From Betaproteobacteria bacterium Ga0077527 (GTDB lineage Bacteria > Pseudomonadota > Gammaproteobacteria > Burkholderiales > SG8-41), in assembly GCA_001464815.1 (NCBI GenBank), contig LNDW01000015.1, positions 62,001 through 126,000 on the forward strand: a DNA stretch of 64,000 bases, in the 5' to 3' direction. Positions 1 through 64,000 of the stretch are shown here, piece after piece (within the stretch, counting starts at the first letter, position 1; each line of letters opens with the position of its first letter). The translations under genes and the position numbers were made by a program. The notes below the pieces were generated by a model. The model saw only the letters and a list, made by a program, of their open reading frames with translations. It did no database searches and had not been told where the DNA came from.

Positions 1-1
1 C

Positions 2-580
2 TCCAAGCTCGCCACGCACCGGCTGCTCGGCCCGGCGCTGGGCCACGAAGCCCTGCACCTGGTCTGCCTGGAAGATGAATTCGACGACCTGCTTGGCGAT
101 CTTGCGCTGCACCGGCTCGACCTCGTGCTTGCCGACCGCCCGGCGCCCACCGGTGTCAACATCAAGCTCTACAGCCACGCCCTCGGCGCCTCGGGCATCG
201 CCTGGTATGCGCCGCCCGCGCTGCAGGCGCAGGCACGGCGCGGCTTCCCGCACAGCCTGTCGCGGCTGCCGGTGTTGCTGCCCACCAGCCATGTCTCCGT
301 GCGCGCCCAGCTCGACCAATGGTTTGAGCGCCACGGCGTTAAACCGAAAATCACCGGCGAGTTCGAGGACAGCGCAATGCTCGCCACCTTCGGTGCCGCA
401 GGGCTGGGCGTGTTTCCTGCCGCCGAGATCGGCGAAAAATCACTGACGGAACAGCAGGGTTTGCAGCGGATCGGCGTCTGTGACGGCGTCGAGGAACGCT
501 TCTATGCCATCGGCACCGAGCGCAAGGTGGCACACCCGCTGGTGCAGCGTATTGTAGAGACGCGCGCCGGCCGGCACTGA
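2..580 (+). CDS. nhaR: NhaR-like LysR-family transcriptional regulator (3' part)
   Basis: This is the C-terminal 192 residues of a LysR-type regulator; the start and the helix-turn-helix lie before the window. The segment opens with SKLATHRLLGPAL and continues through LVLADRPAPTG and GLGVFPA, a pattern I associate with the substrate-binding domain of NhaR, the activator of Na+/H+ antiporter genes. It would bind DNA in the cytoplasm as an oligomer and respond to a ligand or ion. The stop is TGA at 578. The gene it controls would be expected to the left and cannot be seen. A different LysR paralogue is possible because only the effector domain is present. Confidence 0.7.
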   Translation, partial: SKLATHRLLGPALGHEALHLVCLEDEFDDLLGDLALHRLDLVLADRPAPTGVNIKLYSHALGASGIAWYAPPALQAQARRGFPHSLSRLPVLLPTSHVSVRAQLDQWFERHGVKPKITGEFEDSAMLATFGAAGLGVFPAAEIGEKSLTEQQGLQRIGVCDGVEERFYAIGTERKVAHPLVQRIVETRAGRH

Positions 581-649
581 AGCGCCGGCGCCGGCGCAAA
601 GGCTACAATGCGCCAGACCCCGCTGCCGGGGCCCCAACGGAGGAACTTC

Positions 650-1258
650 ATGCCCAAGCTGTACGGATCGGCGCACTCCCGCGCCCTGCGCGTCATCTGG
701 CTGGCCGGTGAACTCGGCCTGAATTACGAACACAAGGAATTCCTGCCGCGCTCGCCGGAGACGCGAACCACGGACTACCTCGCGCTCAACGCCAACGCGC
801 GTGTGCCCACCCTCGACGACGACGGCTTCATCCTGTCGGAATCGATGGCGATCAACATGTATCTCGCAAAAAAACACAAAAGCCCGCTTTATCCGGCCGA
901 CCCTCGCCACGAAGCGCTGTGCTGGCAATGGAGCCTGTGGGAAACCGACCGCCTCGACCGCCAGATCGTCGATTACGTGCGCAATACCGTGGCCGAAAAA
1001 CCCGAGGAGCGCGACGCCGCCATCGCAGCCGCCGCATGGAAACAGGTGCAGCCCGCCTTCGACGTGCTTGAAGGCGCCCTCGCCAAATCGCCATGGCTCG
1101 CCGGCCCCGCCTTTTCCATCGCCGACCTCAATGTCGCCAGCGCGCTGTATCGTGCGCTGTCCATTGATGTCAGCCGCTGGCCGAAATTCGACACCTGGCT
1201 GCACACCTGCTGGGAGCGTCCGGCGGCGAAAAAGGCGCGCGCGATGCGCGAGCACTGA
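650..1258 (+). CDS. Glutathione S-transferase family protein
   Basis: A 202-residue cytosolic GST. The N-terminal thioredoxin-like half has a Ser-rich start (LYGSAHSRALR), the cis-Pro motif VPTL near residue 53 and SES near residue 64, which bind glutathione. The all-helical C-terminal half carries the SIADL capping box near residue 157. The ATG at 650 is chosen because AGGAA at 641 precedes it; an upstream in-frame ATG at 608 has no such site and would add 14 unlike residues. The gene lies 69 bp after the regulator and 68 bp before an exported hydrolase. Substrate unknown; a detoxification or catabolic role is likely. Confidence 0.85.
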   Translation: MPKLYGSAHSRALRVIWLAGELGLNYEHKEFLPRSPETRTTDYLALNANARVPTLDDDGFILSESMAINMYLAKKHKSPLYPADPRHEALCWQWSLWETDRLDRQIVDYVRNTVAEKPEERDAAIAAAAWKQVQPAFDVLEGALAKSPWLAGPAFSIADLNVASALYRALSIDVSRWPKFDTWLHTCWERPAAKKARAMREH

Positions 1259-1326
1259 TCGCACGCTGCAAACCCGGCGCCAGAGCCCCAAAACAAGGGC
1301 CGGCGCCGACATCAGGGAGGAGAACC

Positions 1327-2391
1327 ATGTCCTGCATCCGCACGTTCTGTTGTTCACTGCTGCTCTTGCTGCACGGACTGGCGTTTGCCGCGGGATACCC
1401 CGCACCCGTCGAGGGCAGCTGGGTGGCGAAGGATTTTCGCTTCCACACCGGTGAAGTCCTGCCGGAAGTCACGCTGTATTACCGCACCATCGGTGACCCC
1501 AAGGGCGAACCGGTCCTGCTGCTGCACGGCACTGCAGGTTCCGGCGCCAACTTCCTGACGCGCAACTTCGCCGATGAGCTGTTCGGCCCCGGCCAGCCGC
1601 TCGACGCCACCAGATACTTCATCATCCTGCCCGACGCGCTGGGCAGCGGCCGTTCGACGCGCCCCTCCAGCAGCGGCCTGCGCATGAAGTTTCCCAAATA
1701 CAACTACGACGACATGGTGCAGGCCCAGTACCGCCTGGTCACCGAGGGCCTCGGCATCCGCCACCTGCGGCTGGTGATGGGCAATTCCATGGGTGGCATG
1801 CAGGTCTGGGGGTGGGCCACCAAATACCCGCAGATGATGGATGCCGCGGTGCCGATGGCCTGCCAGCCCGGCGCGATGTCAGGCCGCAACTGGATGCTGC
1901 GCAAGCTGCTAGCCGACTCGATCCGCAATGATCCCGAATGGAACAACGGTGACTACCAGCAACAGCCACGCAACATGATGCGGCTGCTGACTTATTTCGC
2001 TGTAGCCACCAATGGCGGCAATATCGCCCTCTACAACGACGGTCCCGATGCCGGCAAGGCCGAAGCCGTACTCGCCAAGCGGCTCGCCGCCCCTTTCCGC
2101 GGTGATGCCAACGACGTGCTGCTGCAGTGGGAATCATCACGCGACTACAATCCGCTGCCGCTGCTGGGCACAGTGCAGGCTGCGGTGCTGGCGATCAACG
2201 CCGCCGACGACGAACGCAATCCACCGGAGCTGGGCATGATGGAGGATGCGATGAAGCGCCTGAAAAACGGCCGCTACCTGCTGATTGCGCAGAGCGCCGA
2301 CACCCGCGGCCACGGCACCACCGGCAATGCCCGGTTCTACAAGAAGGAACTGGCGGAATTCCTGCAGAACGCGCCGCGGCTGCGCAAATGA
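1327..2391 (+). CDS. Exported alpha/beta hydrolase, MetX-like
   Basis: A 354-residue alpha/beta-fold enzyme with an N-terminal signal peptide (hydrophobic to about residue 21, AFAAG cleavage region), so probably periplasmic. The oxyanion region HGTAGSG lies near residue 67, the nucleophile elbow MGNSMGG puts Ser at about 154, and the late His is in DTRGHG near 333. The order and the wide cap resemble the homoserine O-acetyltransferase (MetX) superfamily, but a secreted form is unlikely to make methionine precursors; ester or lactone hydrolysis is a better guess. GGGAGG at 1315-1320 is the ribosome binding site. A GC-rich inverted repeat without a T-run (about 1274-1304) lies between the GST gene and this gene. 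Confidence 0.8.
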   Translation: MSCIRTFCCSLLLLLHGLAFAAGYPAPVEGSWVAKDFRFHTGEVLPEVTLYYRTIGDPKGEPVLLLHGTAGSGANFLTRNFADELFGPGQPLDATRYFIILPDALGSGRSTRPSSSGLRMKFPKYNYDDMVQAQYRLVTEGLGIRHLRLVMGNSMGGMQVWGWATKYPQMMDAAVPMACQPGAMSGRNWMLRKLLADSIRNDPEWNNGDYQQQPRNMMRLLTYFAVATNGGNIALYNDGPDAGKAEAVLAKRLAAPFRGDANDVLLQWESSRDYNPLPLLGTVQAAVLAINAADDERNPPELGMMEDAMKRLKNGRYLLIAQSADTRGHGTTGNARFYKKELAEFLQNAPRLRK

Positions 2392-2487
2392 CAAGGTCGG
2401 CGCTGGCCGGCGCGTGGCTTTGCTCCTAGAATCAAGGCCACGGCACCATTGCAGAAGACCATCATAAACAGCCGTCGAGGAGGATTC

Positions 2488-3462
2488 ATGCTGCGCTTTT
2501 CGCCACGATTCTGGCTGGGCCTTGCCGCGCTCGTATTGCCGGCTGCAGCCCACGCCGCCGAGCCCGCCTACCCGACCAAACCCGTACGCATCATCGTGCC
2601 CTATCCGCCCGGCGGCACCACCGACCCGACGGCACGCGCGTTCAGCAACTGGTTCGCCGAAAAGATGAACACTACCTTCGTCATCGACAACCGCCCGGGC
2701 GCCGGCTCGACCCTGGGTCACGGACTTGCAGCCAGGGCAACACCGGACGGCTACACGCTGGTGCTCGGCACTTCGGGCGGACTGGTGGTCAGCGCCGCTT
2801 TCGGCAGCAAGCTCGCCTACGACCCGGTGAAGGACTTCACGCCGATCGGCGTCGGTGTCTACGTGCCGTTCCTGATCGTGGTGCACCCCTCGGTGCCGGC
2901 GAGAAACGTGCGCGAGCTGGTCGATCTCGCCAAGGCGCAGCCGGGCAAGATCAACTTCGCCTCACCCGGCACCGGCACGCCCAACCACCTCGGCATGGAA
3001 CTGCTGACCTCGCTCACCGGCGCGAAGTTCACCCATGTGCCGTACAAGGGCGGCGGCGCAGCGACAGTCGACCTGCTCTCCGGGCGCGTGCAGGCGATCT
3101 TCGGTGGCGCGGCACCGTGGCAGCCGCACATGGCCACCGGCAAGGCACGCGCCATCGCCATCGGCCATCCGACACGCCTGAAGGCCCTGCCCGACATCCC
3201 TGCCATTGCCGAGACCTATCCCGGCTTCAACAACACCACCTGGTACGGCTTCCTCGGACCGGCCGGCACGCCGGCGCATGTCGTGCGCAGAATCAACGCC
3301 GAAATGAAGCGCGCGGTCGAGGATCCCGGCGTGGTCAAACACCTGGAAAGCATCGGCATGGTGCCAACCTCGACCACGCCCCAGGAAATGGCCGAAATGA
3401 TCCGCAGCGAACTCGCGCGCTGGCGAAAAGTCGTCGCCGAAGCCGGCATCAAACCGGATTGA
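2488..3462 (+). CDS. Tripartite tricarboxylate transporter substrate-binding protein (Bug/TctC family)
   Basis: A 324-residue periplasmic receptor. The signal peptide ends near AAHAAEP (residue 23) and is followed by the family opening YPTKPVRIIVPYPPGG. DNRPGAG, the ATPDGYTL segment and the late VPYKGGG motif are typical of Bug receptors that bind carboxylates for a TctAB permease. ATG 2488 follows GAGGAGG; an in-frame ATG at 2449 would precede the signal peptide without a good site. No tctA or tctB is in the window, as is common for the expanded Bug families of Betaproteobacteria. It sits in a co-directional accessory run, so its ligand may be a substrate of the neighbouring enzymes. Confidence 0.93.
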   Translation: MLRFSPRFWLGLAALVLPAAAHAAEPAYPTKPVRIIVPYPPGGTTDPTARAFSNWFAEKMNTTFVIDNRPGAGSTLGHGLAARATPDGYTLVLGTSGGLVVSAAFGSKLAYDPVKDFTPIGVGVYVPFLIVVHPSVPARNVRELVDLAKAQPGKINFASPGTGTPNHLGMELLTSLTGAKFTHVPYKGGGAATVDLLSGRVQAIFGGAAPWQPHMATGKARAIAIGHPTRLKALPDIPAIAETYPGFNNTTWYGFLGPAGTPAHVVRRINAEMKRAVEDPGVVKHLESIGMVPTSTTPQEMAEMIRSELARWRKVVAEAGIKPD

Positions 3463-3543
3463 GTCGCAGCGAACCGGGGCCAGGCCTGTAATGGCAAGGA
3501 TTACCACCGGCCTTGCTGCAAGCGGCCCAACGAGGAGGACACC

Positions 3544-4713
3544 ATGCCCGCAGTCCGAAAGAAAAAAACCACCGCACGCAAGCCGCGCAACACCACGGTT
3601 CTGGTCGCAACCCGCAAGGGCGCCTGGCTGATCCACGGCGATGCGCAGCGCAAGACCTGGAAAATCGACGGCCCGCATTTCCTCGGCCATGTCATCAGCC
3701 ACCTAGTGCTCGATCCGCGCGACGGCCGCACGCTGCTCGCCGCCGCCAAGACCGGCCACCTCGGGCCAACGGTGTTCCGCTCCACCGATCGCGGCCGACA
3801 CTGGAAGGAAGCCGCGCAGCCGCCGGCCTTCGCCAAGGCCGCCGACGGCGGCGGGCGTTCGGTGGATCACACCTTCTGGCTGACCCCGGGCCCGGCCTCG
3901 GAACCGGATGTCTGGTATGCCGGCACCAGCCCGCAGGGCCTGTTCCGTTCCAGCGACGGCGGCGTCAACTGGAAGCCTTATTCAATCATCAACGACGATC
4001 CGAAATTCCGCGAGTGGATGGGCACCGCGCAGGACGGAACACCCGATGGACCCAAGCTGCATTCGATCATTGTCGATCCGCGCGATGCGCGCCATCTCTA
4101 TATCGGCATGTCCGGTGGCGGCGTGCATGAATCCACCGATGGCGGCCAGAACTGGAAAACCCTGATCAAGGGCCTTGATGTGGTCGAAGGCTTCGGCTTC
4201 GATCCGCTGCAGCCAACCTTCCACGACCCGCACTGCCTGCGCCTGTGCCCGTCCAACCCCGACCGCATCTATCAGCAGAACCACTGCGGCATCTACCGCC
4301 TCGACCGGCCTTCCGATACCTGGGTGCGCATCGGCAAATCGATGCCCAAATCCGTCGGTGATATCGGCTTCCCTCTGGTGGTGCATCCGCGCGACGACAA
4401 TCGCGCCTGGGTGTTTCCGATGGACGGAAGCGGTGTGTGGCCGCGCACCAGCCCCGGCGGCAAACCCGCGGCCTACGGCACCAGGAATGGCGGCAAGACC
4501 TGGCAGCGCCTTGATGCCGGCCTGCCCAAGCAGCAGGCCTGGTGGACCGTCAAGCGCCAGGCGATGTGCAGCGACACACAGGCCAGCCTCGGACTCTACT
4601 TCGGCACCACCAGCGGCGAGGTGTGGTCCAGCCGCGATGAAGGCAAACGCTGGAACTGTATCGTACGCAACCTGCCGGAAATCTACGCCGTCGAAACCGC
4701 AGTCTTTCGCTGA
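3544..4713 (+). CDS. BNR/sialidase-like beta-propeller protein
   Basis: A 389-residue protein without a signal peptide; its N-terminus is Lys/Arg rich. It shows repeated Asp-box/BNR signatures, S/T-x-D-x-G-x-x-W: STDRGRHW, SSDGGVNW, STDGGQNW, NGGKTW and SRDEGKRW, spaced about 40-100 residues apart, as in sortilin-like propellers and the YCF48 family. Such folds bind glycans or proteins; the label exo-alpha-sialidase is often given but no catalytic Arg triad can be assigned here. AGGAGG at 3533-3538 precedes the ATG. The MoaD-like gene follows 20 bp downstream, suggesting a functional pair. Confidence 0.8.
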   Translation: MPAVRKKKTTARKPRNTTVLVATRKGAWLIHGDAQRKTWKIDGPHFLGHVISHLVLDPRDGRTLLAAAKTGHLGPTVFRSTDRGRHWKEAAQPPAFAKAADGGGRSVDHTFWLTPGPASEPDVWYAGTSPQGLFRSSDGGVNWKPYSIINDDPKFREWMGTAQDGTPDGPKLHSIIVDPRDARHLYIGMSGGGVHESTDGGQNWKTLIKGLDVVEGFGFDPLQPTFHDPHCLRLCPSNPDRIYQQNHCGIYRLDRPSDTWVRIGKSMPKSVGDIGFPLVVHPRDDNRAWVFPMDGSGVWPRTSPGGKPAAYGTRNGGKTWQRLDAGLPKQQAWWTVKRQAMCSDTQASLGLYFGTTSGEVWSSRDEGKRWNCIVRNLPEIYAVETAVFR

Positions 4714-4733
4714 CCAGCTCCGGACTGCACAAC

Positions 4734-4991
4734 ATGCGGGTGATGATTCCCAGCGCGCTGCGCTCGTACACCGATGCCGGCCAGGCCGAAGCACAGGGCG
4801 CAACACTGGCCCTGCTGCTCGATGACCTCGACCGCCGCCATCCAGGCATCCGCTTCCGCATGGTTGACGAACAAGGCCGCATCCGCCGCCACATCCGCAT
4901 ATTCATCAATGGCATGCAGGAGCATGACCTTGCCCGCGCGCTGCGCGACAGCGACGAGGTCATCATCGCGCAGGCACTCTCCGGCGGCTGA
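4734..4991 (+). CDS. MoaD/ThiS-family ubiquitin-like protein
   Basis: An 85-residue protein with the small beta-grasp pattern of MoaD/ThiS and a C-terminus ending in Gly-Gly (ALSGG), the tail that is adenylated and thiocarboxylated in sulfur carriers. The final strand (DEVIIAQALSGG) matches the position where MoaD has the P-x-x-G-G end. MoaE, ThiG or an E1-like ThiF/MoeB are absent nearby, so it is an orphan carrier here. It follows the BNR gene by 20 bp with only a weak ribosome site, which suggests coupling to it. It could donate sulfur or be conjugated; neither is proven. Confidence 0.75.
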   Translation: MRVMIPSALRSYTDAGQAEAQGATLALLLDDLDRRHPGIRFRMVDEQGRIRRHIRIFINGMQEHDLARALRDSDEVIIAQALSGG

Positions 4992-5123
4992 ACCCCGGGA
5001 AGGTTTCCCTGAAACATTCCTGTCTCGTCGCGACGGATACAAAGTTCCGCCGCCCTTCAGCCATGCTTTACGCCCCCGCTATCAGGGCGTAACCTGCTCT
5101 TTCCAACAGGGAGGAAAACAATA

Positions 5124-6416
5124 ATGAAATCCACCGTCGCCGCAGTGGTCACACTCACCACGCTCGCCTGCACGCTGCTGGCAGCCCCCGCCTTCGCCAA
5201 CGATCCGCTGCCCCGCGCGCGGCCGGAATCCGTGGGCATGTCTTCCGAGCGCCTCGCGCGCATCGGCCCGGTGATCAACGCACACATCGAAAAGAACCAC
5301 TTGCCGGGCATGGTGGTGGCCGTCGCGCGCAAGGGCAGGCTGGTCTATTACGAGGCCTTCGGCTGGCGCGACAAGCAGAACAACGTGCGCATGACCACCG
5401 ACACCATTTTCAGCCTGGCTTCGATGACCAAACCGATGGCCGCGGTCGGCGCGATGTCGCTATATGAGGAAGGCCGGCTGCTGATTGGTGATCCGGTGGG
5501 CAAACACCTCCCGGAACTGGCGAAGATGGATGTCGGCGTGGTGAAAGCCGGTGCCGACGGCAAGCCGGTGATCGAGCGTGTGCCGGCAAAACGGCAGATG
5601 GTGGTACAGGACCTGATGCGCCACACCGCCGGCCTCACCTACGGCGCGCGCGGCGCCAGCCCGCTGCACGCGCTGCACCCGGCGTCATCCACCACCACCG
5701 CGCTGAAAATGAGCGCCGACGAATTCATCAACCAGCTCGCCGGCCTGCCGCTGATACATCACCCCGGCACGGTGTGGGAATACAGCGTGTCGATCGACGT
5801 GCTCGGCATCCTGCTCGAACGCATCACCGGACAGAAACTCGGCGACATCCTCGCCGAGCGCATCTGGAAACCGCTGGGCATGAACGACACCGCGTTCAAC
5901 ATCCCCAAGGAAAAACTCGCGCGTTACGCCAGGGCGCTGCCGATCAATCCCGACACCGGCCGCCCGCAGGCGGTGACTGTGCATTCCGGTCCCGCGCCGA
6001 AATTCGATTGCGGCGGCGCCTGTGCCGCGGGCACTGCCGGCGACTACCTGCGTTTCGCGCAGATGCTGCTCAACAAGGGCGTCCTCGGCGACACGCGCAT
6101 CCTCGGCAAGACCACGGTCGAATACATGACCGCCGACCACCTCGGCACAACCATCGACAATCGCGTGGCCGCGACCGATCCCTCGCGTGCCGGTTACGGC
6201 TTTGGCCTGAGCATGGCGGTACGCACCGCGGCGGGTGAATCCGCGGTCACCGGCACCGCCGGGGACTACAACTGGGGCGGCGCCAACGGCACCATGTTCT
6301 GGGTTGATCCGAAAGAAGAACTGGTGGTGGTGTACATGGCACACACCCCGGGCGAGCCGCGGCTCTACTATCGCGCGCTGATGAAATCGCTGGTGATGCA
6401 GGCGCTGGTCAAGTAG
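5124..6416 (+). CDS. Exported serine hydrolase, class C beta-lactamase family
   Basis: A 430-residue protein with a signal peptide (cleavage near PAFA-ND, residue 26). The SxxK nucleophile motif SMTK is at 100-103 and a Tyr motif YSV (in place of the usual YSN) is at 219-221; RHTAGL near 165 is typical of the esterase/EstB-like branch of this superfamily. The expected fold is a penicillin-binding-protein-type hydrolase acting in the periplasm on esters, amides or peptides. GGGAGG at 5110-5115 precedes the ATG. It lies between the MoaD-like gene and an Old Yellow Enzyme gene. True beta-lactamase activity is not implied. Confidence 0.85.
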   Translation: MKSTVAAVVTLTTLACTLLAAPAFANDPLPRARPESVGMSSERLARIGPVINAHIEKNHLPGMVVAVARKGRLVYYEAFGWRDKQNNVRMTTDTIFSLASMTKPMAAVGAMSLYEEGRLLIGDPVGKHLPELAKMDVGVVKAGADGKPVIERVPAKRQMVVQDLMRHTAGLTYGARGASPLHALHPASSTTTALKMSADEFINQLAGLPLIHHPGTVWEYSVSIDVLGILLERITGQKLGDILAERIWKPLGMNDTAFNIPKEKLARYARALPINPDTGRPQAVTVHSGPAPKFDCGGACAAGTAGDYLRFAQMLLNKGVLGDTRILGKTTVEYMTADHLGTTIDNRVAATDPSRAGYGFGLSMAVRTAAGESAVTGTAGDYNWGGANGTMFWVDPKEELVVVYMAHTPGEPRLYYRALMKSLVMQALVK

Positions 6417-6455
6417 CTGCGTCAAACAACAGCGACACAGCGACCGCACCATAAC

Positions 6456-6494
6456 AGGGCGCCGCACCGGGCTTGTAATCCCGGCCGGCGCCCT
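6456..6494 (+). terminator. GC-rich hairpin between serine hydrolase and Old Yellow Enzyme genes
   Basis: Arms AGGGCGCCG (6456-6464) and CGGCGCCCT (6486-6494) are perfectly complementary and are followed by CATCTTT rather than a clean T-run. It may be a weak terminator or an RNA-stabilising hairpin. Confidence 0.35.
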
Positions 6495-6553
6495 CATCTT
6501 TCGCGGAGGCCTTGAAACAACACACCCAACAAAACATTCCCTCCGGAGCCTTC

Positions 6554-7624
6554 ATGCCCGATTTGCACAGTCCGATCCAGTTCGGCGCCATCACCGCGCC
6601 CAACCGCATGTTCATGGCGCCGCTGACCCGCTGCCGCGCCGACGCCGACCATGTGCCCACAGCCATCATGGCCGAGTATTACGCACAACGCGCCAGCGCC
6701 GGGCTGATCATCGCCGAAGCGACGATGGCCATCGAAGGCAACTCCTCGTTCTGGATGGAACCCGGCATCTACTCCGCGGCGCAGGTCGCCGGCTGGAAAA
6801 AAATAACCGACGCAGTCCATGCCAAAGGCGGCCGCATCTTCCTGCAGATCTGGCACGGCGGCCGTGCATGTCACCCGCTGCTCAACAACGGCGCGCAGCC
6901 GATGGCACCGAGCGCGATCCCGATCACCGGTGACGAGGTGCATACGCCGGAAGGCAAGAAACCCTATGTCCTGCCGCGCGAACTGCGCGACGACGAACTG
7001 CCGGGCATCGTCGCCGGCTTCCGCAAGGCCGCGGAAAACGCCAAAGCTGCCGGCTTTGACGGCGTTGAGGTACATGGCGCCAACGGCTACCTGCTCGACG
7101 AGTTCCTGCGTGACGGCGCCAACAAACGCAGCGGCCCTTACGGCGGCCCCATCGAAAACCGCGCACGGCTGCTCTGCGAAGTGATCGAAGCGGTGTGCGC
7201 AGTCTGGGGCAGCGACCGTGTCGGTGTGCGGCTGTCACCGCTGAACAGCTACAACAGCATGATCGACAGCGATCCGGTGAAACTGGTTTCGACCGTGGCG
7301 CAGATGCTAAACCGCTACCAGCTCGCCTATCTGCACGTGATGCGCGGTGACTTTTTCCAGCAGCAGAAAGGTGATGTGCTGACGCCGGCACGCGCGAACT
7401 TCAAGGGCACGCTGATCACCAACATGGGTTATGGCGCCGACGAGGCACAACAGGTCATCGCCTTGGGCCAGGTCGATGCCGTCGCCTTTGGCGTGCCTTT
7501 CCTCGCCAACCCCGATCTGCCGGAACGTTTCCGCAAGGGCGCGCCGCTCAACACGCCCAACCCGGCCACCTTCTACACACCGGGCCCGGTCGGCTACACC
7601 GACTATCCGGCACTCACGGCGTGA
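6554..7624 (+). CDS. Alkene reductase, Old Yellow Enzyme family (NemA-like)
   Basis: A 356-residue FMN-dependent ene-reductase. The N-terminus has the FMN-binding APLTRCRAD segment, the middle has QIWHGGRA with the His pair region, GVEVHGANGYLLDEFLRD is the family signature, and ITNMGYGADEA plus the DAVAFGVPFLANPDLPER end form the phosphate site. It would reduce activated C=C bonds or nitro groups with NAD(P)H in the cytoplasm. ATG 6554 is used because GGAG at 6545 is well spaced; a TTG at 6512 also lies in frame, only 3 nt from a GGAGG. It is the last gene of the + strand run. Confidence 0.9.
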   Translation: MPDLHSPIQFGAITAPNRMFMAPLTRCRADADHVPTAIMAEYYAQRASAGLIIAEATMAIEGNSSFWMEPGIYSAAQVAGWKKITDAVHAKGGRIFLQIWHGGRACHPLLNNGAQPMAPSAIPITGDEVHTPEGKKPYVLPRELRDDELPGIVAGFRKAAENAKAAGFDGVEVHGANGYLLDEFLRDGANKRSGPYGGPIENRARLLCEVIEAVCAVWGSDRVGVRLSPLNSYNSMIDSDPVKLVSTVAQMLNRYQLAYLHVMRGDFFQQQKGDVLTPARANFKGTLITNMGYGADEAQQVIALGQVDAVAFGVPFLANPDLPERFRKGAPLNTPNPATFYTPGPVGYTDYPALTA

Positions 7625-7637
7625 GTGAGTATATTTC

Positions 7638-7660
7638 GTAAGTCATTGTTTTTATTGATT
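7638..7660 (+). repeat. AT-rich motif copy D
   Basis: GTAAGTCATTGTTTTTATTG begins here in an otherwise GC-rich junction; it contains the stop codon (TTA, 7652-7654) of the convergent gene. One of several copies of an ATTGTTTTT-centred motif in this window. Confidence 0.5.
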
Positions 7661-7948
7661 ATTTTTTGAGTCTGCGGCACTGAAGCGGCGCACCAACTGC
7701 CACCCCATCACACCGTACTGGACCCACTGCAGCGCGCGGCGCGGACGCCACACCACCAGCGCCGCCGCTGCAGCCACCACCAGCAGCGGATGACGCGCCA
7801 CGCTGCGCAGCAGCGACACGCCGCGATCGGCAATACCCAGCACCGGCTGCACGCCCTGCCACTGCGCAGCCAACGCACTGCGCTGCGCGGCCACCGTCAC
7901 CAGCAACTGCGCGCGCCGTCTTGCCACCGCATCACCACGGCCGATCAA
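7652..7948 (-). CDS. YqjK-like small protein
   Basis: A 98-residue basic protein with one hydrophobic segment (HPLLVVAAAAALVVW, about 53-67) followed by an amphipathic Trp/Arg-rich tail. Position and composition match YqjK, the third member of the yqjD-yqjE-yqjK set. It starts with TTG, overlapping the TGA of the upstream gene as TTGA at 7945-7948, so translation is coupled. Family function is unknown; inner-membrane association is expected. Confidence 0.65.
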   Translation of the reverse strand: MIGRGDAVARRRAQLLVTVAAQRSALAAQWQGVQPVLGIADRGVSLLRSVARHPLLVVAAAAALVVWRPRRALQWVQYGVMGWQLVRRFSAADSKNNQ

Positions 7949-8337
7949 GGTTTCGCCTCCAGCTGGTCGCGGTCCTTTTGCAGTTCGGAAATGCTTGCAT
8001 CAAACATGCGCGGCGCAGTGCGCAGCTTGTTCAGTGCCAGCCAGCCGAGCAAGGCACCAACCAGCATGAAAAAACCGGTCAGGCCGCCCAGCGCCAGCAG
8101 GCGATTCGATTCCCACAGCGCAATCACGATCAGCAGCGCCAGCAACACCACACCGACACCGAAGCTGAACAGCGCGAGCAGCACCAGCACCAGCAGCGTG
8201 GTCAGGCGCTCGCGCTCCTCGGCGACATCGCTGGCCAGCAGCTCAAGCCGTGTCTGAGCGATGGCGAGCAGGTTCGCCGCCATCGACTTGACCGAGGCCA
8301 GCAATCCGCCGGCGTCCGGCTCCCGGGCTTCAGCCAT
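7945..8337 (-). CDS. YqjE-like phage-holin-family membrane protein
   Basis: A 130-residue protein with an amphipathic N-terminus (AARTRLEL-type helix: LLAIAQTRLELLASDVAEER) and two hydrophobic spans (about 46-72 and 82-104), the architecture of the YqjE / holin-superfamily III proteins. It is 5 bp downstream of the DUF883 gene and overlaps the YqjK-like gene by 4 bp. The set is associated in Enterobacteria with membrane-bound ribosome-related proteins; here only the architecture supports the call. Confidence 0.75.
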   Translation of the reverse strand: MAEAREPDAGGLLASVKSMAANLLAIAQTRLELLASDVAEERERLTTLLVLVLLALFSFGVGVVLLALLIVIALWESNRLLALGGLTGFFMLVGALLGWLALNKLRTAPRMFDASISELQKDRDQLEAKP

Positions 8338-8342
8338 CGTGC

Positions 8343-8663
8343 TCAGCGACGGCCGATCAGCAGGCCGATGATCAGGCCGGCACCGGCGGCGATGCCCACG
8401 GCATGCCAGGGCTTCTCGTGCACGTATTCATCGGTCGCCGCGGCGGCAGCCTTGGCTTTGTCCAGCGCGAGGCGCTCGACTGCGGTCAGCTTGTCCTTGG
8501 CCACGGCCAGTGACTCGCCGACACGCGCGCGCATCGCCGTGACCGCCTCACCACTCTGGCTGGCAGTGGCCTTGAGCAGGGCTTCAGCATCGGTGATCAG
8601 GACCTTGAAATCCTGGACCAGTTGTTCCTTGGAAACTTCAACGGGCGTGGCAGTCTTGGCCAT
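8343..8663 (-). CDS. DUF883 family protein (YqjD/ElaB-like)
   Basis: A 106-residue protein with a long charged helical region (residues 1-80) and a C-terminal glycine-rich transmembrane anchor (AAGAGLIIGLLIGRR) preceded by EKPWHAVGIA, the hallmark of DUF883/ElaB/YqjD. In E. coli YqjD is a C-tail-anchored inner-membrane protein that binds ribosomes in stationary phase. AAAGGA precedes the ATG. It heads a three-gene set, and four 11 bp tandem repeats lie 82 bp upstream of its start. Confidence 0.88.
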   Translation of the reverse strand: MAKTATPVEVSKEQLVQDFKVLITDAEALLKATASQSGEAVTAMRARVGESLAVAKDKLTAVERLALDKAKAAAAATDEYVHEKPWHAVGIAAGAGLIIGLLIGRR

Positions 8664-8744
8664 GGCGTGGATCCTTTCGTTTGCAGGTAATGATTTGAAA
8701 AATTAGGAAGAACTACAGAAAATGAGACCGTCTCAGGGGGCCGA

Positions 8745-8799
8745 AGTTTCGATCAAGTTTGGATCAAATTTCGATCAGGTTTCGATCCGGCATCAATCC
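8745..8799. repeat. Four to five tandem 11 bp repeats upstream of the yqjD-like set
   Basis: Four head-to-tail 11-mers of consensus AGTTTCGATCA occupy 8745-8755, 8756-8766, 8767-8777 and 8778-8788; a weaker fifth (GGCATCAATCC) follows to 8799. The 11 bp pitch is about one helical turn, so all copies face the same side of the DNA, as expected for cooperative protein binding. They lie between the EI24 gene end and the yqjD-like start. Confidence 0.75.
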
Positions 8800-8857
8800 G
8801 TGATTTACGGCATGTACCGGCCGTTCATGCAGTGATGATACCAATACCGCACCGCGC

Positions 8858-9580
8858 TCAGGGCGCAGCCGCCCGCCGCGCCGCCAGCCGTCCCAGGCAG
8901 AAATGGGTGAACGCCAGCCCCGACAGCACCGGCACCGCAAGATTCAGCACCGGCACATAAAACAGCAGCGACAACGCCACACCCAGCACAAACAGCGGGC
9001 CGCGGCTGGCCGCAGTGATCTGCGTCATCTCCTCGCGCGAGGCATGGTCGGCCAGCGCGTCGTAGCGGAAGAGGCGCTGGTTGAGCCAGGCCGAATTGAG
9101 CAGCGGCGCGACAAAGGCGCCGATGCCGGTCAGCCACAGCGGCAGCGTCACTATCCACAGCAGCATGAACACCACGATCGCGAACAGCGCGTTGCCGATG
9201 CTGCCGGCAACACTGCCGCCGGCCTCACGCCGCAGCCCCGGGTAATGACGGTCCGCGACCCAGCGCACGATCACCGGCATCGCCACGACCTCGGTCACCA
9301 GCAGCGCGGTGACCAGCATCGCCGGCAGGATCGCCACCAGCACGGCGAGCACGGCGGTGTAATCAATCACCCACAGCGCATTCCAGTCGGCGAGCCAGCC
9401 CGCCACCGTGGTCAGGCCCAGCGCGCCGCGCACCATGCCGGTCCAGGCATCCCAGAACAGCCAGCCGAGCACCACCCACAACAGCAGACTGCCCAGCGGC
9501 GGCAGCAACAGCAGGCCGAGTATGCGCGGCTCGAACAGCGCGGCAAAGGCGCGGGTCAGCGATTGCGGTACCGTGTTCAT
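8858..9580 (-). CDS. EI24-domain (CysZ-like) membrane protein
   Basis: A 240-residue polytopic inner-membrane protein with about five hydrophobic spans and the DADHASREE-like loop (YDALADHASREEMTQI) that is typical of EI24/CysZ proteins. The family includes sulfate-uptake CysZ, but other members are uncharacterised. The ATG at 9580 overlaps the lrgB stop as ATGA (9577-9580); a GTG three codons upstream is also open. It is the last gene of a set of three with 4 bp overlaps. Confidence 0.8.
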   Translation of the reverse strand: MNTVPQSLTRAFAALFEPRILGLLLLPPLGSLLLWVVLGWLFWDAWTGMVRGALGLTTVAGWLADWNALWVIDYTAVLAVLVAILPAMLVTALLVTEVVAMPVIVRWVADRHYPGLRREAGGSVAGSIGNALFAIVVFMLLWIVTLPLWLTGIGAFVAPLLNSAWLNQRLFRYDALADHASREEMTQITAASRGPLFVLGVALSLLFYVPVLNLAVPVLSGLAFTHFCLGRLAARRAAAP

Positions 9581-10305
9581 GCGAACCACCGCCAGATCAC
9601 CAGCAACAGCGGCACCAGCAGCGCCGTAACCAGCCCGTTGAGACCCATGCCCAGTCCGGCGAAGGCCCCTGCCTGCTCGCTGACCTGGAAGGCCCGTGCG
9701 GTGCCGATGCCATGTGCCGACAGACCCGCGGCAAAGCCGCGCACGCCGTGGTCGGTGATACGCAGGCCGTCCAGAACATACTTGGCCATCACCGCGCCGC
9801 TGACGCCGGTGAACATCACCAGCACCGCGGTCAGCGAGGGGATGCCGCCGAGTTTTTCGGCGATACCCATCGCAATCGGCGTGGTCACCGACTTCGGCGC
9901 CAGCGACAGCAATGTTGACGGACTCGCCCCAAGCAGCCAGGCGATACCCACTGCCGACACGATGGCCGTCACCGAACCGGCAAGCAGCGCCATGATCAAG
10001 GGCAGGGCCAGCGTCTTCAACCGGCCGAACTGCAGGTACAAGGGTACCGCCAGCGCCACCGTGGCCGGGCCGAGCAGGAAATGCACGAACTGCGCGCCGT
10101 CAAAATAGGTCGCGTACGGCGTGTCGGTGAAATGCAGTGCGGTGACCAGCATTGCCACCGCCAGCAGCACAGGATTGAGCAGCGGATTAAAACCGGCGCG
10201 GCGGTACACCCAGTAAGCCGCCTGATAAGCGAGCAAAGTCATCGTCAGGCCGAGAAGCGGCGTCGCCGAAAGATAGACCCAGACGTCATTGATGCGCGGG
10301 TTCAT
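9577..10305 (-). CDS. lrgB: LrgB family protein (CidB/LrgB)
   Basis: A 242-residue inner-membrane protein with eight or so hydrophobic spans. The LrgB signature region is visible: PKSVTTPIAMGIAEKLGG near residue 137 and HGIGTARAF near 195. LrgB works with LrgA-type proteins in control of murein hydrolase export, programmed lysis or small-carboxylate (pyruvate/glycolate) transport, depending on the organism. It is linked to lrgA and to the EI24 gene by ATGA overlaps on both sides, so the three are one translation-coupled operon. Confidence 0.93.
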   Translation of the reverse strand: MNPRINDVWVYLSATPLLGLTMTLLAYQAAYWVYRRAGFNPLLNPVLLAVAMLVTALHFTDTPYATYFDGAQFVHFLLGPATVALAVPLYLQFGRLKTLALPLIMALLAGSVTAIVSAVGIAWLLGASPSTLLSLAPKSVTTPIAMGIAEKLGGIPSLTAVLVMFTGVSGAVMAKYVLDGLRITDHGVRGFAAGLSAHGIGTARAFQVSEQAGAFAGLGMGLNGLVTALLVPLLLVIWRWFA

Positions 10306-10664
10306 GATTCATCCTTCCGCCCCAGCTCCCGCCCCCTGATCATCCACTGCATCACCAGCGCACTGACAGCCATCGCCAGCGCCGTGCTCACAATGGTCGC
10401 GGCGAGGATCGGCAGCCATTCCCCCGACACCCTTGAAAAATGCACCATCACGCCGACACCGGCCGGCACAAACAGCAGCGACAGGTGCTGCAGGATGCCG
10501 TTGGCGGTGTCGCGCAGGGGTTCGGCCAGCGCACCGCGCAGCACCAGCGTGAAAAACAGCAGCAGCAGGCCGATCACCGGCCCCGGGATCGGCCAGCCGC
10601 CGAACTGCACGATCACTTCGCCGAGCAGCTGGAACACCAGCAGCGTGGTCAGCGCGCCGAGCAT
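10302..10664 (-). CDS. lrgA: CidA/LrgA family protein
   Basis: A 120-residue holin-like protein with four hydrophobic spans and the family motif PIPGPVIGLLLLF near residue 25. The start at 10664 is chosen because AGGAG precedes it in the reading direction and because the protein then begins with the first membrane span; the frame is open further upstream but that part is Arg/Cys rich and unlike the family. The TGA overlaps the lrgB ATG. A 132 bp gap separates it from the divergent pgi gene and probably holds both promoters. Confidence 0.9.
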   Translation of the reverse strand: MLGALTTLLVFQLLGEVIVQFGGWPIPGPVIGLLLLFFTLVLRGALAEPLRDTANGILQHLSLLFVPAGVGVMVHFSRVSGEWLPILAATIVSTALAMAVSALVMQWMIRGRELGRKDES

Positions 10665-10796
10665 GGTCACACTCCTGAAATCAAAGCCGTTTAAGCAAGG
10701 CTTCATTGTAAACGCGCCATCCCTGCCGGCGTCCGCTGTGACGTCCGCAAGGTAGAATCGAGTCATGTCGCAGCCCGCAATAGCCAAATCCGGCAC

Positions 10797-12368
10797 ATGC
10801 CCCGCACCTCACTGACCCGCTCGCCGGCCTGGCGCGCACTGGCCGCGCAGGCCCGCAACTGGCGCGCCCTGCACCTGCGCGATCTGTTCGCCGCCGACCC
10901 CGGCCGTTTTGAACGTTATTCGCACAGCGCCTGCGGCGTGCTCGCCGATTTTTCCAAGCAACGCATCGACGACCAGACGCTGCAACTGCTGTTGGCACTG
11001 GCCGCGGAACGTGGTGTCAGCGAACGCCTCGCCGAACAGTTCGCCGGAAAAAAAGTCAATTTCACCGAAAAACGCGCCGCACTGCATACCGCCCTGCGCG
11101 CTGCCGCTTCCGCGCCGCGTGATGTACAGCGCACGCTGAAACGCATGCGCCAGTTCAGTGAAGAACTGCGCAATGGCAAACATGGCAACGACGGCAAACC
11201 GCTGCGCGACGTGATCAGCCTGGGCATCGGTGGCTCGGCGCTGGGCACGGCACTCGCCGCCACTGCGCTGGCCGACGGCGAAGGCCCGCAGGTGCATTTC
11301 GTCAGCATGCCCGGCGCACCGCTGAAACGGCTGCTCGCCGGACTTGATCCGGCGAGCACGCTGGTGATCATACAGTCCAAGAGTTTCACCACCCAGGAAA
11401 CACTGCACAGCGCCGGCATCGTCCGGCAATGGCTGACTCAGGCTCTGGGCGACCAGGCCGCGGCGCAGCTTGCGGCGGTCACCGCCGTGCCCGAAGCCGC
11501 GCGCGCGATGGGCATCAGCGATGAAAGCATTTTCCCGATGTGGGACTGGGTCGGTGGCCGTTATTCGTTGTGGTCCGCGGTGGGCCTGCCGGCAATGGTC
11601 GCCATCGGCCCCTCACGTTTTGATGAACTCCTGGCGGGTGCAGCGGCGATGGATGCCCATGCTGCCGGCAGCGCAGCTTCCGGCAACCTGCCGCTGCTGC
11701 TGGCGCTGATCGATGTCTGGAACTTGAATTTCCTCGGCGCCTCGTCACGCGCGGTGTTCGCCTATGAACCCGGCCTTGACCTGCTGCCGGACTGGCTGCA
11801 GCAACTCGAGATGGAAAGCCTCGGCAAACGTATCGACCGCCGCGGCAAGGCGCTGCGATACCTCAGTGGCCCTTCACTTTGGGGCGGCCGCGGCACAGAA
11901 GCCCAGCACGCCTGCTTCCAGTGGCTGCACCAGGGCACGCACGACATGCCGGTGGAATTTGTCGCCTGCGCCGCAGCCGCGGCCGGTGATGAAGGCAGTC
12001 ATGCGATGCGGCTGGCGAACTGCTTTGCGCAATCATCGCTGCTGATGCGCGGCGTACATCCCGAAGAAACCGGCGCGGCCGGCGCCCTCGCCGCGCACCA
12101 GAGCCTGCCCGGCAACCGGCCCAGCACCACACTGCTGCTGCCACGGCTCGACGCCGCCAGCCTCGGCGCGCTGCTTGCACTGTATGAACACCGCACCGCG
12201 CTCACCGCCGCGCTGCTCGACATCAACGCCTTCGACCAGTACGGCGTCGAACACGGCAAACGCCTCGCTGGCAGCCTGCTGCCCGCGCTGTCGGGCGAGC
12301 CGGTGACGATGCCGGATGCTTCGACCGCCGGATTGATCACGCATGTTGGGAAAAACTTCAAACCCTAG
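10797..12368 (+). CDS. pgi: Glucose-6-phosphate isomerase
   Basis: A 523-residue cytosolic enzyme interconverting glucose-6-phosphate and fructose-6-phosphate. The phosphate-binding GIGGSALG, SKSFTTQET, the FPMWDWVGGRYSLWSAVG signature region and the C-terminal DINAFDQYGVEHGK segment (catalytic Lys/Glu/His region) are all present, and the length is slightly below the usual 545. It is transcribed away from lrgA. Directly after its TAG begins a large imperfect inverted repeat. No other glycolytic gene is adjacent. Confidence 0.96.
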   Translation: MPRTSLTRSPAWRALAAQARNWRALHLRDLFAADPGRFERYSHSACGVLADFSKQRIDDQTLQLLLALAAERGVSERLAEQFAGKKVNFTEKRAALHTALRAAASAPRDVQRTLKRMRQFSEELRNGKHGNDGKPLRDVISLGIGGSALGTALAATALADGEGPQVHFVSMPGAPLKRLLAGLDPASTLVIIQSKSFTTQETLHSAGIVRQWLTQALGDQAAAQLAAVTAVPEAARAMGISDESIFPMWDWVGGRYSLWSAVGLPAMVAIGPSRFDELLAGAAAMDAHAAGSAASGNLPLLLALIDVWNLNFLGASSRAVFAYEPGLDLLPDWLQQLEMESLGKRIDRRGKALRYLSGPSLWGGRGTEAQHACFQWLHQGTHDMPVEFVACAAAAAGDEGSHAMRLANCFAQSSLLMRGVHPEETGAAGALAAHQSLPGNRPSTTLLLPRLDAASLGALLALYEHRTALTAALLDINAFDQYGVEHGKRLAGSLLPALSGEPVTMPDASTAGLITHVGKNFKP

Positions 12369-12504
12369 CCACAGAGGGCACAGAGAGCACAGAGAGCACA
12401 GAGAGCACAGAGAGCACAGAGAAAACCAATTCCAGACACTCCGGCGCACTGGCATGACGTCATGTTTTTGCAGTTCTCTGTGTTCTCTGTGCCCTCTGTG
12501 GCTA
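12366..12504. repeat. Inverted repeat with GCACAGAGA tandem units between pgi and the DUF6494 gene
   Basis: The left arm begins at the pgi stop (TAGCCACAGAGGGCACAGAG) and runs into four to five 9 bp units GCACAGAGA up to 12422. The right arm (12478-12504) ends GTGCCCTCTGTGGCTA and is the reverse complement of the left arm. The loop is about 85 bp. I recognise this as the kind of CACAGAG-rich repeat that occurs between genes in many proteobacteria; in RNA it would make a long stem. Confidence 0.8.
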
Positions 12505-12537
12505 AAAAGCTTTTGACCTTAAGGAGATACAAACACC

Positions 12538-12744
12538 ATGAACGACGAAGCCCTGAACATGAGCATCCGCCGCTTCCTGAAAACCGTCGGCGTGAATTCG
12601 CAGCTGGCGATTGAAAAGGCGGTGCGCAAGGCCATCGAAGACGGCAAGCTCAAGAGCAGCGAGGCGCTGCCGGTGGCGATGACACTGAAAGTGGGCGGGA
12701 TTGCGCTCGACGTGACGTTTGACGGTGAGCTGAAGCTGGACTGA
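12538..12744 (+). CDS. DUF6494 family protein
   Basis: A 68-residue acidic protein that begins MNDEALNMSIRRFLKTVGVN and ends with a short beta-rich half (ALDVTFDGELKLD). The pattern fits the small DUF6494 family of Betaproteobacteria, whose function is unknown. AAGGAG at 12521-12526 gives a good ribosome site. It lies just after the CACAGAG inverted repeat and is convergent with orn. Confidence 0.7.
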   Translation: MNDEALNMSIRRFLKTVGVNSQLAIEKAVRKAIEDGKLKSSEALPVAMTLKVGGIALDVTFDGELKLD

Positions 12745-12800
12745 CGCTACGTAAAACCCGTCTCAAAACCTGCGGAGCGCAGGGATTTCTGAGGCGGGAG

Positions 12801-13346
12801 TCAGATCTTCATCACCTGCGCCCGGTAGTAGCGCAGTTCCTCGATCGATTCGTGGATGTCGGCCAGCGCTTCGTGCCTGCCGTGTTTGACCATGCCGCCG
12901 ATCACTTCCGGCTTCCAGCGCCGCACCAGTTCCTTGATCGTGCTGACGTCGATCATCCGGTAGTGGAAATAGGCATCAAGCTTGGGCAGGTACTTGACCA
13001 GGAAACGCCGGTCCTGGTGCACTGAATTGCCGCAGATCGGCGACACCCCTGAAGGCACGTAAGCCGACAGGAATTCGATCATCTGCTGTTCGACGTCCGC
13101 TTCGGACAACCGCGACGCTTTTACCCGTTCAATCAGGCCCGATTTGCCGTGGGTGGACTTGTTCCAGTTGTCCATCGCATCAAGCACGCTGTCCGGCTGA
13201 TGCACCACGAACACCGGCGCTTCGGCCACGGTGTCGAGCTGGGCGTCGGTGATGACAATGGCGATTTCGAGCACGCGCTCGACTTCGGGGTCGAGGCCGC
13301 TCATCTCCATGTCGATCCAGATCAGTGCGTTGGGATCCTGTGCCAT
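12801..13346 (-). CDS. orn: Oligoribonuclease
   Basis: A 181-residue DEDDh 3'-5' exonuclease that degrades 2-5 nt RNA and pGpG in the cytoplasm. The first acidic motif is [12 protein letters not shown], the middle has [12 protein letters not shown], and the last has [18 protein letters not shown], giving the DEDDh set. Length equals the usual 181. The ATG at 13346 is taken although the frame is open for a long way upstream, because that extension is an antisense copy of the M48 gene and resembles nothing. The M48 gene is divergent, 96 bp away. Confidence 0.96.
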
Positions 13347-13442
13347 AATGATTTTCAGGATCCGCCCGGATCCAGTGAATTTTTGGTCCCGCATTTTGTC
13401 ACAGTCCGGACCCCGACATCCGCCCAAATCCGCTGAACCGCC

Positions 13443-14696
13443 ATGCAAAACCCTGAACAACTCTTCGCCATCCTGTTCATCGCCGCCCTGCTGCTGGGCA
13501 GCGCCCTGCGCCTGTGGCTGGCCGCCCGCCACGCCAGCCATGTCGCCGCCCACCGCGGCGCGGTGCCGGCGCAGTTTGCCGACGTGATCACCCTCGAAGC
13601 GCACCAGAAGGCCGCCGACTACACCGGCACCAAGACCCGGTTCTCGATGATCGGCATCGGCCTCGAATTGCTGATCGCGCTGGCGCTGACATTCGGCGGC
13701 GGCCTGCAGGCGCTGCACGAACTCACCGCCGCCTGGTTCGAGCCCGGCATCGTCCGCGGCCTTGCACTGATCGCCGTGGTGATGCTGGTGATGACGCTGG
13801 CCGACCTGCCGCTGAACATCTACCGCACCTTCGTCATCGAAGAGCGCTTCGGCTTCAACAAGATGACCCCGGCGCTGTTCTGGGTCGACTTCGCCAAAGG
13901 CCTGCTGCTGTCGGCCGCGCTCGGCCTGCCGCTGGTCGCCGTGGTGCTGTGGCTGATGGAACGCATGGGCGAATGGTGGTGGCTCTATGCCTGGGTGACC
14001 TGGATCGCCTTCAGCCTGTTTGTGCAGGCCATCGCGCCGACGGTGATCATGCCGCTGTTCAACAAATTCGCGCCGCTGGAAAACGACTCGCTCAAGGAAC
14101 GTGTCGAGCGCCTGCTCGAGCGCTGCGGCTTCAAGGCCAAGGGCCTGTTCGTGATGAACGGCTCGCTGCGCTCCAGCCATGGCAACGCCTTTTTCACCGG
14201 CTTCGGCAAATCCAAGCGCATCGTGTTCTTTGACACCCTGCTCTCGCGCCTCGAGCCGCAGGAAGTCGAAGCCGTGCTCGCCCATGAACTCGGCCACTTC
14301 AAGCTGAAGCACGTGATCAAGCGCATCATCTGGATGTTCGCAGCCAGCCTGGGCTTCCTCTGGCTGCTCGGCGTCGCGATGAAGCAGCCGTGGTTCTACC
14401 CGGCACTCGGCGTCAGCGAACCCTCGACCGCGATGGCCCTGGTGCTGTTCACCATCGTCGTGCCCGCATTCACCCTGCTGTTTCAGCCCCTGGGCGCGGT
14501 CTACTCGCGCCGGCACGAGTTCGAAGCCGATGCCTTCGCCGCGACGCACACCCCGGCGGCGGACCTGATCTCGGCGCTGGTCAAGCTCTACAAGGACAAT
14601 GCCTCGACGCTGACGCCGGACCCGCTGCACTCGGCCTTCTATGACTCGCATCCGCCGGCCATGCTGCGCATCGCAAAACTGCAACAGGCCGCATAA
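13443..14696 (+). CDS. M48 family metallopeptidase, Ste24-like
   Basis: A 417-residue inner-membrane zinc protease. HELGH at about residues 281-285 supplies the two His and the catalytic Glu, and [11 protein letters not shown] near 357 supplies the third ligand. Several hydrophobic spans surround the catalytic part, as in CAAX prenyl protease 1 (Ste24), and the N-terminal peptidase_M48_N region with [10 protein letters not shown] is present. Bacterial homologues are thought to act in membrane protein quality control. phhB follows 20 bp downstream, and rsgA after that, forming a compact set. Confidence 0.92.
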
Positions 14697-14716
14697 GCAA
14701 CAAGCCCCATACCATC

Positions 14717-15046
14717 ATGAGCAGCCTCTCCCAGAAAAAATGCAAACCCTGCGAAGGCGGCGTCGCACCGCTGACGCCGGCTGAAACCGCGAGCCTGCTG
14801 AAGGGGCTCAAGGACTGGGCGCTGGCCGAAGGCAAACTGGTGAAGACCTTCAACTTCACCGACTATTACGACACCATGGCCTTCGTCAACGCCACGGCAT
14901 GGATCTCGCACCGCGAGGACCACCACCCTGATCTGACGGTGGGCTACAACAAATGCCGCGTGGAATACATCACCCACGCCATCGGCGGCCTGTCCGAGAA
15001 CGATTTCATCTGCGCCGCCAAGATCGACGCGCTGTTTGAACTCTGA
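14717..15046 (+). CDS. phhB: 4a-hydroxytetrahydrobiopterin dehydratase
   Basis: A 109-residue pterin-4a-carbinolamine dehydratase. The catalytic His cluster is in [20 protein letters not shown], and the N-terminal CEGG and the ALTHHDVGGL-like end ([19 protein letters not shown]) match the family. It recycles pterin for aromatic amino acid hydroxylases, although none is in the window; in Betaproteobacteria it often sits between the M48 protease and rsgA genes, as here. Its end overlaps the start of rsgA. Confidence 0.93.
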
Positions 15047-15935
15047 AACCACACTGCAGGGCCTGATCACCGCAGCCTACGGCCGCAGCTTCCGGGTCGA
15101 GGGCGGCGACGGCCTGGCACGCGACTGCGTCACCCGCGGCAAGCGTACCGACTACGCCTGCGGCGACGAGGTCAGCATCACTGTGCAGGGTGATGATCAG
15201 GGCGTGATCACCGGCTGCGCGCCGCGCAAGAGCCTGCTCTACCGCTCCGACCAGTGGAAACAGAAGCTGATCGCCGCCAACGTCACCCAGGCGGTCATCG
15301 TAGTCGCGCCACTGCCTTCCTTCGACCTTGAAGTAGTCGATTGCTGCCTCGCCGCGCTGGTGGCTGCCGGCATCAAACCACTGATCGTGCTCAACAAATC
15401 CGACCTGCCGGAATCAGCCAAGTCGCTGGCCGCGCTGGCGCCGTACACCACGCTTGGTGTGCAACTGCTGCAGCTCTCGGCACGCGACAGTGTCGCCGCG
15501 CTGACGCCGCGGCTCAGCGGTGAACGCAGCGTGCTGGTTGGTGAATCCGGCATGGGCAAATCGACCATACTCAACAGCCTGCTGCCGCAGGCCGAGGCGC
15601 ACACCCAGGAAGTATCAGCCTCGCTGGGCACCGGCAAACACACCACCACCCACGCGAAGCTCTACCATCTTGATGAACGCAGCGAGCTGATCGACACGCC
15701 CGGCGTGCAGGCCTTCGGCGTGCATCATCTCGGCGTTGAAGAGCTCGCCGCGGCCTTCATCGAGTTTCGCCCTCTGATCGGGCAATGCCGCTTCCGCGAC
15801 TGCCGCCACATCAATGAACCGGGCTGCGCCATCGCCGATGCGCAGGCCGCGGGACAGATCACGCCACGGCGGCTGGCGGTGTATCGCCGGCTGGCGGCAA
15901 TGAATCTGAAGAACGAGCGGCCGAGCTGGGCTTGA
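15036..15935 (+). CDS. rsgA: Small ribosomal subunit biogenesis GTPase RsgA
   Basis: A 299-residue circularly permuted GTPase: an OB fold first, then G4 (NKSD), G1 (GESGMGKST), G3 (DTPG), and a C-terminal zinc knuckle with Cys-x5-Cys-His and a later Cys ([14 protein letters not shown]). It acts in late 30S maturation. The start is a TTG at 15036 inside the phhB gene, an 11 bp overlap, so translation is probably coupled; no ATG lies near the expected N-terminus. Confidence 0.95.
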
Positions 15936-15992
15936 ACAAGGCTTTTCTTGGGGAAACTTTCTTCAAGGTAAGCCCAGCAAACGCTGGTTCAG

Positions 15993-16033
15993 CCCCTCAC
16001 CCCAACCCTCTCCCCGCAAGCGGGGCGAGGGAG
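15993..16033. repeat. CCCTCACCC...CCCCGC repeat, copy 1
   Basis: CCCCTCACCCCAACCCTCTC followed by CCCGCAAGCGGGGCGAGGGA. The CCCCGCAAGCGGGG core forms a stem-loop. Related copies lie at about 25120 and 26697. It is a short intergenic repeat with no coding capacity, here in the convergent gap after rsgA. Confidence 0.75.
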
Positions 16034-16070
16034 TTTCTTGCGCGGCTAACCCATCCTGCGCAACTGCTCC

Positions 16071-16142
16071 GTCATTCCGGCGAAAGCAGGAATCCAGTGA
16101 TCGTAGGGATCGTAGGGTGCAATAATCGCAGCGCATTGCACC
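16071..16142. repeat. Two further intergenic repeat modules
   Basis: GTCATTCCGGCGAAAGCAGG (from 16071) is a palindromic unit of a type frequent in proteobacterial genomes. It is followed by GTAGGGTGCAATAATCGCAG and a closing ATTGCACC (16104-16141), another inverted unit. Together with the preceding module they fill the 214 bp gap between rsgA and the CobD-like gene. Confidence 0.65.
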
Positions 16143-16149
16143 GTTCGTC

Positions 16150-17070
16150 CTAACCCACCGCCTTCGCTATAGAAACAATAAACAGCAGCACCAGCCACAG
16201 CACCAGCGCGCGCCAGATCAGGCCAACCACGCCGCGCAGGTCTTCAACATTCGCCTCTTCGCCAAGGCCCAGCTCCGGGCGCTGGTTGAGCATGCCGTCT
16301 TCGCGCAACACGCCGCCGAGCTTCACTCCCAGCGCGCCGGCACCACTGGCCAGCACCACACCTTCGGCGCCGCGATTCCATGACGCAGCCTGCGTGCGCC
16401 AGCAGTAGGCGGCGTCCTCGAAATTGCCGGCCACGGCAAAACTCGCCGCGGTCACCCGCGCCGGCAGCCAGTCGATCCAGAAAAACGCACGCTCGGCGAA
16501 CAGCGCGAACACCCGCTTCTCGGGCTCCATCTGCCGGCCCCAGCACTCGGCGATCAGGTCGGCGGCGCGGTACACCACCGGGCCCACCGGGCCGAGCACG
16601 ACAAACCAGAAAATCGGGCCCAGCACATAACGGTGCGCCTGCAGCAGGCCGAGTTCAATCGACACCCGCGCCACTTCGGCGGCATTCAGTTCATCTGCCG
16701 GCACACCACGCCAGCGCCCGAGCACATCACGCGCGGTGTTGAGGTCGTGTTCACGCAGCGCCTGAGCGATGTCGGTGAAACCGTGGCTGAAGCGGCGGAA
16801 ACCGAGGCTCACATACAGAACCGCCACCGACCAGGCCAGCGCGAACATCGCGCCGAGACTGCCGAGCAGCGCATGCACGATCAGCACGATCAGCGCCAGC
16901 GGCAACACCGCAACCAGCCAGGCAATCGCACCGTGGCTCGCCTGCAATCCGTTGAACTGGTTTTCCAGCACATCGGCGTAACGCTCGTAGGCGGCGTACA
17001 GCGGATTGTTCTTGCGCAGCGGTTTGGCCTGCTCGATGAGCAGCGTGATGACCAAGGCGAGAAACTTCAT
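16150..17070 (-). CDS. CobD/CbiB family membrane protein
   Basis: A 306-residue polytopic membrane protein that starts MKFLALVITLLIEQ and carries long hydrophobic spans near 50-90 and 155-175 and at the C-terminus. This pattern matches the CobD/CbiB-labelled proteins of Betaproteobacteria, which also resemble AmpE. CbiB makes adenosylcobinamide phosphate, but no other cobalamin gene is near and the long soluble middle is unlike classical CbiB, so an AmpE-like sensory role is equally possible. The ATG is preceded by an AT-rich motif rather than a purine-rich ribosome site. Confidence 0.75.
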   Translation of the reverse strand: MKFLALVITLLIEQAKPLRKNNPLYAAYERYADVLENQFNGLQASHGAIAWLVAVLPLALIVLIVHALLGSLGAMFALAWSVAVLYVSLGFRRFSHGFTDIAQALREHDLNTARDVLGRWRGVPADELNAAEVARVSIELGLLQAHRYVLGPIFWFVVLGPVGPVVYRAADLIAECWGRQMEPEKRVFALFAERAFFWIDWLPARVTAASFAVAGNFEDAAYCWRTQAASWNRGAEGVVLASGAGALGVKLGGVLREDGMLNQRPELGLGEEANVEDLRGVVGLIWRALVLWLVLLFIVSIAKAVG

Positions 17071-17079
17071 GTTTTAATA

Positions 17080-17105
17080 AAATTATGTTTAAAAACAATT
17101 ACTTA
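17080..17105 (-). repeat. AT-rich motif copy A, containing the greB stop codon
   Basis: On the minus strand TAAGTAATTGTTTTTAA starts at 17105; its TAA at 17101-17099 is the greB stop. The 17-mer at 17089-17105 is identical to that at 39034-39050. It also forms the immediate leader of the CobD/CbiB-like gene (start 17070). Confidence 0.65.
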
Positions 17106-17602
17106 TTATATACCACCGAGATGATCTCGACATCCAGCTCACCGGCCGGCCGCCGCCACTTCACGGTGTCACCGACCCGCGCACCGAGCAGCGAACGCGA
17201 CAGCGGCGAAGCCCAGCTGATACGCCCCGCGACAACATCCGCTTCATCATCACCGACGATGCTGAAGGTTTCGCGCCGGCCGGTTTCATCCTCGACGCTG
17301 ACCGTGGCACCAAAACGCACTTCGTCCTTCGGCTGCAGCGCGGGATCGACCAGCTCCGCGCGCTCGAGTTGCGCCACGAAATAACGCAGGTCGCGTTCGA
17401 CCTCGCGCAGCTTGCGCCTGGCCTCCGAATCCTCTGCGGAGAGCGGCTTCAGTTGCTCGTGGCTTTCGGCCAGCTCGCGCATCCTCGCGCGCAGCTGCTC
17501 GAGCCCGCGCGGCGTCACGTAATTGGCGTGTCCGGGCACCGGCCGCTCCGGCAGCTCGTCGCCCATCTCATCATCACTTTCCTTGACGAATGCACGGCTC
17601 AT
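17099..17602 (-). CDS. greB: Transcription elongation factor GreB
   Basis: A 167-residue GreA/GreB protein: an N-terminal coiled coil (residues about 20-85, with VTPRGLEQLRARM at its start) and a C-terminal FKBP-like domain (EVRFGATVSVEDETG, ISWASPLSRSLLGARVGD). It binds the secondary channel of RNA polymerase and stimulates cleavage of backtracked RNA. The MSRAFVKESD start and the acidic residues at the coil tip favour GreB over Rnk. GGAGG precedes the ATG with good spacing. The stop codon sits inside an AT-rich repeat. Confidence 0.9.
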   Translation of the reverse strand: MSRAFVKESDDEMGDELPERPVPGHANYVTPRGLEQLRARMRELAESHEQLKPLSAEDSEARRKLREVERDLRYFVAQLERAELVDPALQPKDEVRFGATVSVEDETGRRETFSIVGDDEADVVAGRISWASPLSRSLLGARVGDTVKWRRPAGELDVEIISVVYNK

Positions 17603-17715
17603 GCGCTTCCTCCTGCCTTGCTTTTGCGCCCGCAGGCGGCCTCGCGCCGCCGGCCTTTCACATGATGTTTCGTTGATGTTCCGCTTATACCGGCTGCGCG
17701 CGCCGGCGGCAACCT

Positions 17716-18879
17716 TCAGCGCTGCTGGTAGCCCAGGAATTCGAGCAGATCATCGCGCTGCGCCATGGTGTCGGCGTAGCCGAGCTTGATCAGTGCACGG
17801 CAGAACGCCTTCTCGAACAGCAGGTACGACACCAGGTTGGAGCCGGTGCGCTTCATCGCGCCCACCGTATGCAACAGACCGCGGATCACCGGCGGCAGTT
17901 CCGCCGCGTGTTGCGCGGCGATCTGGCTCAGCGGAATACTCGGCGTGATCACCCGGAAATCGACCGCGCGCAGCGGATAGTCCACCTTCGCCAGGGTCTC
18001 CGGCGGAATGATCGCCAGCGTGCGGTTGATGCGCTGCAGGCGCTCGAGATCCACCTCCAGCGAATCCAGAAAGATGCTGTCGAGCGCATGGCCGGCAATC
18101 TGCGCCAGCGGCGGATAACCGTCCGCGGGCTGGCGCACCGCCGGCTGCGAGGACTGGCGGCCGACGCCGATCACCAGCAGGCGCTCGGCGCCCAGATGCA
18201 GCGCCGGACTCACCGGTGCGATCTGGCGCATCGAGCCGTCACCGTAATATTCACCGTTGATGTTCACCGGCGGGAAGATGAACGGCAGCGCGCTCGACGC
18301 CAGCAGGTGCGGCAGGCCGATCGACATCGCCATGCCGACACGACGCGCCCTCGCCCATTCGCCATGCTCCCCGCGCCCTTCGAAAAATGTCACCGACTGC
18401 CCGCTGGTATAGCCCGAGCAGGTGATGGCAAAGGCCGAGAGATGACCGGCGGCGATGTTGCGCCCCACCGCCGGAAAATCGATGTATTGCCCGAGCAGCC
18501 GCGCCAGCGGTTCATTGTCGAGCAGCGACACCGGCCCCTTGAAGCGTCCAGCCGAAAGTGAAGCCAGCAGCCAGCGCGCGCTGTTGCCGAGTGCGCCAAG
18601 GGTGTCGGCGCGGTAAACCTGTCCGACATGAAAGTTTTTCCACACCGTCATCAGCCGGCGCACGCCGCGGCGGAAATCATGGGCATCGGTGGCCAGCACC
18701 GCTGCATTGATCGCGCCGGCCGAAGTGCCGGTGATCACCGGAAAGGGATTGCCGCAGTGCCTCGGCAGGATGTCGGACAGCGCGCGCACCACACCCACCT
18801 GGTAGGCGGCGCGCGCGCCGCCGCCGGTCATCACCAGACCGACCGCGGGACGCTGCGCAGGCTGGGCCGGAGCGGACAT
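17716..18879 (-). CDS. Patatin-like phospholipase
   Basis: A 387-residue cytosolic or membrane-associated lipid hydrolase. The oxyanion loop is TGGGARAAYQVGV near 18-30 and the nucleophile elbow is GTSAG near 51-55. The catalytic Asp is in YYGDGSMRQ; the usual motif is DG[AG], so the third position is Ser here. The C-terminal half (about 290-387) is the extension typical of the proteobacterial patatin group. It begins 2 bp after the ybaK stop and is probably co-transcribed with ybaK and the Nudix gene. Confidence 0.9.
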   Translation of the reverse strand: MSAPAQPAQRPAVGLVMTGGGARAAYQVGVVRALSDILPRHCGNPFPVITGTSAGAINAAVLATDAHDFRRGVRRLMTVWKNFHVGQVYRADTLGALGNSARWLLASLSAGRFKGPVSLLDNEPLARLLGQYIDFPAVGRNIAAGHLSAFAITCSGYTSGQSVTFFEGRGEHGEWARARRVGMAMSIGLPHLLASSALPFIFPPVNINGEYYGDGSMRQIAPVSPALHLGAERLLVIGVGRQSSQPAVRQPADGYPPLAQIAGHALDSIFLDSLEVDLERLQRINRTLAIIPPETLAKVDYPLRAVDFRVITPSIPLSQIAAQHAAELPPVIRGLLHTVGAMKRTGSNLVSYLLFEKAFCRALIKLGYADTMAQRDDLLEFLGYQQR

Positions 18880-18881
18880 GC

Positions 18882-19373
18882 TCAGTCCGGCTCGATCGCA
18901 GCGTCGACCAGTTGCGGCTGCAGCACGCGCTGCAGGTCGGTGACGGCGAGGCTCACCAGAAAACCGCGGCTGCCGCCATTGATATAGATGCGTTCGAGCG
19001 CCGCCACCGAGCGCTGCAGGTACACCGGCATCACCTTGCGTGTGCCAAAAGGTGAAGTGCCGCCAACGCGATAACCCGAATGGCGCTCGGCCACCTCCGG
19101 TTTGCAGGGCTCGATCTTCTTGACGCCGATGTGGCGCGCCAATGCCTTGGTCGACACCTCGCGGTCGCCGTGCATCAGCACGATGCAGGGTTTCGCGGCC
19201 TCGTCCTGCATCACCAGCGTTTTCACCACGGCGTGTTCATCGACACCCAGCTCGCGCGCCGACACCGCGGTGCCGCCGCGTTCTTCATAGGTATAGAAAT
19301 GCGGTGCGAACCCGACCTTCGCCGCGCGCAGCGCGAGCACCGCCGGCGTGGACGGCATCCGCTCAGCGGCCAT
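18882..19373 (-). CDS. ybaK: Cys-tRNA(Pro) deacylase YbaK
   Basis: A 163-residue trans-editing protein that hydrolyses Cys mischarged on tRNA-Pro. The YbaK/EbsC fold is indicated by VVKTLVM, the conserved Lys-rich KKIEPCKPEVAERHSGY segment, VGGTSPFGTRK and IYINGGSRGF. ATG 19373 overlaps the Nudix gene by 11 bp; another ATG at 19358 would avoid the overlap. It is functionally related to proS in this same window, whose inserted editing domain is a homologue of YbaK. Confidence 0.93.
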   Translation of the reverse strand: MAAERMPSTPAVLALRAAKVGFAPHFYTYEERGGTAVSARELGVDEHAVVKTLVMQDEAAKPCIVLMHGDREVSTKALARHIGVKKIEPCKPEVAERHSGYRVGGTSPFGTRKVMPVYLQRSVAALERIYINGGSRGFLVSLAVTDLQRVLQPQLVDAAIEPD

Positions 19374-19986
19374 GAATCACCCGGCACAGGCTGTACAACA
19401 TGCCCGCGGTGGCGCCCCAGATGTAGCGCCCCTCATACGGTATCGCCAGGTAATGGCGGTGGCGGCCGTTGAAGCGGTACTCGCGGCGCTGGTAATTCGC
19501 CGGTTCCAGAAAATGGGCGAGCGGCGCCTCGAAAATCTCCGCCACCTCGAAATCGTCGGGTCTGAGCACAAACGGCGGCTCCACCCAGCCCACCACCGGC
19601 ACAATGCGAAAACCCGAGGGAATTTCGTATCCGGGCAATCGTCCGAGCAGCCGGATGCGCTCGCGCGCGATGCCGATTTCCTCCTCGGTCTCGCGCAATG
19701 CGGTCGCCTCGCGATCGGGGTCGTCCGGCTCCACCCGACCGCCGGGAAAACTGATCTGCCCGGCGTGGTCGCGCAGATGCGCGGTGCGCTGGGTCAGCAA
19801 CAGCTGCAGGCCCTGAGGCCGGTGCACCAGCGGCACCAGCACCGCAGCCTCGGTGACCTTGCTGCCCTCTTTCAGCGAGATCGCATGCAGATCGTTTTCT
19901 TCGTGCGGCGGCGCGGGTCGCATCAACGCCAGACGAATGGCCTCCGGTGTCAGCGTCGCAGCAGCCAAATGGGAGTCGGTGAACAT
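19363..19986 (-). CDS. CoA pyrophosphatase, Nudix family
   Basis: A 207-residue Nudix hydrolase. The Nudix box begins FPGGRVEPDDPDREAT and ends ETEEEIG, and it is preceded by LLTQRTAHLRDHAGQISFPG, the extra motif that marks CoA diphosphatases of the NudL/YeaB/Nudt7 type. It would split CoA or acyl-CoA to 4'-phosphopantetheine and 3',5'-ADP. It heads a short minus-strand set with ybaK and the patatin gene; the link to lipid and CoA turnover with the patatin is plausible but inferred. Confidence 0.92.
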   Translation of the reverse strand: MFTDSHLAAATLTPEAIRLALMRPAPPHEENDLHAISLKEGSKVTEAAVLVPLVHRPQGLQLLLTQRTAHLRDHAGQISFPGGRVEPDDPDREATALRETEEEIGIARERIRLLGRLPGYEIPSGFRIVPVVGWVEPPFVLRPDDFEVAEIFEAPLAHFLEPANYQRREYRFNGRHRHYLAIPYEGRYIWGATAGMLYSLCRVIHGR

Positions 19987-20057
19987 CCCGAAGATTCTAC
20001 CCGCAACGGCATTGCCGATCGCCGTGGCCGGATTGCTTCGGCTGAAGCTGCCGCCTG

Positions 20058-21461
20058 CTAACGGCTCACCGCCTCCGCTGGCACGGCCAGTTGCGCGAGC
20101 AGCGCCGAGGCGACACGCGCCATCGGCCCGTCAGCACGGCTGGTCAGCGCGATGGGCACCCGCGCGCCGAGCACCACGCCACTGCCGGTGGCGCCGGCCA
20201 AGTGCTCAAGCTGCTTGGCGAGCATGTTGCCGGACTCGAGATCGGGCGCGACGAGGATATCCGCCCGACCCGCAACGGGTGACTCGATCTGCTTGATGCG
20301 CGCGGCCTCTTCTGAAATCGCATTGTCGAAAGCCAGCGGGCCATCCAGGATACCGCCGCGGATCTGTCCGCGGTCCGCCATCTTGCACAGCGCCGCCGCA
20401 TCCAGCGTCGAGGGTATCGCCGGGTTCACGGATTCCAGCGCTGACAGGATGGCGACCCGGGGCTGGTGGATATTGAGGCGGATCGCGAAATCGATCGCGT
20501 TTTGCACGATGTCAACTTTTTCCGGAAGATTGGGGCGAATATTGAGCGCGGCGTCGGTGATCAGCAGCGGCTTGTCATAAAGCGGCACATCGAAACGGAA
20601 CACGTGCGACATGCGCCGCCCGGTGCGCAGGGAAGGCTGTGCCAGCACGGCCTGGATCAGTTCGTCGGTATGCAGGCTGCCTTTCATCAGCATCGCGGCC
20701 TCTCCGCTCGCTGCAAGCGCCGCTCCGCGTTCGGCAGCAGCATGGCTGTGGGCCACGGCGATGATCCGCACACCGTCAAGGCTGATGCCTCCTTCCTCGG
20801 CGGCGGCGCGTATCCGCGCTTCCGGGCCGATCAGCAGCGGCTCGATCAGCCCATGCCGCGCCGCATCCATCGCACCGGCGAGGGATCCCGGATCACAGGG
20901 ATGCACCACCGCGCAGCGCACCACGGGGCGGCCCTCACCCAGCGCCAGCAGCTCGCGAAAGCGGGCTTCAGGGTCGAACAGCTGCAGCCTTGGCACATTC
21001 ACGCGCAGCAGCCGCATTTTCTGCGCCGGCGCCAGCACGCGCGCCAGACCTTCGAGCACCTTCTCGCCCTTCTGGTTGTGCACATGGCAATCGAGATGAA
21101 CATGCTTTTTCGCATCGTCCTTGGACGCCACAGTGACCGCCACAGTCAAGGTGTCACCAACACGCACCGGCCTCAGAAAACGCAAGGCCTGTTCCAGATA
21201 AATGGTGCCGGGCCCAGGAAACTCGGTACCGAGCAATGCGGAAATCAGCGCCCCGCCCCACATGCCGTGGGCGATGACGCCCTGGAACAGCGTGTGGCGC
21301 GCATACTCCGCATCAAGGTGCGCCGGATTGGAATCGCCCGATACCGCGGCAAAGGCGCGGATGTCCTCCTGGGTCAGGGTACGCAGCAGCCTTGCACTTT
21401 GGCCTTGCCGGATTTCGTCATAGGTGTGGTTCTCGATCCACGCTTCAACGGGCTGATTCAT
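20058..21461 (-). CDS. MaoC-like hydratase / phosphate acyltransferase fusion
   Basis: A 467-residue fusion. Residues 1-150 form a MaoC (R)-specific enoyl-CoA hydratase domain with the hot-dog motif DSNPAHLDAEYA followed by GVIAHGMWG, where Asp and His are catalytic. Residues 160-467 form a phosphate acetyl/butyryl-transferase domain (Pta_PTB; DAALNIRPNL and GILDGPLAFDNA are typical). The pair would turn enoyl-CoA to 3-hydroxyacyl-CoA and exchange CoA for phosphate. The FabI-like gene lies 39 bp upstream on the same strand; acetate kinase, often next to this fusion, is absent. Confidence 0.92.
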   Translation of the reverse strand: MNQPVEAWIENHTYDEIRQGQSARLLRTLTQEDIRAFAAVSGDSNPAHLDAEYARHTLFQGVIAHGMWGGALISALLGTEFPGPGTIYLEQALRFLRPVRVGDTLTVAVTVASKDDAKKHVHLDCHVHNQKGEKVLEGLARVLAPAQKMRLLRVNVPRLQLFDPEARFRELLALGEGRPVVRCAVVHPCDPGSLAGAMDAARHGLIEPLLIGPEARIRAAAEEGGISLDGVRIIAVAHSHAAAERGAALAASGEAAMLMKGSLHTDELIQAVLAQPSLRTGRRMSHVFRFDVPLYDKPLLITDAALNIRPNLPEKVDIVQNAIDFAIRLNIHQPRVAILSALESVNPAIPSTLDAAALCKMADRGQIRGGILDGPLAFDNAISEEAARIKQIESPVAGRADILVAPDLESGNMLAKQLEHLAGATGSGVVLGARVPIALTSRADGPMARVASALLAQLAVPAEAVSR

Positions 21462-21500
21462 GGCGATCTTTCGATGAAATCTGCCGGATTGAAATCCGGG

Positions 21501-22271
21501 TCAGGCAAGAATGTGATATCCGGCATCGACGTAAAGCGTCTGCCCGGTCATGCCGGTGGCGCCATCGCTGCACAGAAAAACACACAGCGCTGCGACTTCC
21601 TCGGCGGTGGCAAGCCGCCCGAGGGGCACCTTGCGCCGGTTGTCTTCCAGCAGCGCGTCGAAACCAGGGATGCCCGAAGCGGCACGGGTTGCAATCGGCC
21701 CCGGCGACACCGCATGCACCCGGATGTCGCGCGAGCCCAGTTCCACCGCCATATAACGCACCAGCGATTCCAGCGCCGCCTTCACCGGCCCCATCAGGCC
21801 ATACTGCGGCACTGTCTCGACTGCGCCCAGATAACTCATCGCGATCAAGGTGCCGCCGTGGCGCAGATGCGGCTCGCACAGGCGGGCCAGACGCGCGAAC
21901 GAATGGCAGGACACGGCCATCGCACGGGTGAAGCCCTCGCCGCTGCTGTCCACCACGCGTCCCTGCAAATCCTGCAGGGGCGCCCAGGCAATGGAATGAA
22001 TGACGAAGTCCAGTCCCTTCGCACCGGCGGCGTGTTCCACCAGCGCCTCGAGGCTGCCCGGCTGCTCCACATCGCAGTTCACCAGATCAATGCCCGCGGG
22101 ACGGGTCAGGGGCTCGACCCACTTTCGCGCCTTGTCATTGAGGCAGGTCGCCACCAGCTCCGCACCGGAGGCGACGGCGAGCCTCGCGCAATGCCAGGCA
22201 ATGCTGTGCTCATTGGCGAGCCCGAGGATCAAACCGCGCCGCCCTTCGAGCGCTCTGGAGTGCGGCGTCAT
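21501..22271 (-). CDS. fabI: Enoyl-[acyl-carrier-protein] reductase FabI-like
   Basis: A 256-residue short-chain-dehydrogenase-type enoyl reductase. The N-terminus GLILGLANEHSIAWHCAR is the FabI form of the Rossmann motif, HSIAWAP follows, and the catalytic Tyr-x6-Lys is YGLMGPVK. VSPGPIATRAASGIPGF and MTGQTLYVDAGYHI complete the signature. It uses NADH to reduce enoyl-ACP or possibly enoyl-CoA. ATG 22271 is used; a GTG two codons earlier is in frame. Its link to a MaoC-Pta fusion suggests an acyl-CoA role, and a second housekeeping fabI may exist elsewhere. Confidence 0.9.
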   Translation of the reverse strand: MTPHSRALEGRRGLILGLANEHSIAWHCARLAVASGAELVATCLNDKARKWVEPLTRPAGIDLVNCDVEQPGSLEALVEHAAGAKGLDFVIHSIAWAPLQDLQGRVVDSSGEGFTRAMAVSCHSFARLARLCEPHLRHGGTLIAMSYLGAVETVPQYGLMGPVKAALESLVRYMAVELGSRDIRVHAVSPGPIATRAASGIPGFDALLEDNRRKVPLGRLATAEEVAALCVFLCSDGATGMTGQTLYVDAGYHILA

Positions 22272-22578
22272 GCACACGCCACTCGGCTGCGCATGAAAGC
22301 GGCGAACCGTTCATTCGCAGGCCATGCCGCACAGTCCGGCATCAACAGTAAGTGCCAACCCCGTGTTTCTACAGCCTGCGCCTTTAACATCGCGATGTCC
22401 CGCCCATGCAGAGGGGACGATTGTGAAAAGACCGTGTTGCCGATTCATGACATCGCGATTGCGCCGCACAATATTTTCTGCAGACTGTGTCTGATCCGGA
22501 GCCCTCACGGCAGACACCACGCAACAATGCCCCGGAATGAGGCGCAGCATTGCAGCGCGCACCGCAATGACGCCGGGG
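22272..22578. other. Gene-free gap between the FabI-like and MOSC genes
   Basis: No convincing gene. It holds a perfect 12 bp palindrome ACATCGCGATGT at 22387-22398 and a partial second copy (ACATCGCGAT) at 22450-22459, 63 bp apart. These could be operator sites for the FabI-like gene, which reads away from here. Confidence 0.5.
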
Positions 22579-23088
22579 TCAGGATGCGCCGGCCTCGTAC
22601 GCCAGCGCATCCCCCACGGCAATCACCCCGCCCGCGAGCACTCTTGCGGTGATGCCGCCATGCCCGCGCATCGCGTTGTAACCACCGGCGCCGAGCACTT
22701 CCTCCATGCGTGAACAGGGTTCGCAGGGCCCCGTACCTTCGAGCACCACAGTGCCGATGCGAAAGCGCTCGCCACGCAAGGCCAGCAGATTGATCCCCGA
22801 CACCAGCAGATTCCGCCGCAACAGCGCCGGATCAATCGCCTCGCGTTTCAGCAACTGCGCCACCGCCGCCATATGCTCGCGCTGGATCAGCGTCACCTGG
22901 CGCTTGCCGCCAGCGCGCTGCGCCTTGTGATCACCGGCGAGACCGTGGTCGGTGATGACCTCGACATGATTCATCGACTGCAGCGGCGTACGCCGGCCCG
23001 GACGCAGGCCTATCCATTCGAGGCGGCCCTCGATGGGGAAGGTTTCCATCAGGCTGCGGAGCGGGCTGGTGGGGTTAAGTTTGGTCAT
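22579..23088 (-). CDS. MOSC domain-containing protein
   Basis: A 169-residue MOSC protein. The conserved Cys lies in the segment GPCEPCSRMEE, which binds the molybdenum cofactor or a persulfide in family members, and the GLAGDHKA and GGITARVLAGG segments match the beta-barrel fold. It would act in the cytoplasm in metal-sulfur chemistry or N-hydroxylated substrate reduction. The start may be 23088 or 23049; neither has a strong ribosome site. No neighbour explains its role. Confidence 0.87.
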   Translation of the reverse strand: MTKLNPTSPLRSLMETFPIEGRLEWIGLRPGRRTPLQSMNHVEVITDHGLAGDHKAQRAGGKRQVTLIQREHMAAVAQLLKREAIDPALLRRNLLVSGINLLALRGERFRIGTVVLEGTGPCEPCSRMEEVLGAGGYNAMRGHGGITARVLAGGVIAVGDALAYEAGAS

Positions 23089-23214
23089 GGAAAGCGAGTT
23101 GATACGAAATCATTGCAACAACGGAAATGAATTCCGCTATTCTTTCCCGGGTCGATTATCGGGTGTCGCTTTTCATCCCGATTTTATCCATATCGAAAAC
23201 ACGGTAAATATTTA

Positions 23215-23237
23215 TACGTAATTGTTTTTATTAAATA
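23215..23237 (+). repeat. AT-rich motif copy C
   Basis: TACGTAATTGTTTTTATTAA starts at 23215, about 105 bp before the orphan gene at 23322. It matches copies A, B and D. Confidence 0.5.
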
Positions 23238-23321
23238 AAATGTGGTGGGGTCACAGGATGTTATCCATCGTACCGGAATGTTATACGGCGTTTTTGTCGG
23301 ATAAAACTAGTTAGGCTTCAC

Positions 23322-24107
23322 ATGGTAGCGCACATCACTACGGCGGAAGCAAAGAACCAACTCCTGCCTGGCTTTGATGTATATCGATACTCGCATCTCT
23401 TGTATCACGATGACTTAAATCGAGACTTTGGTGTCGTTCGCTTGAATGTCGAAGCAATGAAGGCTTTCTCCGACACTGTAACGATCACCCAGCGTAAGTC
23501 GATCGCTGAAGATCAAGCAGCCATCAATCGCTGGCAAGCGCAAGGCGGTTTTCAAGAAAACTTGCCGTTCCCGTGGTGGGGCGACGCGACGCGCGCAAAA
23601 ATGGAATACGTCAACTACGAGCACTTCAAGATCGCCACGGCGTTCGAGTTGCACCTGAAAGCCAGGCTGCTCGCTCGCAATTTCATACTTCACGAAATTG
23701 ATGCAAAGATCTCAGGATACAAGACGCTGGCGACTGAGCAAGCGAGTAGGCCAATCGGAAAGTTCGAGATTATCGCTATCCAGCCATATTGCTTTGACGG
23801 AAAGCAGAACTACCTCCCGGGGCTAAAAGATACGTCTTTGAGATTTTCGTCGCTTACCGACAAGCCATTGTACAGATCAGCGCTTGGGCTAACCGATGCT
23901 GAATTGGACATCATCCGCGTCTATCGGGTTCTGCGAAACCAAATCCACTTTCCCGGAGACCCTGTGGAGATGCCAAACCTTCAAGCGTTTCCGAAGCCAA
24001 TCGTCGAGTTCTTGATTGACTTCATCAACCGAGAGATCGTCGCTTGGTCAAACACCCTCATTGCCCAATACAAAATGAACTATCGCCCGCTTGTGTACTT
24101 CAACTGA
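23322..24107 (+). CDS. Unknown protein, possible HEPN-like helical domain
   Basis: A 261-residue soluble protein I do not recognise. Sampled lines of the gene give about 50% GC against more than 60% in the neighbours, which suggests a different origin. Two stretches recall HEPN nuclease folds: HLKARLLARNFILHEI near residue 110, which contains Arg-Asn-x3-His, and YRVLRNQIHFPGD near 205, resembling the LRN..H motif. The second has one residue less than the normal R-x4-H spacing, so the assignment is weak. It stands alone, with no toxin or antitoxin partner visible next to it. Confidence 0.6.
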   Translation: MVAHITTAEAKNQLLPGFDVYRYSHLLYHDDLNRDFGVVRLNVEAMKAFSDTVTITQRKSIAEDQAAINRWQAQGGFQENLPFPWWGDATRAKMEYVNYEHFKIATAFELHLKARLLARNFILHEIDAKISGYKTLATEQASRPIGKFEIIAIQPYCFDGKQNYLPGLKDTSLRFSSLTDKPLYRSALGLTDAELDIIRVYRVLRNQIHFPGDPVEMPNLQAFPKPIVEFLIDFINREIVAWSNTLIAQYKMNYRPLVYFN

Positions 24108-24237
24108 GGTGAAGCACGCATTAGCGCATTAGCACGCGTTAGGGTCAGGTCTTTCATTATCACATCACACGTACGTGGTCCGACTCAATAAGTATCAATA
24201 AGTAATCCCTACCCCGTCGGCAAACTGGAGCCCCCCT

Positions 24238-24741
24238 TCACTTCGGCTTGCCGTACCCACCGCCTATCCACGCCTCTGCACTGACCGCGTTTAGTTTGAA
24301 GTCTGCCCGCACCCTCACCTGCGCCAGTTGTACGCCATCCGGATCATGCGCGCTCAGCATGGCATGCGGCTCGTCTTCGTCAGGCACGACGGCCAGGGCC
24401 ACACGGACAGGCTGATCGTTCACGATGACCGTGATGGTTTTGTGCAGCGAGGCCTGCAGTTGCTGCTCGTGGCGGAGCACCACCTCCGAGGCCGTTTTGA
24501 CCAGCGTGTTGAATGCGTTGCCATCGAGCGGCTTCGGATTCTTTTTATCGCGCCCCATGGTCCACGGGCCAACCAGCGCGGGTTCGGCCTGGCCATCGAG
24601 AATCATTTCCACGGCCCAGCCGTCGTCATCGTTGTTTTTGATGACACGTGCGGTCCACCCCCTATCCACCCACAGGCGCGGTTCGTTGATGACGGGGGCT
24701 TCGTCAGACGCAAGGTCTGGGTGGTCGAGGGGTGTTTTCAT
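24238..24741 (-). CDS. Hypothetical protein
   Basis: A 167-residue acidic protein with no signal peptide or membrane span. It starts MKTPLDHPDLASDEAPVINE and contains WTARVIKNNDDDGWAVEMI, which looks like a beta-rich region, and ends VSAEAWIGGGYGKPK. I do not recognise a family. The neighbouring genes are also unknown, so context gives no function. Codon choice is GC-rich and consistent with a real gene. Confidence 0.6.
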   Translation of the reverse strand: MKTPLDHPDLASDEAPVINEPRLWVDRGWTARVIKNNDDDGWAVEMILDGQAEPALVGPWTMGRDKKNPKPLDGNAFNTLVKTASEVVLRHEQQLQASLHKTITVIVNDQPVRVALAVVPDEDEPHAMLSAHDPDGVQLAQVRVRADFKLNAVSAEAWIGGGYGKPK

Positions 24742-24848
24742 GGCGGTAGTGTAATGTCACTTGTAACCGATGCCGCCCAGATTCCAGCGCGTGATCGATA
24801 CATACCCTGTATAAGGGTGCCTCAAATCACGTTGAAGGGAATTCAATT

Positions 24849-25055
24849 TTGACCATTACATTGATCGGCACCAGCTTTTGGGTGATGGCACTGCAGGATA
24901 TTGGCGAGACAATCAAAAAGGGCTTTCATGTCCTGATTGATCCGGATGCGATACCGGGCCTGACGGATTTTGTGCTGGTCGGGGATAATCTGGAGCCTTG
25001 GCACGGGCAGGCAGGCTCTCGCGGGGTTGTGGTTTTGGCGGGGGAGGACGTTTAG
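24849..25055 (+). CDS. Small hypothetical protein
   Basis: A 68-residue product beginning with TTG at 24849, with AAGGGA about 7 bp upstream. The sequence starts MTITLIGTSFWVMALQDIGE and has a hydrophobic beta-strand-like pattern but no membrane span. It ends 21 bp before a strong terminator, which supports transcription in this direction. I recognise no family; it could also be a spurious open frame. Confidence 0.4.
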   Translation: MTITLIGTSFWVMALQDIGETIKKGFHVLIDPDAIPGLTDFVLVGDNLEPWHGQAGSRGVVVLAGEDV

Positions 25056-25076
25056 CAAACGTAACCATTTAGCATC

Positions 25077-25119
25077 AAACAAAACGCCCACCGACTAGCG
25101 CCGGCGGGCGTTTTTGTTT
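25077..25119. terminator. Bidirectional rho-independent terminator
   Basis: AAACAAAACGCCCACCG and CGGCGGGCGTTTTTGTTT form a strong stem with an 8 nt loop, with A-runs on one side and T-runs on the other. It serves the + strand small gene and the convergent fumC. Confidence 0.88.
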
Positions 25120-25188
25120 CCCCTCACCCTAACCCTGCTACGCTTCAAGTGTTCCCTTGTCTCCCCGCAAGCGGGGAGAGGGAATTTC
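25120..25188. repeat. CCCTCACCC...CCCCGC repeat, copy 2
   Basis: CCCCTCACCCTAACCCTGCT at the start and TCTCCCCGCAAGCGGGGAGA near the end, separated by a short insert with GTGTTCCCTTG. The core matches copy 1 at 15993. It lies just after fumC. Confidence 0.7.
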
Positions 25189-25195
25189 ATCAGGC

Positions 25196-26608
25196 TTACT
25201 TCTTCTTCGCCACCTTGATCTTCATCCCAACCATGCTCTCCGGCTTGACCCACTGGTCGAACTGGGCGCCGGTCAGGTGGCCCAACTGGATCGCCGATTC
25301 CTTCAGCGTCAGGCCCTTCTTGTGAGCGTTCTTGGCGATGGCGGCCGCCTTGGCGTAGCCGATATGCGGGTTGAGCGCGGTCACCAGCATCAGTGATTCG
25401 CGCATCAGCTGGTCGATGCGTTCGCGGTTGGGTTCGATGCCGACGGCGCAGTGTTCCTCGAAGTTTTCGCAGGCATGCGCCAGCAGGTGCGCGCTGTGCA
25501 TGAAGTTGCGGATCACCATCGGGCGGAACACATTGAGTTCGAAGTTGCCCATCGAACCGCCGACGTTGATCGCGGTGTCATTGCCGAAAACCTGGCAGCA
25601 GACCATGGTCATCGATTCGGACTGGGTCGGGTTGACCTTGCCCGGCATGATCGAGGAGCCGGGTTCGTTTTCCGGGATGGAGAGCTCGCCGATGCCGCAG
25701 CGCGGGCCGCTCGACAGCCAGCGGATGTCGTTGGCGATTTTCATCAGCGCGGCGGCGAGTGTTTTCAGCGCGCCGTGGGCGCTGACCACGCCGTCGCAGG
25801 AGCCCAGCGCCTCGAACTTGTTCGGCGCGGTGATGAAGGGCAGACCCGTCAGTTTCTTCAACTGACCTGCCACGTCCTTGGCGAATTTCGGATGGGCATT
25901 CAGACCCGTGCCGACCGCGGTGCCGCCGAGTGCCAGTTCGCACAGGTGGGGGCGTGCGGCATCGATGTGTTTCAGCGCGTGGTCGAGCTGGGCCACATAA
26001 CCGGAGAATTCCTGGCCCAGGGTCAGCGGCGTCGCATCCTGCAGGTGGGTGCGGCCGATCTTGACGATGTTCATGAAGGACTTCGCCTTCTTGTCCAGCG
26101 TGTTGCGCAGTTTTTTCAGCGCGGGTTTGAGGTCTTTTTCCAGCGCGATCATCGCGGCGACGTGCATCGCCGTGGGGAAGGTGTCGTTGGAGGACTGACC
26201 CTTGTTGACGTCGTCGTTCTCGTGCACCAGGCGCGCGGCGCCGCGTTTGCCGCCGAGCAGCTCGGAAGCACGATTCGCCAGCACTTCGTTGACGTTCATA
26301 TTGGTCTGCGTGCCGGAGCCGGTCTGCCACACCACCAGCGGGAAATGATCATCCCATTGACCGGTCAGCGCTTCATCCGCGGCCTTGACGATGGCGCCGC
26401 CTTTTTTCTTGTCGAGGATGCCCAGCGCCATATTGGTCAGCGCAGCGGCCTTCTTCACCAGCACCTGCGCGTGCACCACCGGCAGCGGCATGGTCTCGCC
26501 GGGGAAATGGAAGTGGTGCAGGCTGCGCTGCGTCTGCGCGCCCCACAGCATGTTGTCGGGCACGTCGATCTCGCCCATCGTGTCGTTTTCGATGCGGAAT
26601 TTGGCCAT
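25196..26608 (-). CDS. fumC: Class II fumarate hydratase
   Basis: A 470-residue iron-independent fumarase of the TCA cycle. Family signatures are the [13 protein letters not shown] region, the [11 protein letters not shown] segment, TVGTGLN-like AVGTGLNAH, and the fumarate lyase signature [11 protein letters not shown] near residue 325. It works as a cytosolic tetramer and resists oxidative inactivation. The leader is AT-rich and holds a copy of the ATTTGATTT-type motif. The malic enzyme gene lies upstream on the same strand, separated by 187 bp that include a repeat, so a separate promoter is likely. Confidence 0.96.
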
Positions 26609-26627
26609 GGTTGTGTATTTAAAAATT

Positions 26628-26652
26628 TATCAATTAAATCAAATACTTATAA
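26628..26652 (-). repeat. AT-rich motif, divergent copy I (fumC leader)
   Basis: On the minus strand TATAAGTATTTGATTTAATT occurs about 22 bp before the fumC ATG. It is a looser match to the ATTGTTTTT motif family and may contain the -10 region of fumC. Confidence 0.35.
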
Positions 26653-26696
26653 ACATTCTGCGCCTTGCTGCAGCCCCTCTGCTTCGCTTCCAGTGT

Positions 26697-26742
26697 TCCC
26701 TGGACCCTGGCCCTCCCCCCGCAAGACTGCGGGGAGAGGGAA
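26697..26742. repeat. CCCTC...CCCCGC repeat, copy 3
   Basis: TTCCCTGGACCCTGGCCCTC then CCCCCGCAAGACTGCGGGGAG and AGGGAAT. The stem CCCCGCA / TGCGGGG is kept while the loop differs, so the structure is conserved relative to copies 1 and 2. Confidence 0.65.
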
Positions 26743-26795
26743 TTACAAAATCATGCGCCCGATAACCCGTCCACACATTGCGGGGGGTGCGCCGC

Positions 26796-29093
26796 TCAGA
26801 TCAGCGGCTTCTGCTCGCCGCGCTGCGCGCCGGCATCCACCACTGCCAGCGCGGTCATGTTGACGATGCGGCGCACGGTGGACGATGGCGTGACGATGTG
26901 CACCGGCTTGGCGGCGCCGAGCAGCATCGGGCCGATGGTGATGCCGTCACCGGCCGCGGTCTTGAGCAGGTTGAACGAGATGTTGGCCGCGTCGAGGTTG
27001 GGCATCATCAGCAGGTTGGCCATGCCCTTCAGGCGGTTGTCGGGCAGCGCGCGCAGGCGGATGTCCTCGGACAGCGCCATGTCGCCCTGCATCTCGCCCT
27101 CGACCTCGAGGTTGGGATCCCGCTCCATCACCAGTTCCAGCGCGCGGCGCATTTTCTGCGCGGTGGCGCTGTCGCTGCCGCCAAAGCTCGAATGCGACAG
27201 CATCGCCGCCTTGGGCGTGACGCCGAAGCGGCGGATTTCCTCGGCGGCGAGGATCGTGGATTCGGCGATCTGCTCGGCGCTGGGGTCGAAATTGACATAG
27301 GTGTCGCAGATGAAGACGGTGCCCTTGGGCAGCAGCAGCGTGTTCATCGCGGCGTAGTGGTTGACGCCGGCGCGGCGGCCGATGACCTGGTCGATCAGGC
27401 GCAGGTGGCGGCCATACTGGCCGAGGATGCCGCAGAGCATGGCATCGGCCGCGCCCATGTGCACCAGCATCGCGCCGATCAGCGTGGGGCGGCGGCGCAT
27501 GTCGAGCTTGGCGATCTCCACCGAGATGCCCTTGCGTTTGGTCAGGCGGTGGTATTCGGTCCAGTAGTCGCGGTAGCGCGGGTCGCTGTTGGGATCGACC
27601 ACTTCATAGTGCTTCTCACGCTGCAGGCGCAGGCCGAGGCGCTCGATGCGGGTCTGGATCACATCGGGGCGACCGATCAGGATCGGCCGCGCCATGCCCT
27701 CGTCCACCACCTGCTGCGCGGCGCGCAGGAAGCGCTCTTCCTCGCCCTCGGCATAGACCACGCGCTTGGGCGCTTTTTTCGCAGCGGCAAACACCGAGCG
27801 CATGATGTGGCCGGACTGGTAGACAAAGCGGTTGAGCCGTTCCTTGTAGGCCTCGAAGTCGGTGATCGGCCGTGTGGCCACCCCGCTGTCCATCGCGGCC
27901 CTGGCCACCGCCGGCGCGACGTGCTCGATCAGGCGCGGGTCGAAGGGCTTGGGGATCAGGTAGTCGGGTCCGAACTTCAAATCCTGCTCGCCGTAGGCGG
28001 CAGCGACGATGTCCGACTGCTCGGCCTGGGCCAGCGCGGCAATCGCGTTGACCGCGGCAATTTCCATCTCGCGGTTGATCGTGGTCGCGCCGACATCCAG
28101 CGCACCGCGGAAGATGAACGGGAAGCACAGCACGTTGTTGACCTGGTTCGGATAATCCGAACGGCCGGTGGCCATCACCGCGTCGGGACGGACCTCTTTC
28201 ACCAGCTCGGGCAGGATTTCCGGCTCGGGGTTGGCCAGCGCCAGGATCAGCGGGCGCGCCGCCATCTGCTTGACCATCTCGGGTTTGAGCACCTTGCCGG
28301 CGGATAAGCCGAGGAAGGCGTCGGCGCCGGCGATCACATCGGCGAGCTGGCGCGCATCGGTTTCGATCGCGTAGCGCGCCTTGTCGGCGTCCATCAGCTC
28401 GGCACGGCCCTTGTAGACCACGCCGACGATGTCGGTGACGGTGATGTTTTCTTTTTTCAGGCCGAGTGAAACCAGCAGGTCGAGACAGGCCAGTGCCGCA
28501 GCACCTGCACCGGAAACCACCAACTTGATTTTCGAGATGTCCTTGCCGACAACCTTCAGCCCGTTGGTGAAGGCGGCGCTGACGGTGATCGCCGTGCCGT
28601 GCTGGTCATCGTGGAACACCGGGATCTTGCAGCGCTTGCGCAACTCGCGCTCGACGATGAAGCACTCGGGCGCCTTGATGTCTTCGAGGTTGATGCCGCC
28701 GAAGGTCGGCTCCAGCGCGGCGATCACATCGACCAGCCGGTGCGGGTCCTGCTCGTTGATTTCGATGTCGAAGACGTCGATGCCGGCGAACTTCTTGAAC
28801 AGCACCGCCTTGCCCTCCATCACCGGTTTCGACGCCAGCGGGCCGATGTTGCCCAGGCCCAGCACCGCGGTGCCGTTGGTGATCACCGCGACGAGGTTGC
28901 CGCGCGCGGTGTAGAGGCTGGCATCTTCCGGTTTGTCGGCGATTTCGAGGCAGACCTTGGCAACGCCCGGCGTGTAGGCCAGGGCAAGATCACGCTGGTT
29001 GACCAGGCCCTTGGTCGGTGTAACCGCGATCTTTCCCGGCACGGGATAACGGTGGTATTCGAGGGCTGCCTTGCGCAGCTGTTCTTCAGGCAT
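26796..29093 (-). CDS. maeB: NADP-dependent malic enzyme with C-terminal phosphotransacetylase-like domain
   Basis: A 765-residue fusion. Residues 1-430 are malic enzyme ([11 protein letters not shown], the metal site [11 protein letters not shown], Rossmann [13 protein letters not shown]) that decarboxylates malate to pyruvate with NADPH. Residues 440-765 resemble phosphate acetyltransferase ([34 protein letters not shown]) and act as a regulatory, acetyl-CoA-sensing part in MaeB. AAAGGCGGA lies about 9 bp before the ATG. It is followed by fumC on the same strand, both using C4 dicarboxylates. Confidence 0.96.
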
Positions 29094-29376
29094 GTTGGTG
29101 ATCCGCCTTTCGGGAAATTCAGTCGCATCGGCCCTGCCGCGCGGGAGCGGGATTATACCGTAGCCTCAACGAAAGCCTCGTCACACGGCACCCGTCCAGT
29201 CATCAGCACCATGGTCAAACCCAGTCAATTTCCAGGGCGCCGGCGTGGTGATCGCGCGCACAAACGCCCGGACGTATTTTCGGCCGCATTACCCGCTGCG
29301 AGTGGCACAGCAATTGCTATAACATCGGCGCGAAACAGTTATGGTCAACCTGGTCAATCAGCAAGAGGAACAGCAC

Positions 29377-30177
29377 ATGGATTTGCAGTTGCGCGGAAAG
29401 TCGGTGCTGGTCACCGGCGCATCCAAGGGTATCGGGCTCGCCACCGCCCGCGCCTTCGCCGGCGAGGGCTGCGATGTACATCTGGCGGCGCGTTCGGCCG
29501 ATGCGCTGGCGCTGAACAAGGCCGCGATCGAGCGCGAATTCGGGGTCAGGGCCTTCGCGCACGTGCTTGATCTGGGCGATTCGACGGCCCTGAAAACACT
29601 CGCCGCCAACTGCGCTGATGTCGACGTGCTGATCAACAACGCCGGCGAAATCCCCTCCGGGCCGCTCGAATCGCTGGATGAGGCCGTCTGGCGCAGCAGC
29701 TACGACGTGAAACTGATGGGTTACATGCTGCTGGCGCGCGAACTGTATCCGCGGATGAAGGCGCGCGGCAGCGGTGTGATCATCAACGACATCGGCAACT
29801 CGGGCGAGAACTGGGATGCCAACTACATCGCCGGCAGCACCGCCAACGCCGCGCTGATGGCCTTCACCAAGGCGCTGGGCGGCGTGAGCCTGGATTTCGG
29901 CGTGCGCGTCATCGGCGTGAATCCAGGCCCGGTGGAAACCGAGCGCATGGTCAAGATCAACAAGCGCCGCGCGATCGACCTTTGGAATGACGAGAGCCGC
30001 TGGACCGAACTGCGCGACAAATATCCCGCCGGCCGCCCCGCTTCGGCACAGGAAGTGGCCGATCTGATGGTGTTTCTGGCTTCGCCTCGCGCCGGCTATA
30101 TCACCGGCACGATAGTCACCATCGATGGCGGCATCGCCGCCCGCGGATCGGTGATCAAGGAAAGGTCCCGCCAATGA
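29377..30177 (+). CDS. Atypical short-chain dehydrogenase/reductase lacking YxxxK
   Basis: A 266-residue SDR with the cofactor motif TGASKGIG (13-20) and NNAG (87-90). The catalytic region reads DIGNSGENWDANYIAGS then TANAALMAFTKAL: where classical SDRs have Tyr-x3-Lys, the aligned positions are Gly153 and Asn157, and the only nearby Tyr (150) is three residues early. The enzyme may use a different mechanism or substrate, or act as a non-redox SDR. AGAGGA precedes ATG 29377; an in-frame ATG at 29341 is less likely. The stop overlaps the aminotransferase ATG. Confidence 0.88.
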   Translation: MDLQLRGKSVLVTGASKGIGLATARAFAGEGCDVHLAARSADALALNKAAIEREFGVRAFAHVLDLGDSTALKTLAANCADVDVLINNAGEIPSGPLESLDEAVWRSSYDVKLMGYMLLARELYPRMKARGSGVIINDIGNSGENWDANYIAGSTANAALMAFTKALGGVSLDFGVRVIGVNPGPVETERMVKINKRRAIDLWNDESRWTELRDKYPAGRPASAQEVADLMVFLASPRAGYITGTIVTIDGGIAARGSVIKERSRQ

Positions 30178-31316
30178 GCACAGCCCGTGGCTTCGACGTA
30201 CGCAACGCCCATTTCGACCGCCTGTTCAACACCCCCGGCCTGATGTGGCTCGGCCAGAACACCAATCACTTCGAGACACCGCCCGAGGTGATGGCGGCGA
30301 TGCTCGGCTCGCTGAAACAGGAGGAATACCACGCCTATGCGCCACCCGCCGGGATGGAGGAGCTGCGCGGCCTGATCCGCGACGACCTCGGCCTGCCGGA
30401 TCATTCGGTGCTGGTCACGGACGGCGGCGTGGCGGCGCTGTATACGGTCTGCCGCACGCTGTGCGAACCGGGGGTGACGCTGGTGACCACCGACCCGGGC
30501 TGGAAATGGCCGCTGCATTTTTCGCGCGCGGCCGGCGCCAAAGTCATCGAACTGCCGATCTACGACCCAGCCCAGGGTTACCGGCTCACCGCGGCGCAGC
30601 TCGATGCAGCGGTCGATGAACGCACGCGCATCATCTACCTCGTCGATCCGAACAATCCGCTGGGCATCTGTTACACAGCGGACGAAATCGAAGCCTTCAC
30701 AAAAATCGCGCGCCGGGTTGGCGCGTACTTTGTCCACGACTGCACTTACCGCCACTTCGCCGATTCACACACCCTCGCCGCCCGCTTCTATCCCGAGCGC
30801 AGCATCACCATCTACAGCTTCTCGAAGTGGCTGGGACTCGCCGGCCTGCGTGTCGGCGCCATCATCGCCGCGCCCGACATCCTGGAGCAGCTGGCGGCGG
30901 CGCCGCCGAACAACCTCGGCAGCAATGTCGTGTCGCAGCGAGCCGCCATCGCCGGATTGCGCATCCGCGACCGCTGGTTCCCCGAAATCAACCGCCGCCA
31001 GCGGCGCAACCAGGCGCAGATACACGCCGCGGTCGGGCGTATACCGGGCATGCAGGTGGCGGTGTACCCTTCGCAGGCCAACTTCCTGGTCATTGAGGTT
31101 GTCGACGCCGGAATCACGCCGGAGGCGCTGTGCCATGCCTACTCCGGCGAGGGCATCATGATCCGGCAAGGCACCTATCACACGCCGCGCTTCGGCCATC
31201 GTTTTGTCAAGGTCAGCACCACGGTGCCCGAAGCCTGGGCCGATGCCTTCTGCGAGCGCCTGCCGGCGATGGTCGACAAGGCGCGCACGATCAAGGACGT
31301 GCCGCCGCTGTTTTAA
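30174..31316 (+). CDS. PLP-dependent aminotransferase, class I/II
   Basis: A 380-residue fold-type I enzyme. DPNNPLG near 158-164, Asp189 and Tyr192 (FVHDCTY) and the Schiff-base Lys218 in SFSKWLGLAGLRVG are present, so a complete PLP site can be read. The C-terminal SQANFLVIEV and GIMIRQGTYH parts resemble histidinol-phosphate and aspartate aminotransferase relatives, but the substrate is not clear. It overlaps the SDR by ATGA and is 13 bp ahead of the alpha/beta hydrolase, placing it in a catabolic operon. Confidence 0.9.
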   Translation: MSTARGFDVRNAHFDRLFNTPGLMWLGQNTNHFETPPEVMAAMLGSLKQEEYHAYAPPAGMEELRGLIRDDLGLPDHSVLVTDGGVAALYTVCRTLCEPGVTLVTTDPGWKWPLHFSRAAGAKVIELPIYDPAQGYRLTAAQLDAAVDERTRIIYLVDPNNPLGICYTADEIEAFTKIARRVGAYFVHDCTYRHFADSHTLAARFYPERSITIYSFSKWLGLAGLRVGAIIAAPDILEQLAAAPPNNLGSNVVSQRAAIAGLRIRDRWFPEINRRQRRNQAQIHAAVGRIPGMQVAVYPSQANFLVIEVVDAGITPEALCHAYSGEGIMIRQGTYHTPRFGHRFVKVSTTVPEAWADAFCERLPAMVDKARTIKDVPPLF

Positions 31317-31329
31317 GGAGAAGTGCCAC

Positions 31330-32211
31330 ATGCCCCACATCACCGCAGACGACGGCGTGAAGCTCTACTACGAGGAAGCCGGCCAAGGGACGCCGATCGT
31401 GTTCGTGCATGAATTCGGGGGCGACCATCGCAGTTGGGAACCGCAAATGCGTTACTTCTCCCGCAAACACCGCTGCCTGACCTACGGCGCACGCGGCTAC
31501 CCGCCCTCGGATGTACCGGCAGAAGTCGGGCAGTATTCGCAGGCTCGTGCCACCGCCGACATTGCCGCGGTGATGGATGGCGCCGGCATTGACCGCGCCC
31601 ATGTGGTCGGACTTTCGATGGGCGGCTTCGCCGCACTGCACTTCGGGCTTGATTATTCCGCGAGGGCCCTTTCCCTGGTCATCGCCAGCGCGGGTTACGG
31701 CGCCGAGAAACAGCACGAGGCCTACTTCAGAGGGGTTTCACTGGAAGTGGCGGCGCAGTTCGAAACCCTGGGCAGCGTGGAATTCGCCAAGACCTATTCG
31801 CTTGCCGCCTCAAGGGTGCAGTACCAGAACAAGGACCCGCGCGGCTGGCAGGAATTCGCGACGCAACTGGGCGAGCATTCCGCCACGGGTTCGGCCAACA
31901 CCATGCGCGGCGTGCAGGCGCGGCGGCCATCGATCTACGACCTCGAAGCGCGCATGAAACAGATGCAGTTGCCGACCCTGGTGATCGTCGGTGACGAGGA
32001 TGACCATTGCATCCTGCCCGGCATCTTCATGAAAAAGGTGATCCCGGCAGCCGGTTTGCTGATACTGCCCAAGACCGGCCACACGCTGAACCTAGAGGAG
32101 CCCGAACGCTTCAATACTTTCGTCGCCGAATTCATCGGACTAGCCGAAGCCGGGCGCTGGACTCCGCGCGACCCGCGTGCGATGCCCGCCGAAATCATGA
32201 AGACGAAGTAG
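31330..32211 (+). CDS. Alpha/beta hydrolase
   Basis: A 293-residue cytosolic hydrolase. The oxyanion region is VFVHEFGGD, the nucleophile elbow GLSMGG puts Ser at 96, the acidic residue lies in VGDEDDH and the His in KTGHTLNLEEP. The fold resembles the 3-oxoadipate enol-lactonase and esterase group. AAGGAGAA lies just before the ATG; the frame is open far upstream within the aminotransferase gene but that part is antisense-like. It ends 5 bp before the amidohydrolase gene. Confidence 0.9.
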   Translation: MPHITADDGVKLYYEEAGQGTPIVFVHEFGGDHRSWEPQMRYFSRKHRCLTYGARGYPPSDVPAEVGQYSQARATADIAAVMDGAGIDRAHVVGLSMGGFAALHFGLDYSARALSLVIASAGYGAEKQHEAYFRGVSLEVAAQFETLGSVEFAKTYSLAASRVQYQNKDPRGWQEFATQLGEHSATGSANTMRGVQARRPSIYDLEARMKQMQLPTLVIVGDEDDHCILPGIFMKKVIPAAGLLILPKTGHTLNLEEPERFNTFVAEFIGLAEAGRWTPRDPRAMPAEIMKTK

Positions 32212-32216
32212 CCTCA

Positions 32217-33458
32217 ATGACGCGCCCCAGCACCCATGTTGACGCGGCACGGCTGTGGCAAAGCCATCTCAGCCTCGCCCGCCACGGCGCGACCGCGGCC
32301 GGTGGCGTAAACCGGCAAGCTCTATCCGACGAGGAGATCGCGGCACGGCGCGAACTGATCGCCGCCACGCGCGATCTTGGCCTTGCCGCTTTCACCGACG
32401 CCGCGGGCAACTTTTTCCTGCGCATGGACGGCCGCGAAGCCGACGCGCCACCGGTGCTGACCGGATCACACATCGACAGCCAGCCCACCGGCGGCCGCTT
32501 TGATGGCGCTTACGGCGTACTCGCCGGCATTGAGGCGATCAGGGCGCTGCGCGCGTCGGGAATCACGCCGCGGCGGCCGATCGAAGTGGTGGCGTGGATG
32601 AACGAGGAGGGTTCGCGGTTTGCGCCGGGGATGATGGGCTCAGCCGCCTTCGCGGGGGCGGCCGAACTCAGCGCCTTCCTGACGGTCACCGATGCCTCGG
32701 GGGTCAGCGTCGGGGATGAACTCGCGCGCATGCAGAAGGCCTTTCGCGATGTTCCGTTACGTCCGCTCGGCCAGCCGGTCGCCGCCTATGTCGAGGCGCA
32801 CATCGAGCAGGGCCCCTTGCTCGAACAGGAGGGGTTCAGCGTCGGCGTGGTCACCGGCATCCAGGGCAAGCGCACCTTCCGTGTCACCGTCAGCGGCGAG
32901 GAGGCCCATGCCGGCACTACGCCGCTGCGCGGGCGCAGGGATGCGCTGCTCGCCGCCACCGCCATCATCCAGGGCCTGTCGCGGGCGTTTACCGATCCCG
33001 ACGACATCCTCAAATTCACGGTGGGCCGCATCGAGGTCCAGCCCAACGCCCCATCGGTGGTTGCCGCCCGCGCGGTGTTCTCGATTGATCTTCGCCACCC
33101 CGATTCGGCGCGCCTGCGTTCACTCGGCGACGACATCGCGGGGCTCAGCATCGACTACGGACGCCCCTGCGAGGTCACGGTGCGTGAACTCAGCTGCGCG
33201 ATGTCGCTGGAGTTTCCGCAACCGATCCGCGACCTGATCCGCGGTCGCGCCACGGACATCGGCATCCGCACCCTTGATCTGCCATCCGCCGCCGGGCATG
33301 ACGCGCGTTTCCTGCATGGCGTGTGCCCGAGCGGAATGATATTCGTACCCTGCAAGGGTGGCATCAGCCACAACGAGGCTGAATCGGCCACCGCATCTGA
33401 TCTCGCTGACGGTGCGCGGGTTCTGGCTGATGTGCTGTTGGACCTTGCGGGAAATTGA
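32217..33458 (+). CDS. M20-family Zn-dependent amidohydrolase (N-carbamoyl-amino-acid / allantoate type)
   Basis: A 413-residue enzyme. Metal ligands can be read at His85 (GSHIDSQPTGGRFDG), Asp96, Glu130/131 (WMNEEGSRF), a His in AHIEQGP and the late His in GGISHNEAES. These match the HyuC/AmaB/AllC branch, which removes carbamoyl groups from N-carbamoyl amino acids or ureidoglycolate-type compounds. ATG 32217 lies 5 bp after the hydrolase stop. With the SDR, aminotransferase and Bug receptor it suggests uptake and breakdown of an N-substituted or cyclic amide. Confidence 0.92.
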   Translation: MTRPSTHVDAARLWQSHLSLARHGATAAGGVNRQALSDEEIAARRELIAATRDLGLAAFTDAAGNFFLRMDGREADAPPVLTGSHIDSQPTGGRFDGAYGVLAGIEAIRALRASGITPRRPIEVVAWMNEEGSRFAPGMMGSAAFAGAAELSAFLTVTDASGVSVGDELARMQKAFRDVPLRPLGQPVAAYVEAHIEQGPLLEQEGFSVGVVTGIQGKRTFRVTVSGEEAHAGTTPLRGRRDALLAATAIIQGLSRAFTDPDDILKFTVGRIEVQPNAPSVVAARAVFSIDLRHPDSARLRSLGDDIAGLSIDYGRPCEVTVRELSCAMSLEFPQPIRDLIRGRATDIGIRTLDLPSAAGHDARFLHGVCPSGMIFVPCKGGISHNEAESATASDLADGARVLADVLLDLAGN

Positions 33459-33676
33459 CCGGATTCTGTGCGTAGCGGGTACGAAACTCCGCTCCGGGCA
33501 CATCGAGGCAATGCACTGACGCACCGCAAATGCGCACTGTCATTTTTTCCGCACCGTCACAGTGCGCCCAGGTCCGTCATGGCGGGCTCAATGACGTCCG
33601 AAAGTCTCAAAAGAGTGGCACGGGATTTGCGTCCCGTAAAAGAGACATACCCAGCGTTTCCCACCCGGAGAACTCC

Positions 33677-34636
33677 ATGAGTGCCCTGTTACGCCCAGTC
33701 ATCCTCGCCCTGCTGGCACTGCCGCTGCTGGCCCATGCCTATCCGACCAAGCCGGTGCGGATGATCATTCCGTTTCCGCCGGGCGGCGCCTCGGATTACG
33801 TCGGTCGTGCCGTCGGCCAGGCGCTGTCCGAGCAATGGAGTCAGAACGTGGTTCCCGACAACCGCGGCGGTGCCGGCGCCACCATCGGCACCGGCCTGGT
33901 CGCCAAGAGCCCGGCTGATGGTTACACGCTGCTGATGGGGGTCAACGCCGGCGTGGTGATCGCACCGAGCATCTACCCCGAGCTGCCCTACGACCCGCGC
34001 AAGGATCTGATCGCGATCGCCTCCTTTGCGCAGTCGCCGCAACTGCTGGTGGTGACCCCGAGTCTGCCGGTGAAATCAGTGAAAGAGCTGGTGGCGCTGG
34101 TGAAAAGCAAACCGGGCCAGTTTTCCTTTGCATCCTCCGGCAACGGCGCACTGCCGCACCTCGGCGCGGCGATGTTCAACATGATGACCGGCATCAATGC
34201 CGTCCACGTGCCGTACAAGGGCAGCGGCCCGGCCCTGCCCGACCTGATCGCCGGACGCACCCAGTACATGATTGACATCATTGTTTCAGCGCTGCCGCAT
34301 GTGCAGAGTGGCAAGTTACGCGCGCTCGCAGTGACCACCACCAAACGTTACCCGACACTGCCCGAGTTGCCGACGGTCGCGGAGAGCGGCCTGCCCGGCT
34401 ATGAGGCCGCGCAGTGGTATGGCCTGTTCGCGCCGACGGGGCTGCCCAAAGCGGTGGCCGCAAAAATTGAAAAGGATGTCGAGCTTCTGCTGGACAACAA
34501 GACCCTGCGTGCCGGACTGATACAGCGCGGCGCGGAAATGATATATGGCAATTCCCGGCAGTTCACCGCGGTGGTGCAGCAGGACATCGCGAAATGGGCC
34601 AAGGTGGTGAAGGAGACTGGCGCCAAGGCGGATTGA
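33677..34636 (+). CDS. Tripartite tricarboxylate transporter substrate-binding protein (Bug/TctC family)
   Basis: A 319-residue periplasmic receptor, the second Bug protein of the window. A short signal peptide ([21 protein letters not shown]) precedes [16 protein letters not shown], and [18 protein letters not shown] and VPYKGSG are the expected motifs. CCGGAG precedes ATG 33677. Its position between the M20 hydrolase and the AtzH-like gene implies that its ligand feeds this cluster. No tctAB genes are near, so it must borrow a membrane component encoded elsewhere. Confidence 0.93.
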
Positions 34637-34667
34637 GGTTCAGGACTCGGGATTGAGGGGTGTGGTT

Positions 34668-35033
34668 TTGGATATCAATATTCCGGAAGTGCTGGCTGAA
34701 GTGGACGCGGCATTCAGGCGTTATGAGCAGGCGCTGGTCAGCAACGATGTGGCGGTGCTCGACGAACTGTTCTGGCACAGCCCGCACACCATCCGATACG
34801 GCGCCGCGGAGCTGCTCTACGGCTATGATGAGATCGCTCAGTATCGCGCCGCGCGCCCATCAGCAGGACTCGAGCGTACGATCCAGCGCGAGGTGATCAC
34901 CACATTCGGCCGCGATTCCGCCACGGCCAGCATCCATTTCGAACGCGGCGGCCGCATCGGCCGCCAGATGCAGACCTGGGTGCGCATGCCCGAGGGCTGG
35001 CGGGTGGTGGCGGCGCACGTGAGCATGATGTAA
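34668..35033 (+). CDS. AtzH-like (DUF3225) small alpha+beta protein
   Basis: A 121-residue member of the NTF2-like DUF3225/AtzH family: [20 protein letters not shown], then [14 protein letters not shown] and [20 protein letters not shown] are characteristic. AtzH-type proteins accompany amidases and may act as a chaperone or subunit in urea/allophanate-type degradation. TTG 34668 is preferred because GAGGGG ends 7 bp upstream; GTG 34662 and TTG 34653 are also open. The presence of AtzH next to an M20 amidohydrolase supports N-compound catabolism. Confidence 0.8.
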
Positions 35034-35051
35034 TCATTGCGATTACCCCAG

Positions 35052-35105
35052 CCGTTCGGGCTGAGCCCGTCGAAGCCCGCCCTTCGACAGACTCAGGGAG
35101 AACGG
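35052..35105. repeat. Perfectly spaced 27+27 bp inverted repeat
   Basis: The left arm begins CCGTTCGGGCTGAGCCCGTC and the right arm ends CAGACTCAGGGAGAACGG; arms of 27 nt abut with no loop and differ at only a few bases. It is the GTCGAAG-type intergenic repeat found widely in Proteobacteria. In RNA it would fold into a long hairpin after the AtzH-like gene. Confidence 0.8.
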
Positions 35106-35228
35106 TGTCTTGTCTGTCCGCCTTCCCGCTGCCCACCCCATCTGGCCGCTGCCGCTTTGTGGTACTGTTGCCAGCCCTACGCCACATGATGTGGCGTTTA
35201 TTCCCAGCACTCAGTCCCGCACACCGTA

Positions 35229-36206
35229 ATGCCAGACGTACGCCCCGCACCGCGCGCCGAGCTGTATCCGGAAATCCAGCCCTATAACAGCGGCATGCTC
35301 GCCCTCGATGGCCGGCACCACATGTATTTCGAGGAGTCCGGCAATCCGCATGGCGCGCCGGTCATCTTCCTGCACGGCGGGCCCGGCGCCGGCGCGGCAG
35401 CTGCGCACCGCCGCTTTTTTGACCCGGCGCATTACCGCATCGTGATTTTCGACCAGCGCGGCGCCGGACGCTCGACGCCGCTGGGCGAGTTGACGGACAA
35501 CACCACGCCGCTGCTGGTTGCCGACATCGAAAAGCTGCGTGTGCATCTTGGCGTGGAACGCTGGCTGGTGTTCGGCGGCTCCTGGGGCAGCACGCTGGCG
35601 CTGGCCTATGCCGAGGAACATCCGGGGCGCTGCAGGGGACTGATCCTGCGCGGCATCTTCCTGTGCCGCAACAGCGAGATCGACTGGTTTCTCTACGGCC
35701 TGCGCAACCTGTTTCCCGAAGCCTGGCGCGCCTTCACCGACCCGATACCCGAGGCCGAACGCGGCAGTCTGCTCAAGGCCTATCACCGGCGGCTGACCGA
35801 TCCCGATCCAGCCATCCACATGCCGGCGGCACGCGCCTGGAGCACCTATGAAGGTTCGTGCTCGACGCTGATGCCGAGTCCGGAGACAGTGGCCTATTTC
35901 GCCGGCGACGTGGTGGCGCTGGGGCTGGCGAGGATCGAGGCGCACTACTTCATGAACAACATTTTCCTGCCGGAGAATTCGCTGCTCGACAACGTGTCGC
36001 GCATCCGCGGCATTCCCGGCGTGATCGTGCAGGGCCGCTACGACGCGGTGTGCCCGATCATTTCCGCCGACGATCTGCATCGCGCCTGGCCGGAAGCGGA
36101 GTACCACATCGTGCCCGATGCCGGCCACTCGGCCTGGGAACCGGGCATCTGCGCGGCGCTGGTTCGCGCGTGTGAACAATTCAAATACCTGAACAAGGGA
36201 GGGTGA
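35229..36206 (+). CDS. pip: Prolyl aminopeptidase
   Basis: A 325-residue alpha/beta hydrolase of family S33. The HGGPGAG oxyanion motif (near 49-55), DQRGAGRS, and the nucleophile elbow GGSWGS (Ser near 118) followed by TLALAYAEEHP are diagnostic for Pip, which removes N-terminal proline. The late Asp and His lie in GRYDAVCP and DAGHSAWEP. The start has a weak ribosome site. Set next to FAH and AtzH genes, it might act on a proline-like imino compound rather than peptides; that is inference. Confidence 0.92.
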   Translation: MPDVRPAPRAELYPEIQPYNSGMLALDGRHHMYFEESGNPHGAPVIFLHGGPGAGAAAAHRRFFDPAHYRIVIFDQRGAGRSTPLGELTDNTTPLLVADIEKLRVHLGVERWLVFGGSWGSTLALAYAEEHPGRCRGLILRGIFLCRNSEIDWFLYGLRNLFPEAWRAFTDPIPEAERGSLLKAYHRRLTDPDPAIHMPAARAWSTYEGSCSTLMPSPETVAYFAGDVVALGLARIEAHYFMNNIFLPENSLLDNVSRIRGIPGVIVQGRYDAVCPIISADDLHRAWPEAEYHIVPDAGHSAWEPGICAALVRACEQFKYLNKGG

Positions 36207-36207
36207 A

Positions 36208-37122
36208 ATGAAACTGGTTACCTATTCGGCAAGCAAGCGCGGCACCAGGGCCATCGGCGTGATCGCCGCGGACGGCAGCGTCATCGACCTGGCATCGGCC
36301 GCAAAAAAGGCGCGGGTGAAACTGCCCTTCGCCGCCGACGACATGATCAGCCTGGTCGCGGCCGGCAAGAGCGGCCTCGCGCTGGTGAAAAAGGCGGTGT
36401 CGGGCTTCAAGACCGGCCACCACAAGATGAGCAAGGTCACGCTGCACGCGCCGATCCCGCGTCCGCGCAAGAACGTATTCTGCGTGGGCTGGAACTATGT
36501 CGAGCATTTCGAGGAAGGCGCCAAGGCACGCCCGCATGTGACGGAGATGCCCAAACATCCGGCCTTCTTCACCAAGCAGCCGCTGGCGGTGAATTCACCC
36601 TACGGCGATATCCCCTCGCATCCCGGTGTCACCGAGAAGCTGGACTGGGAAGTGGAAATGGCGATCGTCATCGGCAAGGGCGGCCGCAACATCAAGGAAG
36701 CCGATGCGATGAAGCATGTCTTCGGCTACATGATCGCCAACGACGTATCGGCGCGTGAAGTGCAGCGCCAGCACGGCCAGCAGTGGTTCAAGGGCAAGAG
36801 CCTCGACGGCCACTGCCCGATGGGTCCCTGGCTGACCACCGCCGACGAAGTGAAGAACCCGCAGAACCTGCGCATCACCTGCCGCGTCAACGGCGTGACC
36901 AAGCAGGATTCGAACACCAGCTATATGTATTTCAAGATTCCGCGGCTGATCGCCGAGATGTCGGCCGGACTGACGATGGAACCGGGCGACCTGTTCCTGA
37001 CCGGCACGCCGGCCGGTGTCGGTCACGCACGCAATCCGCCGGAGTTCATGAAAGCCGGTGATATTCTGGAGACTGAAGTCGAAGGGCTTGGGCTGCTGCG
37101 TAACAAAATTGCGGCGAAATAA
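36208..37122 (+). CDS. Fumarylacetoacetate hydrolase family protein
   Basis: A 304-residue FAH-fold enzyme acting on 2-oxo acids or acylpyruvates. The metal site is built from the Glu/Glu/Asp set in the KLDWEVEMAIVIGKGGR stretch and DVSAREVQ; GYMIANDVSAREVQRQHGQQ, CPMGPWLTT and LFLTGTPAGVG are typical. AGGGAGG precedes the ATG, one base after the pip stop, so the two are coupled. It ends about 30 bp before a strong bidirectional terminator and closes the cluster. Confidence 0.93.
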   Translation: MKLVTYSASKRGTRAIGVIAADGSVIDLASAAKKARVKLPFAADDMISLVAAGKSGLALVKKAVSGFKTGHHKMSKVTLHAPIPRPRKNVFCVGWNYVEHFEEGAKARPHVTEMPKHPAFFTKQPLAVNSPYGDIPSHPGVTEKLDWEVEMAIVIGKGGRNIKEADAMKHVFGYMIANDVSAREVQRQHGQQWFKGKSLDGHCPMGPWLTTADEVKNPQNLRITCRVNGVTKQDSNTSYMYFKIPRLIAEMSAGLTMEPGDLFLTGTPAGVGHARNPPEFMKAGDILETEVEGLGLLRNKIAAK

Positions 37123-37153
37123 GTCGCTGGAAAAAAGCTTCCCCGCCCTGCAT

Positions 37154-37184
37154 AAAAAAGCGCCTGCTATTCAGGCGCTTTTTT
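37154..37184. terminator. Bidirectional terminator overlapping the 3' end of the PhaM-like gene
   Basis: AAAAAAGCGCCTG and CAGGCGCTTTTTT pair with a short loop, with A and T runs on either side. The minus-strand PhaM-like gene stops at 37167, so its last codons lie inside the stem; the + strand FAH gene terminates here as well. Confidence 0.9.
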
Positions 37185-37445
37185 CATGCTGTCCGCGGCA
37201 GCCTTGCCTGCGGCCTGCAGGCTTTCAAGCCCGGACTTCTGCATCTCCAGCGTCTTGATCGTCATCTGTACGAAACCGGTGTTCATGGTCAGCCAGGTTT
37301 CGACAGCCTTCAGTTCGGCTATCTTTTTCTCGAGGTCTTCGACATTCATCGTGGGCGCGACCATGCCGGGTATCGGGAAACCCATCGGGTTCCACATCTT
37401 TTGCATGAATTCGAAAAAGTCCTGCGGGTTGTTCTGCTCGGCCAT
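37167..37445 (-). CDS. phaM: PhaM-like polyhydroxyalkanoate granule regulatory protein
   Basis: A 92-residue helical protein. The WNPMGFPIPGMVAPTMNVED stretch followed by LEKKIAELKAVETWLTMN matches the conserved N-terminal part of PhaM, which activates PHA synthase and links granules to the nucleoid. The basic AAKKP-type C-terminal DNA-binding tail of Ralstonia PhaM is missing: this protein ends KAAADSMKKAPE. GGGAG precedes the ATG. The shortened form may keep the synthase-contact role but not DNA binding. It is not next to phaC. Confidence 0.78.
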   Translation of the reverse strand: MAEQNNPQDFFEFMQKMWNPMGFPIPGMVAPTMNVEDLEKKIAELKAVETWLTMNTGFVQMTIKTLEMQKSGLESLQAAGKAAADSMKKAPE

Positions 37446-37485
37446 GATGCGCTCCCGTTGATGACAGGATGATTATAGGCCGCGT

Positions 37486-37869
37486 TCAGACGGCTTCGTC
37501 ACCCTGCTCGATACGCACCGTGTCGCCGTCGCGGGCGCTTTCAAGCACCGAGGGATCACCGCGCAGGCGGCCCAGCACATTGCAGGGACTGACCAGCCGG
37601 CATTCATTACCCTGCGAGATGGGTGTACGGCCCCAGGGCAGCGCCAGCGCGCCGCCATCCACCCAGAAACAGACGGTGCCCGGCGGTACCACCTGCAGGG
37701 CACCGGGTTCCAGCGCCGCCTTCACCGGCAGGGAAAAATAAACCTCTTCGCCCCAGGTATTGATGCTCGATTCACATGGCAGGGCGGCAAGCAGCCGCCG
37801 GGTGGTGGCGCCGGGATCGAGATCGGCCAGTACTGAACCACCGGGCCAGGTGATGCGGATGCTGGTCAA
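37486..37869 (-). CDS. Cyclophilin-like fold protein (DUF3830 / TM1367-like)
   Basis: A 127-residue cytosolic beta-barrel protein. ALPCESSINTWGEEVYFSLP and the PWGRTPISQGNECRLVSPCN segment are typical of the small cyclophilin-like superfamily that includes DUF3830 and TM1367. Prolyl isomerase activity has not been shown for the family. The start is a TTG at 37869 (TTGACCAGC), 15 bp after the lytic transglycosylase stop on the same strand, so they may be co-transcribed. Confidence 0.8.
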   Translation of the reverse strand: MTSIRITWPGGSVLADLDPGATTRRLLAALPCESSINTWGEEVYFSLPVKAALEPGALQVVPPGTVCFWVDGGALALPWGRTPISQGNECRLVSPCNVLGRLRGDPSVLESARDGDTVRIEQGDEAV

Positions 37870-37884
37870 GGCAATGATGCCTTG

Positions 37885-38631
37885 TCAGATCCTCTCGCCC
37901 AGCGGAGATTCCACCTGGCGCTCGCGCCGCTGTGACACCCGGGTGGCCGTCGGTGCCGGCCCGGTCATGTTCGCAACCACCTGCTGCAGGCGCTGCTTCT
38001 CGCCCAGCACCTTGGTGGTGTAAGTGTCGTTGTCGTCATTCAACGCGCCGGCATACATCTGCAGTGCGATGCCGAGGTTGCCCGTCTTGGTGAAATATTC
38101 CTTGAGGATGCGGGTACCGACGCGGATGTTGGCTTCCGGGTCGAACACGGCGCGCTCGCCGCCGAAGGCCGCCAGCTTGTCGCCATGAAAACGCGGGATG
38201 ATCTGCATCAGGCCCTTGGCACCCATCACGCTCTCGGCGATCGGGTTGTAGCGCGACTCGACCGCGATCACCGCCATGATCAGCAGCGGGTCGAGGCCGA
38301 CACGGCCGCCCTCGGCGTGGGCGATGCGGACAAAGTCCAGGGTCAGTTCCTGGGCGACCTTGTAGCGCTTGGCCAGAAACTCGGCCAGGGCGACATGGCG
38401 CTCATTGTCGGCAGGCACGGCCTCGGGCTGGGCCAGAATCGCGGTGGCTTCCTGCTGTACGACAGCCAGCGCCGAGCCCAATACGCGGACTCCAAGCCGT
38501 TCTTCAAGCAATACGATCAGGGTGGAGAGGCTGGTCAGGACGAGGACCAGCGTAAGCAACTGGCGGACCCGGGGCAGGGCATCTGCCGGGCGGTCTGCTG
38601 CGGATGTTTCTGGAATCGATTTTGCAAACAT
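37885..38631 (-). CDS. Membrane-anchored lytic transglycosylase (SLT domain)
   Basis: A 248-residue protein with an N-terminal membrane span (about residues 26-46, LLTLVLVLTSLSTLIVLL) and a periplasmic SLT domain. The catalytic Glu is in AVESRYNPIAES, followed by GAKGLMQIIP and DPEANIRVGTRIL, the goose-type lysozyme fold signatures. It would cut murein glycan strands to 1,6-anhydro products. AGGAGG lies 6 bp before ATG 38631. Upstream is a promoter with the same geometry and operator as that of nrdA, which hints at co-regulation with deoxynucleotide supply. Confidence 0.92.
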   Translation of the reverse strand: MFAKSIPETSAADRPADALPRVRQLLTLVLVLTSLSTLIVLLEERLGVRVLGSALAVVQQEATAILAQPEAVPADNERHVALAEFLAKRYKVAQELTLDFVRIAHAEGGRVGLDPLLIMAVIAVESRYNPIAESVMGAKGLMQIIPRFHGDKLAAFGGERAVFDPEANIRVGTRILKEYFTKTGNLGIALQMYAGALNDDNDTYTTKVLGEKQRLQQVVANMTGPAPTATRVSQRRERQVESPLGERI

Positions 38632-38729
38632 GCAAAACCTCCTTTCAGATGGCACGGCCGGTAGGGCGGCGCCGGTGGTTACCTCGCTACGGTAACGGTG
38701 GTTCTCCTTAAGACTCGTTCAGCCCAATA

Positions 38730-38795
38730 CCACTACAGGTTGTGGGCCACTCAAAAAAGCTGCGCAATTCTAGGGGTTCAACCTGACCCCCGCAA
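38730..38795 (-). promoter_or_regulatory. Promoter with NrdR-box-like operator, lytic transglycosylase gene
   Basis: Minus strand: -35 TTGCGG (38795-38790), 17 bp spacer, -10 TAGAAT (38772-38767), 21 bp, then CCACAACCTGTAGTGG (38745-38730). The palindrome fits the NrdR core CAC-W-A-N2-T-N-T-W-GTG. Distance and elements are the same as at nrdA. Confidence 0.75.
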
Positions 38796-38890
38796 CCCGA
38801 AATCGAAATTTCAGGCCGGTTTTGCGGGGTGTCGGCGAAATTTGCGGAGGCGGAGTTTAACGGATTAACTTTCCGCAACGCAACATATTT

Positions 38891-38920
38891 TAAACCATTG
38901 TTTTTAAACAATAATTTAAG
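38891..38920 (+). repeat. AT-rich motif copy E
   Basis: TAAACCATTGTTTTTAAACA followed by ATAATTTAAG. It has an internal inverted symmetry (ATTGTTTTTAAACAAT). Confidence 0.45.
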
Positions 38921-39033
38921 AAATTATCGAGATCATCCGGGTAAAACTCAAGATAACGCCGCATCTTTGAGCTGGCGGGCGGCGCCGAGTTCCGGCAATC
39001 GAGGGCAATGGCCTCAATCATAAAATTTTATTA

Positions 39034-39050
39034 TTAAAAACAATTACTTA
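39034..39050 (-). repeat. AT-rich motif copy B, containing a stop codon
   Basis: TAAGTAATTGTTTTTAA on the minus strand; the 17 bp are identical to 17089-17105. The central TAA (39046-39044) is the stop of the oxidoreductase-like gene, in the same register as for greB. Confidence 0.65.
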
Positions 39051-39220
39051 ATAACACCTTCCGGGATGATCCCATGACGTAACTGCCAGTCTTCTAGGGC
39101 CTTTTCGTAGTTAGTGAGTGCTTCCCAGTACCGGTCATAAACGCAGGGATCGCAGCCACTCTGGCAGCACTGCCAGGGTTCCGGCTCCTCGGGTTTGACC
39201 GGCTGCGGATCGTCGATCAC
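39044..39220 (-). CDS. Oxidoreductase-like (PF09791-type) small Cys-rich protein
   Basis: A 58-residue protein with the pattern WQCCQSGCDPCVYDRYWEAL: Cys-Cys-x3-Cys-x2-Cys-Val, the signature of the oxidoreductase-like N-terminal domain family also found in mitochondrial OXLD1. The function is unknown; Cys residues may bind metal or be redox-active. It starts at GTG 39220 with a GTGA overlap to the upstream gene, so it is the last cistron of the ECF-sigma operon. The frame is open further upstream but that part is antisense to a good gene. Confidence 0.75.
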   Translation of the reverse strand: MIDDPQPVKPEEPEPWQCCQSGCDPCVYDRYWEALTNYEKALEDWQLRHGIIPEGVIK

Positions 39221-40080
39221 GGTTGCCCGGCCTCCGGCAGGCGCTCGTCCGGGAAACGTTTGTGGAACTCGGCGGCGACCGCCTCGGCTTCGGTCAGACG
39301 TTGCGCGCGGCGCAGTTCGAGGATGCGCTGCAGCCATTGGGCTGCCGGTTTGCCGACGAGATCCTGCCAGGGTGCGGGTGGCGCGGAAATCGCCACGGCC
39401 GGTGAACGGGCGCCGGCGGCATCGGCGCTTGCCGCCGGCGCCCGCATCAGGGCCCGGGGTGCGGCAGCCGGTGCTTCGGCGCTGCGCAATTCGCCAGTCG
39501 CACCCTGGCTGGCCATGGCCGCGGCTTCGCTGCGCGCCATCATCGGCGGCTGTGCCGCTAGCGCCGGAGCAGCGGGCGCTTCAGCCACGGCCGGCGGGGC
39601 GGGACGTTTTTCCGCGGCAAATGCCTGGAGTTCGGCTGGAGTCTGGGCTGGCGCCATTGTTGGCCCGGCAGGTGAAGCCGTGGCGGGGGCGGCAACCGAC
39701 ATCGCCGGCGGCGCAGCGGCTTCACCCATGACTTCAGCTTTGGCCGCAGGCTGCTTGTTCTCCGTGCTGCCGTCACTGCCGCCATGACTGATGGCAGGCA
39801 GCGGCTGATCCAGCCGATCGGCGCCCTGCTCGCGCATCGTGGTCACCACACTGACGGAAAGCACCAGCACCGCGGCCAGCGCCAGCGGCATCTGCCAGCG
39901 GCGGCGTACTGCGAGCGGACGCGGGCCACTGCCCGCTTCGCGGCGGGCTGCGGCGCGGATCAGGCCATCCAGCCGTGCCGGCGGTCCTGCTTCGGCACCC
40001 GCCCGGTAGGCAGCGTCGAGTTGCGGATCGCGTGTCATGCCATCAGCACTTTCGTTCGTATTCCGCGATTTCTGGTTCAT
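39217..40080 (-). CDS. Putative anti-sigma factor with Ala/Pro-rich periplasmic region
   Basis: A 287-residue single-span membrane protein. A cytosolic N-terminus (MTRDPQLDAAYRAGAEAGPP, about 15-62) precedes one membrane span near residues 63-85 (QMPLALAAVLVLSVSVVTTM), then a long Ala/Pro-rich, low-complexity periplasmic linker (about 95-235) and a folded C-terminus with WLQRILELRRAQRLTEAEA. The layout fits an anti-sigma factor, though no zinc HxxxCxxC motif is visible. The ATG overlaps the sigma-factor stop as ATGA, consistent with control of that sigma factor. Confidence 0.7.
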   Translation of the reverse strand: MNQKSRNTNESADGMTRDPQLDAAYRAGAEAGPPARLDGLIRAAARREAGSGPRPLAVRRRWQMPLALAAVLVLSVSVVTTMREQGADRLDQPLPAISHGGSDGSTENKQPAAKAEVMGEAAAPPAMSVAAPATASPAGPTMAPAQTPAELQAFAAEKRPAPPAVAEAPAAPALAAQPPMMARSEAAAMASQGATGELRSAEAPAAAPRALMRAPAASADAAGARSPAVAISAPPAPWQDLVGKPAAQWLQRILELRRAQRLTEAEAVAAEFHKRFPDERLPEAGQP

Positions 40081-40715
40081 GAATAAATCCCCCGGCGCAG
40101 CCTGGCGATGGCGTAACGCAGCCGGCTTTTTGCCGTCTCGCGGTTGACGCCGGTGGCTTCGGCGATTTCCTCGACGCTGAGTCCGCCTTCCTGCTGCAGC
40201 ACAAAGGCCTCACGCTGTTCCTGTGGCAGTTCATCCAGCAGCTCGAGCAGGCGCGCGGCTTGTTGACGCACTTCGGCCTGTGTTTCGGGCTGCGCCGAAC
40301 GCGGCGCTTCGGGTTCGTCGATGGCGGGCAGTGTCTCGTCGTCGAGCGAAACCGCGGCACTGTCATGGCGACGGAAATGGTCGATCAGCCGGTTGTGAGC
40401 AATACGGTAAAGCCAGGTGCTGAATTTCGCCTGCACGGTGTAGCCGCTGCGCGCACGGATCAGGTTCATCCACACATCCTGGAACAGCTCGTCCGCCAGC
40501 GCGGCATTGCGGCACTGGCGCAGCAGGTAGCGGTAGACACCGCCACGATGACGGTCGTAGAGACGATCAAAGGCGGCGGCATCACCATCGCCGTAGGCCA
40601 GCATCAGGGCCTCATCACCGGTATCGCCGGTATCTTCATCTGCGGTGCTCACGGAGGGCGAGTATGCAATCCCACCCGCCCCCGGGCAACCGCTGCGCAT
40701 TACCGCGACTGACAT
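40077..40715 (-). CDS. ECF-family RNA polymerase sigma factor
   Basis: A 212-residue sigma-70 family protein. Region 2 has DRLYDRHRGGVYRYLLRQ, DELFQDVWMNLIR and KFSTWLYRIAHNRLIDHFRR; region 4 has LPQEQREAFVLQQEGGLSVE and EIAEATGVNRETAKSRLRYA. It would direct transcription in response to a signal passed through the anti-sigma factor encoded next. ATG 40715 lies 4 bp after the upstream gene's stop (TAG at 40720), but a GTG at 40652 would give a shorter, more typical N-terminus. The middle linker is Asp/Glu/Pro-rich. Confidence 0.93.
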   Translation of the reverse strand: MSVAVMRSGCPGAGGIAYSPSVSTADEDTGDTGDEALMLAYGDGDAAAFDRLYDRHRGGVYRYLLRQCRNAALADELFQDVWMNLIRARSGYTVQAKFSTWLYRIAHNRLIDHFRRHDSAAVSLDDETLPAIDEPEAPRSAQPETQAEVRQQAARLLELLDELPQEQREAFVLQQEGGLSVEEIAEATGVNRETAKSRLRYAIARLRRGIYS

Positions 40716-40719
40716 ATCG

Positions 40720-41487
40720 CTAGCTCGGGTCAGGCACAAAACGCCCCGGAAAGGGCAGCGGCAGCGGACGTGCAACAGGCGGCAGGCGAATCACGCCCTG
40801 CGCCACGAGGTTGCTGTGGCTGTCGTAATAAATGGTGATCACTTCGGCGGGCGTGCTGCTCGCGCGCTCGAATCCGGTCATCGTCACCAGCGAACGTTCG
40901 CTTCGGCCGTGGCCGGTGCCAAGTCGCGCCGGTTTTTGTGCCATGGCCGGTGCCCCGGCACGCGACGCGCTGTCGGCCAGCGCCGGACCCGCACTCTCCG
41001 CGGCATGTGGTGCGGGCTGCGGCAGGACCACAGCGGGCGGTTCCGGCTTGCGGCGAAACACCGCGACGCCGATCACACCGACATGGTCGGGACGGCCGGT
41101 GCGCGCGGCATAACTGTCAGGCAGTGCGGTGAAATAGAACGCAGCGACACGGTCGAGGCTCTTGCGCCAGCCGTTCAGCGCATAGGCCTGTTGCGGACCG
41201 AGCACATAACCACCCTGCTCCCAGTCCGCGGTGTCGCCGCTCAGCACGTTGACACCATCGACCGCAATCACCGCCAGCATGTCATCAAGCTGGCGGTTGC
41301 GGATACGCACTTCGTATTCGTTGCCGGGCTGGCCGGCGACATAGTGCCGGCCTTCATGCAGGTACACCGGCAGTAACCGCTGCTGCACGCGGTCATACAC
41401 GGTGATGTCGGCACTGCGGCCGACGGCCTGTGCCACCGGTGGCATCAGGCTGGCGGCCAGCGCGGCCGCGATGATCAGGGTTTTCAT
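40720..41487 (-). CDS. Exported hypothetical protein at the head of the ECF-sigma operon
   Basis: A 255-residue protein with a signal peptide (cleavage near AQAVG, residue 21). A beta-rich conserved part (RSADITVYDRVQQRLLPVYL; GYVLGPQQAYALNGWRKS; VAAFYFTALPDSYAARTGRP) is followed by a Pro/Ala-rich tail that ends in a short conserved strand (EVITIYYDSHSNLVAQGVI). I do not recognise a named family. Its position suggests that it is a secreted sensor, effector or client of the sigma/anti-sigma pair. Confidence 0.72.
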   Translation of the reverse strand: MKTLIIAAALAASLMPPVAQAVGRSADITVYDRVQQRLLPVYLHEGRHYVAGQPGNEYEVRIRNRQLDDMLAVIAVDGVNVLSGDTADWEQGGYVLGPQQAYALNGWRKSLDRVAAFYFTALPDSYAARTGRPDHVGVIGVAVFRRKPEPPAVVLPQPAPHAAESAGPALADSASRAGAPAMAQKPARLGTGHGRSERSLVTMTGFERASSTPAEVITIYYDSHSNLVAQGVIRLPPVARPLPLPFPGRFVPDPS

Positions 41488-41600
41488 GTCGAGTCCTTTC
41501 CGGCGGAGTTGGTTTCAGGAGGGCAGAACGGTCCGCTGACAGGGCTGTAAACGGGACATGGCCGGATATGGGGTTAAGGTCCCCGTGATAAATTCCTGTG

Positions 41601-42194
41601 ATGGATGATTTAGTGCTTCGCGGCATGGCCAAGTGGCCAAACGTACCTTCGGTCTTCGGCTGGCTGTCGCTGACCCGCCGTGGCGACTGGCTGCTCAAGG
41701 GCGAACGGGTGAACAACCCCGGCATCTGCGATTTTTTCGGCCGCAACTACGGCCACGACGAACTCGGCCGCTGGTTTGTGCAGAACGGACCGCAGCGGGT
41801 TTATGTGCTGCTCGATTACACACCCTGGGTAATCCGCACGGCACAAGACGGCTTCCAGACGCACACTGGCAAGGCCATCGGCAATATCCAAGCAGCCTTC
41901 ATCGATGACGGCGGCGCGTTGCTGCTCGATACCGATCTCGGACCCGGCGTGGTGCATGACCGCGACCTCGATGCGCTGGTGTCGCACCTGGTCGATGCAC
42001 AAAACCGGACGCTGTCCGCAGCGGCCCTGGCCGAAGCTCTCGACAGCCTGCAATCAGGCCGCGCCACCGGGCTGAATCTCCTCACCGGTGACGGCGCCGT
42101 TGCCGTCGCGCCGCTGCGCGCAGCCGAAGCGGCCGCACGCTTCGGCTATGTACAACAGCCGCGGCAACCGGCCGGCGAAGCTGAATGCCATTGA
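41601..42194 (+). CDS. Conserved betaproteobacterial protein, DUF2946-like (tentative)
   Basis: A 197-residue cytosolic protein starting MDDLVLRGMAKWPNVPSVFG. I recall this opening and the later FVQNGPQRVYVLLDYTPWV from proteins annotated DUF2946 in Betaproteobacteria, but the link is from memory and may be wrong. The C-terminal half (about 115-197) has no clear relatives. A GTG lies one codon upstream. The gene is divergent from the ECF operon and 60 bp ahead of ltaE; function unknown. Confidence 0.6.
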   Translation: MDDLVLRGMAKWPNVPSVFGWLSLTRRGDWLLKGERVNNPGICDFFGRNYGHDELGRWFVQNGPQRVYVLLDYTPWVIRTAQDGFQTHTGKAIGNIQAAFIDDGGALLLDTDLGPGVVHDRDLDALVSHLVDAQNRTLSAAALAEALDSLQSGRATGLNLLTGDGAVAVAPLRAAEAAARFGYVQQPRQPAGEAECH

Positions 42195-42254
42195 TTTCAT
42201 CACCGAACTCCGGATGAATATTTTCAAAACCGAAACACGAAAGCGACCGCGACC

Positions 42255-43298
42255 ATGAATACCCCGATAGATCTGCGCACCGATACCGTGACCCGGCCGA
42301 CAGCGGAAATGATGGTCGCGATGCAGAACGCCTCGCAGGGCGATGATTCCCGCGATGGCGACGAGACCGTGATCAAACTCGAAGCCCTTGCCGCACAACG
42401 CACCGGCAAGGAGGCCGGCCTTTACATGCCCAGCGGCACGATGACCAACCTGGTCGCGGTGCTGGCCCACACTTCGCGCGCCGGTGAAGTGCTGCTCGAG
42501 CGCGGCGCCCACATGCTCAATACCGAACTCGGCGGCCTCGCCGCGGTGGCCGGCGTGTTCTACAAGGGTATTGCGGGCACACGCGGCGCGATGGACGAGG
42601 ATGCGCTGCGCGAAGCCGTCCGGCCGATGACCCGCAACAACTTCGGCACCGCGCTGATCTGCATGGAGACCACGCACAACGGCGCCGGCGGCACGGTGTT
42701 GCCGCTCGCGCACATGGCTCGGGTACATGCACTGGCGCGCGAGAACGGCGTGCCGGTGCACACCGACGGCGCGCGTCTGTTCAACGCCGCGGCAGCGCTG
42801 GGTGTCCCGGTTGCAGAGATCGCGGCGCACACCGACTCGGTGTGTTTCTGCGTGTCGAAGGGACTTTCCGCGCCGGTCGGATCAGTCCTGTGCGGGAGCA
42901 AAGCCTTCATCGAACGCGCAAGGCCGTTCCGGCGCATGGTTGGCGGCAACATGCGCCAGGCCGGTTCGATAGCCGCCGCCGGCATCGTCGCCATCGAAAC
43001 CATGGCGCAGCGCCTCAGCGATGATCATCACCGTGCGCGCGCGCTGGCCGCGGGTTTTCACGGCATCGATGCACAGCTGATTGATCCGGCGACCGTGGAA
43101 ACCAACATCGTGCGCATCAGCGTCGCACACAGCGGACGCAGCGCGATGCAATGGTCGGAAGCGTTCAAGGCCCGGGGTGTCGCAGTCAGTCCCGCTGATG
43201 CGCGGTCACTGCGTTTTGTCACGCATCGCCACATCGGCGACGCCGAAGTGGTGCATACGGTGAAAGCCTGCGCGGAAATCCGTGCTGAAATCGGCTAG
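42255..43298 (+). CDS. ltaE: Low-specificity L-threonine aldolase
   Basis: A 347-residue PLP enzyme that cleaves threonine or allo-threonine to glycine and acetaldehyde. DLRTDTVTRPT at the start, GDETVIKLE, PSGTMTNLVA near residue 60, VHTDGARLFNA and the Schiff-base Lys in CVSKGLSAPVGS are all present. It would be a cytosolic tetramer. The ribosome site is weak. After its stop, a 262 bp gap holds an AT-rich motif copy and a small hairpin before the convergent H1-like gene. Confidence 0.95.
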   Translation: MNTPIDLRTDTVTRPTAEMMVAMQNASQGDDSRDGDETVIKLEALAAQRTGKEAGLYMPSGTMTNLVAVLAHTSRAGEVLLERGAHMLNTELGGLAAVAGVFYKGIAGTRGAMDEDALREAVRPMTRNNFGTALICMETTHNGAGGTVLPLAHMARVHALARENGVPVHTDGARLFNAAAALGVPVAEIAAHTDSVCFCVSKGLSAPVGSVLCGSKAFIERARPFRRMVGGNMRQAGSIAAAGIVAIETMAQRLSDDHHRARALAAGFHGIDAQLIDPATVETNIVRISVAHSGRSAMQWSEAFKARGVAVSPADARSLRFVTHRHIGDAEVVHTVKACAEIRAEIG

Positions 43299-43387
43299 GC
43301 ACTGTCAGGGAATATGTCCGGTTCGAAGGCCTGTCCGGGGGCGTCAAGCCGCCTTTGGGCTTGCTGAGAATATTTGACAAACCTGTA

Positions 43388-43410
43388 TAACCTATTGTTT
43401 TTGTTTACTT
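43388..43410 (+). repeat. AT-rich motif copy F
   Basis: TAACCTATTGTTTTTGTTTA begins here in the gap after ltaE. The AACCTATTGTTTT part also occurs (minus strand) in the rubrerythrin leader (copy G). Confidence 0.45.
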
Positions 43411-43560
43411 TTTTACACAATAATCAAGAGGTAAGCTGACGCCCTGCCTTGTCCGGCTGGAACAGATTGGGTATCTTTCCCGTCCTGCTGTTGAGGATCA
43501 GGTTCAGGTCTGACAGCGGATTTGGCTACTCCCGTGTCCGAATCCGCGATCAGGCTGGTG

Positions 43561-43878
43561 TCAGGGTTTGTTTCCCATCGGGAACGGCCAGGCGCCGGGA
43601 ATCGCGATCGGACGGACAGCTGCGGTAGCCGGAGCCACTGATTTGGGTGCCGGTTTTTTTGCAGCAGTGCGTTTCTTTACCGCAGGCTTTTTCTTGACTG
43701 CTTTTTTCTCAGCCGGCTTTCGAGCCGGCTTTTTTTTGCCCGCCTTTTTTGCCGCCTTCTTGCGGCTTGCCGGTTTTGCCGCGGCCTTGCGCTGCACCTT
43801 CTTAACGGTTTTTTTCTTCGGCGCGGCTTTTTTCTTTGCCACCCTTTTCTTCGATGCCTTTTTCTTCGCTTTTGCCAT
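43561..43878 (-). CDS. Histone H1-like Lys/Ala-rich protein
   Basis: A 105-residue protein whose first 80 residues are a low-complexity array of KKAA, KKPA and KKR units, highly basic, ending in a Pro-rich tail (AIPGAWPFPMGNKP). This resembles the C-terminal domain of eukaryotic histone H1 and bacterial nucleoid proteins such as HctB/AlgP-type and Bpss/BpH2 of Burkholderiales, which bind DNA non-specifically. GGAGG precedes the ATG. A role in nucleoid compaction or gene silencing is likely. Confidence 0.8.
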   Translation of the reverse strand: MAKAKKKASKKRVAKKKAAPKKKTVKKVQRKAAAKPASRKKAAKKAGKKKPARKPAEKKAVKKKPAVKKRTAAKKPAPKSVAPATAAVRPIAIPGAWPFPMGNKP

Positions 43879-43926
43879 GATGGCCTCCGTTACGTCCTGC
43901 GGTTGTTCATGTGCCCGTGCCGGCTG

Positions 43927-44232
43927 TCACTGCAGCACGGCGCCAGTCTTGTAAGCGAGGTTGCGGTAGAGCATGTCGGGATCGATACGCACGCCGCCGC
44001 TCCAGGTCAGCAGGTTCGACACCGGGTCGAATGCAACGCGGCGAAACAGCGAAGCATCGGAGAGTACGGCCAGCGCGGTCTCCTCGACCAAGTCGCCGAG
44101 ATAGACCTCACCCTCGAGGCCGTCATCGAAGCGCAGCCAAAGGGTGCAGTTGTCTTCCGCCCTCAGCTCGGTGACGGTGTGCAGGTTGGGCCTGCGGCTG
44201 CGGTAACTCCTGACCTTCAGACTGAGTGCCAA
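43927..44232 (-). CDS. DUF2442 family protein
   Basis: A 101-residue protein with the DUF2442 pattern: FDDGLEGEVYLGDLV in the middle and WSGGVRIDPDMLYRNL at the end. Such proteins often neighbour DUF4160 proteins as possible toxin-antitoxin pairs, but no partner is adjacent here. The start is TTG 44232, with GGAGGG about 8 bp upstream. It lies 48 bp before the H1-like gene on the same strand. Confidence 0.82.
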   Translation of the reverse strand: MALSLKVRSYRSRRPNLHTVTELRAEDNCTLWLRFDDGLEGEVYLGDLVEETALAVLSDASLFRRVAFDPVSNLLTWSGGVRIDPDMLYRNLAYKTGAVLQ

Positions 44233-44431
44233 GGGTTGATCCCTCCATCGTTGGGTTGAGTGCCGTTAAAAACGAATCCGGCGGCGCCGCCCTGCGCAAA
44301 ACGTCGCAGTGCAGAACGCCGCCGGCCGCAAAACCCGGACTGGCTGCTCCGGTCAAGTACTCCGAAGCTGGACATGTCGTGATGCTGGTCCGTCTTGATC
44401 TCCGTCAGTCTGACCTGCCTTGTTTGCGGGA

Positions 44432-45541
44432 CTATTCCCAGGACAACGCACCGCCGGTCTGGTACTCGATGACGCGGGTTTCAAAGAAATTGCGCTCTTT
44501 CTTCAGATCGATCATTTCAGCCATCCACGGGAAAGGGTTGGTCGCCCCTTCGAACAGCACATCAAGGCCGATCTGCTGTGCACGGCGGTTGGCAATGAAA
44601 CGCAGGTATTCCTTGAACATCGCGGCGTTCAGCCCGAGCACACCGCGCGGCATGGTGTCCTCGGCGTATTTGTATTCAAGCTCGACACCCTTGTGGAACA
44701 GTTCCTTCAGTTCCTCGCGGAACTCGCTGGTCCACAGATGCGGGTTTTCCATCTTGATGGTGTTGATCAGGTCGATGCCGAAATTGCAGTGCATCGATTC
44801 GTCACGCAGGATGTACTGGTACTGCTCGGCGGCGCCGGTCATCTTGTTCTGGCGGCCCAGCGCGAGAATCTGCGCGAAACCGACGTAGAAGAACAGGCCC
44901 TCCATCAGGCAGGCGAAGACGATCAGGCTTTTCAGCAGCTTCTGGTCGGCTTCCGGCGTACCAGTCTTGAAATTGGGGTTGGTCAGCACGTCAATGAACG
45001 GGATCAGGAACTCGTCCTTGGCGCGGATCGACGAAACCTCGTGGTAGGCGTTGAAAATTTCGCCTTCGTTGAGACCCAGGCTCTCGACGATGTACTGGTA
45101 GGCGTGGGTATGGATCGCCTCTTCAAAGGCCTGGCGCAGCAGATACTGGCGGCACTCCGGCGCGGTGATGTGGCGATAGGTGCCGAGCACGATGTTGTTC
45201 GCCGCGAGCGAATCGGCGGTGACAAAAAACCCGAGGTTGCGCTTGACGATGCGGCGCTCATCTTCGGTCAGGCCGTTGGGATCCTTCCACAGCGCGATGT
45301 CGCGGCTCATCTGGATTTCCTGCGGCATCCAGTGATTGGCACAGGCCGACAGGTATTTGTCCCAGGCCCATTTGTACTTGAACGGCACCAGCTGGTTTAC
45401 ATCGGTACTGCCGTTGATGACGCGTTTGTCGGCAGCGTTGACACGTCGCGACTCAACATCTTCGCGGTCTTGCCGAACGTCCGGGGCCTGCTTGAGCAAA
45501 CCTGCGCCGGGGGACGGCACGGACTCGTCGAATTGCAACAT
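44432..45541 (-). CDS. nrdB: Ribonucleotide-diphosphate reductase subunit beta (class I)
   Basis: A 369-residue R2 subunit that holds the di-iron tyrosyl-radical cofactor. Ligands can be read in SRDIALW (Asp), [11 protein letters not shown] (Glu, His), MEGLFFY (Glu) and [10 protein letters not shown] (Glu, His). The radical Tyr lies four residues after the first His, in the class Ia/Ib position. The C-terminal tail ends GGALSWE. AAGGAG precedes the ATG, and nrdA lies 179 bp upstream on the same strand. Confidence 0.96.
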
Positions 45542-45720
45542 CTTCAGTCTCCTTTATTGGCGTTGTCGGTGGACACTTGTTCAGGCGGACGACCGGCCTT
45601 GATCGTTATTGACGGTGACCTTGCCGTCCGCCTTTCATGCAACCTTCAACAACTGTTCTGTATCGCTAAAGCAAAAAACGTTTTCTGGTTCTTGAACCTG
45701 AATCAATTCTCAGGCCGCGG

Positions 45721-48582
45721 TTACTGGCAGGCCTCGCACTCGGGATCGAGAATCGAGCACACCTTGGGTTGCTCCTCCGTCGATGCGCCGTCCGCAGACA
45801 CCGCATTGAGCTGGCCGGCGCGTACGGTCGATTTCTCGGCCGAGGTCGCGCCCAGCGTGCGCAGGTAGTAGGTGGTCTTCAGGCCGCGCAGCCAGGCCAG
45901 CTTGTAGGTGTCATCGAGCTTCTTGCCCGAAGCACCGGCCATGTAGATATTCAGCGACTGCGACTGGTCAATCCACTTCTGGCGGCGCGCGGCGCACTCG
46001 ACCATCCAGCTCGCGTCCATCTCGAAGGCGGTGGCGTAGAGGCTGCGCACATCCGGCGGCACGCGGTCGATTTTCGCCAGCGATCCGTCAAAGTACTTGA
46101 GGTCGGCGATCATCACTTCGTCCCACAGGTTGAGCTTCTTCAGGTCGCGCACCAGGAACTCGTTGACCACGGTGAACTCGCCCGAGAGGTTCGATTTCAC
46201 GTAGAGGTTCTGGTAGGTCGGCTCGATACACTGCGACAGGCCAGTGATGTTGGCGATGGTCGCGGTCGGTGCGATGGCGATGCAATTCGAGTTGCGCATA
46301 CCCACGCGCTGGATGCGGCCGCGCAGCGCGTCCCAGTCCAGCGTGGTCGACATGTCGCATTCGACGTAGCCACCGCGCTCTTCGGCGAGCAGGCGCATCG
46401 AATCCAGCGGCAGGATGCCGCGTTCCCACAGCGAACCCTTGAACGTCGAGTACGGGCCGCGCTCTTCGGCGAGATCGGCCGACGACGAGTAGGCGGTGTA
46501 GGCAACCTGCTCCATCGAGCGGTCGGCGAACTCCACCGCGGCCGGCGAACCGTACGGGATGCGCAGCATGTGCAGGCAGTCCTGGAAGCCCATGATGCCG
46601 AGTCCCACCGGACGGTGCTTGAAGTTCGAATTGCGCGCCTTGTTGACGTTGTAGAAGTTGAGGTCAATGACGTTGTCGAGCATGCGCATGCCGGTGCCGA
46701 TGGTGCGCTTGAGCTTCTCCATGTCGAGCTTGCCGGTCGACAGGTCAAGATGGGCCGGCATGTTGACCGAAGCCAGGTTGCAAACGGCGATTTCGTCAGG
46801 GCCGGTGTTCAGCGTGATCTCGGTGCACAGGTTGGAACTGTGCACGACACCGACGTGGCTCTGCGGCGAGCGCAGGTTGCAAGGATCCTTGAAGGTGATC
46901 CAGGGGTGGCCCGTCTCGAACAGCATGGTCAGCATCTTCCGCCACAGCTGCATCGCGGGAACCCTCTTGAACAGCTTCATCTCGCCGCGGGTGCATTTAG
47001 ACTCATATTCGACATAGGCCTTCTCGAAGGCCCTGCCGAACTTCTCGTGCAGGTCGGGCACATCCGAGGGCGAGAACAGCGTCCACTCGCCGTTTTCCAT
47101 CACCCGCTTCATGAACAGGTCGGGAATCCAGTTCGCGGTGTTCATGTCGTGGGTGCGGCGACGGTCGTCGCCGGTGTTCTTGCGCAGCTCGAGGAATTCC
47201 TCGATATCAAGGTGCCAGGACTCCAGGTACGAACATACCGCGCCCTTGCGCTTGCCGCCCTGGTTGACCGCCACCGCGGTGTCGTTGACCACCTTCAGGA
47301 AAGGCACCACGCCCTGCGACTTGCCGTTGGTACCCTTGATGTAGGCGCCGAGGGCGCGCACGGGGGTCCAGTCGTTGCCGATGCCTCCGGCATACTTCTG
47401 CAGCATCGCGTTTTCCTTGATCGCCTCGTAGATGCCATCAAGGTCATCCGATACCGTGGTCAGGTAGCAGCTCGCGAGCTGCGAGCGGCGGGTGCCCGAG
47501 TTGAAAAGCGTCGGCGTGGAGCTCATCAGGTCAAAGCTCGACAACACATTGTAAAACTCGATGGCGCGCGCTTCGCGGTTGCCTTCCGGCTCGTTCAGCG
47601 CAAGGCCCATCGCCACACGCATGAAGAACACCTGCGGCAGCTCGATGCGCTGGCCTTCGATGTGCAGGAAGTAACGGTCGTAGAGAATCTGCAGGCCGAG
47701 GTAGGCAAACTTGAGGTCGCGGTTCGCGTCCAGCGCGGCGCCCAGTGCCTTCATGTCGTAATGGCCAAGGCGTTCGTCGAGTAGCTCGGCGGCAATGCCC
47801 TTTTTGATGAACTCGGGGAGGTAGGCGGCGTAACGCGTCGCCATTTCCTCGTGGGTCACCTCCTCGCCCAGCGTTTCCAGGCGCATCGTGTGCATCAACA
47901 GGCGGGCGGTGACATAGCTGTAGCCGGGGTCCTGCTCGATCAGGCCACGCGCGGCGAGGATCAGCGACTTGCGCACCTCTTCGATCGGCACGCCATCGTA
48001 GAGATCGCGCTGCATGGCTTCGAGGATCGGCGCAGCGCTGACGTCGCGGCCAAGCCCGGCGCAGGCGCCTTCGACCAGCGCGGTGATGCGCGCAACATCC
48101 ATCGGGCGCTTCACGCCATTGTCGGTGACGTTGAGCACCGGAGCCTTCTCGGCGCCGACCGCCGGCTGGATCTCGCGCTGGCGCGCCCGCTCCCGGGTAC
48201 GCTCTTCGCGATAGAGCACATAGGCACGGGCAACGTGATGCTCGCCGTTGCGCATCAGCGCCAGCTCGACCTGATCCTGAATGTCCTCAATGTGGAATGT
48301 GCCGCCAGAGGGCTGGCGACGCATCAGCGCGGTAACGACGCTCTCGGTGAGGGCTGCCACCTGCTCACGCACGCGCGCGGAGGCGGCACCCTGGCCACCA
48401 TTGACCGCAATAAAGGCCTTGGTCAGCGCAATGGCAATCTTCGAGGGTTCGAATCCGACTACCGCGCCATTGCGGCGGATGATCCGGTATTGCGCATAAA
48501 CCGCTTCGCGTTCCGCATCATCGACAGGGGCTGTGATTTGGGGGTTGCTGCGGGGCTGGACCGAATCGGTGGTGACTTGCAT
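45721..48582 (-). CDS. nrdA: Ribonucleoside-diphosphate reductase subunit alpha
   Basis: A 953-residue catalytic subunit, about 200 longer than E. coli NrdA. An ATP-cone is visible at about 31-130 (RRNGAVVGFEPSKIAIALTK), and a second, weaker cone-like region follows near 150-245 (VKRPMDVARITALVEGACAG). The barrel has the SQLASCYLTTV and GGKRKGAVCSYLESW regions, and the tail ends CSILDPECEACQ, the redox CxxC that reloads the active site. AAGGAG precedes the ATG. The leader carries an NrdR-box-like operator just downstream of the promoter. Confidence 0.96.
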   Translation of the reverse strand: MQVTTDSVQPRSNPQITAPVDDAEREAVYAQYRIIRRNGAVVGFEPSKIAIALTKAFIAVNGGQGAASARVREQVAALTESVVTALMRRQPSGGTFHIEDIQDQVELALMRNGEHHVARAYVLYREERTRERARQREIQPAVGAEKAPVLNVTDNGVKRPMDVARITALVEGACAGLGRDVSAAPILEAMQRDLYDGVPIEEVRKSLILAARGLIEQDPGYSYVTARLLMHTMRLETLGEEVTHEEMATRYAAYLPEFIKKGIAAELLDERLGHYDMKALGAALDANRDLKFAYLGLQILYDRYFLHIEGQRIELPQVFFMRVAMGLALNEPEGNREARAIEFYNVLSSFDLMSSTPTLFNSGTRRSQLASCYLTTVSDDLDGIYEAIKENAMLQKYAGGIGNDWTPVRALGAYIKGTNGKSQGVVPFLKVVNDTAVAVNQGGKRKGAVCSYLESWHLDIEEFLELRKNTGDDRRRTHDMNTANWIPDLFMKRVMENGEWTLFSPSDVPDLHEKFGRAFEKAYVEYESKCTRGEMKLFKRVPAMQLWRKMLTMLFETGHPWITFKDPCNLRSPQSHVGVVHSSNLCTEITLNTGPDEIAVCNLASVNMPAHLDLSTGKLDMEKLKRTIGTGMRMLDNVIDLNFYNVNKARNSNFKHRPVGLGIMGFQDCLHMLRIPYGSPAAVEFADRSMEQVAYTAYSSSADLAEERGPYSTFKGSLWERGILPLDSMRLLAEERGGYVECDMSTTLDWDALRGRIQRVGMRNSNCIAIAPTATIANITGLSQCIEPTYQNLYVKSNLSGEFTVVNEFLVRDLKKLNLWDEVMIADLKYFDGSLAKIDRVPPDVRSLYATAFEMDASWMVECAARRQKWIDQSQSLNIYMAGASGKKLDDTYKLAWLRGLKTTYYLRTLGATSAEKSTVRAGQLNAVSADGASTEEQPKVCSILDPECEACQ

Positions 48583-48932
48583 GCATTACTCCTTGATATT
48601 TTTGGCTTTTTTATATGCCGCCACACCTGAGCCTCACCTGGGCGCCGCGGACCACCAACCACAACATCTTGTGGTTTGAACTCAAATTTGGGCAAATTCT
48701 AGTAGTCCGTTTTTGAATCCGCAATAGCTTTTGACGCTTTTTTTAAAAGTTCCGGCAAAACAACAGGAACGGGGTTTAAGCACCGGATTTTCTGCACAAA
48801 TTTTGGGCAGCCGATCAGGCCACATTGGTGCATGGGGGCTATATTGGCGCGTGGCAAGTAAGGGGCGCCAAAAGAGCCACAAAAGGCCGCCAGCAGCCCT
48901 TCAGCCACCTCAAACCACGGGGGTCCCCGCCC
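48583..48932. other. 350 bp gap between nrdA and ampD
   Basis: Contains the nrdA promoter-operator (48659-48724) and an untranslated leader with AAGGAG. The rest, up to the ampD end at 48933, shows no gene I can support. Confidence 0.65.
48659..48724 (-). promoter_or_regulatory. nrdA promoter with NrdR-box-like operator
   Basis: Minus strand: -35 TTGCGG (48724-48719), 17 bp spacer, -10 TAGAAT (48701-48696), 21 bp, then CCACAAGATGTTGTGG (48674-48659). The 16 bp palindrome fits the known NrdR box core, and a single copy is visible where two are usual. Confidence 0.8.
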
Positions 48933-49481
48933 TCAGCGGTCGCTGCTGTCGAGCCCGCTGCGGTAGCGGGCCCAGTCGAAAGCCGGACCGGGATCCGTCT
49001 TGCGACCCGGTGCAATGTCGGCATGGCCGACGCTGTCGACGATCGGGTAACTGCGGTAAAGAGTCTGCGCGAGCTGCGTCAGACGTCCATATTGTGTATC
49101 GGTGTAGGGTTGGTCATCAACGCCCTCAAGCTCGATGCCCAGCGAAAAATCATTGCAGCGTGTCCGCCCGCGCCACTGCGACTGCCCGGCATGCCAGGCG
49201 CGTCTGGTGCAGGGCACGAACTGCAGCAATTCACCGTCTCGGCGCAGAAAGAAGTGCGACGACACCCGCAGACCCGCGATGGCCTCGAAATATGGGTGCG
49301 CCGCAGGATCCAGCCGGTTCAGGAACAGGTCAATGACGGCTTCACCGCCAAACTCGCCCGGAGGCAGGCTGATGTTGTGGATCACCAGCAGCTCGACCGG
49401 CATGTCCGCCGGACGCGCGTCGCAGTTGGGCGAAGCGATGTAGCGCGCCTCATCAAGCAGGCCGTCCCGGCTCAAATACAT
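48933..49481 (-). CDS. ampD: 1,6-anhydro-N-acetylmuramyl-L-alanine amidase AmpD
   Basis: A 182-residue cytosolic zinc amidase in murein recycling. The zinc ligands are in VIHNISLPP (His near 35), GHADIAPGRKTDPGPAFDW (His near 152, Asp near 162); the length is usual for AmpD. By removing peptide from anhydro-muropeptides it also controls AmpR-type responses. It lies 42 bp after pilR on the same strand. The murein link to the lytic transglycosylases of this window is functional, not positional. Confidence 0.96.
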   Translation of the reverse strand: MYLSRDGLLDEARYIASPNCDARPADMPVELLVIHNISLPPGEFGGEAVIDLFLNRLDPAAHPYFEAIAGLRVSSHFFLRRDGELLQFVPCTRRAWHAGQSQWRGRTRCNDFSLGIELEGVDDQPYTDTQYGRLTQLAQTLYRSYPIVDSVGHADIAPGRKTDPGPAFDWARYRSGLDSSDR

Positions 49482-49523
49482 GTTGTGTTCAGCAGCAGGC
49501 GCCGCCGGTGTCCACCCGCGCGC

Positions 49524-50888
49524 TCAAGCCTTGGGCTCGAGCTCGTGGCGGATGCCGAGGCGCTGGATGCGGTGGCGCAGCGCTCGGAAGGAAATACCGA
49601 GCACCTTCGCCGCAGCAGTCTGGTTGTAGCGGGTACGCTCAAGTGCCTCGAGGATGGCTTTGCGCTCCACGGCTTCCAGCCGCTCCGGCAGCGGCATGCC
49701 CTCGATGTCGGCGCCCTCGTCGGCGGGTGCCCTTTCGTCATCGAGCTGCAGGTCGTCGACGCCGATCTCGCTGCCAGCGGCCAGCGCAACCGCCCGCTCG
49801 AGGATGTTCTCAAGTTCACGGACATTGCCCGGAAAATGGTAGTTCAGCAGCGCCGCCTCCGCCGCAGCCGACAGCCGCAGCGTACGCGACGCACCGGCAT
49901 GCCTGGCGAGAATCGCCGCGGCCAGCCGCGGTACATCCTGGCCCAGCTCGCGCAGAGAGGGCATGCGCAATTCGATCACGTTGAGGCGGTAATACAAATC
50001 CTGGCGGAACGCCCCGCTTTTCACCTCGTCGGCGAGATGACGGTGGGTGGCGCTGATGATGCGCACATCAACCGGCTCCTCGCTGGTGGAACCGATCTTG
50101 CGCACGCGTTTTTCCTGGATCGCGCGCAACAACTTGACCTGCATCGACAAAGGCAGGTCGCCCACCTCGTCAAGAAACAGCGTGCCGCCGTTGGCGGCCT
50201 GGAAAAATCCGTCGTGATCAGCAACCGCGCCGGTGAAAGCCCCCTTGCGGTGCCCGAAGAACTCGGATTCCATCAGGTTCTCCGGAATCGCGCCGCAATT
50301 CACCGCGACAAACGGACCTTCCCGTCTTGGGCTTTTCAGGTGGATAAGCCGCGCAGCCAGCTCCTTGCCGCAGCCGGATTCGCCGCGCACCTGCACCGGC
50401 GCCTGGCTGCGTGCAAGCTTCTCGATCAGTTGGCGCGCGGTCTGCAGCGGCAGCGACTCCCCGATCAACTGCGGCTCGCCCTGAACCGGCGCAGCCTCGC
50501 CATCCTGCGCCGGCTCCGTCGCGGGAAGTTTCAGCGCGGCCCGCACCAGCGCACGCAGCTGATCCAGCGACACCGGCTTGCCGAGATAGTCGAAAGCACC
50601 CGCTTTCAGTGCGGCTACGGCATTTTCCGCGCTGCCGTGCGCGGTGATCACCGCGACCGGCAGGCTGGGATGGTTGCGGGTGATGTGCTCGACGACAGCC
50701 AGCCCTTCACCGTCGGAAAGCCGCATGTCGGTGAGGCACAGCTCGAAGCGGTTGCGGCCGAGCAGTTCGATGGCCTCGCTGACGCTGGAGGCGCAATAAG
50801 GCTCCAGGCCCATCCGGATCAGCGTCATGCCGAGCAGTTCACGGATGTCGGCCTCGTCATCAACCACCAGCACCTGACCGTTCGCCAA
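49524..50888 (-). CDS. pilR: Type IV pilus response regulator PilR (sigma-54 activator)
   Basis: A 454-residue NtrC-family regulator. The receiver (1-120) has the acidic pair VVDDEAD, phospho-Asp in LTDMRLSDG and the Lys in YLGKP. The AAA+ domain has Walker A GESGCGKE, the sigma-54 contact motif GAFTGA, Walker B GGTLFLDEVGDLP and the R-finger region. The C-terminus is a Fis-type HTH (RYNQTAAAKVLGISFRALRH). It activates pilin transcription with RpoN; no pilA is in the window. Confidence 0.95.
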   Translation of the reverse strand: MANGQVLVVDDEADIRELLGMTLIRMGLEPYCASSVSEAIELLGRNRFELCLTDMRLSDGEGLAVVEHITRNHPSLPVAVITAHGSAENAVAALKAGAFDYLGKPVSLDQLRALVRAALKLPATEPAQDGEAAPVQGEPQLIGESLPLQTARQLIEKLARSQAPVQVRGESGCGKELAARLIHLKSPRREGPFVAVNCGAIPENLMESEFFGHRKGAFTGAVADHDGFFQAANGGTLFLDEVGDLPLSMQVKLLRAIQEKRVRKIGSTSEEPVDVRIISATHRHLADEVKSGAFRQDLYYRLNVIELRMPSLRELGQDVPRLAAAILARHAGASRTLRLSAAAEAALLNYHFPGNVRELENILERAVALAAGSEIGVDDLQLDDERAPADEGADIEGMPLPERLEAVERKAILEALERTRYNQTAAAKVLGISFRALRHRIQRLGIRHELEPKA

Positions 50889-50955
50889 GCCTTGCCCCTT
50901 TCCGCCTTTGGTCTTTGATTACCGCCCTGTCGTTTCTTCTGCTGAAGGCTTTTGT

Positions 50956-52554
50956 TCAACCCGCAGCGCAGGTTACCGCGAAGCGGGCACCACCGGGGCC
51001 TTCGACATATTCAAGCATCGCGCCGTTGGCTTCGCAGATTTCGCGCGCAAGGTGCAGGCCGAGACCGGTTCCGCCCGGGTCGGTGGTGAAGAACGGCTCG
51101 AACAGTTTCGTCCGGGCCTCGGCAGGCACTCCGGCACCGTCATCAACCACATCCAATCTTACCGCATTGCTGCGCGACGCCCGCATCACCTGCAGCCGGA
51201 TGCAGCCAGGCCCGCGGCTTGAATGGCGCAGCGCATTGCGGCACAGATTCCACAGCACCTGATTCAGGTGGTCGCGATCAAACATGATGTGCGGGTCCGT
51301 GAAAAGCTCGATTTCAATCTCGCCGCCCTCGAGCCTTTCGGTTTCGGAAAACTGCGCGACGAAAGCCTGCAGATAGGGCCCAAGCTGGAACCGCTCGCGC
51401 TCGGCACGTTCACCGCGGTTCAGCATCTGCACATTGTTGATCATCCGGTCGAGACGCCTGACGTTGTCGCGAATGATCGTGGTCAACCGGGTCAACCCGG
51501 CTGCCGCGGCCGGCTCTTCCTGCAGCAACTCCGCGGCATGGCTGATCGCCCCGAGCGGATTGCGGATTTCATGGGCGATGTTCGCAGTGAGCCGGCCCAG
51601 CGCGGCGAGCTTCATCTGCCTTGCCTCGCCACGGATGCGTGCTAGGTCTTCGAGGAAAATCACCGCGCCCGCGCCGCGCCGCTGCGCCACCGGCACAAAG
51701 CGCGCGCGCAGGCTGGCATCAATCTCGAACAGATTGGGTCCGTCCACCAGCGCCGGATCGCGCAGCCAGCGTTCGAACAGGTCCTGCAAGGCGGGCAGAT
51801 GGTCCTTGAGGCGGATCACACCGCTGCCGGAAAGCCCGCCCACCATCCGTGCGGCAGCCGAGTTCGACTGCCTGACCACGCCGTAGCCATCAACAACAAT
51901 CACCCCCTGCTCCATGTCCTGGATCACCAGCTGGTTGACCTGCGCCATGTTGGCAAGGTCGATCTCACGCTGCGCTGCCAGCTGTTCGCTTGCCACGCTG
52001 CGTTTCGCCAGCGTATGCGCGAGCCACGCGACGGTAAAATAGGCGATCGAAAGGAGCCCGGCCTGCACGTACTGGCCACCGCTTTCGGAAAAACGCAGCA
52101 CCTCGTAGGAATGTTCCAACAGCACCGCGATGGTCGCGATTGCGGCAAAGAACAGCGTCAGCCTGCCGCGCGAAACCAGGCCGGCTGCGGCCAGTGAGGT
52201 CAGCAGCAGCAGGCCCAGGCCGCTGGCGAGACCACCGCTGGCATACATCGTCACCGTGATAAAACCAATGTCGCCGCCGATCTGGGTCGCAAGCTGCCAG
52301 TTGAACCGTTCGCGCAGGCGCATCCATGCAAACATCGCCAGAGCAAAGACCAGATAAGCCGAGGCAGCACCCAGGAACAGGCGCATGTCGCGTGCGCCAA
52401 ACTGCAGGGTGTCCCCCCATACCCTGCCCGCGACAAGCAGCAATACTGCGATCGCGGTGCGGTATAGGTTGAACAGCAGCAGCGAGCGCCAGTATTGCGC
52501 CGGCGTGGCGGCGGTTCCCGGATATCCCTGCGATTGCACGCCGGTATCAGCCAT
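50956..52554 (-). CDS. pilS: Type IV pilus sensor histidine kinase PilS
   Basis: A 532-residue membrane kinase with about six hydrophobic spans in residues 30-195, a PAS-like linker (VIQDMEQGVIVVDGYGVVRQ), the H-box HEIRNPLGAISHAAELL and the ATPase motifs NLCRNALRHS, DDGAGVP and GGTGLGLHLA. It phosphorylates PilR and senses pilin in the membrane. ATG 52554 is used; a TTG 15 bp upstream follows the previous stop directly. It is upstream of pilR by 67 bp. Confidence 0.95.
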   Translation of the reverse strand: MADTGVQSQGYPGTAATPAQYWRSLLLFNLYRTAIAVLLLVAGRVWGDTLQFGARDMRLFLGAASAYLVFALAMFAWMRLRERFNWQLATQIGGDIGFITVTMYASGGLASGLGLLLLTSLAAAGLVSRGRLTLFFAAIATIAVLLEHSYEVLRFSESGGQYVQAGLLSIAYFTVAWLAHTLAKRSVASEQLAAQREIDLANMAQVNQLVIQDMEQGVIVVDGYGVVRQSNSAAARMVGGLSGSGVIRLKDHLPALQDLFERWLRDPALVDGPNLFEIDASLRARFVPVAQRRGAGAVIFLEDLARIRGEARQMKLAALGRLTANIAHEIRNPLGAISHAAELLQEEPAAAAGLTRLTTIIRDNVRRLDRMINNVQMLNRGERAERERFQLGPYLQAFVAQFSETERLEGGEIEIELFTDPHIMFDRDHLNQVLWNLCRNALRHSSRGPGCIRLQVMRASRSNAVRLDVVDDGAGVPAEARTKLFEPFFTTDPGGTGLGLHLAREICEANGAMLEYVEGPGGARFAVTCAAG

Positions 52555-52569
52555 TTTGAATCGTTGCAA

Positions 52570-52785
52570 TCAACCCGCGTCGCGGCGATGCTGCTCACAG
52601 CAGAAATGGCGCCCGGACGAGATCACGCTTTCAGCACGCGGCAAATGAAGGCCACAATGGGCACAACACACCATGGCCTCGGCGTTGGGTGGCGATTCGG
52701 GGGGCGGGGTACGTCGGCGCATGCCGCGCATCAGCAGCAGCAGCGCAATCACGATCAGCGCAATCAGCAGGATTTTCGATATCAA
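52570..52785 (-). CDS. PP0621 family protein
   Basis: A 71-residue protein with one N-terminal membrane span (ISKILLIALIVIALLLLMRG) and a C-terminal zinc-ribbon-like domain with Cys-Cys-x2-Cys (MVCCAHCGLHLP) and HFCCEQH. The combination and the location before pilS are typical of PP0621 family proteins, whose function is unknown; Cys/His ligands suggest metal binding. The start is probably TTG 52785; an ATG at 52836 would add 17 basic residues. It ends 15 bp before pilS. Confidence 0.8.
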   Translation of the reverse strand: MISKILLIALIVIALLLLMRGMRRRTPPPESPPNAEAMVCCAHCGLHLPRAESVISSGRHFCCEQHRRDAG

Positions 52786-53035
52786 GACATCACCACTCCG
52801 CTTGTGACGGCATCGTCGCAGGATATTGCGAAACATGCGAAACAGGGTGCAAATCCAGAACGGCGGGCAAACCGCAGGGGGTGATTGTAGCCGTGCCGGC
52901 CGCGTTCCAGTCCCGGGCGGCTTGCGCAGCCGGAAACGGCAGGGGGATATCGATAAAGGTAAAAATGCAGGCGCCGAAAAAATCATCCGGCGCCAAGCCT
53001 GATGCGGCCCGCCGCCGATGAGAACACCAGAAACC

Positions 53036-53112
<77 letters not shown>

Positions 53113-53206
53113 AATCTCACAAACCGAGTCGCATAAATGCCAAGGGCACATTGCGTGCCCCCTGAGTCATGCAAGACTGATCATGCAAGGCTGATCCTGT
53201 AGGGAA

Positions 53207-54184
53207 TCAGTGTGTTCGCGTGACCGCGAAACCGCATAATTGTATCAAAGAATCGCGATACGGCGATGCCGGGATCACGCTCAGTGCGTTGCGTGCGGTC
53301 TCAGCCTCGGCCTCAGCCTGGCGGCGGGTGTAGTCGAGGGCGCCGCTGCGACGGATTGCAGTCAGAACCTCGTCCAGGTGCTGCGCCCCGCCCTCAGTCA
53401 ATGCCTGCCGCACCAGCCCGGCCTCGGTTGGGGTGCCCCGGCAAATGGCATGGATCAACGGCAGTGTCGGCTTGCCCTCGGCCAGATCATCACCAATATT
53501 CTTGCCGATCACGCTGGGATCACCCGAATAGTCGAGCACGTCGTCGATCAGCTGAAAGGCGGTGCCAAGGTGCATGCCGTAGCTGGCCATCGCATCCTCC
53601 TGCGCTGCAGTGGCTCCGGCCAGCACCGCGCCCAGCCTGCCGGCCGCCTCGAACAGCTTGGCGGTCTTGTAGCGAATCACCCGCAGGTAACTTTCCTCCT
53701 CGATATCGGCGTTGCGGCAGTTCATCAGTTGCAGGACCTCGCCCTCGGCGATCACGTTGGTCGCATCAGCGAGAATCTGCAGTACGCGCATGTTGCCAAT
53801 CCCGACCATCATCTGGAAGGCGCGCGAATAGACAAAATCGCCGACCAGCACCGATGCGGCGTTGCCAAACTCGGTATTGGCGGTGGGTCGTCCGCGGCGC
53901 AACGCGGACTCGTCGACCACATCGTCGTGGAGCAAGGTGGCCGTATGAATGAATTCAACAACCGCGGCCAAAGTGTGGTGGGCTGAGCCGCGATACCCCA
54001 GGGCGCCTGCCGAGAGCAGGACCAGTTGGGGACGCAGGCGCTTGCCTCCACCACCGATGATGTATTCCGCCACCTGGCGGATCAGCACGACATCGGAATG
54101 CAGGCGCTCGCGGATTTCCGTATCCACCGCCCGAAGGTCTGCAGCGAGCAATTGATGAAGCTGGTCTAGAGGTTCTTTGGCCAC
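53207..54184 (-). CDS. ispB: Octaprenyl diphosphate synthase
   Basis: A 325-residue trans-prenyltransferase for the ubiquinone side chain. The first aspartate-rich motif is LLHDDVVDES (near 85-94), the second is LIDDVLDYSGD (near 214-224), and GGGGKRLRPQL near 45 is the basic allylic site. The residue set before the first motif (TAT) is in line with long-chain products. The ATG is 220 bp from the divergent rplU start; ispB and rplU divergence is common in Betaproteobacteria. Confidence 0.95.
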   Translation of the reverse strand: MAKEPLDQLHQLLAADLRAVDTEIRERLHSDVVLIRQVAEYIIGGGGKRLRPQLVLLSAGALGYRGSAHHTLAAVVEFIHTATLLHDDVVDESALRRGRPTANTEFGNAASVLVGDFVYSRAFQMMVGIGNMRVLQILADATNVIAEGEVLQLMNCRNADIEEESYLRVIRYKTAKLFEAAGRLGAVLAGATAAQEDAMASYGMHLGTAFQLIDDVLDYSGDPSVIGKNIGDDLAEGKPTLPLIHAICRGTPTEAGLVRQALTEGGAQHLDEVLTAIRRSGALDYTRRQAEAEAETARNALSVIPASPYRDSLIQLCGFAVTRTH

Positions 54185-54271
54185 GGCAAAAAAGTCGCGA
54201 TGATAACAACTGGGACCGGCGGCGCCGCTTCGAGACGGTTCAGCCCATCCTCAGAGTTGGCATGGATTGCC

Positions 54272-54294
54272 ATAAGTTATTGATTATATTAAAT
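54272..54294 (+). repeat. AT-rich motif, divergent copy H
   Basis: ATAAGTTATTGATTATATTA in the ispB-rplU divergent gap. It is a looser match to the ATTGTTTTT motif family. Confidence 0.35.
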
Positions 54295-54335
54295 ATTTAA
54301 AATAACAGCCATGACATCCCGGCAACGACCCGACT

Positions 54336-54364
54336 TTGACGTCCGCATCGATGGCTTGTATAAT
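54336..54364 (+). promoter_or_regulatory. Sigma-70 promoter for rplU
   Basis: TTGACG (54336-54341), a 17 bp spacer and a perfect TATAAT (54359-54364), 40 bp before the rplU ATG. Confidence 0.88.
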
Positions 54365-54404
54365 CGCGGGCTTTTCGTAGTAATGAATTTCCGGGGGATT
54401 TCCC

Positions 54405-54716
54405 ATGTATGCCGTAGTCAAAACCGGTGGCAAGCAATACCGCGTCAGCGCCGGAACAAAAATCAAGGTCGAACAACTGACCGCCGAAGTGGGCAGCGAA
54501 GTCACGCTGGACCAGGTGTTGATGATCGCCAATGATGGTGACGTCAAGCTCGGCAGCCCGTTACTTTCCGGCGCCGCCGTCAAGGCCAAGGTGCTGGCCC
54601 AGGGCCGTGGCGACAAGGTTCGTATTTTCAAGATGCGCCGCCGCAAACATTACCGCAAGAGCCAGGGCCATCGCCAGAATTTCACCGAGCTGGAAATCAC
54701 TGGCATCGCCGGCTAA
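54405..54716 (+). CDS. rplU: 50S ribosomal protein L21
   Basis: A 103-residue L21: starts [14 protein letters not shown], with [13 protein letters not shown] and the C-terminal [20 protein letters not shown] motif. It binds 23S rRNA early in 50S assembly. It has a strong promoter and is followed by rpmA 25 bp later; a terminator stands after rpmA. Confidence 0.98.
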
Positions 54717-54741
54717 GAAAAACGGCTAAGGAGACCACACC

Positions 54742-54999
54742 ATGGCACACAAAAAAGCAGGCGGCAGCTCACGAAATGGCCGCGACTCTGAATCGAAACG
54801 ACTCGGCGTCAAGCGTTTTGGCGGTGAACTGATCCCCGCGGGCAGCATCATCATCCGCCAGCGCGGCACCCGGGTGCACGCCGGAGAGAATGTCGGCATC
54901 GGCCGTGATCACACACTGTTTGCCAAGATTGACGGCAGGGTGCTGTTCGCGACCAAAGGACCGCTGCGCCGCCAGACTGTCAGCGTCGTTCCAGCCTGA
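54742..54999 (+). CDS. rpmA: 50S ribosomal protein L27
   Basis: An 85-residue L27: starts [19 protein letters not shown], with the N-terminus that reaches the peptidyl transferase centre, and [19 protein letters not shown] in the core. There is no extra N-terminal extension of the kind cleaved in Firmicutes. AAGGAG precedes the ATG. A rho-independent terminator follows 18 bp downstream. Confidence 0.98.
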
Positions 55000-55017
55000 T
55001 CTTCGAAGCTTCTGCTG

Positions 55018-55049
55018 AAAAGGCCCTGTTGAACGACAGGGCCTTTTTT
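55018..55049 (+). terminator. Rho-independent terminator after rpmA
   Basis: AAGGCCCTGT and ACAGGGCCTT form a 10 bp stem with a 6 nt loop, followed by TTTTTTG. It separates the rplU-rpmA transcript from obgE. Confidence 0.92.
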
Positions 55050-55078
55050 GTTGCAACCGGATTTGTCGCAGATCAGCC

Positions 55079-56143
55079 ATGAAATTCATCGATGAAGCAC
55101 GCATTGAAGTCCATGCCGGCAAGGGCGGAGACGGGGTAGCTAGCTTTCGCCGCGAGAAATTTGTCCCGCGCGGCGGCCCTGACGGCGGCGATGGCGGCCG
55201 CGGCGGCAGCATTTACGGCATCGCCGACCGCAACATCAACACGCTGATCGACTACCGTTATGCGCGCATCCACCGCGCAAAGAACGGCCAGAAGGGCATG
55301 GGCTCGGACTGTTTCGGCCGCGCCGCGGACGACATCGTGCTGCGTATGCCGGTGGGCACCGTGGTCAGTGACGCTGAAACCGGGGAAATCCTGTTTGACC
55401 TCGACAAGGACGGCGAACGTGTCACGCTGGCCCAGGGTGGCCGCGGCGGACTCGGCAACCTGCATTTCAAGTCGAGCACCAACCGCGCACCTCGGCAGTT
55501 TACGGTCGGTGAACCTGGCGTATCGCGATACCTAAAGCTCGAACTCAAGGTGCTTGCCGACGTCGGCCTGCTCGGCCTTCCGAATGCCGGTAAATCGACC
55601 CTGATTCGCGCCATTTCAGCGGCACGGCCGAAGGTTGCCGACTATCCGTTCACCACGCTGCAGCCGAACCTGGGCGTGGTTCGCGTTGATGACAATCGCA
55701 GCTTCGTGGTTGCCGACATTCCGGGACTGATCGAAGGTGCCGCAGAAGGCGCCGGGCTGGGCCACCAGTTCCTGCGCCATCTTGCGCGCACCCGGCTGCT
55801 GCTGCACGTGATCGACGTGGTGCCGCCGGACCCAGACGCGGACGTGGTGCGCGACGCCAAGGCGCTAGTCCGAGAGCTGCGCAAGTACGACGAAGCGCTG
55901 TACCGCAAGCCGCGCTGGCTGGTGCTTAACAAGGTAGACCTGCTGCCTGAAGACGAGCGGGAAACCCGTGTTGCCGCTCTGCTGAAAAAACTCGGCGCCA
56001 GCAAACGTCACTTCGCGATCTCCGCCATCAACGGCGCGGGCTGCCGGCCGCTGGTTTTTGCCGCGATGGAACATCTCGAGGATGCCGGCGGCACAAAAAC
56101 ACTCAGCACCACGGCAGGGAAGTCCGCCAAAAAAACATCATGA
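55079..56143 (+). CDS. obgE: GTPase ObgE/CgtA
   Basis: A 354-residue 50S-associated GTPase. The Gly-rich Obg fold fills residues 1-158 ([30 protein letters not shown]); the G domain has G1 [10 protein letters not shown]3 [10 protein letters not shown]4 NKVD and G5 SAING. The C-terminal extension is short. It coordinates ribosome maturation and stringent response. Its TGA overlaps the proB ATG (ATGA). Confidence 0.97.
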
Positions 56144-57273
56144 ACAGCACGCCGCAGGAATCCATGATCCGGCATTCGAAACGTCTGGTGGTGAAAGTCG
56201 GCAGCGCGCTGGTGACCAACGCCGGCCTCGGCCTCGATCACCAGGCGCTCACCGGCTGGGCGGAGCAGATCGCGCGCCTGCGCAATGACGGCAGGGAAGT
56301 GGTGCTGGTTTCCAGCGGCGCCATCGCCGAGGGCATGCAGCGTCTGGGCTGGACGCAACGCCCTCACGCCCTGCATGAACTGCAGGCGGCGGCGGCCGTG
56401 GGGCAGATGGGCCTGGTACAGGTCTATGAATCCTGTTTCCGCGGCCACGGGCTGCTCGCCGCGCAGATCCTGCTGACCCACGAAGACCTCGCCGACCGCA
56501 AACGTTATCTCAATGCCCGCTCGACGCTGCGCACGCTGCTGGGGCTGGGCGCGATTCCGGTGATCAACGAAAACGACACGGTCGCGATCGATGAAATCCG
56601 CTTCGGTGACAACGACACACTGGCGGCACTGGTCACCAATCTGATCGAGGCCGATGCGCTGATCATCCTGACTGATCAGCAAGGTCTCTACAGCGCCGAT
56701 CCGCGCAAGGATCCGGCGGCAACACTGGTCAGCGACGGCATTGCCGGAGACCCCTGGCTGGAGACAATCGCGGGCTCCACCGGCAGCGCAATTGCACGCG
56801 GCGGCATGCTCACAAAAATCACCGCGGCCAAACGCGCGGCGCGCAGTGGCGCGCACACCGTCATTGCTTCAGGACGCGAACCCGAGGTGCTGCTGCGTCT
56901 GGCCGGGGGCGAAAAACTCGGCACCCAGTTGCTGGCCGGTGAAGGCACGGTCGCAGCGCGCAAACAATGGCTGGCCGACCACCTGCAGGTACGCGGCCAG
57001 CTCACGCTGGATGACGGCGCGGTTAAGGCGCTGACGGTCGATGGCAAGAGCCTGCTGCCCGTCGGCGTGACTGCGGCAAGTGGCGCCTTCGAACGTGGCG
57101 AGGTGGTGAGTTGTCTCGACGGCAGCGGCCGCGAAATCGCCCGTGGTCTGGTCAACTACAGTTACGGCGAAACCTGCCGCATCCTGCGCACGCCATCAAA
57201 CCAGATCGAAGCCCGGCTCGGTTATGTGGATGAATCCGAACTGATTCACCGCGACAACCTGGTCCTGCTCTGA
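56140..57273 (+). CDS. proB: Glutamate 5-kinase
   Basis: A 377-residue enzyme with an amino acid kinase domain ([47 protein letters not shown]-like ARGGMLTKI) and a C-terminal PUA domain (from about 285, [15 protein letters not shown]). It makes gamma-glutamyl phosphate for proline synthesis. The ATG overlaps the obgE stop; a second ATG at 56164 would remove eight residues. Proline synthesis here matches a proS gene further down, by location only. Confidence 0.96.
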
Positions 57274-57287
57274 AACCACCCATCCGT

Positions 57288-57851
57288 TCATTCGAGCAGT
57301 GGCGGGCGGTCAATCCCCCTGCGCAAGGTGCGGACAATCCGCTCCGCCGGCTCCGCCATCTTGATCTTGCAGAAGTAATTTTTATGCAACTCGGCGTGAT
57401 GGGCTCCGCCCTGCCGCGCGGAGAACTGTCGCCACTGCGGATTACGGGCGCGCACCCAGCTTCGGTCACCGGGGCGGCCAATCGCATAAAACTTCTGCTC
57501 CGCGGGATCACAGCGTATGCCCTCGAAAGAGACATTGGTGGCTCCGCCGGCGGTTTTGATGACCAGGGTGTAGCGAATCACGCCATCCTTGCCGCTGGAG
57601 ATCGACAAACCATCAATAAAATAGCGGTGCGGGCTCACGGCATCGATGTCCAGGGAAATCAGGTTGCTGTCCAAAGGATAGGCCGGAATCTCTGAGACCA
57701 GTTCAGACCATGGCGTGATCTCGCGGTCATATTTGTAGTCCCAGCCTTCCCAGAGGGTCTGCGCCTTTGACTGGGACGTCAGCGCAAGGCCCCAGACAAG
57801 GCTGCACAGCATCAGCCAGGGCAGAAACAGGGTGATCAGCGGTCTGCTCAT
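57288..57851 (-). CDS. CNP1-like family exported protein
   Basis: A 187-residue protein with a signal peptide (cleavage near SKAQT, residue 31) and the CNP1 pattern: GWDYKYDREITPWSELV, IRYTLVIKTAGGATNVSFEG and IRCDPAEQKFYAIGR. The family is named for a cryptic neisserial protein and is typical of Betaproteobacteria; function unknown, periplasmic or envelope location. It lies 14 bp after proB in convergent orientation. Confidence 0.88.
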   Translation of the reverse strand: MSRPLITLFLPWLMLCSLVWGLALTSQSKAQTLWEGWDYKYDREITPWSELVSEIPAYPLDSNLISLDIDAVSPHRYFIDGLSISSGKDGVIRYTLVIKTAGGATNVSFEGIRCDPAEQKFYAIGRPGDRSWVRARNPQWRQFSARQGGAHHAELHKNYFCKIKMAEPAERIVRTLRRGIDRPPLLE

Positions 57852-57887
57852 GGCACGATTCTACTACTCGGCAACCAGGTCCGGCTT

Positions 57888-58484
57888 TCAGCTGAGATCG
57901 CCGAGCAGCGACACCCTTGTTGCCTCCGGCACTGACCGCAACTGCGCGCCGTAGTTGTGATGATCAACTCCGATGTCCAGCGCCGCGCCGGCACGCAGCG
58001 CCGCCACCATCGCCTTGGTCAGCTCGAAACGCAGGAAATGCACCGAAGAGGTTTTTTGGTCGTTCTCGCGCTCCAGATCCTCGTCTGCAACCGCATATGA
58101 GCATTCATGACCTGCGACTTGCACCCAGACCCTGTCCTCGATGCCGATCAGCTTTGCCAGCCAGATGCGGCGTTCGTTTTCATCCGGGTACTCGATCATC
58201 ATCGTCGCCTTCCAGTTGCTGCCATCCGGAATCAGGGGGTTGTAGGCTTCGAGCTCGTCGTTGATGCCCTCTTCCTCGAATATCCGTTCTGCGCGCAGCA
58301 TTTCCTGGACCTGGTAACGGATGGTCAGTTCGTCCTCGAAGATCAGCGTGACATGCTCACCAAGCCGAAGGGTACGGTCTTTCTTGTGCGCCATCACCCT
58401 GGCGCGGAACTCGGGCCGCGACTTGGCGTAGGTTTCAAGGGGCATCAGGGATTCACGGGTAAGGTGTGCCATGGTGGTGTTCAT
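57888..58484 (-). CDS. DUF3501 family protein
   Basis: A 198-residue cytosolic protein with TRESLMPLETYAKSRPEFRA, then RLGEHVTLIFEDELTIRYQV and LEAYNPLIPDGSNWKATMMI, the DUF3501 signatures. Family function is unknown. Its ATG overlaps the stop of the Fe-S protein gene (ATGA at 58484-58481), so it is translationally tied to that redox protein. Occurrence with a rubrerythrin and an HdrD-like Fe-S protein suggests a role in an oxidative stress or electron transfer module. Confidence 0.9.
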   Translation of the reverse strand: MNTTMAHLTRESLMPLETYAKSRPEFRARVMAHKKDRTLRLGEHVTLIFEDELTIRYQVQEMLRAERIFEEEGINDELEAYNPLIPDGSNWKATMMIEYPDENERRIWLAKLIGIEDRVWVQVAGHECSYAVADEDLERENDQKTSSVHFLRFELTKAMVAALRAGAALDIGVDHHNYGAQLRSVPEATRVSLLGDLS

Positions 58485-59818
58485 AATCCGTAAGCTATGC
58501 GTATGAGTGTGATCGGATGCTGCTTCTCAGCACCGGCACCAGCGCCGTCGCCGATGCCCTGCTGGATGTGACGGCCGGCGATGGCGCAGTCAGAGCTGAT
58601 GTAATCGGGCGCAGCCTCGCCCATCTGGCGGAACACCGGCCGGCCGATTTTCATCGACTGCTCGAAAAACTCGCTTTTGACACCCCAGGTGCCGTCGTGT
58701 CCGGCGCAGCGCTCGACCGTGGTGACCTTGGTCTCCGGCACCATTTCCAGCAGTTCGCGGGTCTTCTGTCCCATGTTCTGCACGCGCAGATGGCAGGGTA
58801 TGTGGTATGAGACCTTGCCCAGCGGCTTGCTGAAACTGGTCTTCAGCAGCCCGTCTTTGTGGCGCAGGACGAGATATTCGAAGGGATCAAACATCGCTTC
58901 AGCCACCGCCTTGACGTCGGAGTCATCCGGGAACATCAGCGGCAGCTCCTGCTTGAACATCAGCGTGCAGGAAGGCACCGCGGTCAGGATCGCATAACCC
59001 TCGCGCGCCAGCTTTGCCAGCGGCGGGATATTGATGTCCTTGTTGCGCGCTACAGCCTCGAGATCGCCTAGCTCGAGCTTGGGCATGCCGCAGCAGGCCT
59101 CCTTGTCGACGATGATCGACGGAATTTCATTGTGGGCCAGTAATTTCAGCAGGTCGTGACCAATGCCGGGCTCGTTGTAGTTGACGTAGCAAGTCGAGAA
59201 AATCGCGACCTTGCCCGGGGTTTGCTTGCCGTCCTTCACCGGGAAGGCGGATTGCGGCTTCGCGTTGGCGCGGAATCTGGCGCTGTCGTATTCCGGCAGC
59301 ACGCGATCGTGGTGGATGCCGAGCATGCTGTCCATCACCTTGCGCACCGGCGCCGCCTTGTTCGCGGCATTGACCATCTGCACCACCACCGGGATCGAGG
59401 CCAGCTTGCCAAGGGCATCGGTGCTCGACAGCAGCTTGTCGCGGAAGCTGACTTCACCCTTGCGGAACTTGACCGCCTTGGCACGCAGCATCAGGTGCGG
59501 GAAGTCGACATTCCATTCATGCGGCGGCACATACGGACACTTGGTCATGTAGCACATGTCGCAGAGGTAGCAGCGGTCGATGACTTCCCAATAATCCTTT
59601 TTCGGGATGCCGTCGACTTCGAGGGTCGGGCTCTCATCGACCAGGTCAAACAACTTCGGAAACGCGGTGCACAGGTTCACGCAGCGGCGGCAGCCGTGGC
59701 AGATGTCGAACACGCGCTCGAGCTCGTGATTGAGCTTGTCCTCGTTGTAGAAATCGTCCGACTTCCAGTCCAGGGGGTGCCGGGTCGGGGCCTCGAGACT
59801 GCCTTCACGTACGGTCAT
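58481..59818 (-). CDS. Heterodisulfide-reductase-related Fe-S protein (GlpC/HdrD-like)
   Basis: A 445-residue protein. Two [4Fe-4S] sites are seen in CHGCRRCVNLC (40-50) and CYLCDMCYMTKCP (near 83-95). Two cysteine-rich CCG-type domains follow: the first has DKEACCGMPK, the second has ERCAGHDGTWG, where Ala replaces the second Cys of CCG. It resembles GlpC and HdrD electron carriers. The ATG is at 59818; the frame is open upstream but that part is Ser/Arg-rich without similarity. Its stop overlaps the DUF3501 start. Confidence 0.9.
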   Translation of the reverse strand: MTVREGSLEAPTRHPLDWKSDDFYNEDKLNHELERVFDICHGCRRCVNLCTAFPKLFDLVDESPTLEVDGIPKKDYWEVIDRCYLCDMCYMTKCPYVPPHEWNVDFPHLMLRAKAVKFRKGEVSFRDKLLSSTDALGKLASIPVVVQMVNAANKAAPVRKVMDSMLGIHHDRVLPEYDSARFRANAKPQSAFPVKDGKQTPGKVAIFSTCYVNYNEPGIGHDLLKLLAHNEIPSIIVDKEACCGMPKLELGDLEAVARNKDINIPPLAKLAREGYAILTAVPSCTLMFKQELPLMFPDDSDVKAVAEAMFDPFEYLVLRHKDGLLKTSFSKPLGKVSYHIPCHLRVQNMGQKTRELLEMVPETKVTTVERCAGHDGTWGVKSEFFEQSMKIGRPVFRQMGEAAPDYISSDCAIAGRHIQQGIGDGAGAGAEKQHPITLIRIAYGL

Positions 59819-59859
59819 GGTGGTGTAACTCGCCAGAATGAGTGGGAAAAATGCGCTGG

Positions 59860-59891
59860 AAAAGAAAGAGGCGCTTGTGGCGCCCCTTTCT
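59860..59891 (-). terminator. Terminator between rubrerythrin and Fe-S protein genes
   Basis: On the minus strand AGAAAG-GGGCGCC ... GCGCCTCTTTCT pairs around ACAA and is followed by TTTT. It lies after the rubrerythrin stop, so it may attenuate transcription into the Fe-S and DUF3501 genes. Confidence 0.75.
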
Positions 59892-59918
59892 GCCTGCCTG
59901 CCGGCTGCTTGCCTGCGA

Positions 59919-60338
59919 TCAGTCGGCCAAGCCGTCCAGCGCCTTCTGGAAGCGGTTGGCGTGCGAGCGCTCGGCTTTCGCCAGTGTCTCGAACCAGTCG
60001 GCGATTTCACCAAAACCTTCGTCACGCGCGGTCTTCGCCATGCCCGGGTACATGTCAGTGTACTCGTGCGTCTCGCCGGCAATTGCGGCCTTCAGGTTGT
60101 CACGGGTGCGGCCGATCGGCAGATCAGTCGCAGGGTCGCCACAGGCTTCCATGTACTCGAGGTGGCCATGGGCATGGCCGGTTTCACCCTCGGCTGTTGA
60201 GCGGAACACCGCGGCCACGTCGTTCTGGCCCTCAACGTCGGCCTTGGCTGCGAAATACAGATAACGGCGGTTGGCCTGGGATTCGCCGGCAAACGCTGCT
60301 TTGAGGTTGCCATGGGTTTTCGAATTCTTGAGCTGCAT
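59919..60338 (-). CDS. Rubrerythrin family protein (without rubredoxin domain)
   Basis: A 139-residue four-helix di-iron protein: [19 protein letters not shown] and [14 protein letters not shown] give the first two Glu/His ligands, and [14 protein letters not shown] and [11 protein letters not shown] the second set. The C-terminal rubredoxin [Fe(Cys)4] found in classical rubrerythrin is missing, so electrons must come from another protein; the Fe-S protein encoded 100 bp downstream is a candidate. AAAAGGAG precedes the ATG. It would reduce H2O2 in the cytoplasm. Confidence 0.92.
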
Positions 60339-60347
60339 AAAAACTCC

Positions 60348-60368
60348 TTTTAAAACAATAGGTTACGT
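60348..60368 (-). repeat. AT-rich motif copy G (rubrerythrin leader)
   Basis: CGTAACCTATTGTTTTAAAA on the minus strand, ending in the ribosome site of the rubrerythrin gene. Shares AACCTATTGTTTT with copy F. Confidence 0.45.
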
Positions 60369-60420
60369 TAATGCCTTGCACGATGATCATCACATGCTCG
60401 GGAACAACCTACGACACAGC

Positions 60421-60441
60421 GATTTAGTTTTAGACTAAATC
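60421..60441. promoter_or_regulatory. Perfect palindrome upstream of the rubrerythrin gene
   Basis: GATTTAGT and ACTAAATC (8 bp arms) flank TTTAG, 83 bp upstream of the rubrerythrin ATG. The AT-rich dyad is a good candidate for a redox- or iron-responsive repressor operator (Fur/PerR or Rrf2 type); the regulator is not identified. Confidence 0.65.
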
Positions 60442-60557
60442 TAATCTGTAAATGGAGTGTAATTGCTGGCTGTTTATGCTGTCAACGCAGAATGGCAGCC
60501 AAGGCGCCAAAACATCGCGGCCATAGCACAAACTGCCGCTCCCGCAGAAACAGTCAC

Positions 60558-61103
60558 TCAGGCATCAGCCGACGAGTGGTCCTGCGGCTGTTTTTCCGGG
60601 GCGGAAGGACGACCTCGTTGTGCATCCTGGCGTCGCAAAAGATAGCGCGACAGCTCGTTTAATGCCTGCTCGTAGACCGCACGCTTGAACTCGATCACGT
60701 CCTGGGTTGGCGCCCAATAGTCATGCCAGCGCCAGGCGTCGAACTCCGGCTTCTCTGTGGCGCGCAGGCAAACGTCACAGTCGCGCCCCACCAGCCGCAA
60801 CAGAAACCAGATCTGTTTCTGGCCACGGTAATTTCCGCGCCACTCCCGGCGCAACCAGCGTTCGGGCACCTCGTAGCGCAACCAGTCGCGGGTGCGGCCG
60901 AGGATCTGCACATGCTCGGGCTTGAGGCCGACCTCCTCGTGCAGTTCGCGGTACATCGCGGCTTCAGGGCGCTCGCCGCCCTTGATGCCGCCCTGCGGAA
61001 ACTGCCAGGAATGCTCGCGGACCCGCTTACCCCAGAACACCTCGTTCTTCGTGTTGCACAGAATGATCCCGACGTTGGGACGATAGCCATCTCTGTCGAT
61101 CAT
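60558..61103 (-). CDS. rppH: RNA pyrophosphohydrolase RppH
   Basis: A 181-residue Nudix enzyme that removes pyrophosphate from RNA 5' ends to start decay. It opens [17 protein letters not shown] and has the Nudix box [20 protein letters not shown] followed by VGL, then [11 protein letters not shown], with the typical [14 protein letters not shown] 61103 follows GGGGAT; an ATG two codons earlier is also open. The C-terminal tail beyond 160 is Arg/Gln-rich and variable. It lies upstream of proS in the opposite direction. Confidence 0.95.
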
Positions 61104-61200
61104 GGTCATCCCCGTATGCGATAAACATCATTGGAACTGATTTTTTCATAATTCCCCGGGCATTGAAAGTCCGGAAAAAACGCAAATCAGGGCCACGGAT

Positions 61201-61989
61201 TCAGGGATACAGAAACTCGTCATCGAAGCGGTTCATGCGGTGCAGCGCCGCCACAAATTCCGGATATTCAAGGTCATGGGCCAGTTCCAGCTCGGCCGCC
61301 CTGGAACGCAATTCCATCCAGCGGAAAGGCGGCGGCCGGTCACGGAAAGCAAGCGCGATGACATTACCCTGCTTGCGCGCCGGCAGACACAGTGTGCCCC
61401 CGGGAAAGGCCTCCTCGATGCGTTTGAGCACGGCATTGAACTCGCGGTCACCACCCCACAGATTAACCACCAGCATCCCGCCCGCTTTGAGGCGGTCGTG
61501 ACAATCGCGGTAAAACGCCGTGGTGGCCAGGGCCTCGACCTGTGATTCGGCGTCATAACCATCAACCATGATCAGGTCGGCAGCAATGTCCTGACGCGCC
61601 ATGTATTCCGCACCGTCACCGACAATCACCGAGAACCGCCCGTCATCGGCGGGCACCGCAAAACACTGCCGTGCAATCGCCACCACCTGCGGATCGATCT
61701 CCAGCACACGGATGCTTGTTTCCGGCAGGCGATGGCGCAGGAACTTCGCCACCGAACCACCACCCAGCCCGACCATCAGCACATCCCGGGGCTGCGGCTG
61801 GAAAAGCAGCACCCCCATCATGGCGCGGGTGTAGGAAAGCTCGAGATCGTCAGGTCGCGCGATGCGCATCGCGCTCTGCACGGTGTCGCTGCCGATGTGC
61901 AGGGAGCGCACACCGTATTTCTCGCTGACATAAACGGTTTTGGCATCTTCCGCCGGCTTGCGCAGACGCCATCTGGGCACGATTCGCAT
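61201..61989 (-). CDS. Spermidine-synthase-like methyltransferase-fold protein
   Basis: A 262-residue protein with the Rossmann aminopropyltransferase motifs: VLMVGLGGGSVAKFL near residue 70-84, RVLEIDPQVVAIAR, VIVGDGAEYMA and LIMVDGYDAE. The canonical Asp pair for polyamine binding is partly changed (GYDAES in place of DSTDP), so it may act on another substrate. Related proteins are common in Betaproteobacteria without polyamine operons. It is divergent from proS, 93 bp away. Confidence 0.82.
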   Translation of the reverse strand: MRIVPRWRLRKPAEDAKTVYVSEKYGVRSLHIGSDTVQSAMRIARPDDLELSYTRAMMGVLLFQPQPRDVLMVGLGGGSVAKFLRHRLPETSIRVLEIDPQVVAIARQCFAVPADDGRFSVIVGDGAEYMARQDIAADLIMVDGYDAESQVEALATTAFYRDCHDRLKAGGMLVVNLWGGDREFNAVLKRIEEAFPGGTLCLPARKQGNVIALAFRDRPPPFRWMELRSRAAELELAHDLEYPEFVAALHRMNRFDDEFLYP

Positions 61990-62082
61990 CAGGGTCAGTC
62001 GGAGTGAAACATACGGGGCTGCGGACTCAGGAATGGAACTAGCGTCCTGTAGAATAAGGTTTTTTTCCGCTCTGGAACAGGC

Positions 62083-63834
62083 ATGCGGGTTTCACAATTT
62101 TTCATATCGACACTCAAGGAAGCGCCATCCGAAGCCGAAGTCATCAGCCACAAGCTGATGATGCGCGCCGGCCTGATCAAACGCCTGACCAGCGGCGTCT
62201 ACACTTGGATGCCGCTGGGCCTGCGCGTGCTGCGCAAGGCCGAGCAGATAGTGCGCGAGGAAATGAATCGCGGCGGCGCCATTGAGCTGCTTATGCCTGC
62301 GGTGCAACCTGCGGAATTGTGGCAGGAATCCGGTCGCTGGCAGCAGTACGGCCCCGAACTGCTGCGCATCAAGGACCGCCACGACCGTGATTTCTGCTTT
62401 GGCCCCACCCACGAGGAGGTGATCAGCGATGTGGTGCGCCGTGAGGTCAAGAGCTACCGCCAGTTGCCGCTGAACCTGTTCCAGATCCAGACCAAGTTCC
62501 GCGACGAAATCCGTCCGCGCTTCGGCGTGATGCGCGGCCGCGAGTTCCTGATGAAGGATGCCTACTCCTTCCACACCGGCTACGATGATCTTGTGCGTGA
62601 ATACCGCAACATGCACGACACCTACAGCCGCATTTTCACGCGACTGGGCCTGAAGTTCCGCGCGGTTGCGGCCGACACCGGCTCGATCGGCGGCACCGGT
62701 TCACACGAGTTCCATGTGCTTGCCGACTCCGGCGAGGACGCCATCGCCTACTGCCCCCAATCGGACTACGCGGCCAACGTCGAGTTGGCAGAGGCGGTGG
62801 CTCCGGTAAAAAAAAGAAAATCCCCTTCGGAAACTTATCAAAAAGTTTCAACCCCAGGCAAAACCTCCTGCACAGATGTAGCACAGCATTTAGGCATACC
62901 CATCGAGAAAGTCGTTAAAACCATCGCAATCATCCGCGAGGATGTTGAAGACTCTCCCATCACAAGCGGCCGATTTGCACTTATCTTCCTCAGGGGCGAT
63001 CACGAATTAAATAACGTAAAAGCGCAGAAGATAATTGGCCGATTTCGTCTTGCAACCTCGGAAGAAATTGAATCAAGAATGGGCTGCCGCCCAGGTTATA
63101 TCGGCCCAAAGAACGGTGTGATGTGTTTGTATTTTATTGATAGAACCGTTGCCGAAATGAGTGATTTCGTTTGCGGTGCGAACGAGGCTGGATTTCACTA
63201 TGTTGGAGCCAACTGGGAACGAGACTACGAATACCCTGGCACCAATTTTGTTTACGACCTGCGCAATGTGCTCAGCGGCGACCCGTCGCCCGACGGCAAA
63301 GGCACGCTCGAACTGTGCCGCGGCATTGAGGTCGGACACATTTTCCAGTTACGCAGCAAATATGCCAAAGCGCTGAACCTCAGCTTTCTCGACGAGACTG
63401 GAAAATCGCAAATCATCGAGATGGGTTGTTACGGCATCGGCGTCACCCGTGTTGTCGCCGCTGCGATCGAACAGAACCACGATGAGCGCGGCATCATTTT
63501 CCCGCCGGCGCTTGCCCCCTTCGAGGTGGCTATCGTGCCCATCGGCTACGCCAAGAGTGAGGCGGTGCGCGAAGCCGCCGACCGCTTGCATGATGCATTG
63601 ATGGCTGCCGGCATCGACGTGCTGCTCGACAACCGTGACGAACGGCCCGGCGTGATGTTTGCCGACATGGAACTGATCGGCGTACCGCACCGTGTGGTCA
63701 TCGGCGACCGCGGCCTCAAGGAAGGTGTTGTCGAATACAAGGGCAGGCGCGACAGCGCAGCCCGCAATATCCCCTTGGCTGAAATAGAAAAGTCAATAAA
63801 ATCAATGGTATGCGGAGACTCCTCGCAACCCTGA
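62083..63834 (+). CDS. proS: Prolyl-tRNA synthetase with mosaic editing domain
   Basis: A 583-residue class II synthetase, bacterial type. Motif 1/2/3 regions are in [37 protein letters not shown] and [13 protein letters not shown]; the anticodon-binding domain is from about 470. Residues about 242-390 are the inserted YbaK-like editing domain ([19 protein letters not shown] and [13 protein letters not shown]). That domain is encoded by about 47% GC DNA (62807-63252), against roughly 60% in the flanks, with a different codon style. The frame is intact and the protein looks functional. Confidence 0.96.
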
Positions 63835-64000
63835 CCGGCATCGTCCTGCTCAGCCCCCTGGCTGCGCTGGGCGGCGCACAGAAATACGAACCGCTGTCTA
63901 CCAGCGTCCAGGCGGCACTGCACCAGAGCATCGCCGATCAGGCCACGCCGGTTCTGGCCTTCGACAGCGAACAGGAGGCACGCGCCTGGCTCGCCGCGAT
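63810..64000 (+). CDS. Probable lytic transglycosylase (5' part, runs off the window)
   Basis: The first 63 residues of an exported protein: [20 protein letters not shown] is a signal peptide, followed by [20 protein letters not shown] and an acidic helix. Position just after proS and the YEPLS..V..AL start match the SLT-type lytic transglycosylases found there in Betaproteobacteria, but the catalytic domain lies outside the window. It overlaps the proS end by 25 bp. Confidence 0.55.

Follow-up and report, generated by a model that had tools for sequence, protein, structure and literature searches.

NrdR is described, in the accessible parts of PMC12051234 and PMC4409342, as a regulator of ribonucleotide reductase genes, and the other target with a box that is named there is topA of Pseudomonas aeruginosa, on which NrdR seemed to be activating, an activation that PMC12051234 doubts. 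According to the same part of PMC12051234, NrdR sites require two boxes separated by a spacer of 14 to 17 bp, and on one-box DNA the Escherichia coli protein binds 530 to 1000 times more weakly. In the P. aeruginosa nrd promoters, as presented in the part of PMC4409342 at hand, box 1 overlaps the -10 element. As for genes of SLT lytic transglycosylases, BTH_s13 is a conserved and processed 5'-UTR RNA of the SLT gene BTH_I1527 of Burkholderia thailandensis, and it was proposed to act post-transcriptionally (PMC4035088, accessible part). An open-access literature search found, in titles and abstract openings, no link between NrdR and a lytic transglycosylase; likewise, the words "slt" and "murein" are absent from the main text of PMC5343134, the part of that study of 186 proteobacterial NrdR regulons that was available.

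A promoter and dyad shared by nrdA and a lytic transglycosylase gene

The window, by which we mean the whole stretch of 64,000 nucleotides analysed, contains a gene for an SLT-domain lytic transglycosylase (LT) and the genes of a class I ribonucleotide reductase. An earlier note on this DNA had claimed that the LT gene and nrdA share one promoter type and one dyad at equal spacing, and both sites are indeed present to the base: the arrangement TTGCGG-N17-TAGAAT-N21-16-bp dyad precedes both genes, both on the minus strand, with the dyad CCACAACCTGTAGTGG at LT and CCACAAGATGTTGTGG at nrdA. The features concerned are the following.

37885..38631, minus strand: LT gene, 248 aa (SLT domain PF01464, 62.4 bits)
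38730..38745, minus strand: NrdR-like box 2 of LT, which is the dyad of the earlier note, CCACAACCTGTAGTGG (20.3 bits with the nrdA box-2 matrix)
38761..38776, minus strand: NrdR-like box 1 of LT, degenerate, CCCCTAGAATTGCGCA, overlapping the -10, its centre 31 bp from that of the dyad
38767..38772, minus strand: LT promoter -10 hexamer TAGAAT (identical in 20 aligned relatives, in an alignment anchored on this hexamer itself)
38790..38795, minus strand: LT promoter -35-like hexamer TTGCGG (TTGC at N17 in 20/20 aligned promoter-bearing relatives)
44432..45541, minus strand: nrdB, class I ribonucleotide reductase beta (NF005550, 688 bits)
45721..48582, minus strand: nrdA, class I ribonucleotide reductase alpha (NF005544, 1722.4 bits)
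48659..48674, minus strand: NrdR box 2 of nrdA, CCACAAGATGTTGTGG (promoter comparison and matrix score)
48690..48705, minus strand: NrdR box 1 of nrdA, containing the -10 TAGAAT (48696-48701)
48719..48724, minus strand: -35-like hexamer of nrdA (by sequence)

The LT protein consists of an N-terminal membrane segment, recognized by eye, and the SLT domain, and it reached no cut-off in NCBIfam. The host genome also encodes nrdR (TIGR00244, 201.1 bits against a cut-off of 124.65). Downstream of LT, and separated from it by a small frame that has no NCBIfam match, lies a gene for a PhaM-family polyhydroxyalkanoate granule protein (NF043076; 37170-37445, minus strand), and at 43561-43878 on the minus strand we could observe a Lys/Ala-rich frame of 105 aa that is histone H1-like by eye.

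With up to 3 mismatches allowed, the sole matches to the full composite in the window are 38730-38795 and 48659-48724, both on the minus strand, and 100 shuffles of the window gave no match. In the host assembly (3.4 Mb in 26 contigs, 91% complete), the dyad pattern CCACAANNTGTNGTGG occurs without mismatch at exactly two sites, those of nrdA and LT. A further palindrome, CCACAGCATGTTGTCG, is found at 26543-26558 of the window, 2 mismatches off the dyad pattern. The distance from the LT site to the nrdA site is 9.9-11.2 kb in four genomes (the window host, G302, G304 and G309), with both sites on one strand, and this linkage might have aided the sharing of the promoter type.

Conservation of the promoter and dyad among relatives

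A collection of species genomes was queried with the LT protein; 113 relatives were confirmed and the best 80 taken, and 21 of these best 80 (of 113) carry a full-length match to the model of the LT leader described below. The 21 are metagenome bins, mostly labelled betaproteobacterial or Burkholderiales. Outside this set we considered L034, with a weak partial leader and no promoter found, L111 and L135, which belong to the genus of the window and have the box in register, and L136, L137 and L139, which have the leader and no in-register box; L110 and L134 repeat L032, and L138 repeats L082. Some titles are misleading: those of L044, L066, L076, L079 and L086 give Bordetella parapertussis, Chitinophaga pinensis or Klebsiella pneumoniae as the organism, but L044, L066 and L079 group with betaproteobacterial bins in the LT tree, which does not include L076 and L086.

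In each of the 21 leader-bearing genomes nrdA was found, its promoter presenting TAGAAT, N21 and the dyad in 21/21 cases, with a first box over the -10, and a TTGC -35 at N17 in all cases except L127 (20/21). The LT promoters retain the in-register dyad, that is box 2, in 17/21 loci that span two LT clades; the dyad is lost in L040, L066 and L081 and there is none in L082, while the nrdA boxes of these genomes are intact. The sharing of an nrdA-type promoter and operator, as the earlier note had put it, is therefore borne out by conservation at fixed spacing. Box matrices were built from 22 nrdA sites and compared with a background of 1.66 million positions that includes the LT sites. At a single fixed position each, the kept LT boxes 2 fall within the best 6e-7 to 7.5e-5 of this background, with scores from 8.9 bits (L043) to 28.1 (L037); the window box (20.3 bits) has a background fraction of 1.5e-5 at its fixed position. 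Since the nrdA sites score 23.7-29.0 bits, the LT box 2 stays below them in the window and in most relatives.

Among the wider LT relatives the picture changes. A regular-expression scan of the 59 other loci of the best 80 (of 113), extending at most 500 bases upstream from the match, gave no box; it covers the promoter in part at loci whose contig ends there or whose gene start is far upstream. Thirty further LT loci were obtained, a match being present in 50/160 genomes, and the 27 that were scanned (3 of the window genus were omitted) contained no pair in register whose second box is strong. The LT relative L186, from another family, has a weak NrdR-like pair in register; on the reading strand its boxes stand 327 and 358 bases before the match and agree with the consensus at 11 and 9 of 16 positions. 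In L136 the dyad stands 29, not 21, bases past TAGAAT, hence out of register. The earlier note had made its case depend on conservation of the dyad upstream of orthologous transglycosylase genes, and on this point the outcome is mixed, the dyad being retained in 17/21 leader-bearing relatives and not found in the distant ones scanned, barring the weak pair of L186.

For the 18 promoters with a kept box (the 17 and the window), the mean pairwise identity is 0.94 in the left half-site and 0.90 in the right one, against 0.45 in the spacer between -35 and -10, 0.58 over the final 17 gap bases and 0.40 downstream; the first 4 gap bases, on the side of box 1, reach 0.79 and the -35 reaches 0.80, the rest lying at 0.39-0.58. 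In the clade of the window genus alone there is little contrast (gap 0.88, its last 17 bases 0.93, half-sites 1.0), the gap being nearly as conserved as the half-sites, so that the contrast depends on the other clade and on the comparison between clades. Moreover, the 17 kept loci are related and do not represent 17 independent events, and the tree of 53 LT proteins, in which the box is present in two clades, leaves undecided whether it had one origin or more.

These values bear on the idea of a decaying NrdR site, once nrdA-like, where NrdR has ceased or is ceasing to act and only the leader RNA still works as a control. Such decay would agree with the degraded box 1, with the 4/21 loci that have no dyad and with the persistence of the leader where the dyad is gone; nevertheless, in the 18 kept promoters the half-sites are far better conserved than most of their surroundings, and we consider decay improbable.

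Specificity of the box pattern in whole genomes

The pattern CACWANNTRTWGTGG was searched in 19 of the 22 leader genomes (G300, G301 and G320 were omitted) and gave 44 rows, corresponding to 37 distinct sites once palindromes were merged: 19 at nrdA, 13 at LT and 5 elsewhere. Genomic context verified 16 of the nrdA sites, the assignment of the other three (G305, G315, G319) being by coordinates; of the LT sites, 9 are verified by context and 4 (G314, G306, G316, G317) are assigned by sequence and coordinates. The reversed control pattern has 34 matches in the same 19 genomes, about as many as the pattern itself, so that the site count carries no weight by itself and it is the positions of the sites that are informative. 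In particular, among the 29 sites with a locus, TAGAAT lies at one identical distance in 16 nrdA and 9 LT sites and in 0/4 of the others. The host genome has 2 sites for the pattern and 0 matches for the reversed control.

The five extra sites were treated as chance occurrences and not as operators, being in open reading frames and/or devoid of TAGAAT. Those of G308, G315 and G319 are within open reading frames and that of G314 looks intergenic; TAGAAT was sought at these four and none was found. The fifth (L200 1244; G306:C109:9644) is an NrdR-like palindrome that looks intergenic and precedes a transporter-binding-protein-like frame and is near a lexA-like frame, both recognized by eye, and TAGAAT is absent from the 70 bases before it.

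A mere coincidence would combine a common promoter type with a chance palindrome. Each of the two could well occur by chance, and the reversed pattern is about equally frequent; on the other hand, the composite has no match in shuffled sequence and is conserved at fixed spacing, which makes this explanation hardly credible. The resemblance between the LT and nrdA sites is beyond chance.

Two boxes and the fit to NrdR

The earlier note had seen a single box at each site, downstream of the -10. The site is probably not a single box: a first box over the -10 is clear at nrdA in relatives and degenerate at LT, most of all in the window, so that the reservation of the earlier note is partly answered. 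Box 1 occupies 38776-38761 at LT and 48705-48690 at nrdA, with a 15-bp spacer to the dyad, and the box centres are 31 bp apart at both genes. At nrdA, box 1 reads CCACTAGAATTRGT in 13/22 cases and scores 21.1-28.3 bits, compared with 7.9-21.2 bits in the kept LT loci, where the window has the lowest value, 7.9. In the left half of the LT box 1, ACTA is present in 14/20 relatives and the full CCACTA in 9/20, the window genus having CCCC or CACC; in the right half, after TAGAATT, LT mostly has GCC or GGC compared with RGT at nrdA. The two genes also differ in box 2, as position 8 is A in 22/22 nrdA sites and in 3/18 kept LT sites. Judged in this way, the putative LT operator is a good, imperfect box 2 accompanied by a weak box 1.

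At positions 5 and 12 the NrdR consensus, which was also employed in some of the scans, permits W, and this touches on the suggestion that the dyad acts as a hairpin at the beginning of the mRNA and not as an operator. The dyad is downstream of the -10 and so should be transcribed; however, A5 and A12 are left unpaired in 13/18 kept LT dyads and in 13/22 nrdA dyads, and an RNA stem would not favour W where the consensus permits it. The frequent mismatch disfavours the hairpin, which we hold to be very improbable.

Another regulator could occupy the LT dyad, either one that also acts at nrdA or one specific for LT that recognizes a similar palindrome. The different centre of the LT dyad, which is CC or GC in 12/18 cases, and the departure from A at position 8 speak for such a regulator, as does the weakness of box 1 at LT. 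Against it, the register to the -10 equals that of the nrdA pair in 17/21 loci, and in L037/G305 the LT and nrdA boxes differ at 1 base of 16; a second regulator is unnecessary and we deem it unlikely, if the most serious of the alternatives.

NrdR itself, the binder proposed by the earlier note, is suggested by the sequence of the boxes, the two-box spacing, the overlap with the -10 and the presence of nrdR in the genome, and it is disfavoured by the weak box 1 and the mostly missing A8. On balance, we regard the LT gene as a rather probable second NrdR target.

A structured leader before the LT start codon

The LT gene is preceded by a predicted mRNA leader of about 100 nt, absent from the earlier note, with three helices, P1, P2 and P3, whose elements are as follows.

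38614..38713, minus strand: structured mRNA leader (models R1 and R2), including the start-codon hairpin (80.6 bits with R1, the window leader itself being among the R1 model sequences)
38678..38696, minus strand: helix P1, GTTACC/GGTAAC with loop GTAGCGA (98.6% of cells paired)
38651..38673, minus strand: helix P2, variable in sequence (83.4% of cells paired; position from the window fold)
38638..38643, minus strand: Shine-Dalgarno sequence AGGAGG (invariant in the 20 rows of alignment A2)
38618..38639, minus strand: helix P3, GGTTTTGC/GCAAAATC, around the start codon (100% paired, invariant in 20 rows)

The loop of P3 holds the start codon, part of which is paired in the window, and the helix takes up the final GG of the Shine-Dalgarno sequence. 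Folded alone, P3 has from -6.2 to -8.8 kcal/mol across the loci, the window having -8.8. The exact sequence GAAAGGAGGTTTTGC stands before the start codon in 19/21 LT loci, and in most LT loci it is followed by GTCATGGCAAAATC or (A/G)TGTTTGCAAAATC; the exceptions, L080 and L082, have variants of it. L082 presents a varied P3 hairpin with one compensated pair, and both L080 and L082, when folded alone, form shifted P3 hairpins.

Covariation supports the fold. In the alignment of 25 leader hits (24 distinct rows), which was fitted to the structure, 94% of cells pair, compared with 24-52% in slid versions, and both-sided changes occur in 10/21 pairs (24 cells), a level reached by 0/500 shuffles. 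A MAFFT alignment of 20 rows has 92.1% of cells paired and both-sided changes in 6 pairs (10 cells), again with 0/500 shuffles reaching it. By helix, the both-sided changes concern 7/7 pairs of P2, 2/6 of P1 and one of P3, and therefore the covariation is mostly that of P2. Weaker signals come from thermodynamics: the fold of the window leader has a z of -1.3 relative to shuffles, 21/200 of which are at least as good, the RNAalifold covariation term is small (-0.8), and P1 has a probability of at least 0.66 in only 17/22 leaders.

With regard to P3, codon usage is informative. The codons of the P3 arm are GCA and AAA in 20/20 LT genes, while elsewhere in the same genes GCA accounts for 88/676 other Ala codons (13%) and AAA for 67/186 Lys codons (36%). 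It seems that in this arm the RNA and not the protein is selected, although the relatedness of the genes calls for caution.

Distribution of the leader and known RNA families

A search with model R1 found the leader in single copy in the host genome. With stricter filters, R1 gave one match each in 7/200 genomes at the level of the order, host included, and R2 one match in 369 genomes at the level of the class, which is the host itself. Of the other six R1 leaders, five read into an LT frame or its start, and for that of L139 the coordinates indicate a position before LT. The 15-mer at the Shine-Dalgarno sequence is present, without mismatch, in 3/300 order-level genomes, all of the same genus as the window. 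In the searches made, the leader was found solely before LT genes.

L082/L138, L137 and L139, from a different family within the order, have the leader and not the dyad, so that one control can exist apart from the other, and of the two the leader may be the older.

At the gathering score, Rfam 15 gave no match in the leader of the window or of the 11 sources searched, which include L037, L062, L068, L136, L137 and L139. With E up to 10, the window gave only psRNA14, weakly and at a position upstream of the leader, and L062 gave nothing. On these grounds no Rfam 15 family covers the leader. NrdR operators are already known, and what is new is the structured LT leader, without a match in Rfam 15.

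The LT genes of Massilia (L094, L099-L103, L105, L106, L108) possess a long and highly conserved leader of their own, about 260 bases before the start, with several predicted helices and double changes in 6/56 predicted pairs. It is unlike the window leader, and model R2 has no match in the Massilia LT leaders.

Proposed regulation of LT and nrdAB

Taking these elements together, LT is probably a lineage-specific NrdR target, repressed with nrdAB at high dATP. With abundant dATP, NrdR carrying ATP and dATP would bind the box pair and cover the -10 and the start region, repressing nrdAB and, less strongly, LT; we expect the weaker repression of LT because its box 1 is degraded, and repression at high dATP because this is the known behaviour of NrdR. 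At low dNTPs both nrdAB and LT would be released, and murein cutting would consequently rise with the demand for DNA precursors. The LT mRNA should start with the structured leader, in which P3 would set or gate translation as a second control that does not depend on NrdR. LT genes of this kind may share the presence of a controlled leader.

Growth and division require that the supply of deoxynucleotides and the opening of the cell wall stay coordinated, and we hypothesize that wall cutting follows the need for DNA precursors. A conserved NrdR-type operator on a murein hydrolase gene would be a direct transcriptional wire from deoxynucleotide supply to wall opening, and the leader RNA provides a second control point of LT that can be tested. 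The complete scheme goes further. NrdR, as the sensor of the ATP/dATP state, would directly control a regulon of two operons, that of ribonucleotide reductase and that of one dedicated, membrane-bound murein hydrolase. The start codon of the hydrolase would be gated by a leader RNA of a new family, and one mRNA would thereby integrate the DNA-precursor state with a second signal for wall opening. We offer this tentatively, as possible and well short of probable.

Comparison with known systems

The following comparisons refer to the accessible parts of the papers cited. In the NrdR operators of E. coli nrdHIEF and P. aeruginosa nrd, 14-17 bp separate the two boxes, a range that includes the 15 bp of LT (PMC12051234), and at P. 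aeruginosa nrd, as at LT, the first box overlaps the -10 (PMC4409342). Different from the nrd operators, the target at LT is a murein hydrolase gene, box 1 is weak and position 8 of box 2 is usually another base. P. aeruginosa topA is, like LT, a gene outside ribonucleotide reductase with an NrdR-like box (PMC4409342); however, topA has one box, while LT has a degenerate partner box over the -10, in register.

As regards the leader, BTH_s13 is similar by description, as a conserved leader before a betaproteobacterial SLT lytic transglycosylase gene, but it measures 209-400 nt, compared with about 100 nt for the LT leader (PMC4035088). The YjbJ motif (WRC-39-1) is, like the LT leader, a structured RNA upstream of a murein hydrolase gene, in its case that of a predicted lytic transglycosylase; it belongs to Streptococcus and has two hairpins located about 30 nt before the Shine-Dalgarno sequence, the likeness again being one of description (PMC11109978).
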